Source of the DNA: a virus | IMG/VR virus record: IMGVR_UViG_3300035228_001167 | Coordinates: 1-34,698 of that record | Length of the DNA: 34,698 nucleotides | Reading direction: 5' to 3' (one strand) | Part shown: piece after piece, positions 1 through 34,698 of the stretch | Layout: each line of letters begins with the position of its first letter | How positions within the stretch are numbered: position 1 is the stretch's first letter | Program-made: the position numbers and the translations under genes | The notes under the pieces: model-generated | Seen by the model: the letters and a program-made list of their open reading frames with translations, nothing else | Told to the model about the DNA's origin: nothing | The model's database searches: none

Positions 1-1
1 A

Positions 2-1552
2 TCAATTCCAAATAACGTTGGAGTAATTTCCGCATTCAACTCACTAATAATTGATAGAGTTCAAGGCAATGTAGCTGTTGATGCATCTTCCACTATATTC
101 TTTGTTGGTTCTGGTGGAACTTCAAATATTAGTGGTGCATCTAACGTTAAATATTCAGAAACTTTGAGCGATGGACTTCACCTTAAGGTTCGTCATTCAA
201 ATCATGGTATGTATGCGATTAATAACTTTGTTACTTTGTCTGGAATTCAACCAGATCAAAAACCAGGAAAAATTAGTTCCAGGTATAGTCCAACAGATAC
301 ATCAAACATAGTTTTAGAGGGAGTTGGAATCTTTACTAGTTTTGAAAATGTCCCGGTTTCTACAACAAATCCGGGTTATATTCAGATTGATGATGAAATT
401 ATTAAGTATACTGGTGTAAATACTTCTTCAAGTTCACTAATTGGTATTAGTAGAGCTCAAGATAGTACTATTTCTGAACTACATGCGATCAACGAACCCG
501 TATTCAAGTATGAGATGAATGGAGTTTCTCTCAGAAGAATCAACAAAAAACATGATTTCTCCGAAGTAAATCACTCCCTATTCCCAATTGATGTGGACTC
601 TTATTACATCAAGATCGATCCTTCAGAATCTGGCGCAGATAGAACTACTGGTAATGCAAATTCGTTCCCAGTTTTATTCTTCAACGAAGATAAGAAGTGT
701 GGTTCTTATGATCAACTTTCTCTTAAGAATTCTAATAGAACACCACACGCAACTCAAAACATTCCATTTAATGCTTTGACACCCAATCTTCAAACTGCAA
801 TCCCAGAAGGAACTAATGTTTCTGCTAAGGTAAGAACATTCTCTGGAAGTTCCCCACAGAACCTGTCACAGATTTCTTTCCAAGATCAGGGATTTGAAGA
901 TATTAGTTTAGAAAGTACAAATTTCTTTGAAACTCCTAGAATAGTATGTTCTAAAGTAAATGAAGACGCACACCTTCAAGATTTTCCTGGAAGAAAATCG
1001 TTTACAATTGAAGTGACCTTTGACACTACAGATCCAAAAGTTTCTCCAATGATTGATTTGGATAGAGTTAATGCGATCTACACTTCAAATAGAATTAATT
1101 CTAAGATTAGTGATTATTCTACGGATGGTAGGGTCAATTCACTAACAGAAGATCCAAGTATCGCAACCTATGTAACTAAGATTATCAAACTTGAAAAAGG
1201 ATCAGATAATTTGAAGGTATTCTTTGATGGATATAGACACTCTAGTAATGATATTAGAGTTCTTTACAGATTGTTCAGAACTGACACTGATGAAACAAAT
1301 CAATCATATGAATTATTCCCTGGATTTAAGAATTTAGATTCCAATGGTAACATAGTTAATTCTGCAAATAATGACGGTCTTCCAGATAAGATTGTTGATT
1401 TCTCTAATACTGATGATGACTTTAGAGGTTATGAATATACCGCGAAGAATTTGGCTCTCTTCAATGGGTTCCAAATCAAGATCATAATGAACGGAACTAA
1501 CCTAGCAAAAGTTCCTTTAATTCGCGATCTGAGAGTCATTGCAACAGCTTGA
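2..1552 (+). CDS. Baseplate/tail virion structural protein, 5'-truncated by window edge
   Basis: The reading frame is open from the first bases of the window to a TGA at 1550-1552, giving 516 visible residues; the true start lies upstream. A TTG at 164 could be mistaken for the start, but the frame stays open before it. The protein has no signal peptide or membrane segment and is rich in Ser, Asn and beta-branched residues. Around nt 377-520 it carries a module with YIQIDDEII, a GISRAQ turn and a conserved His, followed by NGVSLRRINKKHDF. The C-terminus (FRGYEYTAKNL...GFQIKI, then RDLRVIATA) resembles, from memory, the ends of large structural proteins placed after the baseplate wedge genes in T4-like marine phages. 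A baseplate wedge or tail-fibre-attachment role is inferred from position, upstream of fibres and neck. The exact T4 equivalent cannot be named. Confidence 0.8.
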   Translation, partial: SIPNNVGVISAFNSLIIDRVQGNVAVDASSTIFFVGSGGTSNISGASNVKYSETLSDGLHLKVRHSNHGMYAINNFVTLSGIQPDQKPGKISSRYSPTDTSNIVLEGVGIFTSFENVPVSTTNPGYIQIDDEIIKYTGVNTSSSSLIGISRAQDSTISELHAINEPVFKYEMNGVSLRRINKKHDFSEVNHSLFPIDVDSYYIKIDPSESGADRTTGNANSFPVLFFNEDKKCGSYDQLSLKNSNRTPHATQNIPFNALTPNLQTAIPEGTNVSAKVRTFSGSSPQNLSQISFQDQGFEDISLESTNFFETPRIVCSKVNEDAHLQDFPGRKSFTIEVTFDTTDPKVSPMIDLDRVNAIYTSNRINSKISDYSTDGRVNSLTEDPSIATYVTKIIKLEKGSDNLKVFFDGYRHSSNDIRVLYRLFRTDTDETNQSYELFPGFKNLDSNGNIVNSANNDGLPDKIVDFSNTDDDFRGYEYTAKNLALFNGFQIKIIMNGTNLAKVPLIRDLRVIATA

Positions 1553-1553
1553 T

Positions 1554-1781
1554 ATGGATAAACAACCAGTAAAAGATCTTCCAGGATTATTCCGTACAGA
1601 TAGCGGAGCAATCATAAATTGCTCCGATTCTGAATATAATACTTATATGGAAGCTAAAAAATTCAAGTTAAAAGAACTTCAAGAAAAGAAAAACGAAAAG
1701 GTCGAAATTGAACAATTAAAATCGGAAGTGGAAGATCTAAAAGATATGATAAAATTGGTTTTAAATAAATTGGATAAATAG
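1554..1781 (+). CDS. Small coiled-coil protein (75 aa), conserved phage hypothetical
   Basis: An ATG at 1554 starts 1 nt after the preceding stop codon (TGA 1550-1552), so translation is probably coupled. A TTG at 1539 in the same frame is less likely because it would lie inside the upstream gene. The N-terminal 30 residues (MDKQPVKDLPGLFRTDSGAI) look globular. Residues about 35-75 are Lys/Glu-rich with leucines at heptad-like spacing, consistent with a short coiled coil, and the chain ends in DLKDMIKLVLNKLDK. The type resembles small proteins placed among tail genes of marine T4-like phages. I know of no established function; a tail assembly or fibre-attachment role is only inferred from context. 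Confidence 0.8.
   Translation: MDKQPVKDLPGLFRTDSGAIINCSDSEYNTYMEAKKFKLKELQEKKNEKVEIEQLKSEVEDLKDMIKLVLNKLDK
1773..1780 (+). promoter_or_regulatory. Putative T4-type late promoter GATAAATA
   Basis: GATAAATA fits the NATAAATA late-promoter element of T4-like cyanophages and lies 22 bp before the ATG at 1803. It overlaps the end of the upstream coil gene (stop TAG 1779-1781). No convincing inverted repeat accompanies it, unlike the perfect TATAAATA copies in this window. Confidence 0.5.
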
Positions 1782-1802
1782 CTAAAACTGTAAGTTCTAA
1801 TA

Positions 1803-2138
1803 ATGGCGGCAAGGAATGTAAATTTAGTTCTTGAACAGGGTGTTGATTTTCAAGCAACCTTTACCATTAATAACGCATTTAATAATGCGCCTTTGAATCT
1901 TACTGGTTATAGTGGAATTTCTTCTGTAAGAAAACACCCATCTTCGACAACGGCATATCCATTAACCGTATCTTTTCCAGATCGTTTAAAAGGGAAAGTA
2001 AAAGTTTCTATGGGATATACTGCTTCAAATGCAATTGAAGGTGGTCGATATGTTTATGACTTGATTTTAGTATCAACAAACGATTATAGAACAAGAGCTG
2101 TTCAAGGTAATGTTCTAGTAACCCCAGGTGTTGTCTGA
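1803..2138 (+). CDS. Small beta-rich virion/tail protein (111 aa)
   Basis: The gene runs from ATG 1803 to TGA 2136-2138, and its last base is the first base of the next start codon (TGATG), which implies coupling. The protein starts MAARNVNLVLEQGVDFQATF and looks like an all-beta sandwich of about 110 residues with alternating hydrophobic strands (LNLTGYSGISSVRKHP, GRYVYDLILVS). This pattern resembles BppU-type or Ig-like N-terminal domains in tail and baseplate accessory proteins. That is a fold-level impression, not a firm family assignment. Its place between a baseplate-type protein and a fibre-tip-like protein supports a structural role in the tail. Confidence 0.75.
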   Translation: MAARNVNLVLEQGVDFQATFTINNAFNNAPLNLTGYSGISSVRKHPSSTTAYPLTVSFPDRLKGKVKVSMGYTASNAIEGGRYVYDLILVSTNDYRTRAVQGNVLVTPGVV

Positions 2139-2815
2139 TGACAGAATACGTAGTATCGGTAGATCAAAGTCCAGAATATGATGTTGGTGTCAATTATGAG
2201 ATACCATCAAAATCTACCCAGAATACCAATCTTATTCTGGATCATTTAAATTCACAGTTTGATGGGTCAAAACTTTTATTTGGATTGACTCATAATACTA
2301 ATTCTTATACCCCCATAAATGACCAGCAAATACTAGTTGTAAAGAATAATCTAGTATTAGAACCTGTTGAAGATTATAATATTTCTGGTAACAATATACA
2401 GTTTACTGTTGCACCAACTTCTAGTGATGATGTTTTCATTATTGCTCTCCAGTTTACTGCAGACTTAACTAGAACCATCAACTTTATCGTTGACTCTGGT
2501 AGTAATCCCATGAATACTGGAGTAAAAGGTTCAGTAACTCTCGATGTTACTGGAACAATAGAACATGCACAAATTCTAGCCGAACAAACGGGTGATATTA
2601 GTGTTGAAATTAAAAAATCTAATTTTTCTTCGTTTCCAACATTTAATACCATAACTAATTCTGGATATGTGTCCCTATCCAGTGCTAGAGCTATTCGTGA
2701 TGATGCGCTAAATAATTGGGATAAAACTTTAACTGCTGGAGACATTCTACAATTTGAAGTTGTCTCAGTTAGTAATGTAAGGAGGTTTCTAATCTCTTTG
2801 AAATTAAATTTATAA
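2138..2815 (+). CDS. Tail fibre-tip/knob-like virion protein (225 aa)
   Basis: ATG 2138 overlaps the previous stop by one base; the gene ends at TAA 2813-2815, which lies inside a TATAAATA late promoter. Residues about 40-110 form a beta region (LLFGLTHNTNSYTPINDQQILVVKNN). The C-terminal half from about residue 115 (FIVDSG, SVTLDVTG, DISVEIKKSNFSSFP, LSSARAIRDDALNNW, AGDILQFEV) matches, from memory, a common C-terminal knob domain of phage tail and fibre proteins. That domain typically ends with a W-x-K-x-hydrophobic-x-AGD motif and a closing pair of strands, as here. A host-recognition or fibre-tip role is inferred; whether it caps a fibre or a baseplate appendage cannot be told. Confidence 0.75.
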   Translation: MTEYVVSVDQSPEYDVGVNYEIPSKSTQNTNLILDHLNSQFDGSKLLFGLTHNTNSYTPINDQQILVVKNNLVLEPVEDYNISGNNIQFTVAPTSSDDVFIIALQFTADLTRTINFIVDSGSNPMNTGVKGSVTLDVTGTIEHAQILAEQTGDISVEIKKSNFSSFPTFNTITNSGYVSLSSARAIRDDALNNWDKTLTAGDILQFEVVSVSNVRRFLISLKLNL

Positions 2816-2818
2816 ATA
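2811..2818 (+). promoter_or_regulatory. T4-type late promoter TATAAATA
   Basis: This is a perfect match to the T4 late consensus, 45 bp before the ATG at 2863, and its TAA is the stop codon of the upstream gene. By the T4 convention (octamer at -13 to -6) the RNA start would be near 2824. A good Shine-Dalgarno, GGGAG at 2848-2852, lies between promoter and start codon. Confidence 0.8.
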
Positions 2819-2831
2819 ACAATAGTTATTT
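2814..2831 (+). promoter_or_regulatory. Hairpin sharing bases with the late promoter
   Basis: AAATAAC (2814-2820) and GTTATTT (2825-2831) are exact reverse complements around the loop AATA. The 5' arm is mostly the promoter octamer itself. The stem has only one G-C pair and is weak. RNA initiated at the promoter would lack the 5' arm, so only read-through RNA could fold it. Confidence 0.45.
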
Positions 2832-2862
2832 CATCTGTAGCCAAGAAGGGAGTTGTTTTTAA

Positions 2863-3870
2863 ATGGCACTATTAGTCCCCAATATTGGAGAACTTGAATC
2901 ACTAAGGTACTTGGTTGCAAATAACAACCATGTCCCTACTCTCGGTGATCAGTCCCCCAGAAACCTTGTTCTTAAACTGTTCACCTCGAACACCACCCCA
3001 GCGGAGTCTGACGTACCTTCGCCAACCGCATACTACGAACCATATGGTGTAGGTAACACCAATGCATATGGGTATGCACCATCAACCGCTTATCCATTCT
3101 GTGTAAACAACAGAACTGATCAATCATATACCCAACAGACAGGCATCCTTCTGAATGGATCCCGTTGGACTATTGCTCAAGTTGGATCTGGTACTACCGC
3201 AACTTATCCAGAACAAACTTTTACTTTCTCTGGAAACGCTGGTGACGTATACGGCTACTACGTTACTCGTGCTAACAACATGCCTACTAGTGTACAAGGT
3301 GTTGTACATGCTGCAGGTGTTGGCGTTGGAACAACAGTAACCCTTGGAAACAACTCCGACCCAGTTATTGGCGTTATCGGCAATTTCTTTATCACCATCG
3401 ATCCAAACCAGAGTGTTGACAATATTACTCTAGGAATGATTGTTGGCGGTAACGCAGGTATTGTAGCCGGAACAAAAGTTGTTGGAGTAGATAGAGCACT
3501 TAAAGTCGTATATCTAGATCAGGCTCTAATTGATAACATTCAGTTGCAGACTGACGCTGACGTAACCTTCAGTTACGGTACAGTCACCATGGCGAATCAT
3601 GGTTTGGTCTCCGGTGACATTCTTTATGTTGCTGCAGGTACTGCAAACACCACAACTTCATCGGGAACTTACACGGTATTCCAAGTTCCAAATAACGATC
3701 AGTTCACCACCACGCCTGCACTCAACCCAATTGAGAACCAAGCTGCTGGTGTTGGTACTGCAACCCTGTACTCTAGCATCATGTATGCTGAGAGATTTAC
3801 CAACGGACCATACACTATCCAAAACAACGGTGACCAAATTAAGATTACATTGAACGTCGCACTTGACTGA
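2863..3870 (+). CDS. Virion structural protein (335 aa), tail-associated
   Basis: The gene is preceded by a perfect late promoter and GGGAG. The N-terminus (MALLVPNIGELESLRYLVAN) and the motif LKLFTSNTTPAESD resemble, from memory, a structural protein common in T4-like cyanophages. Residues about 100-150 hold a beta region (LNGSRWTIAQ, FTFSGNAGDVYGYYVTRAN). Residues about 240-300 (VTMANHGLVSGDILYVAAG, then FQVPNNDQFTTTP) form an NHGL-x-SGD module that also recurs three times in the giant fibre gene downstream. The base composition is richer in C-ending codons than in the genes before it, which suggests high expression. The role is probably a tail or fibre surface component; no enzymatic motif is seen. 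Confidence 0.8.
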   Translation: MALLVPNIGELESLRYLVANNNHVPTLGDQSPRNLVLKLFTSNTTPAESDVPSPTAYYEPYGVGNTNAYGYAPSTAYPFCVNNRTDQSYTQQTGILLNGSRWTIAQVGSGTTATYPEQTFTFSGNAGDVYGYYVTRANNMPTSVQGVVHAAGVGVGTTVTLGNNSDPVIGVIGNFFITIDPNQSVDNITLGMIVGGNAGIVAGTKVVGVDRALKVVYLDQALIDNIQLQTDADVTFSYGTVTMANHGLVSGDILYVAAGTANTTTSSGTYTVFQVPNNDQFTTTPALNPIENQAAGVGTATLYSSIMYAERFTNGPYTIQNNGDQIKITLNVALD

Positions 3871-3909
3871 TATTATATCTTTTTTCTTAATTTAATAGTT
3901 TTGAATTGT

Positions 3910-3941
3910 GAGGGGGTTGCTTATTATGAAGCGATCCCCTC
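3910..3941 (+). terminator. Long stem-loop, probable intrinsic terminator or 3'-end hairpin
   Basis: A 13-bp stem pairs 3910-3922 with 3929-3941 around the loop ATTATG; two pairs are G-T wobbles and the outer GAGGGG/CCCCTC is perfect. It lies 40 bp after the 335-aa structural gene and 36 bp before the next start codon. The downstream T tract is poor (CTTTGTGATCTTT), so RNA stabilisation or processing is as likely as termination. Confidence 0.65.
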
Positions 3942-3977
3942 CTTTGTGATCTTTAAATTATATCTTAGGTCGAATTG

Positions 3978-6900
3978 ATGCCAAGCGTCTATAAGTATAA
4001 TCTGGAACAAGCGGATTTTCCTTTTGAACAGGAAGATTATGGAACTCTTTCGGGTTCTGTAGCATCTACTGTTGATTATGGAAGTGGTTTGCCTGTTCAA
4101 GGTGAACCAGATTATAGTACAGACCTATATTATCCACCAACTCCTACTCCACCTAACCCTCCAGCATTACCTTATTTAAATTTCGGATTTATTTGGGAAA
4201 CTCAGGATCAGTATCCTGGTGGTGGATTTACTACAAATGGATTTGTAGGAAAAGCAGTAACTACCAAAGCTTACACACCACCTCTAGATCTTTACATTCT
4301 TCTTGCGGGAGAAGTACTTAAGAAACTTGTTAAGGTCTGGGTTGGTACAGGTCAACTTTTCGAGATACGAGAAGACGGCGGTATAAGATTAATAAGAGGA
4401 ACTGGCGAATCTTCAGGAACTCTCCGATTCGACGAAAGCACCGTGGGTGCTACGGAGAAAGTCTCTTTTAACCCACCAGAGAACAACCAACTATACAGCA
4501 TTTCGGGATCTTCTGTTCAGAAGTTTGTAGCTAATACTTCAGATGATACCATACTGTTCTCTGCTGGTGGCGTTGGTCTAACCAGACAAGAGTGGAATTA
4601 CGGATATTACGGAGACGACAATAATCCTGGTACATCAGGCATTATCACACTTGGTGCAGGTTCCGTACCTACAGGTGTTATATTCAGTACTGGATCACTA
4701 ATTAGTACTGGATTAGTATCCATATTAGGCGAGAAAGAAGAAAACGTAACTTGGAGTTACAACGAATCTTCTATTGGATTTGGTAAAGAAGATTGGGGTT
4801 ATGTCTACGAACAGGCAGCTGCAATCAACTGGGGATCCATTACCGATCCAATTGGAGGAGTTGATGAGAATTGGGGACTCATCACCGATACGGATTTCAC
4901 CAAGAGACCATTCGGTACGATCCTCTTCGATCAAACTACAGAAGGCGACACAAGACTATTATATCTTTATCAGGTTACTGGTGCTGGCACTTCTGGTGGT
5001 ATCACCATCTCAGGCAGACCTCTCGTCCACCCAGAGGTCGATTACACTCCTCATTATGGTATTGACCAGAATATTGGTATTGGAACCACTGGCATCCAGA
5101 TCAGCGGTGAGATTGAAACTCCGCTTAGAACATTCAGCCATGTAGGTGTAGGCGGATTTAGATTCTTACCATACTCTACCGCTGGTGGTAATCTAAGTCT
5201 CGATAACGATCCAACCCCAACATTTGATAGTTCAGTCGAATATTGGGATAACGAATTTGGTGCTGCAGCAGTTGAGAAGTTTGCTGCTGATCCTCCAGTA
5301 GGTACTGTTCTATTCAATACTGGCGGATCCGCAGAAGAATCCTTCATCGCCCAGACACCGGAAGATGTTGTTCTCTTCGTAATATCTGGAGAAATTGAAG
5401 AACCTCTTCTCACATTCGATGAAGTTGGTGTTGCTTCCACAATCACTCTCACTGGAACTCTGGTTGAGAGACAGACTGATGATTATGCTGGATCTGGAAT
5501 TGCAACGGTCTCTGGATCTGCAGAAACCAGACAGATTGGTATATTTGGTTACTATGGTGATGATCGTAATCCTGGCACCTCAGGTATCATTACGATTTCA
5601 GGTGAACTAAATCCTCCAAATATTGATTATACCCCACATTATGGTATTGATCAGAATATTGGTGCCGGTGCGACGGGTATTCTGTTCTCTATCGGTCCAG
5701 GTGGATTCGATATTGAAGGAAATCCAATTGGTGCAAGATTCTATTCTCCAATTTATCCACTTAATGCAGGTGGAATTGGAGGACCTGGTAGTCCCGGTAT
5801 CGGCACCTTCCGACTTAATGATGATAGAAATCTTTCAATCACCAGGGCCCTACTACCATACTTTGGTAGTGGTACTATTAATGTTACAGGTATTGCTTCT
5901 GAGGCATTTGGTAATCAAGTTGATGACGATGTAACTACAGCACTCTTCGACATCTCTGGTGTCGGTTCTTGTAGAGAAATCGCCAATTATGGTTACTATG
6001 GTGATGCTCGTGATCCTGGTACTTCGGGTATCATCACAATCTCCACTCAAACCACCGAAACGGTGGAGAGAAGAACCTTTGATTATGTTGGATCTGGTAC
6101 TGGTGCTTTCTCCGGTTCTGCATCAGACATCAAACTTACTAACTCTGAGATTGGTTCTGGATCACTATTCCTTACAGGCGGATCTGCAGAGTCTAGAACT
6201 GCAGATCCTGCAGATGGAACAGTTCTTTATGCATTCTCCGGTGACGCAGTTCAGTCCTATCAAAGGGCGACTGTTATTGGATCTGGTCTTATTACTCTTA
6301 GTAATAATCAAGTTGATGCCAGGACCACTTCTGCCGAGGAAGGTTCTGGTTCAATTACCATATCTGGAGAATCAACCAATCAGTGGGTTCCAAATTATCC
6401 GGGTGGTGGTTTATTCAGAATTGGTAAGAGAGAACCTAATTGCGACTCTGTTGATCTTACTTGCGATTTCCAAGACGAATCCGACAGTTCCTTTACAAGA
6501 CAAACATCAGGTCTTACTGAAACTGCACTTATTCAGATTTCAGATGCTGCAACAACTGCAGAAGAAGACCTATTTGTCTTCGAGGCATCTGGAACAATCA
6601 CTCTTTCTTCTACGGGAGAAACAAAAGTACTTCGTGGATTCGCCCAAGATTCTACAGTCAATATTACCCTTTCGGGAATTGGCGCAGAAGCATATGCGAG
6701 AACAACATATCAAGGTTCCGGTTCTCTCAGAAAACTCAGTGGTGGTGCAGAAAGAGTTAAGTGGTCACCTGTTGGTGGCGTTGTACTTGTCAATATTGAT
6801 GGATCTGCAACTACAAGTCTTGAGTCTGATTATCCATATGTTGGAATTGGCCAGATTTCACTTTCCGGTTCTTCTTCTACGAGAGTTGAGAAAGACTTTA

Positions 6901-7256
6901 CTGATGGAAATACGGTTCTCTTCAAACTATCTGGCGAACTTCTCTTCCCAGACGTTAGATTTATTCCCAACTTTAATGGTGGGGGAACAATTTCCATCCT
7001 CGGATCGGGTGAAGAATCCATTGGTAGACCCTACAAAGGAACGGGTGGACTATTTGGACTTGCATCTGGACTTGAGGCATATGCACGTACACCTTACATT
7101 GGTGTTGGTACAATTTATATTGGTAAGTATGATCCTAATGGGGAGGCAGCTCAAGGACCAGGTGGACTTGGTGGACTTGCAGGAGGTGGATTATCTTCAG
7201 GCGGTACTCAGAAACGCGACTTTGAACCAGAAAGAGTCTATGTATGTATAATTTAA
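3978..7256 (+). CDS. Giant repeat-built virion protein/adhesin-like (1092 aa)
   Basis: ATG 3978 is preferred over an in-frame TTG at 3975; a weak AGG sits upstream. After an N-terminal part with a Pro-rich stretch (about residues 48-65: YYPPTPTPPNPPALPY), nearly the whole protein is a run of degenerate 25-35-residue units of the form GSG-x-I-x-ISG-x-(A/S)-x-E. The stretch NYGYYGDDNNPGTSGIITL recurs three times (nt 4596, 5544, 5985), and DYTPHYGIDQNIG recurs twice (nt 5040 and 5625). The C-terminus is Gly-rich (GGLGGLAGGGLSSGG). No signal peptide or catalytic motif is visible. Similar repeat proteins occur in T4-like cyanophages as virion structural proteins (recalled). A fibrous or surface-decorating role near the tail tip is inferred. 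Confidence 0.8.
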   Translation: MPSVYKYNLEQADFPFEQEDYGTLSGSVASTVDYGSGLPVQGEPDYSTDLYYPPTPTPPNPPALPYLNFGFIWETQDQYPGGGFTTNGFVGKAVTTKAYTPPLDLYILLAGEVLKKLVKVWVGTGQLFEIREDGGIRLIRGTGESSGTLRFDESTVGATEKVSFNPPENNQLYSISGSSVQKFVANTSDDTILFSAGGVGLTRQEWNYGYYGDDNNPGTSGIITLGAGSVPTGVIFSTGSLISTGLVSILGEKEENVTWSYNESSIGFGKEDWGYVYEQAAAINWGSITDPIGGVDENWGLITDTDFTKRPFGTILFDQTTEGDTRLLYLYQVTGAGTSGGITISGRPLVHPEVDYTPHYGIDQNIGIGTTGIQISGEIETPLRTFSHVGVGGFRFLPYSTAGGNLSLDNDPTPTFDSSVEYWDNEFGAAAVEKFAADPPVGTVLFNTGGSAEESFIAQTPEDVVLFVISGEIEEPLLTFDEVGVASTITLTGTLVERQTDDYAGSGIATVSGSAETRQIGIFGYYGDDRNPGTSGIITISGELNPPNIDYTPHYGIDQNIGAGATGILFSIGPGGFDIEGNPIGARFYSPIYPLNAGGIGGPGSPGIGTFRLNDDRNLSITRALLPYFGSGTINVTGIASEAFGNQVDDDVTTALFDISGVGSCREIANYGYYGDARDPGTSGIITISTQTTETVERRTFDYVGSGTGAFSGSASDIKLTNSEIGSGSLFLTGGSAESRTADPADGTVLYAFSGDAVQSYQRATVIGSGLITLSNNQVDARTTSAEEGSGSITISGESTNQWVPNYPGGGLFRIGKREPNCDSVDLTCDFQDESDSSFTRQTSGLTETALIQISDAATTAEEDLFVFEASGTITLSSTGETKVLRGFAQDSTVNITLSGIGAEAYARTTYQGSGSLRKLSGGAERVKWSPVGGVVLVNIDGSATTSLESDYPYVGIGQISLSGSSSTRVEKDFTDGNTVLFKLSGELLFPDVRFIPNFNGGGTISILGSGEESIGRPYKGTGGLFGLASGLEAYARTPYIGVGTIYIGKYDPNGEAAQGPGGLGGLAGGGLSSGGTQKRDFEPERVYVCII
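4596..6041 (+). repeat. Three dispersed copies of a 54-57-nt coding repeat
   Basis: Copies at 4596-4652, 5544-5597 and 5985-6041 each encode GYYGD-x-(N/D)-PGTSGIIT. They differ mainly at third codon positions, so the amino-acid sequence rather than the DNA is being kept. A second pair, 5040-5078 and 5625-5663, encodes DYTPHYGIDQNIG and is spaced exactly 585 nt (195 codons). Confidence 0.85.
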
Positions 7257-7304
7257 GATACTAAATATATCAGAGAAAGTAGTAGTTGAAGAGCTCGTCG
7301 TACT

Positions 7305-10300
7305 ATGACCAAACAGGTACAACTTAGAAGGGGTACAGAAGCCGAACACGCTGTCTTTACAGGTGCGGTTGGAGAATTAACAATTGATACAACTAATGAT
7401 ATAGCGGTTGTACATGACGGTGTAACTCAAGGAGGTATCCCTCTAGTTGGAACTTTAGCCCAACAAAAGATATTAAACAAAACTGCAATTGGTATCGGAA
7501 CCACATCTTTAGATGAGGGTCTTTATGTAGACGGTAAGACCATTATTCGTGGAGATATCATCGCGGTTCCAGATGAAACTCTAATTTATTCTGGTGTAAC
7601 TTCTTACTTCCCTTCACAAAATATTATTACCGGCATTTCCACATCAGGACTTGAAGTAGGTAATAGGGTATCACTTTATGATGTGATTCATGTTGGTACA
7701 GGAGTAACCGTAGGCGCAGGTGGAACTGATAGTACAGTTGCATCAATCGGCACAGCTTCTATTACTTTATCCGAAACTATAGATACTGGATTCACCACAA
7801 CCTCATCAGGCCAATTTGACGGATATGATAATGGAGTAGATGTAGGAACTCAATCAATTGTCGCTATTAACACTACAGGTATCTCCGTATCCCAAAGAAT
7901 AACTGGTGATGGAATAGCTGATAATAGCCGAGTATTTTCAGTGGGCGTCAATGAAATTGGAATTGACAACCCAGCTCTTAATACTACCATTGGTGTTAGT
8001 GTTCAAAGTGGCAGTTCGACTGCAGGAAGTAATGTTTTAACAGTTGATGACACAAGTGAAGGTATTTCAACAGGAATGGTCGTCACTGACGATACTAATG
8101 GAACTGGTAATATTCCTGCAAATACAACTATTATCCAAGTTATTAATGGAAGTCAGATAAGAATTAGTAATAATGCTATTCTTTCTGCTACTACTGATTT
8201 TAGATTAACAAATACTACTACGTTTACTTTTGGTGAATATTCACCAATTACTTTTGGAGTATATGTTGATAGTGTAGGTATAGGTAGTATCAGATCTGGT
8301 CAATTACGTCTCCTTAAAGACGCAAACATAGATAGAAACCTTGAAGTTACTGGTGTTACTACTATTGGAGCTGGACTTTCTGTTTTAGCTGGAAGAATAT
8401 TCAGCCAAGGACAAATTTTTGGAGCAGCTGACGGTGTAATTTCTGGAGAATTTAGCGCAAATAGAATTATTTCGTTGAACGACGTAGTTGGTGTTGGTCT
8501 CACCATGCAGAACTATGTTGTTTCTGATAGATGTTACTTTAACGTCAGTGACAACGGTGTTGTTCGCATGAACTCGGGTATTGCGACTTCTTTCAATGCT
8601 GAGAGTCTCACGGTAACCACTGGTATTGTAACATCACTAACTGCTGTTAACTTAGCAGTTGAACAGACAGGTACATTTGGTGACAACGTTATCCTTAATA
8701 ATGGTAACTTAAATGTCAATAGTGGATTTATATTTGGTGCTGGAGATCTTGATATTGGTGGACAAACAGAATTAAGTGGCGATCTTAACGTAACTGGATT
8801 CTCTACAGTTAGTGGTGGTGCAACATTCGCTCAAGGCATTTGGGTATCTGCAGCTGCCACTGTTATTGATAACGTAGAAATCCGAGATGGAAATCTGACA
8901 GTATCTCATATTGCGTTTGGAACTGCAACTTCTTATAAAGGTCATGGATTATCAATTGAACCAAATGTTAATATTGGTGGAGAAGTAGGACCTGGTATTT
9001 TAACGGCAAAGTATATTGTAGCAAACAATACTGGAGATATTGCAAAATCTGGTAATACAATTGATTATCTACCATTCCAGATCAGTGGAATTGATACTTC
9101 TAGAATTTTCCGTGGAGATAGAGTATCTGTAGCGGGTACGGTATCACTTTATACCATCAAAACCCCATCAATAGTTTCAGATATTGGTTCTAGTACGGTA
9201 TTCTTAACTCAACCAATAGAAAGAACTGGATCCATTACTACTAGTTTTGGTTATTTGGATGGAGGTGCAGGTATCTCTACCATTACTGGTATTAATACCA
9301 CAGGTGCTGTCGTAGGTTACGGTATCACTTTCGGTGCAACATCGGAAGGAACTACTATTGCTGCTATTGGTGTTAGTGCTATTACTTTATCTGCACCAGC
9401 AACAAATACTAGAGATGAATTATTTACACTCACTGGGGGATCCATTGGTATTGGTCTCACCATAATCAGTGGTGTTAATACAACTGGTGTTGAAATTGGT
9501 GATACAGTTGAAAACCCAACTGCATTTACAGGAACTCCGCCAATTGTAGGTTCTATTGGAATCGGCAGTATTACAGTTTCATATGGTGCTGATGCTGCGG
9601 TATCCGGTGGAAGTTTCCAGATCTCATTTAAGAGAGACGTTTATTGGGGACCCACCACTGGCATTTCCTCATCCTTCTTGATAACAAATCCAAAATATGG
9701 AAGATTTGAAGGTAGTCACTTAGAAGTTGAAAGAGTAGGAACCATCAATGTAACTGCAGGTGATATTACTGCAGGAACTGGTGTAATTACTTCTTTAGTA
9801 TCCACAAATCTAAATTACGACGTTTCTTATGGTGGTACTGCGTATATTAATAGTGGTATTATAACAGACCTGAATATCACCAACTCTGTTATTGGTGAAG
9901 TTGGTATCACAACTTCCTTTGTCGATCTTTCAAATTTTGACGTTGGTATCGGTACTATACTTCATGTAACCGACATATATGCAACCAATGTTTATGCAAA
10001 CGTTGGTGTTGCAACGGCTCTCGATACCCCACTACTGCAAGTAGGAACTGCAAATATTGCTGCTGGTATTATTACTGCTGCAGGAATTGCTAGTGCCTAT
10101 ATCAATACAGCAGAAATTAATACTGGTATTATTACTGCTGCAGCTATAGGAGAGGTTACAACTCCCCTCGCATATATCAATTCTGGTATCTTTACTGATG
10201 TCAATGTAACTACTCAGAATACTAACGAACTCAGATTTAATACTGGTTTTGCTACTAACTTCACGGTTAGTGAAAATATAAATGCATCGAGAATTACTGC

Positions 10301-13300
10301 AACTGATGTTGTTTCACTTGGATCTTCGGTTGGTATTGGTAGTGTAGTTATCGATAATGCTTTCGTAAATACTGGTATCTTTACTGATATTGGAGTAAGC
10401 ACTGCTAGATTTGATAATCTATACTTCAATAACGGTATTGGTACATATATCGGAGTTACTACTGGATTCGCAGCTGCTTTGGGTATTCATAGTGTCTACG
10501 CAAACACTGGTATCTTTACCGCAATTCAAGTTCAAGGAAGTAGCATTGCAAATTCTGCAAACTTTGACCGTGCAGTTATCGGTATTCTAACGGTAACTAG
10601 TGATCTCTTTGGTGTTGATCAAACTAATACTGGGGTTTCTACCTTCGGATCTGCAACTATCAACGGTGTAGGTCAGACCGATTTCCACATGACTGGAGAT
10701 ATGAGAGTCAGTGGAGAAGTTAAGATTGGTATTGGGACCACCGGTATTACTATTGATGGAGATTCTGGAGACATTGTTGGTGTCAGTACCTTCGTAGCAA
10801 ATGCTGGTATCATGTCAGCAGTAACAATATCTGGTATTAACACAACAACAGGATTATCGAGAAATGTAACCTTAAAAACATCCAATTCTGGTGTTTCTAC
10901 TGATTATACTTTGGTTCTTCCTGCAAGACTTGGTAAGGTCGGTCAGGTCCTTTCTTTACAAGAAGATGCTACCATTGGATTCAATACGGGTGGTCAAGGT
11001 CTGTATGAGAACAGATACTATGTGTCTGCAGTTAACGGTGATGACACCAACGATGGTAAGACTCTACCAACTAAGTCAATTAAGAGAGCTACACAGTTAG
11101 CATCCTTCGATTCATTTGTAATTCCAGGTCAGAGATATCTAGATGCTGGTGACTTGATGGAGAACAACAAAAACTTCATTGTTGATGAAGTCGTTGGTAG
11201 TGTTGAGTTTAACTATGAAAATATTGGTATCGCAACAATCTTCCCAGATTATGATCAGGCTATTTGGAAGACTTATGTTGGTGATACATTAGATGATCTA
11301 ATCTATAACATCAGATTTGGTGGAAATAATCAGGTCAGAGCACGTGCAGTAGGTTTTGGTACTACCGCATTCTCAACTACAACAGAACCTGCACTTTATG
11401 CGTTTGAATATCTCAGATATTTGACTCAGTATGTTGTCAATAATCAAACTCCACCAACATATTATACCGATCCTTCTGTAAATACACAGAGTTTTGACTT
11501 TACGATCAGTCAAGATCCAGAAAATAATAATGCAAACTACTTCAATAGAAATAAGAGTGCAAGACTTCTCCTAACTGGTAATAGACAAGAAATAATTGAT
11601 AAGTCTCTTGCTTCTGTTGCAATTGGCGTTACCGATGTACCTTCATTCTACTTCCCTGGTGATGATGGTCCTATAACTGATAGATCTAGATTCTATACTG
11701 CATATCGTCTGATTCAAAAGAATAGAGCTGAGATTGTAAATTATGCATGGGCGGCTACTGTTGCAACATATCCAGGTATTTCTTCTACGGAAACTAAGTG
11801 TAAGAGAGATTTAGGATACTTTGTTGATGCAATCTCCACCGACATCTTCTGCGGCAGTAATGAATACGCAAGAAGATTCATGGGATTCTACTTCGATGCG
11901 AATGGAAACCCAACAGGAAATGGTTTACTCGGTGAAGAAACAGAATCTGCATATGCATTTACAGAAGCTGCAGTTGGTATGTCCTCTGCAGTTTGTAACC
12001 TCCTCGGAGTAACTGATCTAACCGCACCAGCTGATCCTCTTACAGGAAATAACAATAGTGCAAGTAACTGTGCTAATGTAAGATCCACAATCACCACACT
12101 GACTGGTATTGTTACTACAACCGTTGCAGCAGGTTCTACTTCTGGAATCTCCACTACACCAAACTACGGTTACTTTGTTGTTGATTATGAAAACAATGTT
12201 CGTGCAAACGTAGGTATTGCAACCACCATGGTCACAGGTGGTAGAAAGTGTGCGAGAGACTTGGGTTATATCATCGATGCAGTCACGATGGACGTATCGC
12301 TTGGTAGTAACCAACATATTCAACGTGCAACTAAATTCTACTTCGATGGCGCAGGTAATCCTAAAACAGATGGATTGGTTGCAGAAGAATCAATTTCTGG
12401 ATACGCATTTACAAGTCTTGCTTACTACGCTAAGAAGGCAATCACCAATCAGTTAAATTTCCAAGATTTCACCAGACCATTTGATACTGGTATTGGAACT
12501 AACAAGGGTGATCTAGTTTGTGCAAATACTCAGGCATCCATCGATAGTTTGGTTGGTATTCTTACAACTGCAGTTCTTAGTGGATCACTTGCAGGTATTC
12601 CAACTTCAATCAACTTTGGTATTGCGGATTGTGCTGATGTAAGACAATCCCTTTACAACTATGTTGGTATTGTTACTACTGCAGTTAGTGGAATTGGTTC
12701 CATCCCAGCACTTGATAATCCACAAACACAGTCACAACCTGTTTGTATCTTCGTTGAGGCTGGTAACTACGTAGAAGATAACCCAATCATTCTTTATGAT
12801 GATATCGCAGTTGTTGGTGATAACTTAAGAAATACTATCATCAGACCTCTGAACCAAGGTAAGGACCTCTTCAAGGTAAGAAATGGTATATACTTGACTG
12901 GTTTCGCAATGAAGGATGCGATTGATGTTGCAGGTATTCCACAGTCCACTTGGAGATTTGCAGTTGCATTTGACGATCCTTCTGAAACTTCAACTAGTAG
13001 AATTGGATATGCAACTAAACTGGATAAACCGATCATCAGTAGATCTCCATACATCCAGAACTGTTCAATTCTATCCTTCTTGGGTGCTAGTGGTATTCTG
13101 GTTGACGGTGCTAAAGTTCAGTCACCAAACACTCCAATTATCAAAGAAGAGGTAGAGACTAACGCAGACTCCGTACAACCTGAACAGGGTAAATCCATGG
13201 TTGCTGCGGCATTTACCATGGTTTCCTTCGGTGGTATTGGTTGGCGTGTTATTAACGATGGTTATTCCCAGGTTGTTTCGTGTTTCCAAATCTTCTGTAG

Positions 13301-16300
13301 ATATGGTTCACTTGCACAGTCGGGTGGTTATCTATCCATCACCAACTCTGCAACTAACTTTGGTTTCTATTCTCTAAGGGCGACAGGATTCTCTAGAAAC
13401 TCTTTCATCTTTGATAGAGGTAGAATCGCTGCAACTGGTACTTCAGGTGGTCTACAGACCCTTAAGGCGGTTGGTTATGGACGTTCTGATATCGATAACT
13501 ATGTCCTGAAGTTCTTCAATGATAGTTTAGAAGATAAAACCAATCTTTTCAAACCAACCACAACTCAGAAAAACTTCGACGCTGCAGCTGCAGTTAATTT
13601 AGTTGCTGAAACTCTTACAATCACTAATCACACTTTTGTCAATGGAGATGCTGTTGTTTATAACGGTGATGAGCAAGATATTCCAGAAAGAATTATTGGT
13701 GGTCTTGTTAATGATAACCAGTACTACGTTGGTTACATTGATGCAAATACTATCCAACTTTACGAAGACGATTCACTTTCACTTCTAGTTGATCTAACCG
13801 ACACTGGTAATGGTGGTATTCATACCCTGACGAAGGCTTCTCAAGACTTCTTCGCAACTCAGATTACAGAAGCACACAACTCTTATCAGTTGTTGACCCT
13901 AGCGGGTGCTGGTTCTACTGCAAACTTCCAGTCAGGTAGACTCATTCAACAGACTGTCGCTAGTGGTACTGCAATTGGTTACGCTGTAACTTACTACGAT
14001 TCTAGTAGAGAACTTCTAGTTGGTCTAGAACTATCTGGTGGTATTAGAAGACCATTCACAGTTTCCGATGGTGGTAGTAATTTAACAGTTACCGATCACA
14101 CCTCACCAAACCCAATTGCAATTGGTATTACTGTTGTTGCAGGACTATCTACTTATTGGACTGTGGAGTTCAAGGTGGATTCTACTACCCCTGGTAACCA
14201 GATTCTAAACCTTGCAGATCTACCAGAAGATTATAGACTACACTTCCATAGACCATCTATTGTTAACTCTTCTTCTCATACATGGGAATATTCTGGTTCT
14301 GGTATTGACTATAATGCTCTACCAGAAAATGGAGGAAAATCCGATCCAGATACTGAACAGGTTTCCGAACTTGGTGGACGAGTATACTCCTCAGGTACAA
14401 ACGAACTGGGCGACTTTAAGGTTGGTGATGCAATTACCGCATTCAACAGAACTGGTAATATCATCTTTAACAATACTGTTACTATTGGTACATTGGATTC
14501 TATCCGATTGTCTCTATCTGGTGGTGCAGTCATTGAAGAATTCTCTGTTGATGTTGGTCTTGGAGATAATGAAACTGGTGGCGCTAAGAATACCAGAATT
14601 GCAACTCAGTTAGCAATTAGATCTTTCCTCAATAATAGACTTGGTAGTGTTCTTGACAAAACGGTTTCAACTAACGCTATTCCAAACGCGATTGTTCAGT
14701 TGAACGCAATCGGTCAGATTAACGCTGATCTCGTTCCACCGAGATCTGTAAACTACTTCAGAGCTGATAGAGATGGTGGTAGAATTCAACTAGTTAACTT
14801 GATTCCTGCAACTAACCTTAATCAAGGTGACACGGTTGTTGAACCAACCGACTCCTTCGTCCTAATCTCTGACTTGATTGGACAATATCTAATTCTCGAC
14901 TCCAGTAATGATGCTAGCGATGCACTTTCCGACTTTAACTTTACTAACGGATTTGAAGTTGTGTCTGCAGTTACTGGCGGCGGTGCAATCGGTCTTGTTA
15001 CTGGACCTCCAGGAGTTGGTGTTAACACGACTGTTGTGGACCCCGCTATTGGTTATGGTACAACTGGTTTAGTTAAGGGTGTACCTATTGCGGTTACTAA
15101 CCTTGTAGGCGGTTCTGGATACTCTAACCCAGGCATTTACACTGGTGTGAGACTTGACCAATCCTCCGGTATTGGTACTGGAACAAGTGCTAAGATTACT
15201 ATTGGACCTTCTGGTAACGTAACAAACGTTGCTATCCAAACTGGTGGATTTAAATATGCAGTTGGTAATACTTTAACTCTTAACGATCCAAGTGTAATTG
15301 GTGGTAGAGTTGGTGGATCCAACTTCACGATTGATGTTGCCGAAGTTGAGACAAGACTATATCTTGCACTGCAAGAAAGTACCGCAGGTACTCAGAAGTT
15401 CCCCGGTAGTACTGTTCTTCCTGATTACATCGCAGATCAAAGTGCAGTTGGATACTCTACGAACATTGGCATTGCGTTAACTGAAACATTCACTCCATCC
15501 GATTATCTCGTTTCTGGTAATGTTGACTTTGCCAATGATCGTATCGTTCTTGGTTCTGGTCACCCATTTGTTGATGGAGATCCAGTTCGATACAGCACCA
15601 ACGGTGGTGTTGTAATTAATGATTTACTTGATGGTGAAATCTATTATGCTAAGACTGTCGGTGTCACATCTGTTCAGTTATACACCACTTATTCGCTTAC
15701 AACTATCAAATCATTACTAAGTTCTGGTACTGGTACACATTCTCTTACTAGAGCTGGTATTGTAACCGATACAAATCAGATTGTATTTAAGAATCACCCA
15801 TTCACTCAAGGTGATGCAATTAGAATTGCGCCTGGTGGTCCTGCACCAATTGGTGTTACAACTGGAAACTTCTACTACATCGGTTCTAAGACAACCAACT
15901 CTTTCACATTACACACTACAAGAAATCAATCAATTGGTTCCGTTAACGGTCTACTCCTTAACACGATTGATTTGACTGCTGCATATGGAGAAAATGTTGG
16001 TCTTGTAACCTTCCAACAACAAAATGTTGTTTATGAACGTTCAGTAAATACATCTTCTTCAGATGTTTCTAACTTCTCTCTACTTTCTTCCAGTTCACTT
16101 GACGCTCAGAATATTATTTCGGGCACATTTGATCCTGCAAGACTTGGTTCTGGAACTGCAAACGCAGACGTTGTTCTTTACGGTGATTCTTCCTTCAAGA
16201 AGGTTATTAAGTCTGTTGGTATTGGAACAACTCAGCCAATTGGCGTAACTTACACATCTGCAGATCTAGCACCTAATGGTGTAGGAGTCAACACCTACTT

Positions 16301-18044
16301 TGGTGATATTCAAATGACTCTTAATAGAGTCTCTTCTACACCAGATGACTATTCAACACTTGGTATTTCTCAGTTTAAGTTAAGTACGTTTGGAATTGGG
16401 TCTGATGGTGAAATCACTATTAAGTCTTCTACTGGTGGTGGTGACGTTGACTCCGCAACCCTAGGTGGTCAGAACGGTGCATATTACTTAGACATTAACA
16501 ACAGTACTGGACAACTTTCTATCGCAAGAGGTGGTACGGGCCTAGGCGCGTTACCTGGTAACGGTAGTATGTTGATTGGTAATGGTTCTACTTACACATT
16601 GACAGGAAATCCAACACTTTCTGGAACCATGTCCGCAGGATTCACAGTCCTCGGTGGTAAGGATATTACCTTTACTAACTCAAGTTCTTTCACTGGCGAT
16701 TCATCCGGTAGAATTCAACTTTATAATAACTCACTTTATCTTCAGTATAATACTTCAATTATCTTCAGAGAGTCTTCTGGTAGTACTGATGTTGCTAACA
16801 TTAATAGTAGTGGAGATTTCACCTCTACTGGTGATATGCAGTTCCGCAGAGGAACCTTCACACAGGCGACTGGAACTGCACCATTCAGTGTTTCTTCAAC
16901 CACATTAGTTAATAATCTGAACGCTGATTTACTTGATGGTATCAGTAGTGCCTCATTCGTAAGAGCTGATGCAAATGATACGGTTGCAAACAACTTGAGT
17001 TTCACCTCAGTTACTACTCCAATCACAACGAACTCCATCAAGTTTAATAACTCTGAAATGACTTCTGCGTACTACACGGAATCAGTTGGAGTACTTGCGT
17101 TTGATGAAAATTTCCATGATGATACTGAGTATGGTACAGAGGCAACCGCGCCCGCGGCAACCTTCACTACGAATGGTGGCGGTCTTGTAATCAAGAACGA
17201 AGATGGATGGGGTGCAGTTCTTTCCTCACAAAACATCCGTTGGTGCGAAGGTAACTTTGCTAACCTAGAGATCGGTGGTAACCAGGTATTCCACGCTGGA
17301 AACGATGGTCCTTCATCTAGTCTTGACGCGGACACGGTTGATGGAATCGAAGGGGCATCATTCCTCAGATCTGATGTTGCAGATACTCTGGACGCAGTTG
17401 TAACCGTTGGTCAAAACGGAAGAATTGACTTCTCAGATATCTCTACCATACCCGATACTCCCACAAACGAACAGGCAGATTACATCAGATTCGGACAGAA
17501 CGGATCTATCTCGCAGGTTTCTGGTCGTGGTGGTCTAATGATCGCGTCATCTGACGACGGTATGGTTCTTGCTAACGGTGATGTTGGTAGAGGTTTCACT
17601 AGTTCCGAGTTCGCTATCGGTACAGAAGATACTTTCATTCTTTCGGACTCTAAAGTTGAGGTTTGGACGAATCTTCAAAATGGATTTGGAAGTAAACAAG
17701 CGTTTGTCTTTAGAACAGACGGTGAATTTAGAGCTCCTGTAACAGTTCAGGCAAACTCCGATATCAAACTGAAGACCAACCTCAGACCTCTTGAAAATTG
17801 CGTAGATAGCATCTCACGCATTATTGGATATCGTTACGAACGTATCGATCTTAACAACAGAGAGCAAGTCGGTGTTGTCGCGCAGGAAGTTGAGAAAGAG
17901 TTCCCAGAACTCGTAAGTGAGGAGAACGGAATCAAGGCAGTATCCTACGGAAACCTCGTTGCCGTCGCGTTCCAGGCGATCACAGAACTTAAGGGAGAGA
18001 TTGATACCCTCCGCGAAGAGATCCGCGAACTGAAGGGAGAGTAA
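7305..18044 (+). CDS. Giant modular tail fibre with C-terminal S74 chaperone (3579 aa)
   Basis: One uninterrupted 10.7-kb frame from ATG 7305. Residues 1-50 (QLRRGTEAEHAVF...GELTIDTTNDIAVVHDG) resemble the N-terminal domain of major tropism determinant-type fibres. Residues about 846-1086 are beta-repeats with (Y/F)-x-N-(S/T)-GI-(I/F)-T. From residue 1239 (YYVSAVNGDDTNDGKT) a pectin-lyase-like beta-helix is likely, containing a 59-residue gapless duplication (1498-1556 and 1648-1706). NH-x-F-x-x-GD modules recur near residues 2106, 2745 and 2827, and a GSGYSNPG unit lies near 2602. Two DADTVDG-type fibre repeats (about 3205 and 3340) precede the C-terminal chaperone (residues 3485-3579; SDIKLKTN, VGVVAQEVEKEFP), which ends in a coiled coil. 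S74 domains assist fibre trimerisation and usually cleave themselves off before the Ser of the SD motif. Host attachment is the likely role. Confidence 0.9.
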   Translation: MTKQVQLRRGTEAEHAVFTGAVGELTIDTTNDIAVVHDGVTQGGIPLVGTLAQQKILNKTAIGIGTTSLDEGLYVDGKTIIRGDIIAVPDETLIYSGVTSYFPSQNIITGISTSGLEVGNRVSLYDVIHVGTGVTVGAGGTDSTVASIGTASITLSETIDTGFTTTSSGQFDGYDNGVDVGTQSIVAINTTGISVSQRITGDGIADNSRVFSVGVNEIGIDNPALNTTIGVSVQSGSSTAGSNVLTVDDTSEGISTGMVVTDDTNGTGNIPANTTIIQVINGSQIRISNNAILSATTDFRLTNTTTFTFGEYSPITFGVYVDSVGIGSIRSGQLRLLKDANIDRNLEVTGVTTIGAGLSVLAGRIFSQGQIFGAADGVISGEFSANRIISLNDVVGVGLTMQNYVVSDRCYFNVSDNGVVRMNSGIATSFNAESLTVTTGIVTSLTAVNLAVEQTGTFGDNVILNNGNLNVNSGFIFGAGDLDIGGQTELSGDLNVTGFSTVSGGATFAQGIWVSAAATVIDNVEIRDGNLTVSHIAFGTATSYKGHGLSIEPNVNIGGEVGPGILTAKYIVANNTGDIAKSGNTIDYLPFQISGIDTSRIFRGDRVSVAGTVSLYTIKTPSIVSDIGSSTVFLTQPIERTGSITTSFGYLDGGAGISTITGINTTGAVVGYGITFGATSEGTTIAAIGVSAITLSAPATNTRDELFTLTGGSIGIGLTIISGVNTTGVEIGDTVENPTAFTGTPPIVGSIGIGSITVSYGADAAVSGGSFQISFKRDVYWGPTTGISSSFLITNPKYGRFEGSHLEVERVGTINVTAGDITAGTGVITSLVSTNLNYDVSYGGTAYINSGIITDLNITNSVIGEVGITTSFVDLSNFDVGIGTILHVTDIYATNVYANVGVATALDTPLLQVGTANIAAGIITAAGIASAYINTAEINTGIITAAAIGEVTTPLAYINSGIFTDVNVTTQNTNELRFNTGFATNFTVSENINASRITATDVVSLGSSVGIGSVVIDNAFVNTGIFTDIGVSTARFDNLYFNNGIGTYIGVTTGFAAALGIHSVYANTGIFTAIQVQGSSIANSANFDRAVIGILTVTSDLFGVDQTNTGVSTFGSATINGVGQTDFHMTGDMRVSGEVKIGIGTTGITIDGDSGDIVGVSTFVANAGIMSAVTISGINTTTGLSRNVTLKTSNSGVSTDYTLVLPARLGKVGQVLSLQEDATIGFNTGGQGLYENRYYVSAVNGDDTNDGKTLPTKSIKRATQLASFDSFVIPGQRYLDAGDLMENNKNFIVDEVVGSVEFNYENIGIATIFPDYDQAIWKTYVGDTLDDLIYNIRFGGNNQVRARAVGFGTTAFSTTTEPALYAFEYLRYLTQYVVNNQTPPTYYTDPSVNTQSFDFTISQDPENNNANYFNRNKSARLLLTGNRQEIIDKSLASVAIGVTDVPSFYFPGDDGPITDRSRFYTAYRLIQKNRAEIVNYAWAATVATYPGISSTETKCKRDLGYFVDAISTDIFCGSNEYARRFMGFYFDANGNPTGNGLLGEETESAYAFTEAAVGMSSAVCNLLGVTDLTAPADPLTGNNNSASNCANVRSTITTLTGIVTTTVAAGSTSGISTTPNYGYFVVDYENNVRANVGIATTMVTGGRKCARDLGYIIDAVTMDVSLGSNQHIQRATKFYFDGAGNPKTDGLVAEESISGYAFTSLAYYAKKAITNQLNFQDFTRPFDTGIGTNKGDLVCANTQASIDSLVGILTTAVLSGSLAGIPTSINFGIADCADVRQSLYNYVGIVTTAVSGIGSIPALDNPQTQSQPVCIFVEAGNYVEDNPIILYDDIAVVGDNLRNTIIRPLNQGKDLFKVRNGIYLTGFAMKDAIDVAGIPQSTWRFAVAFDDPSETSTSRIGYATKLDKPIISRSPYIQNCSILSFLGASGILVDGAKVQSPNTPIIKEEVETNADSVQPEQGKSMVAAAFTMVSFGGIGWRVINDGYSQVVSCFQIFCRYGSLAQSGGYLSITNSATNFGFYSLRATGFSRNSFIFDRGRIAATGTSGGLQTLKAVGYGRSDIDNYVLKFFNDSLEDKTNLFKPTTTQKNFDAAAAVNLVAETLTITNHTFVNGDAVVYNGDEQDIPERIIGGLVNDNQYYVGYIDANTIQLYEDDSLSLLVDLTDTGNGGIHTLTKASQDFFATQITEAHNSYQLLTLAGAGSTANFQSGRLIQQTVASGTAIGYAVTYYDSSRELLVGLELSGGIRRPFTVSDGGSNLTVTDHTSPNPIAIGITVVAGLSTYWTVEFKVDSTTPGNQILNLADLPEDYRLHFHRPSIVNSSSHTWEYSGSGIDYNALPENGGKSDPDTEQVSELGGRVYSSGTNELGDFKVGDAITAFNRTGNIIFNNTVTIGTLDSIRLSLSGGAVIEEFSVDVGLGDNETGGAKNTRIATQLAIRSFLNNRLGSVLDKTVSTNAIPNAIVQLNAIGQINADLVPPRSVNYFRADRDGGRIQLVNLIPATNLNQGDTVVEPTDSFVLISDLIGQYLILDSSNDASDALSDFNFTNGFEVVSAVTGGGAIGLVTGPPGVGVNTTVVDPAIGYGTTGLVKGVPIAVTNLVGGSGYSNPGIYTGVRLDQSSGIGTGTSAKITIGPSGNVTNVAIQTGGFKYAVGNTLTLNDPSVIGGRVGGSNFTIDVAEVETRLYLALQESTAGTQKFPGSTVLPDYIADQSAVGYSTNIGIALTETFTPSDYLVSGNVDFANDRIVLGSGHPFVDGDPVRYSTNGGVVINDLLDGEIYYAKTVGVTSVQLYTTYSLTTIKSLLSSGTGTHSLTRAGIVTDTNQIVFKNHPFTQGDAIRIAPGGPAPIGVTTGNFYYIGSKTTNSFTLHTTRNQSIGSVNGLLLNTIDLTAAYGENVGLVTFQQQNVVYERSVNTSSSDVSNFSLLSSSSLDAQNIISGTFDPARLGSGTANADVVLYGDSSFKKVIKSVGIGTTQPIGVTYTSADLAPNGVGVNTYFGDIQMTLNRVSSTPDDYSTLGISQFKLSTFGIGSDGEITIKSSTGGGDVDSATLGGQNGAYYLDINNSTGQLSIARGGTGLGALPGNGSMLIGNGSTYTLTGNPTLSGTMSAGFTVLGGKDITFTNSSSFTGDSSGRIQLYNNSLYLQYNTSIIFRESSGSTDVANINSSGDFTSTGDMQFRRGTFTQATGTAPFSVSSTTLVNNLNADLLDGISSASFVRADANDTVANNLSFTSVTTPITTNSIKFNNSEMTSAYYTESVGVLAFDENFHDDTEYGTEATAPAATFTTNGGGLVIKNEDGWGAVLSSQNIRWCEGNFANLEIGGNQVFHAGNDGPSSSLDADTVDGIEGASFLRSDVADTLDAVVTVGQNGRIDFSDISTIPDTPTNEQADYIRFGQNGSISQVSGRGGLMIASSDDGMVLANGDVGRGFTSSEFAIGTEDTFILSDSKVEVWTNLQNGFGSKQAFVFRTDGEFRAPVTVQANSDIKLKTNLRPLENCVDSISRIIGYRYERIDLNNREQVGVVAQEVEKEFPELVSEENGIKAVSYGNLVAVAFQAITELKGEIDTLREEIRELKGE
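10063..10143 (+). repeat. Exact 21-nt repeat with 60-nt period in the fibre gene
   Basis: The 21-mer ending in ATTATTACTGCTGCAG occurs at 10063-10083 and again at 10123-10143, exactly 60 nt (20 codons) apart. It lies in a region of about 20-residue beta-repeats (NTGIITAA, INSGIFTD, NTGIFTAI). This suggests growth or contraction by tandem duplication, with one rung of a beta-structure per unit. Confidence 0.75.
11796..12422 (+). repeat. Gapless 59-residue internal duplication in the fibre
   Basis: Codons 11796-11972 and 12246-12422 align with no gap; by my count 31 of 59 residues are identical. Shared landmarks are KC-x-RDLGY, the GSN turn, FYFD, GNP, GL, EE and YAFT. The copies start exactly 450 nt (150 codons) apart. 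The divergence implies an old duplication kept under selection. Confidence 0.85.
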
Positions 18045-18060
18045 GAACTCTCTCGTCGTT

Positions 18061-18068
18061 TATAAATA
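18061..18068 (+). promoter_or_regulatory. T4-type late promoter TATAAATA before gp13
   Basis: A perfect late consensus 26 bp before the gp13 ATG. The expected start near 18074 gives a leader of about 21 nt that keeps the AGGGG at 18082-18086. The last three bases of the octamer belong to the 5' arm of the terminator hairpin. Confidence 0.85.
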
Positions 18069-18094
18069 CCTCTAGGGAACTAGGGGTATTTTTT
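18066..18094 (+). terminator. Intrinsic terminator overlapping the gp13 late promoter and leader
   Basis: ATACCTCTAG (18066-18075) pairs with CTAGGGGTAT (18080-18089) around the loop GGAA: ten pairs, one of them a G-U wobble, followed immediately by a T run ending at 18094. The next base is the A of the gp13 ATG. This closes the fibre transcript, and its 3' arm includes the only plausible Shine-Dalgarno of gp13. Confidence 0.9.
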
Positions 18095-18919
18095 ATGGCG
18101 CAACCATCTAGTAGAGCGGAGTTGAAAGAATACTGCCTCAAACAACTAGGTAAGCCAGTCTTAGAAGTAAACGTAGATGACGATCAAGTTGACAATTTAA
18201 TTGATGATGCGATCCAATACTTTCATGAGCGTCACTATGATGGTATTGAACGGGTTTACCTAAAACATAAATTAACACCAACAGAAAAAGAGACAATTAG
18301 TCAGACTGGTATTTCTACAACTCAGTCTGCAACTGTTGTTGGTGCTGGATTAACCTCGGCAGAATATGTTGAAGGTGTAAATTATCTACCCTTACCAGAT
18401 TCTATTATTGGCGTTAACTCAATATTAAAATTAAATTCCAATACTATATCTGACGGATTGTTCAATGTTAAATATCAATTATTTTTAAATGATGTTTACT
18501 ATTATGGTGCTCTGGATTTATTGAATTATTCAATGGTCAAGAGGTATCTTGAAGATCTGGATCATTTGTTAAATCCACAGGCAATGATTAGGTTCAATAA
18601 AACCAATCACAAGTTATATCTGGACATTGATTGGAGTGAAGTTGGTAAAAATGAATATATAATTATTGATTGTTACCGGATTGTGAATCCTGCTGATGCT
18701 AGTAAAGTTTATAATGATTTCTGGTTAAAGAGATATCTTACTGCACTGATTAAAAAACAGTGGGGTATGAATATGATTAAGTTCCAGGGAGTTACTCTTC
18801 CAGGTGGAGTTCAACTCAACGGAAGACAAATTTATGAAGATGGTCTTGCAGAAATAGAAAAACTGGAAGAACAACTCAAGAATGAATATGAGTTACCACC
18901 AATCGATTTAATAGGCTGA
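18095..18919 (+). CDS. 13: Neck protein gp13 (head completion)
   Basis: At 274 residues it is close to T4 gp13 (309). The N-terminus (RAELKEYCLKQLGKPVLEVN, then DDAIQYFHERHYDG) is the typical start of T4-like gp13, and the middle (VYYYGALDLLNYSMVKRYLEDLDHLL, written here in part) and YRIVNPADA also fit. With gp14 it forms the neck that closes the filled head and joins it to the tail. It sits directly before gp14 with a 1-nt gap, as in T4. Its own promoter and terminator-hairpin leader suggest that expression is tied to initiation at the local late promoter rather than to read-through from the fibre gene. Confidence 0.93.
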   Translation: MAQPSSRAELKEYCLKQLGKPVLEVNVDDDQVDNLIDDAIQYFHERHYDGIERVYLKHKLTPTEKETISQTGISTTQSATVVGAGLTSAEYVEGVNYLPLPDSIIGVNSILKLNSNTISDGLFNVKYQLFLNDVYYYGALDLLNYSMVKRYLEDLDHLLNPQAMIRFNKTNHKLYLDIDWSEVGKNEYIIIDCYRIVNPADASKVYNDFWLKRYLTALIKKQWGMNMIKFQGVTLPGGVQLNGRQIYEDGLAEIEKLEEQLKNEYELPPIDLIG

Positions 18920-18920
18920 T

Positions 18921-21188
18921 ATGTCTCCACTAAATTCTTATTTTCTTCAAGGATCACCTGGTGAGCAAAGACTCATTCAGGATTTGGTCAATGAACAATT
19001 AAAAATGTATGGTGAGGACGTTTTGTACTTACCAAGAAAGATTATTGGGGAAAATACTGTTATAAGAGAAAATACTGCTGCAAAGTTTGACGATAGTTTC
19101 AGAATTGAAGCATATTTGATGAACTATGAGGGATTTGCTGGAGCAAGTGCAGAACTTCTTACCAAATTTGGTGTTAGAAATACTGATGAGTTGACTCTTG
19201 TTATATCAAAAGAAAGATATGATGATTTTCTTCAACCAATTATTGATCAGTTTCCTGTTGGAGAAAGAAAGAAGGCAAAGAGACCCAATGAAGGTGATCT
19301 TATCTTTTTCCCATTAGAAGGAGCATTGTTTGAAATTAAATTTGTAGAGGGTAAGAAACCCTTTTATCAACTCAGAAATTTATATGTTTATGAACTTCTT
19401 TGTGAGAGATTTGAATTTGAAGATGAAATTATTGATGTTTCACAAGTAGATGAAGCTGGATCTACTGTTAATGAAACAGTATCACAGTTTGGAAATGTTC
19501 TTACTTTAAATTTAGTAGGAGTCGGAGCTACAACTGCGGTTGCTTCTGTGTCAGGAATTGTTACGGATACAACATATAACTCTATACAGTATGTAGATTT
19601 AATACATGACGGTGCATATGTAACTGCGCCCAAAGTAAAAATATCAAAACCTTTCTTTGGTATTGGATCAACTGCAGCAGCTACTGCAATTCTTGATGTT
19701 GATGGTAGTATTGCATCTTTTAATATTACTAATGTAGGAACACAATATATTGGTGTAGCAACTGTTGCAATTTCCACAACACCATCAGTTCCAAATGAAT
19801 ATGTAGTAGATTATCCTATTAATCAAATTGATAGTGAGTATTCTCTCAAAATTGATGATAGAGAATGGCAATTAAATACAACTCGTGGAATATCAGGACA
19901 GAAATCTACAGGAACTGTAAAATTTTATTATTATTATACAGGATCCACACCGACAAGTGGATATCTGTATAGATCAAATTTCGTAAATCTTAAATGGACT
20001 GCAGATAGTACAATTAGTGTTGAAATAAGAAGAACAGATAATGCACAGTTTGACACTGCTATTTCAGATGAATCATTATCATTTACTAGTGGATGGAATA
20101 ACTTAGAATTTAGTTGGGATGGAACAACTTTCTCATTATGGAATGATCCACTTGGAGCTGGCGTAAGAAATAGAGAGTTTTATCAAGATCTTTCTGGAAC
20201 GAACTTCCAAAATCAGAAATTTATTGATGATAATATAGTGTCACTTGGATCTACAACTGGAGGAATTCAATACTTTGATCATTTTGAAATTTTCAGTTAT
20301 GCATCAGCTTATAATGGAGTCGGAGCAACTGTAGGATCTAGAATTTACTTAGATAGTTTTGAAAAAGGTGTACAAGCTGTAGCTACAGTAACAGTATCTG
20401 CTGGAAGCATTTCTAGTATTACTTTTGATGGAGCAAACGATACACCTGGTATTGGATATACGATAGCGCCAACAATAAACTTCTCATCTCCAGTTCAAGG
20501 AGCCACTGCAACTGCAGTTGCAATTATGACTTCTAGAACTGTGAATAATAAGATAGGTATTGATAAAGTACTTATAACAAATCCTGGTTATGGTTATACT
20601 GAATCACCAACTATTGAATTTATTAGTTCAGATGGATCTGGTGGTATTGCTACTGCAGTGATTAATACAGGAGTTCTTCCAGTTGTCGCAATTAGTAGTG
20701 GTGGAGTTGGTTATACGACGGACCCTCAAGTATTCATTGAACCAATATTTGTTGCAGAATCTGTTGGGGTCAGTTCTGAAATCAATAACGCAAAAGCGGA
20801 AGTAATTCGCAATACAAATGGAGAAGTATCCCAAATTCTTTATTCAAATGCAGGTGCAGGATACACATTCACCCCATCAGTTACATTCACTCTCCCAACA
20901 GCAAATACTTATGGTGATTATGAATACAATGAAGTTGTCACCGGTCAAAGATCTGGGGCAACGGGTTATGTAAGAGAGTGGGATGCGGATGATAGAATCC
21001 TGAAATTGGGAACAGTAAATGGAACATTCCAGAACGGTGAGTCTGTCGTCGGAGCCGCAGGAAGTTATAAAGTATCTACTGTCAACACAAACGAATTCTT
21101 AGATGAATTTGCAGACAATATAGATATTGAATCAGAGGCAGACAAAATCCTTGATTTTAGTCAGGTTAATCCTTTTGGAGAATTCTAA
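18921..21188 (+). CDS. 14: Neck protein gp14 with a large lectin-like insertion (755 aa)
   Basis: Residues 1 to about 170 (SYFLQGSPGEQRLIQDLVNE, LYLPRKIIGENTVIRE, FRIEAYLMNYEGF) and the last about 30 (EFLDEFADNIDIESEADKIL...DFSQVNPFGEF) are gp14-like, but T4 gp14 has only 256 residues. About 500 extra residues lie between. They comprise beta units around residues 200-300, a probable laminin-G/concanavalin-like jelly roll (about 332-462; GWNNLEFSWDGTTFSLWND, YFDHFEIFSYA), several repeats with GYGYT-x-x-PTIEF or GYTTDPQVF (about 476-670) and an RSGATGYVREWD unit. gp14 is the neck component between head and tail; the insert probably projects outward and may bind glycans or fibres. It overlaps gp15 by one base. 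Confidence 0.9.
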   Translation: MSPLNSYFLQGSPGEQRLIQDLVNEQLKMYGEDVLYLPRKIIGENTVIRENTAAKFDDSFRIEAYLMNYEGFAGASAELLTKFGVRNTDELTLVISKERYDDFLQPIIDQFPVGERKKAKRPNEGDLIFFPLEGALFEIKFVEGKKPFYQLRNLYVYELLCERFEFEDEIIDVSQVDEAGSTVNETVSQFGNVLTLNLVGVGATTAVASVSGIVTDTTYNSIQYVDLIHDGAYVTAPKVKISKPFFGIGSTAAATAILDVDGSIASFNITNVGTQYIGVATVAISTTPSVPNEYVVDYPINQIDSEYSLKIDDREWQLNTTRGISGQKSTGTVKFYYYYTGSTPTSGYLYRSNFVNLKWTADSTISVEIRRTDNAQFDTAISDESLSFTSGWNNLEFSWDGTTFSLWNDPLGAGVRNREFYQDLSGTNFQNQKFIDDNIVSLGSTTGGIQYFDHFEIFSYASAYNGVGATVGSRIYLDSFEKGVQAVATVTVSAGSISSITFDGANDTPGIGYTIAPTINFSSPVQGATATAVAIMTSRTVNNKIGIDKVLITNPGYGYTESPTIEFISSDGSGGIATAVINTGVLPVVAISSGGVGYTTDPQVFIEPIFVAESVGVSSEINNAKAEVIRNTNGEVSQILYSNAGAGYTFTPSVTFTLPTANTYGDYEYNEVVTGQRSGATGYVREWDADDRILKLGTVNGTFQNGESVVGAAGSYKVSTVNTNEFLDEFADNIDIESEADKILDFSQVNPFGEF

Positions 21189-22243
21189 TGTTTGGAACTT
21201 ATTTTTATCACGAAATACTAAGAAAGACAATAATTGCTTTCGGTACATTGTTTAATGACATTGAAATTAAACATAAAGATTCTGCCGGTAACGGGTTTAG
21301 TCAATTAAAGGTCCCTATTGCTTACGGACCAATGCAAAAGTTTTTAGCAAGAATTGAACAATCCCCAAATCTTAGGAAAGAAGTTGCAATAACTTTACCT
21401 AGAATGGCTTTTGAGATGGTAGGTATTGCATACGATCCGGTTAGAAAGTCATCAACAATGCAGACTTTTAAGGTTGTAGACCAATCAAATAATAAGATTA
21501 CAAAGGCATTCATGCCTGTTCCTTATAATGTAAATATCAGATTGTCAATTATGACAAAACTGAACGAAGATGCACTGCAGATCGTTGAACAGATATTACC
21601 ATATTTTCAACCTCATTTTAATTTGACTGTTAATTTAGTTGAACAAATCGGAGAAACTAGAGATATTCCAATGGTTCTTAATAGTATCCAAATGGATGAT
21701 GATTATGAGGGAGACTTCACTACCAGAAGATCTTTAGTATATACTTTAGATTTTACTGCGAAGACATATTTGTTTGGTCCAGTTGATACGGGTAACGATA
21801 ATATAATCAAGAAAGTTCAGGTTGATTATTATTCAAATACTAATAAGAAAGGTGCTTCAAGAGAACTTCGTTATGTTGCAACACCAAGAGCTCTTAAAGA
21901 TTACAATTCTGATGGTGCAACTAGATTAGTAGAAAACCTGGCAGAGAATGTAACAGAATTCTCTGTTGAATTTGGTTCAACACTAGTTTCTAAATCTTAT
22001 ATTCAAATTGGTGAAGAAGTGATGTTTATTAGAGAAATTGCTGGTGATCTTATTAAGGTAAATAGAGGTGAGAATGGCACTAGTGCAACTACTCACGAAT
22101 CATCTGATATTATTAATGTAATTAACTCGGAGGACGATGAACTAATTAACCTTGATGATGATTTTGGATTCAATGAATCTACATTCAACTTTAATGACGG
22201 AAAAATTTACAGTACAACTAAACAAACTGATGTAGATCCATGA
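21188..22243 (+). CDS. 15: Tail sheath stabiliser / tail terminator gp15
   Basis: This 351-residue protein (T4 gp15: 272) caps the tail tube and sheath and binds the neck. The start MFGTYFYHEILRKTIIAFGT and the segments LFNDIEIKH, VPIAYGPMQKFLARIEQ and LPRMAFEMVGIAYDP are characteristic. From about residue 245 it carries an extension beyond the T4 length with a YIQIGEEVMFIRE...VNRGENGTSATTHES module, also seen in the truncated tail protein at the left edge. ATG 21188 shares its A with the gp14 stop, and the 3' end overlaps gp16 by 4 nt (ATGA). Confidence 0.93.
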   Translation: MFGTYFYHEILRKTIIAFGTLFNDIEIKHKDSAGNGFSQLKVPIAYGPMQKFLARIEQSPNLRKEVAITLPRMAFEMVGIAYDPVRKSSTMQTFKVVDQSNNKITKAFMPVPYNVNIRLSIMTKLNEDALQIVEQILPYFQPHFNLTVNLVEQIGETRDIPMVLNSIQMDDDYEGDFTTRRSLVYTLDFTAKTYLFGPVDTGNDNIIKKVQVDYYSNTNKKGASRELRYVATPRALKDYNSDGATRLVENLAENVTEFSVEFGSTLVSKSYIQIGEEVMFIREIAGDLIKVNRGENGTSATTHESSDIINVINSEDDELINLDDDFGFNESTFNFNDGKIYSTTKQTDVDP

Positions 22244-22668
22244 AATATGAAGAAATAGATGATGCTTTAGACATTACACCTACTAAGGTTGAGTCTGCAA
22301 AAATTGTCAAAAAAGAATCACAGGTGGTTGAGGTAGTTACTACCACTAAAGAGCAATTAAAAAAAGATTACGATTATACTCGTGGCAATCTTTATTCTTT
22401 AATAGAAAAAGGACAGGAAGCAGTTGATGGTATTCTCGAACTTGCACAAGAATCGGATTCTCCTAGAGCGTTTGAGGTTGCAGGACAATTAATTAAACAC
22501 GTTGGTGATGTTGCAGATAAATTAGTTGATCTTCAAAAAAAAGTAAAAGACATAGAAAAAGAAGATGGAAAATCATCTACGTCCACAAGCGTTACAAATA
22601 ATGCGGTTTTCTTTGGGTCTACAGCGGATCTCCAGAAATTTCTCAAAAATAATGGAGATTCTAAATAG
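22240..22668 (+). CDS. 16: Terminase small subunit gp16
   Basis: The protein has 142 residues (T4 gp16: 164). Its start overlaps the gp15 stop in ATGA, implying coupling. The core (TRGNLYSLIEKGQEAVDGIL, then ARAFEVAG-like SPRAFEVAGQLIKHVGDVAD) matches the T4-type small terminase pattern of helical oligomer domains, flanked by charged, flexible ends (KKVKDIEKEDGKSS). It recognises DNA and regulates the gp17 motor. Unlike in T4, where genes 16 and 17 are adjacent, two genes separate it here from gp17. Confidence 0.88.
   Translation: MKYEEIDDALDITPTKVESAKIVKKESQVVEVVTTTKEQLKKDYDYTRGNLYSLIEKGQEAVDGILELAQESDSPRAFEVAGQLIKHVGDVADKLVDLQKKVKDIEKEDGKSSTSTSVTNNAVFFGSTADLQKFLKNNGDSK
22660..22667 (+). 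promoter_or_regulatory. Weak late-promoter-like TCTAAATA
   Basis: TCTAAATA differs from TATAAATA at one base and overlaps the gp16 stop codon. The same 10-mer TTCTAAATAG occurs before gp18 at 26356-26365. It could drive the 525-aa gene at 22691, but the match alone is weak in AT-rich DNA. Confidence 0.25.
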
Positions 22669-22690
22669 ATAAAGGACATACTTACCTAAT

Positions 22691-24268
22691 ATGACCAAAG
22701 CTAAATCTTGTCCCTCTGGGAAGTACTGGTGCTATACAGATGAGAAATGCAAGAAGATCCCCATGGGATTTTATGTAGGTCGTGGTGGATATTTGTCAAG
22801 AGAAAATGAGGATGGTGAGGAGGGCAAGAAGAAGAATGGTAAGAAGAATGGAAATGGAAATGGTGGAAACGGTGGTAATGGAAACGGTGACTCCAACGGT
22901 GGTGGAGATGGTGGCGGGGGAATGGGCGAAAGTACTATATTAGAAAAACGTGACGGTAAATCTGCCAAGGATAAAGATTATTCTCTTAAAGATTGGTTTA
23001 AGGGTGGCGGATGGAAACAGACTGGTGGTAAGTATGATGGAAAACCATGTGCAAAACAACCAGGACAAAAAACTAAACCATTCTGCCGTGATGCAGATGA
23101 TCGTGCTTCAATGAGTAAAGACGAAAGAAACAGAAGAGCTTCTAAAAAACGCAGAGAAGATCCGAATCCCAACAGAAAAGGAAAAGCAAAAATGGTAACC
23201 GATTCATACGATCTTTCAAACTGGAGAGACGAATTCAAAGCACTTGAATTTGAAACAGTAGACATTATTGGTACAGAACCATTACAACCAACACAGGGTA
23301 TTGGTAGTAAGATGCTTGGTGAGAAATGTTGGAAAGGATATAAGAAAAAAGGTATGAAGACAATGTTTGGTAAGAAATATCCAAACTGTGTAAAAGAAGA
23401 AGAAACAATAGATGAGAAGTGTTGGGACACTCATAAACAAGTTGGTATGAAAAAGAAAGGCGGTAAAATGGTTCCAAATTGTGTTCCCAAGAATGAAGAA
23501 TTGGAAGGTGGGTCAATCGCGGAAGTAAATGCTGGACCAAGCACTCCTGTGAAACAATATGGTGGTAAGTTTATGCCTAATCCTGGTGCTGGTAGACCCG
23601 GTAAGGTTAGATTAAAACCAGGAACCCCTGCAGCATTAAGACTTGCTCATAAAGAGTATTCTGATTGGAAAACTGAAATTTTTGAAGGAGATGGTGATCA
23701 TGAGTATGAAATGGCTCGTCGTCAGTTGGCAACTATTAAAAATGCAGTCTCTCGTCTTGAAAAAAAGATGGGCAAAACTGGAGAAGGCGAACTTAAAGCA
23801 TGGGTTCAATCCAAACTTACTAGATCTGCCGATGACATTGATACAGTTGCAGACTATGTAACTAATGAAGAAACTATTCAAGAAGGTGAAAAAGATGCTT
23901 GTTACCATAAGGTGAAATCACGTTATTCCGTATGGCCTTCTGCATATGCATCTGGAGCATTAGTTAAGTGTCGTAAAGTTGGTGCTGCCAACTGGGGTAA
24001 TAAGAGTAAAACTAAAAAAGAGGAAGTTCAATATTTGAATGTCGAAGACTATCAAAGGATACAGGAATATGGTAATGTGTATACTATAATAGTATTGTGG
24101 AGGGGTAAATCTTATAGATTACAAATTTTCTTCCAGGGAACTCAAAGACCTTCCAAAGATGAAGTAAAACTTGAAGTGGAAAAGATTTATCCAGGTGGAA
24201 TTACAACCTACTACTTCCCCAGTCCCAGTGTCCCAGGTAAACCAATTATTGTTTCTACGAGGAATTAA
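22691..24268 (+). CDS. Cys/Lys/Gly-rich mosaic protein between gp16 and gp17 (525 aa)
   Basis: The protein is built of separate short modules. Residues 6-35 hold a Cys-containing head (SCPSGKYWCYTDEKCKKIP). Residues 46-79 are a Lys then Gly/Asn low-complexity linker. At 99-168 is a basic stretch (SLKDWFKGGGWKQTGGKYDG, SKKRREDPNPNRKGKAK). Two tandem CW-x23-CV-like units lie at 211-234 and 241-265. A helical unit (about 341-394; MARRQLATIK, WVQSKLTRSADDIDTVADY) resembles a module seen in several marine T4-like phage proteins. At 402-432, CYHKVKSRYSVWPSAYASGA resembles the DUF5872-type motif. The C-terminal beta domain (456-525) has GNVYTIIVLWRGKSYRLQIF. No enzymatic site is recognised. The basic modules suggest nucleic-acid or virion-core association; that is inference. 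The stop codon overlaps the next gene's ribosome site. Confidence 0.8.
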   Translation: MTKAKSCPSGKYWCYTDEKCKKIPMGFYVGRGGYLSRENEDGEEGKKKNGKKNGNGNGGNGGNGNGDSNGGGDGGGGMGESTILEKRDGKSAKDKDYSLKDWFKGGGWKQTGGKYDGKPCAKQPGQKTKPFCRDADDRASMSKDERNRRASKKRREDPNPNRKGKAKMVTDSYDLSNWRDEFKALEFETVDIIGTEPLQPTQGIGSKMLGEKCWKGYKKKGMKTMFGKKYPNCVKEEETIDEKCWDTHKQVGMKKKGGKMVPNCVPKNEELEGGSIAEVNAGPSTPVKQYGGKFMPNPGAGRPGKVRLKPGTPAALRLAHKEYSDWKTEIFEGDGDHEYEMARRQLATIKNAVSRLEKKMGKTGEGELKAWVQSKLTRSADDIDTVADYVTNEETIQEGEKDACYHKVKSRYSVWPSAYASGALVKCRKVGAANWGNKSKTKKEEVQYLNVEDYQRIQEYGNVYTIIVLWRGKSYRLQIFFQGTQRPSKDEVKLEVEKIYPGGITTYYFPSPSVPGKPIIVSTRN

Positions 24269-24270
24269 TT

Positions 24271-24438
24271 ATGAGTGATGACATCGAACTTTTAAATTTA
24301 AGTAGAGCACTTGAGTATGAACGACAGTCCAGATCGATTGATAAAATGGATTTGGATCAGGCTAGAGAGTTTGCAAAATCTTATTTAAAATTGTATCTGA
24401 AACAACAAGAAGTAGTACTTAGTATGGCAACCATGTGA
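24271..24438 (+). CDS. 55-aa helical protein, possibly NblA-like phycobilisome-degradation adaptor
   Basis: ATG 24271 follows a strong GAGGAA (24259-24264) at good spacing and starts 2 nt after the previous stop; TGA 24436-24438 lies 4 nt before gp17. The 55 residues read MSDDIELLNLSRALEYERQS, then RSIDKMDLDQAREFAKSYLK, then LYLKQQEVVLSMATM. This is a short first helix, a turn at DKMD and a long second helix. NblA proteins have about the same size and layout: an EL-S-LEQQF helix, a turn, then S-x-(E/D)-QA-x-(E/D)-(F/L) and a long helix ending in a hydrophobic/KDN segment. The DLDQAREF stretch fits best. NblA is established in some cyanophages, where it targets phycobilisomes for proteolysis. 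The match here is by eye, so a small terminase accessory remains possible. Confidence 0.8.
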   Translation: MSDDIELLNLSRALEYERQSRSIDKMDLDQAREFAKSYLKLYLKQQEVVLSMATM

Positions 24439-24442
24439 TTTT

Positions 24443-26089
24443 ATGAGTGAAGTATATCTTGGTAATCCTAATCTAAAAAAAGCAAATACTCCAATTGAAT
24501 TTACTGAGGAACAAGTTATTGAGTTCCTTAAATGTAAAGACAATCCTGTTTATTTTGCTAACAAATATATTAAAATTGTCTCTTTGGATGAGGGTCTTAC
24601 TCAGTTTCATCCATATGACTTTCAAGAAAAGTTAATTAATAACTTTCATGAAAACAGATTTAATATCTGTAAGATGCCACGACAGACTGGTAAGTCTACT
24701 ACTGTGGTATCATATCTATTACATTATGCTGTTTTTAACGATAGTGTAAACATTGGCATCCTTGCTAACAAAGCAGCGACTGCTAGAGAACTTCTAGGAA
24801 GGTTACAAACCGCATATGAGAACTTACCAAAATGGATGCAACAGGGTATTATAGCCTGGAACAAAGGATCAATGGAGTTGGAAAATGGCAGTAAGATATT
24901 GGCAGCTTCTACGTCTGCAAGTGCTGTCCGAGGCATGTCGTTCAACATCCTCTTCCTCGACGAATTCGCATTCGTTCCAAACCATGTTGCAGACTCGTTC
25001 TTTGCATCTGTTTATCCTACTATTACTTCTGGTAAAAACACCAAAGTAATTATTGTATCTACACCACACGGTATGAATCACTTCTACCGTCTATGGCATG
25101 ATGCAGAAAAAAGAAAGAATGATTATATTCCTACTGATGTTCATTGGTCCGAAGTTCCTGGTAGGGATTTGGAGTGGAAAGAACAGACTATCAAAAATAC
25201 ATCAGAACAACAGTTCAAGGTGGAGTTTGAGTGTGAGTTCTTAGGATCTATTGATACTTTGATTTCTGCAGCGAAATTGAAGTCGATGGTCTATGACGAT
25301 CCTATTACTAGAAATGCAGGACTAGATGTTTACAAAGAACCGATAGAAGATCACACATATGTCGTTACAGTTGACGTTGCAAGAGGTGTGGATAAAGACT
25401 ATTCAGCATTTTGTGTGTGCGACACAACAACATTTCCATATACATTAGTTGCCAAGTATAGAAATAATTCTATTAAGCCAATTCTATTCCCAAACATTAT
25501 TAGAAATGTTGCAAAAGCATATAATCAAGCATTTATATTAGTTGAAGTTAATGATATTGGAGATCAAGTAGCATCCATTATTCATATGGACTTGGAATAT
25601 GAGAACATACTTATGTGTTCTATGAGAGGTCGTGCAGGTCAAGTAGTTGGTCAAGGATTTTCTGGTAAGAAAACACAGTTGGGTGTCAAAATGTCCAAAA
25701 CTGTAAAGAAGATAGGATCACTAAATTTAAAGGCATTACTTGAAGATGACAAATTAATCGTATCCGATTTAGATGTAATTAGTGAATTGACCACATTTAT
25801 TCAAAAGTCGGGATCTTTTGAAGCAGAAGAAGGTTGCAATGATGACCTGGCTATGTGTCTTGTAATTTTTGCATGGTTAGTTCAACAAGACTATTTCAAA
25901 GAAATGACGGATAATGATGTTCGTAAAAAAATATATGAGGACCAAAGGGACCAGATAGAAGCTGACATGGCTCCCTTTGGATTTATTAGTGATGGTTTAG
26001 ATGATGAATCATCTATTGTAGACAATGATGGCACTCTTTGGAAAACCGATGAATATGGAGATATATCATACATGTGGGAATACCACTGA
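24443..26089 (+). CDS. 17: Terminase large subunit gp17 (packaging ATPase-nuclease)
   Basis: The protein has 548 residues (T4 gp17: 610). The ATPase domain shows Walker A PRQTGKST (residues 79-86), Walker B ILFLDEF with catalytic Glu (169-175) and the coupling motif STPHGMN (206-212). The nuclease domain has VTVDVARGVDKDYSAF with the catalytic Asp at about 311, then LVEVNDIGDQ and a late acidic pair in CNDDLAM. It drives DNA into the prohead through the gp20 portal and cuts the concatemer. ATG 24443 follows the small gene by 4 nt with only a weak ribosome site, suggesting coupled translation. Its stop shares a base with the next gene's ATG (TGATG at 26087-26091). Confidence 0.97.
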   Translation: MSEVYLGNPNLKKANTPIEFTEEQVIEFLKCKDNPVYFANKYIKIVSLDEGLTQFHPYDFQEKLINNFHENRFNICKMPRQTGKSTTVVSYLLHYAVFNDSVNIGILANKAATARELLGRLQTAYENLPKWMQQGIIAWNKGSMELENGSKILAASTSASAVRGMSFNILFLDEFAFVPNHVADSFFASVYPTITSGKNTKVIIVSTPHGMNHFYRLWHDAEKRKNDYIPTDVHWSEVPGRDLEWKEQTIKNTSEQQFKVEFECEFLGSIDTLISAAKLKSMVYDDPITRNAGLDVYKEPIEDHTYVVTVDVARGVDKDYSAFCVCDTTTFPYTLVAKYRNNSIKPILFPNIIRNVAKAYNQAFILVEVNDIGDQVASIIHMDLEYENILMCSMRGRAGQVVGQGFSGKKTQLGVKMSKTVKKIGSLNLKALLEDDKLIVSDLDVISELTTFIQKSGSFEAEEGCNDDLAMCLVIFAWLVQQDYFKEMTDNDVRKKIYEDQRDQIEADMAPFGFISDGLDDESSIVDNDGTLWKTDEYGDISYMWEYH

Positions 26090-26316
26090 TGACTTTTGAA
26101 AAATCATTTGAATTAGAGCACCTATTTCTTAATGAAAGGAAATGCAGATCTTGCGGTCAGATGAAAAATTTATTGAATGATTTTTATCTAACTAGAAAAG
26201 ATCGAGGCACTTTACCCTCTGCATATTCATATGAATGTAAAGAATGTACTGTGCAAAGAGTTAGAATATCGCGAACCAAAAACAAACAAGTAACTTGGGA
26301 ATATCCTGATTGGTAG
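26089..26316 (+). CDS. Small four-cysteine zinc-ribbon protein (75 aa)
   Basis: ATG 26089 overlaps the gp17 stop and is preferred to an in-frame GTG at 26074, which lies inside gp17. The protein has C19-x-x-C22 and C50-x-x-C53 with the typical pattern RKCRSCGQMKNLLNDFY...YECKECTVQR, followed by a basic tail and the ending WEYPDW. The CxxCG-K-x-FY...CxxC layout is shared with small zinc-ribbon proteins, often found near phage HNH nucleases, but no HNH residues are present. T4 has no gene at this place between 17 and 18. A nucleic-acid-binding or packaging-accessory role is possible; no function is established. Confidence 0.85.
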   Translation: MTFEKSFELEHLFLNERKCRSCGQMKNLLNDFYLTRKDRGTLPSAYSYECKECTVQRVRISRTKNKQVTWEYPDW

Positions 26317-26356
26317 GGTGTTCATGTATTGTTTCCCCATTTGAAGCATCCAAATT

Positions 26357-26364
26357 TCTAAATA
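26357..26364 (+). promoter_or_regulatory. Late-promoter-like TCTAAATA before gp18
   Basis: One mismatch to TATAAATA, 37 bp before the gp18 ATG, with a strong AGAGGGGAAAG Shine-Dalgarno at 26389-26399. A weak 6-bp inverted repeat pairs TCTAAA (26357-26362) with TTTAGA (26386-26391), so the far arm touches the ribosome site. Confidence 0.4.
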
Positions 26365-26401
26365 GTTTCAGTAATATGAATCTTCTTTAGAGGGGAAAGA
26401 A

Positions 26402-28843
26402 ATGTCGCTAAACTTAGTATCACCGGGCGTAAAAGTTAGAGAAGTTGATCTTACTGTAGGCAGAATCGATGCAGTAAACGATCAGGTGGGAGCAATCGCA
26501 GGTCCTTTTGCCCGAGGTCCAATTGGAGTACCTGTACTGGTATCAACAGAACAAGGACTCTTAAACACTTTCGGTAAACCACAAAACACCGATGGTCAGT
26601 TTGAATATTGGATGAGCGCATCATCCTATCTTTCTTATGGCGGAACATTAAGAGTCATCAGATCTGATGACGGCAATCTTGTAAATTCACACGCAGGTGT
26701 TGCTGGTACTGTTCTTTCTCTAAAGATTAAGTCACAAGAAGATTACGCTAATCAAAGTGCATCTGATGCATATGCTACAGATTGGTATTATGCATCAAGA
26801 GAAGCTGGAACATGGTCAAACGGATTAAAAGTTTGTACTATTGATTCCGCTGCAGATCAAAGAGTATCCATTGGTACTTTTGGTTTAAGCGTTGGTTTCG
26901 GAATCACTTGTGGATTCACAACAAATTTTGCTGATCCAAAAGACGGAACCGTGAAGACTTTCACTGGTTTCACCAAAGGCATCATTACACAGGTCAATGA
27001 AGGATCAATTGATGTAAAGATTTTGAGTAGAACTGAAAATTCGTCTGGAGTTTCAAGCTCTGTCGATTATACAGAATCTGGACTCAATAGAATTTTTGCT
27101 CAACAACCCAACGAATATTCAACTTATTGGCAAGTATTCAATAGTGTTGGAACTGCAACTTCTCTTGAAAAATTCAGAATTACTAACGATGTTTCAGTAT
27201 CGTTAGGATCAACTGAACTTTCTACAAATAACACAGAGTATCAATCTAGAATAAAGATTAAGACTGAAACATTCCCAGGTGATTTAGTACAAACACTTAA
27301 CGGAACTCTTTCCGCAAGAGTTGTTGGATTCGATACAGGTAAAATTATCCTGGATACTGCAGCACCTGCAGGATTTGCTGCTACATCACTAGTTGTTAGA
27401 TATACAAGAGACGTTGATGAAGGCACTGACGATAATGGTGAAGGAATCGCACCACACGTTGCTTACCACCAAACCACTGATTGGTATGATCAACAAACTC
27501 TTGGATTAGATAACGCTACTGTTTTCTGGAAAAATATCGCACCTAGACCAGGTACTTCACAGTATGCTGATTCTAGAGATAGTAAGAATGATGAAATGCA
27601 TGTCATCGTTATTGATGATACTGGATCTGTAAGTGGTGTTTCTGGAAGTGTTCTTGAGAAATTCACTAACCTTTCTAAGGCTACTGACGCAAGAATCACT
27701 CCAAGTGAAAATATCTATTATAAGAACTACCTTGAGAATAATTCAGGTTATCTCTTTGCGGGTGCAACAGATTCTATATCTTCTCCCGAATTTACTAGCC
27801 TTGACGGATTTACACCTGCAAGTGGTGCCGCAATTTCATGGGGTCAAGAAACGAGTGGAGTGTCTTTTGGATTCCAAGGTAATAAGACTTATACTCTTGC
27901 TAATGGTTCAAACTACGGTGCAACCAATGGATTCGCTCCAACACTTGGAGACGTAATTTCTGCTTACACCATTCTAGAGAATCCTGCAGAATATGATGTA
28001 AACTTCTTGATTCAAGGACCAAGTGGTGGCGATACTCTGTTTGAATCACAAGCAAAAGCAAACAAATTGATTGCAATTGCTGAAGGTAGAAAGGATTGTG
28101 TTGCAGTCATCTCTCCGCATAGAGCAGGAGTTGTTAACGTAACAAATCCAGACACACAAACTTCAAACATCGTTCAATTCTTCGATTCTATCACCTCAAG
28201 TTCTTACGCTGTATTTGACAGTGGTTATAAGTACATGTTTGATAGATTCAATAATAAATTTGTATACACTCCTTTGAATGGTGATGTTGCCGGTCTAATG
28301 GCAAGAACATCAATTAATAATTTCCCATGGTTCTCGCCAGCGGGTGCTCAGAGAGGTGTTATTAATAATGCAATTAAACTTGCATATAATCCAACTCAGG
28401 CACAAAGAGATCTTCTCTATCCTAAGAGAATTAACCCTGTTATTTTCTCGCCTGGTTCTGGAATTATTCTTTTCGGCGATAAGACTGGTCTTTCTTATGC
28501 ATCTGCATTTGATAGAATTAACGTCCGTCGTCTATTCCTCACTGTTGAGGAGACTATTCAAAGAGCGGCAAGAGCACAACTCTTTGAATTCAACGATGCA
28601 TTGACAAGATCTAACTTTGTCAATGTGGTTGAACCATATCTTCGTGATGTAAAAGCAAAGAGAGGTATTACCGACTTCCTCGTTGTTTGTGATGATTCAA
28701 ATAATACCCCAGATATTATTGATGCAAACCAGTTTAGGGCTGACATCTTTATCAAACCAGCAAGGTCGATCAACTTTATCGGTCTCACCTTCGTTGCTAA
28801 CCGAACTGGAGTTAGCTTTGAAGAGGTCGTTGGAACCGTCTAA
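26402..28843 (+). CDS. 18: Contractile tail sheath protein gp18
   Basis: The protein has 813 residues, longer than T4 gp18 (659). The N-terminus (MSLNLVSPGVKVREVDLTVG, GPFARGPIGVPVLV, YWMSASSYLSYGGTLRVIRS) is the conserved polymerisation region. The C-terminus (FEFNDALTRSNFVNVVEPYL, VKAKRGITDFLVVCDDSNN, DIFIKPARSINFIGLTFVA) forms the inner contractile core of sheath proteins. The extra length lies in the middle, about residues 140-520, where the surface-exposed domains of gp18 sit; these often vary between phages. It polymerises around the gp19 tube and contracts on infection. A strong ribosome site precedes it. Confidence 0.96.
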   Translation: MSLNLVSPGVKVREVDLTVGRIDAVNDQVGAIAGPFARGPIGVPVLVSTEQGLLNTFGKPQNTDGQFEYWMSASSYLSYGGTLRVIRSDDGNLVNSHAGVAGTVLSLKIKSQEDYANQSASDAYATDWYYASREAGTWSNGLKVCTIDSAADQRVSIGTFGLSVGFGITCGFTTNFADPKDGTVKTFTGFTKGIITQVNEGSIDVKILSRTENSSGVSSSVDYTESGLNRIFAQQPNEYSTYWQVFNSVGTATSLEKFRITNDVSVSLGSTELSTNNTEYQSRIKIKTETFPGDLVQTLNGTLSARVVGFDTGKIILDTAAPAGFAATSLVVRYTRDVDEGTDDNGEGIAPHVAYHQTTDWYDQQTLGLDNATVFWKNIAPRPGTSQYADSRDSKNDEMHVIVIDDTGSVSGVSGSVLEKFTNLSKATDARITPSENIYYKNYLENNSGYLFAGATDSISSPEFTSLDGFTPASGAAISWGQETSGVSFGFQGNKTYTLANGSNYGATNGFAPTLGDVISAYTILENPAEYDVNFLIQGPSGGDTLFESQAKANKLIAIAEGRKDCVAVISPHRAGVVNVTNPDTQTSNIVQFFDSITSSSYAVFDSGYKYMFDRFNNKFVYTPLNGDVAGLMARTSINNFPWFSPAGAQRGVINNAIKLAYNPTQAQRDLLYPKRINPVIFSPGSGIILFGDKTGLSYASAFDRINVRRLFLTVEETIQRAARAQLFEFNDALTRSNFVNVVEPYLRDVKAKRGITDFLVVCDDSNNTPDIIDANQFRADIFIKPARSINFIGLTFVANRTGVSFEEVVGTV

Positions 28844-28886
28844 ACGCAGTTTTAATCTTATAACCCTATTCAACAGGTAACGAACT

Positions 28887-29543
28887 ATGGCTAATTCGCT
28901 AAATTTTCAAGAAAGAACATTAGAGGATTTTAAATCTAGATTGATCGGGGGCGGCGCCCGCCCCAATTTATTTGAATGCGAGATTTACTTCCCTCAATTT
29001 GCTACAACTGATTCTACTATTACTGGAGCTTCATCCAATAATAGAAGTGTTCAGGAGCTAACTAGATTCATGTGTAAGGCGGCACAACTTCCTGCATCCA
29101 ACGTTGCAGAAATTCCAGTTCCATTTAGAGGTAGAGTTCTCAAGGTTGCTGGTGATCGTACTTTCGATCCCTGGACAATTACCGTTGTTAACGATACTGA
29201 TTTTACAATCAGAACTGCTTTTGAAAAGTGGATGAATGGAATTAACAAGCATGATGATAACTCGGGTCTTACTGAACCTGCAGCTTATCAAAGAGATGCT
29301 TATGTTTCACAATTTGGCAGAAACTCTGCTAATGGAAACAAAAAGATTCCCGTCTTGAAAAAGTATAGATTCTACGGAGTATTTCCAACAAACGTCAGTG
29401 AAATTGAAGTTTCTTACGATTCTTCAGATATCATTGAAGAATTCACTGTAACTCTACAAGTTCAGTGGTGGGACGCACTAGATGGAAATGACAAAACTCA
29501 ACTCAAGACTTCTGAAGAACCAACATCCGCTGTCGGGGGATAA
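28887..29543 (+). CDS. 19: Tail tube protein gp19
   Basis: The protein has 218 residues (T4 gp19: 163). Diagnostic stretches are GGGARPNLFECEIYFPQF near residues 21-38, TRFMCKAAQLPASNVAEIPV, FRGRVLKVAGDRTFDPWTIT and the C-terminal EIEVSYDSSDIIEEFTVTLQ. The order and motifs match T4 gp19 (ARPNLFQVEI, AGDRTFDDWTVTV). It forms the rigid inner tube through which DNA passes. AGGTAA at 28875-28880 is the likely ribosome site. The codons for GGGARP are unusually GC-rich and form a hairpin, noted separately. Confidence 0.96.
   Translation: MANSLNFQERTLEDFKSRLIGGGARPNLFECEIYFPQFATTDSTITGASSNNRSVQELTRFMCKAAQLPASNVAEIPVPFRGRVLKVAGDRTFDPWTITVVNDTDFTIRTAFEKWMNGINKHDDNSGLTEPAAYQRDAYVSQFGRNSANGNKKIPVLKKYRFYGVFPTNVSEIEVSYDSSDIIEEFTVTLQVQWWDALDGNDKTQLKTSEEPTSAVGG
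28948..28964 (+). promoter_or_regulatory. All-GC hairpin inside the start of gp19
   Basis: GGGGCGG (28948-28954) and CCGCCCC (28958-28964) are exact reverse complements around the loop CGC, a seven-pair all-GC stem about 60 nt into gp19. No T run follows, so it is not an intrinsic terminator. It could slow ribosomes or block 3'-exonucleases. Confidence 0.7.
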
Positions 29544-29552
29544 TATACCTCA

Positions 29553-29560
29553 TATAAATA
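29553..29560 (+). promoter_or_regulatory. T4-type late promoter TATAAATA before gp20
   Basis: A perfect late consensus 30 bp upstream of the gp20 ATG and 10 bp after the gp19 stop. The expected RNA start is near 29566. The gp20 ribosome site is weak, so the position of the RNA 5' end may matter for translation. Confidence 0.85.
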
Positions 29561-29580
29561 ATAGAACGAAGAGTTCTATT
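29560..29580 (+). promoter_or_regulatory. Hairpin at the gp19/gp20 boundary sharing promoter bases
   Basis: AATAGAAC (29560-29567) pairs exactly with GTTCTATT (29573-29580) around the loop GAAGA, an eight-pair stem followed by only a short T run. Its 5' arm starts on the last base of the TATAAATA octamer and spans the expected transcription start. RNA from that promoter would therefore lack most of this arm. Confidence 0.65.
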
Positions 29581-29589
29581 TGACAGTTA

Positions 29590-31239
29590 ATGCCTAAATT
29601 ATTTGGTTTTAAATTCAAGGAAGACGACGGATCTAAAAAGTCCGTCGTTTCTCCTGTGCCGGAGAATAAAGAAGATTCTTCAGATTATTATGTTTCTAGT
29701 GGTTTTTACGGTCAGTACGTAGATATTGAGGGTGTATATAAATCTGAGTTTGATTTAATTAAAAGATATCGAGAAATGGCATTACATCCTGAGGTGGATG
29801 GAGCTATTGAAGATGTTGTAAACGAAGCAATTGTTTCGGATCAAAATGATTCTCCTGTGGAGATTGATCTGGAAAACGCACCGTGTACAGATAAACTTAA
29901 AAATTTAATTAGAGAAGAATTTAAAAATATTAAATCTTTACTACACTTTGATGATAGGTGTCATGAGATTTTAAGGAATTGGTATGTTGATGGACGTATC
30001 TACTACCACAAAGTAATAGATTTTGATAGACCTCAAGAAGGAATTAAAGAACTAAGATACATAGATCCACAAAAGATTCGTCACATTAGAAGAATCAAAA
30101 AAGATAAAAGTAATCCACTGGGTCCAGCAGTTTCAAGTGTAAAAGGTAACGAAGCTGTCAATCCACAAATTGAGGAATACTATGAGTATGATCCAAACGG
30201 ACGTATGGGTAATACCAGTGGATCATTCAAAACGGGCGCAGGTTCTGTAACAAAAATATCAAAAGATGCGATTACTTACGTACACTCAGGTTTAGTAGAT
30301 AGAAACAAAAATACAGTTCTTTCATATCTCCACAAAGCAATTAAGGCACTCAATCAACTTAGAATGATTGAAGATTCCCTAGTGATTTATAGAATGTCAC
30401 GCGCTCCTGAGCGTAGAATTTTCTATATTGATGTTGGTAATCTACCAAAGATTAAAGCAGAACAATACCTGCGTGAGGTCATGAATCGGTATCGTAATAA
30501 GTTGGTTTACGATGCAAATACTGGAGAAGTTCGTGACGATCGTAAGATGATGAGTATGCTAGAGGATTTCTGGCTTCCTCGTCGCGAAGGTGGTCGTGGA
30601 ACTGAAATCACAACTCTTCCCGGTGGTCAAAATTTAGGAGAACTCGCTGATATTGAGTATTTCCAAAAGAAACTTTATAGAGCATTAGGTGTACCTGAGT
30701 CTAGACTTGCATCTAGTGGTGGTTTCAATCTTGGTCGTTCTTCTGAAATTTTAAGAGACGAAATTAAGTTTACTAAATTTGTTGGAAGAATGAGAAAAAG
30801 ATTCTCACAAATCTTCCATGATATGTTGAGAACTCAATTACTTCTCAAGAACATTGTTTCTATTGAGGATTGGGATTCTATTTCAGAACATGTTCAATAT
30901 GATTATGTTTATGATAATCACTTCTCAGAGTTGAAAGAGAATGAATTGATGAATGAAAGAGTTCAAACAGCTGCTTCTCTTGAACCTTATGTTGGTAGGT
31001 ATTACTCTGCAGATTATGTCAGAAGACGCATTTTCAAACAAACTGATCAACAAATAATTGAGTTAGATAAACAAATTAAAAAAGAAATTGCATCAGGAAT
31101 TATTCCAGACCCAGCGGCACCTGTTGATCCCCAAACTGGGATGCCTTTAGATACCACTAATCTCGGATCAGGTGGTTCTCCACAAGATCCAGAAATTGAT
31201 GGATCTGCCACCGAAGTACCCGATGGTGGCGAGATATAA
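29590..31239 (+). CDS. 20: Portal vertex protein gp20
   Basis: The protein has 549 residues (T4 gp20: 524). Typical stretches are KRYREMALHPEVDGAIEDVV, NEAIVSDQNDSPVEIDLEN, RNWYVDGRIYYHKVID, RYIDPQKIRHIRR, RMSRAPERRIFYIDVGNLPK, EDFWLPRREGGRGTEITTLP and LGVPESRLASSGGFNLGRSS. The last three are among the most conserved gp20 sites used as marine myovirus markers. It forms the twelve-fold portal for DNA entry and exit and nucleates prohead assembly. The C-terminal 45 residues are Pro/Gly/Asp-rich and probably flexible. The stop TAA (31237-31239) lies within the next TATAAATA. Confidence 0.97.
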   Translation: MPKLFGFKFKEDDGSKKSVVSPVPENKEDSSDYYVSSGFYGQYVDIEGVYKSEFDLIKRYREMALHPEVDGAIEDVVNEAIVSDQNDSPVEIDLENAPCTDKLKNLIREEFKNIKSLLHFDDRCHEILRNWYVDGRIYYHKVIDFDRPQEGIKELRYIDPQKIRHIRRIKKDKSNPLGPAVSSVKGNEAVNPQIEEYYEYDPNGRMGNTSGSFKTGAGSVTKISKDAITYVHSGLVDRNKNTVLSYLHKAIKALNQLRMIEDSLVIYRMSRAPERRIFYIDVGNLPKIKAEQYLREVMNRYRNKLVYDANTGEVRDDRKMMSMLEDFWLPRREGGRGTEITTLPGGQNLGELADIEYFQKKLYRALGVPESRLASSGGFNLGRSSEILRDEIKFTKFVGRMRKRFSQIFHDMLRTQLLLKNIVSIEDWDSISEHVQYDYVYDNHFSELKENELMNERVQTAASLEPYVGRYYSADYVRRRIFKQTDQQIIELDKQIKKEIASGIIPDPAAPVDPQTGMPLDTTNLGSGGSPQDPEIDGSATEVPDGGEI

Positions 31240-31242
31240 ATA
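31235..31242 (+). promoter_or_regulatory. T4-type late promoter TATAAATA before the prohead core genes
   Basis: A perfect consensus overlapping the gp20 stop, 27 bp before the gp67 ATG; no clear Shine-Dalgarno follows. AAATAAT (31238-31244) and ATTATTT (31256-31262) form an exact but all-A/T inverted repeat with an 11-nt loop, which is weak. Confidence 0.75.
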
Positions 31243-31269
31243 ATTTCAGTTACTTATTATTTTAAAAAT

Positions 31270-31527
31270 ATGGACGACGTAGTTGATATGATTGCTCAAG
31301 GTGCTTCGGCATCTGAAGTTAGTGATCGTTTGAAAGACATTTTGATGCAGAAATCTGCTGCAAACATTGATGAGGTAAGACCAAAAGTCGCTTCTTCAAT
31401 GTTTGGTGCAACGGCTGCAGAAGTTCAGGCTGACGCAGAGGCTGCGGCTGAAACTGAAGAAGAGGAAACTCCAGAAGCTTCTGCAGAAACAGAGGAAGAA
31501 CCAACTCCAGAAGAGGAAACTGACTAA
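31270..31527 (+). CDS. 67: Prohead core protein gp67-like
   Basis: The protein has 85 residues, close to T4 gp67 (80), directly between gp20 and the protease as in T4. The N-terminal part is helical (MDDVVDMIAQGASASEVSDR, LKDILMQKSAANIDEVRP), and the C-terminal 40 residues are almost all Glu, Ala, Thr and Pro. T4 gp67 is a core component with an acidic tail that is cut to small internal peptides by gp21; the acidic tail here fits that. The last base of its stop is the first base of the next gene's ATG. The assignment rests on position, size and composition more than on identity. Confidence 0.8.
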   Translation: MDDVVDMIAQGASASEVSDRLKDILMQKSAANIDEVRPKVASSMFGATAAEVQADAEAAAETEEEETPEASAETEEEPTPEEETD

Positions 31528-31799
31528 TGTCGTATATCCGCCACGATAGTAATAACAATCAATCAAATCCACAACCAGGAGTTACTACTGTTTCTTATCT
31601 TGGCGGTACGACTGGATGGTCAACTGTAACCTATCAAAATTTTAATTCTGATTACATCGCATATACTTACAACAGTAATGCTGGGGTAGGAACCAGAACT
31701 CCTGCTTCATATCAACGTCATAATGATAGTAATCAATCAGTTGGTGTGGGTACTTATCAAAGACACGATTCTAGTAATAACCCCATAACTAGTCCATAG
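31527..31799 (+). CDS. Small Tyr/Asn/Ser-rich repeat protein in the gp68 position (90 aa)
   Basis: I do not recognise this family. ATG 31527 overlaps the preceding stop (TAATG), so it is probably co-translated with the gp67-like gene. The sequence carries three copies of a short motif: YIRHDSNNNQ (residues 3-12), YQRHNDSNQS (62-71) and YQRHDSSNNP (77-86), with a Tyr/Gly/Thr-rich middle (YLGGTTGWSTVTYQNFN). It is uncharged apart from the motif His/Arg/Asp residues, unlike the basic T4 gp68 core protein that occupies this place, so homology to gp68 is doubtful. A prohead or virion role is inferred only from the operon. Confidence 0.75.
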   Translation: MSYIRHDSNNNQSNPQPGVTTVSYLGGTTGWSTVTYQNFNSDYIAYTYNSNAGVGTRTPASYQRHNDSNQSVGVGTYQRHDSSNNPITSP

Positions 31800-31800
31800 T

Positions 31801-31808
31801 CATAAATA
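31801..31808 (+). promoter_or_regulatory. Putative late promoter CATAAATA before gp21
   Basis: It fits NATAAATA and lies 26 bp before the gp21 ATG, just after the upstream stop. Only a 4-bp inverted repeat (AGTC/GACT) surrounds it. Confidence 0.55.
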
Positions 31809-31834
31809 AAATATAAGACTCTACCAATAGTGAT

Positions 31835-32485
31835 ATGAAACTAATCAGGGAAGAAATAGAGAGTGTAGACGTTATCGTCGAATCTAGGGGTGGAAAAAAA
31901 TCCCTTTACATCGAAGGTGTATTTCTACAAGGCGGAATCAAGAACCGTAATGGTCGCATGTATCCCGTCGAAACTCTAGCAAAAGAAGTACATCGTTATA
32001 ACGAAAGTTTTACAGGAAAGGGTCGTGCTTTAGGTGAGTTGGGTCACCCCGATGGTCCTACTGTAAATCTAGAACGTGTTTCTCACAAGATCACGATGCT
32101 TGAACAGAGAGGTGATAACTTCTATGGAAAAGCAAAAATCCTTTCTACTCCTATGGGTAAAATTGCACAGTCACTTTTAGGTGAAGGTGTAAAACTAGGA
32201 GTTTCTTCCCGTGGTATTGGTTCACTAAAAGAAGATAGTGATGGATGCAAAGTTGTCGGTGAAGATTTTATGTTGGCAACTGCTGCTGACATCGTAGCAG
32301 ATCCTTCTGCACCTGATGCTTTTGTTGATGGAATTATGGAAGGAAAAGAGTGGGTATGGGAAGGAAGTATCCTTCGCGAAAGAAAAGCAGAAATGTTTAA
32401 GACCCGTATAAATACCCTAGTAGACCAAGGAAGTCTTGATGAACAGAAGTTAAATCTGTTTAATGACTTCATTTCTAGTCTATAA
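31835..32485 (+). CDS. 21: Prohead core protease gp21
   Basis: The protein has 216 residues, near T4 gp21 (212). The start MKLIREEIESVDVIVESRGG is followed by LYIEGVFLQGGIKNRNGRMY. The His of the active site lies in GELGHPDGP (H71) and the Ser in KLGVSSRGIG (S124/S125), with an Asp-containing ADIVADPSAPDAFVDG segment after it, in keeping with the herpesvirus-like serine protease fold of phage prohead proteases. It cleaves core and capsid proteins before DNA packaging. The stop codon lies inside a hairpin at 32481-32501. A TATAAATA also occurs inside the coding sequence at 32407, where codon choice alone could produce it. Confidence 0.96.
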   Translation: MKLIREEIESVDVIVESRGGKKSLYIEGVFLQGGIKNRNGRMYPVETLAKEVHRYNESFTGKGRALGELGHPDGPTVNLERVSHKITMLEQRGDNFYGKAKILSTPMGKIAQSLLGEGVKLGVSSRGIGSLKEDSDGCKVVGEDFMLATAADIVADPSAPDAFVDGIMEGKEWVWEGSILRERKAEMFKTRINTLVDQGSLDEQKLNLFNDFISSL

Positions 32486-32501
32486 GTTGCTTCAACTTAT
32501 A
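32481..32501 (+). promoter_or_regulatory. Hairpin at the gp21 stop overlapping the gp22 promoter
   Basis: TATAAGTTG (32481-32489) and CAACTTATA (32493-32501) pair exactly around the 3-nt loop CTT. The 5' arm includes the gp21 stop and the 3' arm includes the first four bases of TATAAATA. No T run follows. Confidence 0.7.
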
Positions 32502-32505
32502 AATA
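32498..32505 (+). promoter_or_regulatory. T4-type late promoter TATAAATA before gp22
   Basis: A perfect consensus 35 bp before the gp22 ATG, with GGAGA at 32530-32534 as ribosome site. The expected start near 32511 excludes the whole upstream hairpin from the new RNA. Confidence 0.8.
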
Positions 32506-32540
32506 AATAAAGATTATACAAAGGTAATCGGAGAGTACAA

Positions 32541-33743
32541 ATGTCCAGTGGTAACAATTTACACGAAATGGAAGTAGGCACAACTCAATCCAAAACCGCT
32601 GTTAATGCTACGGCGGCTCCCGCTGCAGCACCTGAAACCAGTGCAACTCCTGTTGCTACCCCTGGCCAGGCAGCTTCTTACGAGGATCTGGGTGGACCAA
32701 CTCCAGAAAACAGCAGACCGGATGACAACAGCAATCAGCTGAAGACACCTGGTGCTACGCTGAAGCAGGTCAAAGATGTAGTAAACAAGGGCGCAGCTCC
32801 TGCTGATGCAGCAGGCACTTCTGCAACTCCTGTTTCTGCCCCAGGTCAAAGCGGTAAGATGGAAGAAGTCCAAGCCGAAGGTGAAGTCGTTTCAGAAGAA
32901 GAGACTGCTGAAGAAGCAGTTGTTTCTGAAGAAGAGACAACCACCAACGAGACGGAAGTCGTAGCTGAGTCGGAAGAAACCACCGAAGAAGAAATTCTTG
33001 CTGGTGAAGAACTCGATTCTGCAATTGAAGAAGATGTTAACGCACTTCTTTCTGGCGACGAATCACTTTCCGAAGAGTTCAGAGAAAAGGCAAAACTAGT
33101 TTTTGAAGCTGCTCTGGGCGCTAAAGCCAAGGAAATCTCTGCACAACTCGAAGAGCAGTATGCTACTGCACTTTCTGAGGAAGTTGCTGAAATCAAAGTC
33201 GAACTAACCGAACGTGTCGATTCATACCTTGAGTATGTTTCTGCTGAGTGGTTAGAAGAAAATGCTCTATCTATTGACAATGGTCTTAAGTCTGAGATCA
33301 CCGAATCTTTCATCACTGGTATGAAGGGTCTCTTTGAAGAACATTATGTAACAATCCCTGAAGAAAAATATGATGTACTAGAGAGCATGGTACAGAAATT
33401 AGATGAAATGGAGACAAAACTCAACGAACAGATTGAGAAGAATATCTATCTCAATAGACAGCTTGGTGAATCCACAGCTGAATCTGTTTTCAACAGAGTT
33501 TGCGAAGGTCTTGCTGTTTCCCAAAAGGATAAGCTTGAGTCCCTCGTAGAGAATGTTGAGTTTGAGAGTGAAAATGACTATTACCAGAAACTGGTAACTC
33601 TTAGGGAATCTTATTTCCCAAGAAACGCTGGTAATCCAGTTAACGAAACGGAAGAAACACTAACCGAGGAAGTTACACCAGTAGAAACTACTTCTACAAT
33701 GGAAGCTTACGTTCGCGCTCTTTCTAACGTTAATACTAAGTGA
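32541..33743 (+). CDS. 22: Prohead scaffold protein gp22
   Basis: The protein has 400 residues, longer than T4 gp22 (269). Residues 1-110 are Ala/Pro/Thr-rich and contain a duplicated TSATPV-x-x-PGQ segment. Residues about 110-160 are Glu-rich and acidic. The rest (about 165-350) is predicted helical with coiled-coil character (SEEFREKAKLVFEAALGAKA, YDVLESMVQKLDEMETKLNE). The C-terminus ends TMEAYVRALSNVNTK, matching the T4-type scaffold ending. It forms the inner core around which gp23 assembles and is later degraded by gp21. Its place between gp21 and gp23 supports this. The N-terminal extension is the unusual part. Confidence 0.92.
   Translation: MSSGNNLHEMEVGTTQSKTAVNATAAPAAAPETSATPVATPGQAASYEDLGGPTPENSRPDDNSNQLKTPGATLKQVKDVVNKGAAPADAAGTSATPVSAPGQSGKMEEVQAEGEVVSEEETAEEAVVSEEETTTNETEVVAESEETTEEEILAGEELDSAIEEDVNALLSGDESLSEEFREKAKLVFEAALGAKAKEISAQLEEQYATALSEEVAEIKVELTERVDSYLEYVSAEWLEENALSIDNGLKSEITESFITGMKGLFEEHYVTIPEEKYDVLESMVQKLDEMETKLNEQIEKNIYLNRQLGESTAESVFNRVCEGLAVSQKDKLESLVENVEFESENDYYQKLVTLRESYFPRNAGNPVNETEETLTEEVTPVETTSTMEAYVRALSNVNTK
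32620..32862 (+). repeat. Duplicated Ala/Pro-rich segment in gp22
   Basis: The regions near 32620-32675 and 32790-32850 encode APAAAPETSATPVATPGQ and APADAAGTSATPVSAPGQ. They are similar at both DNA and protein level and about 175 nt apart. Boundaries are approximate. Confidence 0.65.
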
Positions 33744-33801
33744 GTTTTAGATAATACTCAAACCGCACCTAACAACATCTTACGAGGAATCAAAAAGTAA
33801 A

Positions 33802-34698
33802 ATGGAAGGACAAAACCTACAACAATTACAGGAGAAGTGGGCTCCTATCCTGAATCACGAAAGTTTCAGCGATATTGCCGATACCCACAAAAGAGGAGTT
33901 GTTGCACAACTTCTAGAGAACCAAGAGAAAGAGTCCCAAGAGACTGCTTCTTTCCTTGGAGAAGCCGCACCTGTTAACTCGGGTCATGCACCTGCAGGAT
34001 CAGGCGTTGCTGGCTTCGACCCCGTTCTGATCTCGTTGATCAGACGCTCCATGCCTAACCTGATTGCATACGACATCTGCGGCGTTCAGCCAATGAGTGG
34101 TCCTACTGGACTCATCTTCGCAATGCGTTCACGTCAGGACAACCAGACCGGAACCGAGACCTTCTTCGATGAAGTCGATTCCGCATTCTCTGGTCAGGAC
34201 AACAACAGTTCCCTCACTGGTGGCTTCTCTGATGCCGCTGCAGGTATGGGTACTGATGCACAAGCAGGTACTAACCCAGGTGCGTTGAACCCAGTCGGTT
34301 CCGCAAACTCCCTCGGTTACACCGTTGGTCAGGGTATGTCCACCGGAGAGTCTGAAGCCCTCGGAGACGGTGCGAACAACCACTTCAACCAGATGGCATT
34401 CTCGATCGAGAAAGTCACTGTAACCGCTAAGTCCAGAGCTCTGAAAGCTGAGTACTCACTAGAACTCGCTCAAGACCTCAAGGCGATCCACGGTCTGAAC
34501 GCTGAAGCGGAATTGGCAAACATTCTCTCCACAGAGATTCTTGCTGAAATCAACCGCGAAGTCATCAGAACCATCTACAAGGTCGCTGAGCAGGGTGCAA
34601 CTGCAAACGTTGCAAACGCAGGTACTTTCGATCTCGACGTTGACAGCAACGGTCGTTGGTCTGTTGAGAAGTTCAAAGGACTTCTTTTCCAAATCGAG
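33802..34698 (+). CDS. 23: Major capsid protein gp23, 3'-truncated by window edge
   Basis: The frame is open from ATG 33802 to the last base, giving 299 residues of a family usually near 450-520. GAGGAA at 33784-33789 is a likely ribosome site. The start MEGQNLQQLQEKWAPILNHE, GFDPVLISLIRRSMPNLIAY, DICGVQPMSGPTGLIFAMRS and the KAEYSLELAQDLKAIHGLNA region are strongly gp23-like. The sequence FLGE-AAPVN at residues 51-59 fits the T4 gp21 cleavage rule (L/I-x-E, then a small residue), so maturation after E54 is predicted. Codons here are richer in C-ending forms than in neighbours, as expected for the most abundant virion protein. Confidence 0.97.
   Translation, partial: MEGQNLQQLQEKWAPILNHESFSDIADTHKRGVVAQLLENQEKESQETASFLGEAAPVNSGHAPAGSGVAGFDPVLISLIRRSMPNLIAYDICGVQPMSGPTGLIFAMRSRQDNQTGTETFFDEVDSAFSGQDNNSSLTGGFSDAAAGMGTDAQAGTNPGALNPVGSANSLGYTVGQGMSTGESEALGDGANNHFNQMAFSIEKVTVTAKSRALKAEYSLELAQDLKAIHGLNAEAELANILSTEILAEINREVIRTIYKVAEQGATANVANAGTFDLDVDSNGRWSVEKFKGLLFQIE

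Follow-up and report, generated by a model that had tools for sequence, protein, structure and literature searches.

The window, by which we mean the whole stretch of viral DNA analysed here (34,698 bases), comes from a T4-like cyanophage and covers part of its structural region. The genes of the window run in the order gp13 (18095), gp14, gp15, gp16, a 525-aa gene, a 55-aa open reading frame (ORF), gp17, the gene of an 80-aa protein, gp18 and gp19, and the 55-aa gene is separated by 2 nt from the 525-aa gene upstream and by 4 nt from gp17 downstream (Table 1). Family scans were run on the 55-aa ORF, the 525-aa protein, gp16 and gp17, while the other genes of the window were named from gene order and from similarity to phages S-SCSM2R and S-SM2. 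The sequence-only reading had placed the small gene between two packaging genes, which holds for the downstream side, where gp17 follows, but not for the upstream side, where the neighbour is the phrog_727 protein and gp16 lies one gene further away.

Table 1. Features of the window around the 55-aa gene.
Feature	Position	Strand	Basis or remark
55-aa NblA-like protein (phrog_27081 family)	24271..24438	+	ORF from ATG to TGA, 55 codons
GAGGA ribosome-binding site of the 55-aa gene	24259..24263	+	sequence; 7 nt 5' of ATG
gp17, large terminase subunit	24443..26089	+	PF03237, PF17289, phrog_2; 83.5% identity to S-SM2 gp17
525-aa protein, no known function	22691..24268	+	phrog_727 (E 9.3e-61), no Pfam match
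gp16, small terminase subunit	22240..22668	+	phrog_445 (E 3.8e-53), PF11053
TATAAATA, T4-late-promoter-like element 5' of gp13	18061..18068	+	pattern match, without chance expectation
CTAAATA at the end of gp16, weaker late-promoter-like match	22661..22667	+	pattern match, without chance expectation

The element TATAAATA at 18061 is the putative start of a late block running from gp13 to gp17, and the CTAAATA at the end of gp16 is presumably a variant of the same late-promoter motif. Taken together, the 2- and 4-nt gaps and the element 5' of gp13 would make late co-transcription the likely mode of expression of the 55-aa gene. The consensus of the T4 late promoter is TATAAAT, as quoted in a passage of PMC3037559.

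Other features of the surroundings were also recorded. The 525-aa protein carries a Gly/Asn/Lys-rich stretch near its start and gives partial matches to many PHROGs of unknown function, and the gene at its place varies much in length among relatives (724 aa in S-SCSM2R). The 80-aa protein (26074-26316, plus strand) is cysteine-rich, and the first 16 nt of its gene lie within the end of gp17; at this place, S-SCSM2R has a gene named 'PacI protein' and one RefSeq copy of S-SM2 a gene named 'endonuclease VII'. Further downstream, a gap of 595 bp (31240-31834) that holds no ORF of 100 aa separates the gene at 29590-31239 from that at 31835-32485. Late-promoter-like ATAAATA matches occur at 31235 and 31801, and the gap probably holds small head genes.

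The 55-aa ORF is a real coding gene under purifying selection, with pN of 0.16-0.18 and pS of 0.47-0.87 against six orthologues. Together with the ribosome-binding site, these values uphold its earlier description as a 55-residue gene with a ribosome site of its own. Its product matches a single PHROG, phrog_27081 (E 5.7e-16, function unknown), which was matched by 24/24 members of the family profile, A2. By tblastn, relatives were found in 25 annotated phage records, 22 with the window protein as query and three more (Sf-FS3, Sf-CH5 and Sf-CH8) with the S-SM2 member, corresponding to 19 distinct phages once GenBank/RefSeq doubles are removed; matches in S-CRM01 (two records, E 3) and in two Vibrio phages (E 2) were left uncounted. 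Whole-record profile searches returned a single full-length family copy in each of 10/10 annotated carrier records. Among the matches listed in a motif scan of IMG/VR, 496 of 600 stretches were confirmed as family relatives, and the IMG/VR matches listed also include five orthologues (L098-L102) that are 73-78% identical to the window protein. At one IMG/VR locus (L060, 1340-1741) the NblA-like part makes up the N-terminal half of an open frame of 133 aa and is followed by an additional C-terminal stretch; this is either a fusion or an assembly error.

Some of these relatives already carry the name of NblA, a small protein that induces cyanobacteria to take apart their light-harvesting antennae. 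The NblA of phage S-SCSM2R (PQ898602.1, XQU50031.1) has 55 aa and shares 74.5% identity with the window protein over the full length. Its gene lies in the same region, after the hypothetical gene on the gp16 side and before gp17, but with a 91-aa gene between nblA and gp17, whereas in the window gp17 is directly next. No paper on S-SCSM2R was found, and its NblA name is a deposited annotation. The NblA of S-SCSM1 (QFG06501.1) belongs to the same family, with 49% identity over residues 2-49; unlike the window gene, it adjoins helicase and oxygenase genes outside the gp13-gp17 block. According to passages of PMC9602691, the S-SCSM1 gene was called by HHpred and has seven cyanomyovirus homologues, the nblA of S-TIM5 was predicted by Nadel et al. 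2019, and phycobilin is lost upon expression of freshwater phage NblA and of NblA from marine viral metagenomes. The freshwater phage proteins (Ma-LMM01, MaMV-DC and PaV-LD) are small phage-borne NblA like the window family, and phycobilin loss on infection or expression is described for freshwater phage NblA in parts of PMC9602691 and PMC5780444. Unlike the window family, they exceed the PF04485 cut-off, at 45-52 bits, and the family profile A2 found no match in the records of these three phages. In 2010, a passage of PMC3037559 stated that marine cyanophages had not been seen to carry nblA. With the S-SCSM1 gene published and the S-SCSM2R gene annotated as NblA, the window gene adds a new member to a phage group already in the literature and is not a new find.

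The core MDLDQAREF, from which the sequence-only reading had argued for NblA, occupies residues 26-34 of the window protein and does align with MSHDQAKDF of Anabaena NblA, a sequence matched to 1ojh_A. Its 'QA', however, is no feature of the family: over 115 aligned proteins, a set from which one of 151 tblastn loci was left out by a start/length rule, position 30 is mostly E (52, against 24 Q) and position 31 mostly L (70, against 34 A). Invariant in the 115 proteins and in the 24 A2 rows are I5, K40, L41, Y42, Q46 and E47; many A2 rows were fetched by the KLYxKQQE motif, and the 11 annotated-phage rows fetched without it show the same invariant residues. The second helix of the window protein carries KLYLKQQE, in agreement with the family pattern KLYxKQQE, a motif that NblA lacks and at whose place it varies. 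The N-terminal LxxEQ, in contrast, is a feature of NblA (invariant in 11 NblA rows) of which the phage family keeps the leucine only. The C-terminal region is longer in NblA, while that of the phage family differs in sequence and mostly ends earlier; it is through its C-terminus that NblA contacts phycobilisomes, according to a passage of PMC7760959.

In the predicted model, the window protein forms helices at 10-24 and 28-54 (pLDDT 87.8, pTM 0.58), and the control model of a true NblA has helices at 8-21 and 26-54, plus an additional short helix at the end (pLDDT 78.3). The predicted two-helix layout, which had been proposed from the sequence, is the same as in this control model of cyanobacterial NblA (PF04485; 1ojh, 2q8v, 3cs5), the lengths being 55 and about 60 aa. 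Foldseek searches of PDB and BFVD, as well as VIA, returned nothing useful for the window model, a negative that carries no weight because the PDB search also missed NblA for the true NblA control.

Tools that compare a sequence with a single profile gave no NblA match. The window protein had no match to PF04485 in a Pfam scan (E 10), and in whole-record scans 0/11 family-carrying records rose above the PF04485 gathering cut-off, which was passed in 7/18 records, namely Ma-LMM01, MaMV-DC, PaV-LD and four cyanobacterial plasmids (7/7 NblA controls). The sole PF04485 match in the carrier records is a broken frame elsewhere in S-TIM54 (E 0.019). When the members were scanned singly, 1/24 matched PF04485, at an E of 0.0053 that is noise level, as an unrelated family reaches 0.0035. 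NCBIfam gave scattered weak matches, none of them NblA, and a sequence search of the PDB gave no match for the window protein and one chance match for A2 (3wis, E 0.24). Anabaena NblA as a tblastn query found no cyanophage, its only match being a Vibrio phage at E 4, so plain BLAST misses known phage NblA too. Since the single-profile tools gave no NblA match, an independent NblA profile was built from 15 sequences (three from the PDB, three from plasmids, three from freshwater phages and six from IMG/VR) and compared by hhalign, the E-values of which are those of single comparisons without library correction.

Against this profile the family scored 22.9-25.0, with a probability of 47-57%. A score of 22.9 was reached by 0/300 column shuffles (maximum 17.45) and 0/300 heptad-keeping shuffles (maximum 20.07) of the NblA profile, and the reversed NblA profile scored 12.0 against the family. 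When 66 small-ORF clusters from 176 loci were compared with the profile, NblA scored 188, the family 23.9 and the best of the other 64 clusters 13.3. Taken alone, the window ORF scored 25.0 (65%) and ranked first of 64 window ORFs, the next reaching 14.8, and the S-SCSM2R orthologue scored 31.1 (89%). The predicted profile similarity to NblA was thus recovered above a background of 600 shuffles and 64 other clusters, and the family profile resembles NblA specifically.

Two results of the same comparison count against an NblA-like adaptor. When 1842 ORFs were ranked singly, 12 NblA and 38/113 family ORFs filled the top 50 places and an unrelated one came 51st (18.2), which leaves 75/113 family ORFs below the first unrelated ORF, out of 1717 other ORFs (the truncated family member L121 being classed among the 'other'). 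Moreover, when hhalign was forced to align globally, the probability fell, for the family to 10.7% and for the window protein to 20.1%; the local alignments lie mostly in the first helix, the turn and the beginning of the second helix, over 37 or 48 columns for the family and 22 for the window protein alone.

The gene occupies two recurrent places. We call gp13 slot the interval between VrlC or GC112 and gp13, and gp17 slot the place after a phrog_727-like gene or before gp17. Of 150 fetched loci, among them near copies and some contigs that were retrieved twice, 101 have the gene in the gp13 slot, 41 in the gp17 slot and 8 elsewhere; the 115 distinct proteins divide into 81, 26 and 8. The loci outside both slots are those of S-TIM5, where the member adjoins tRNA and glutaredoxin genes, S-TIM54, S-SCSM1, S-SKS1, S-B43, DSL-LC03 and two IMG/VR contigs. 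The IMG/VR loci are a non-random sample, made up of 59 motif-found loci and the best 80 of 496 motif-found relatives, and the 11 annotated-phage loci fetched for the family, all of them part of the count, are on their own far less one-sided (4 gp13 slot, 1 gp17 slot, 6 elsewhere), so the strong bias towards the late block stems from the motif-fetched IMG/VR loci. A strict-motif scan of genome contigs yielded 2/36 stretches as relatives, both in MAGs labelled Euryarchaeota (L071, NZRR01000014.1; L072, NHGE01000016.1); both have the gene in the gp13 slot, which suggests cyanophage DNA misbinned into archaeal genomes.

On the tree of the 115 proteins, 8 changes are needed among the three kinds of place, where 2 is the minimum possible, and the branches with good support require 3 or more changes for the gp17 slot; the tree was built on 59 columns and 115 rows, and 47 of its 112 inner branches are open. 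The gene behaves like independent cargo moved between slots. The median score against the NblA profile was 24.7 for the 26 gp17-slot proteins, 13.0 for the 81 gp13-slot proteins and 13.9 for 6 proteins elsewhere, with unrelated ORFs reaching 12.2 at the 95th and 14.5 at the 99th percentile. The resemblance to NblA is therefore strongest in the clade that contains the window, and for the gp13-slot proteins, whose median is near background, the link to NblA is one of family kinship more than of direct similarity. No description of the late-block placement was found in the passages of PMC9602691 or of the cyanophage literature searched, a literature that here excludes Nadel 2019, and we do not claim the placement as unpublished.

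The listed host of the annotated carrier records is Synechococcus in 25/25, although S-SCSM1 is reported to infect Prochlorococcus too. A family profile search found full-length homologues in 0/9 T4-like phages of Prochlorococcus (P-SSM2, P-SSM4, P-HM1, P-TIM68, P-TIM40, P-RSM4 and P-SSM7), Pelagibacter (HTVC008M) and Methylophilales (Melnitz), the sole partial match being one of 12 residues in P-SSM4 (E 0.037). Close homologues in a phage whose host lacks phycobilisomes, such as SAR11, had been named beforehand as an observation that would speak against NblA, and none appeared among these nine. As a base for the host comparison, GC112, a late-block neighbour, occurs in 22 records named Prochlorococcus and in 259 named Synechococcus or Cyanophage; on the assumption that the carriers belong among the GC112 records, about two Prochlorococcus-named records would be expected among the 25 carriers, and there are 0. 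With so small an expectation the zero is non-significant, and the host correlation is consistent but statistically weak. Most Synechococcus phages also lack the gene.

The window gene is assigned to the cyanomyovirus NblA-like family (phrog_27081; S-SCSM1, S-SCSM2R, S-TIM5). It is not filed under PF04485, because the cut-off is not reached and the N-terminal signature is absent, a result that weakens membership of the Pfam NblA family and not NblA-like working. The profile tests and the S-SCSM2R orthologue annotated NblA support the NblA-like reading overall, and we consider it probable that the product of the window gene is a distant NblA-like adaptor for proteolysis, carried by a T4-like Synechococcus phage; its activity and late timing we infer. 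The gene would be transcribed late with the neck and packaging genes, and its product would fold and dimerise like NblA and bridge phycobiliproteins and the ClpC chaperone. The adaptor would thereby trigger breakdown of the antenna while particles are being built, which would release amino acids for virion protein and reduce light input.

Alternatively, the gene may encode a small late accessory of assembly or packaging, a helical hairpin that would resemble NblA remotely or by convergence, have no role at the phycobilisome and find its binding partners among the neck, tail or terminase proteins. The gene stands beside gp13 or gp17 in 142/150 fetched loci, the six residues invariant in the 115 proteins and the 11 annotated-phage A2 rows are unlike NblA, and there is no Pfam NblA match. 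We nevertheless regard such an accessory as unlikely, because the gene changes place (8 changes, at least 3 of them forced for the gp17 slot) and lies outside both slots in 8 loci, because its similarity to NblA is well over that of the 64 other small-protein clusters, and because it is absent in full length from 9/9 T4-like phages of Prochlorococcus, Pelagibacter and Methylophilales.

Less likely again, and in our judgement quite improbable, is a protein derived from NblA that has taken up a different job, with the hairpin kept and the usual C-terminal contact lost. The near-invariant second-helix motif, at a place where NblA varies, fits this idea, as does the absence, from the phage family, of the C-terminal region with which NblA touches phycobilisomes according to a passage of PMC7760959. 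Such a protein might pair with host NblA or ClpC and block antenna breakdown, an interference that is conceivable since the title of a cited work reports NblA1/NblA2 heterodimers in Synechocystis; alternatively, its KLYxKQQE face might send another host protein to the Clp protease. The annotated carriers, all of Synechococcus, nevertheless fit the antenna as target at least as well. Marine phycobilisomes are unlike freshwater ones, a difference that could explain an altered interface without an altered job.

Beyond the NblA-like adaptor itself, a wider proposal can be put forward tentatively, as one that we hold to be possible but not the likelier outcome: the family may be a derived branch of NblA that has a KLYxKQQE interface of its own, borne as a late gene in two interchangeable virion-assembly slots and far commoner in uncultured phages than the isolates suggest. 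Loss of the antenna, or degradation of another Clp target, would then be timed to capsid building, when the demand for amino acids peaks and light harvesting is least needed. The placement beside gp13 or gp17 makes this timing testable in cultured carriers such as S-SM2, Bellamy or S-SRM01. Cyanophages are usually thought to support the photosynthesis of their hosts with genes such as psbA. If a gene for antenna degradation sits in the late block, this would mean that the virus goes over from preserving the light-harvesting machinery to consuming it.
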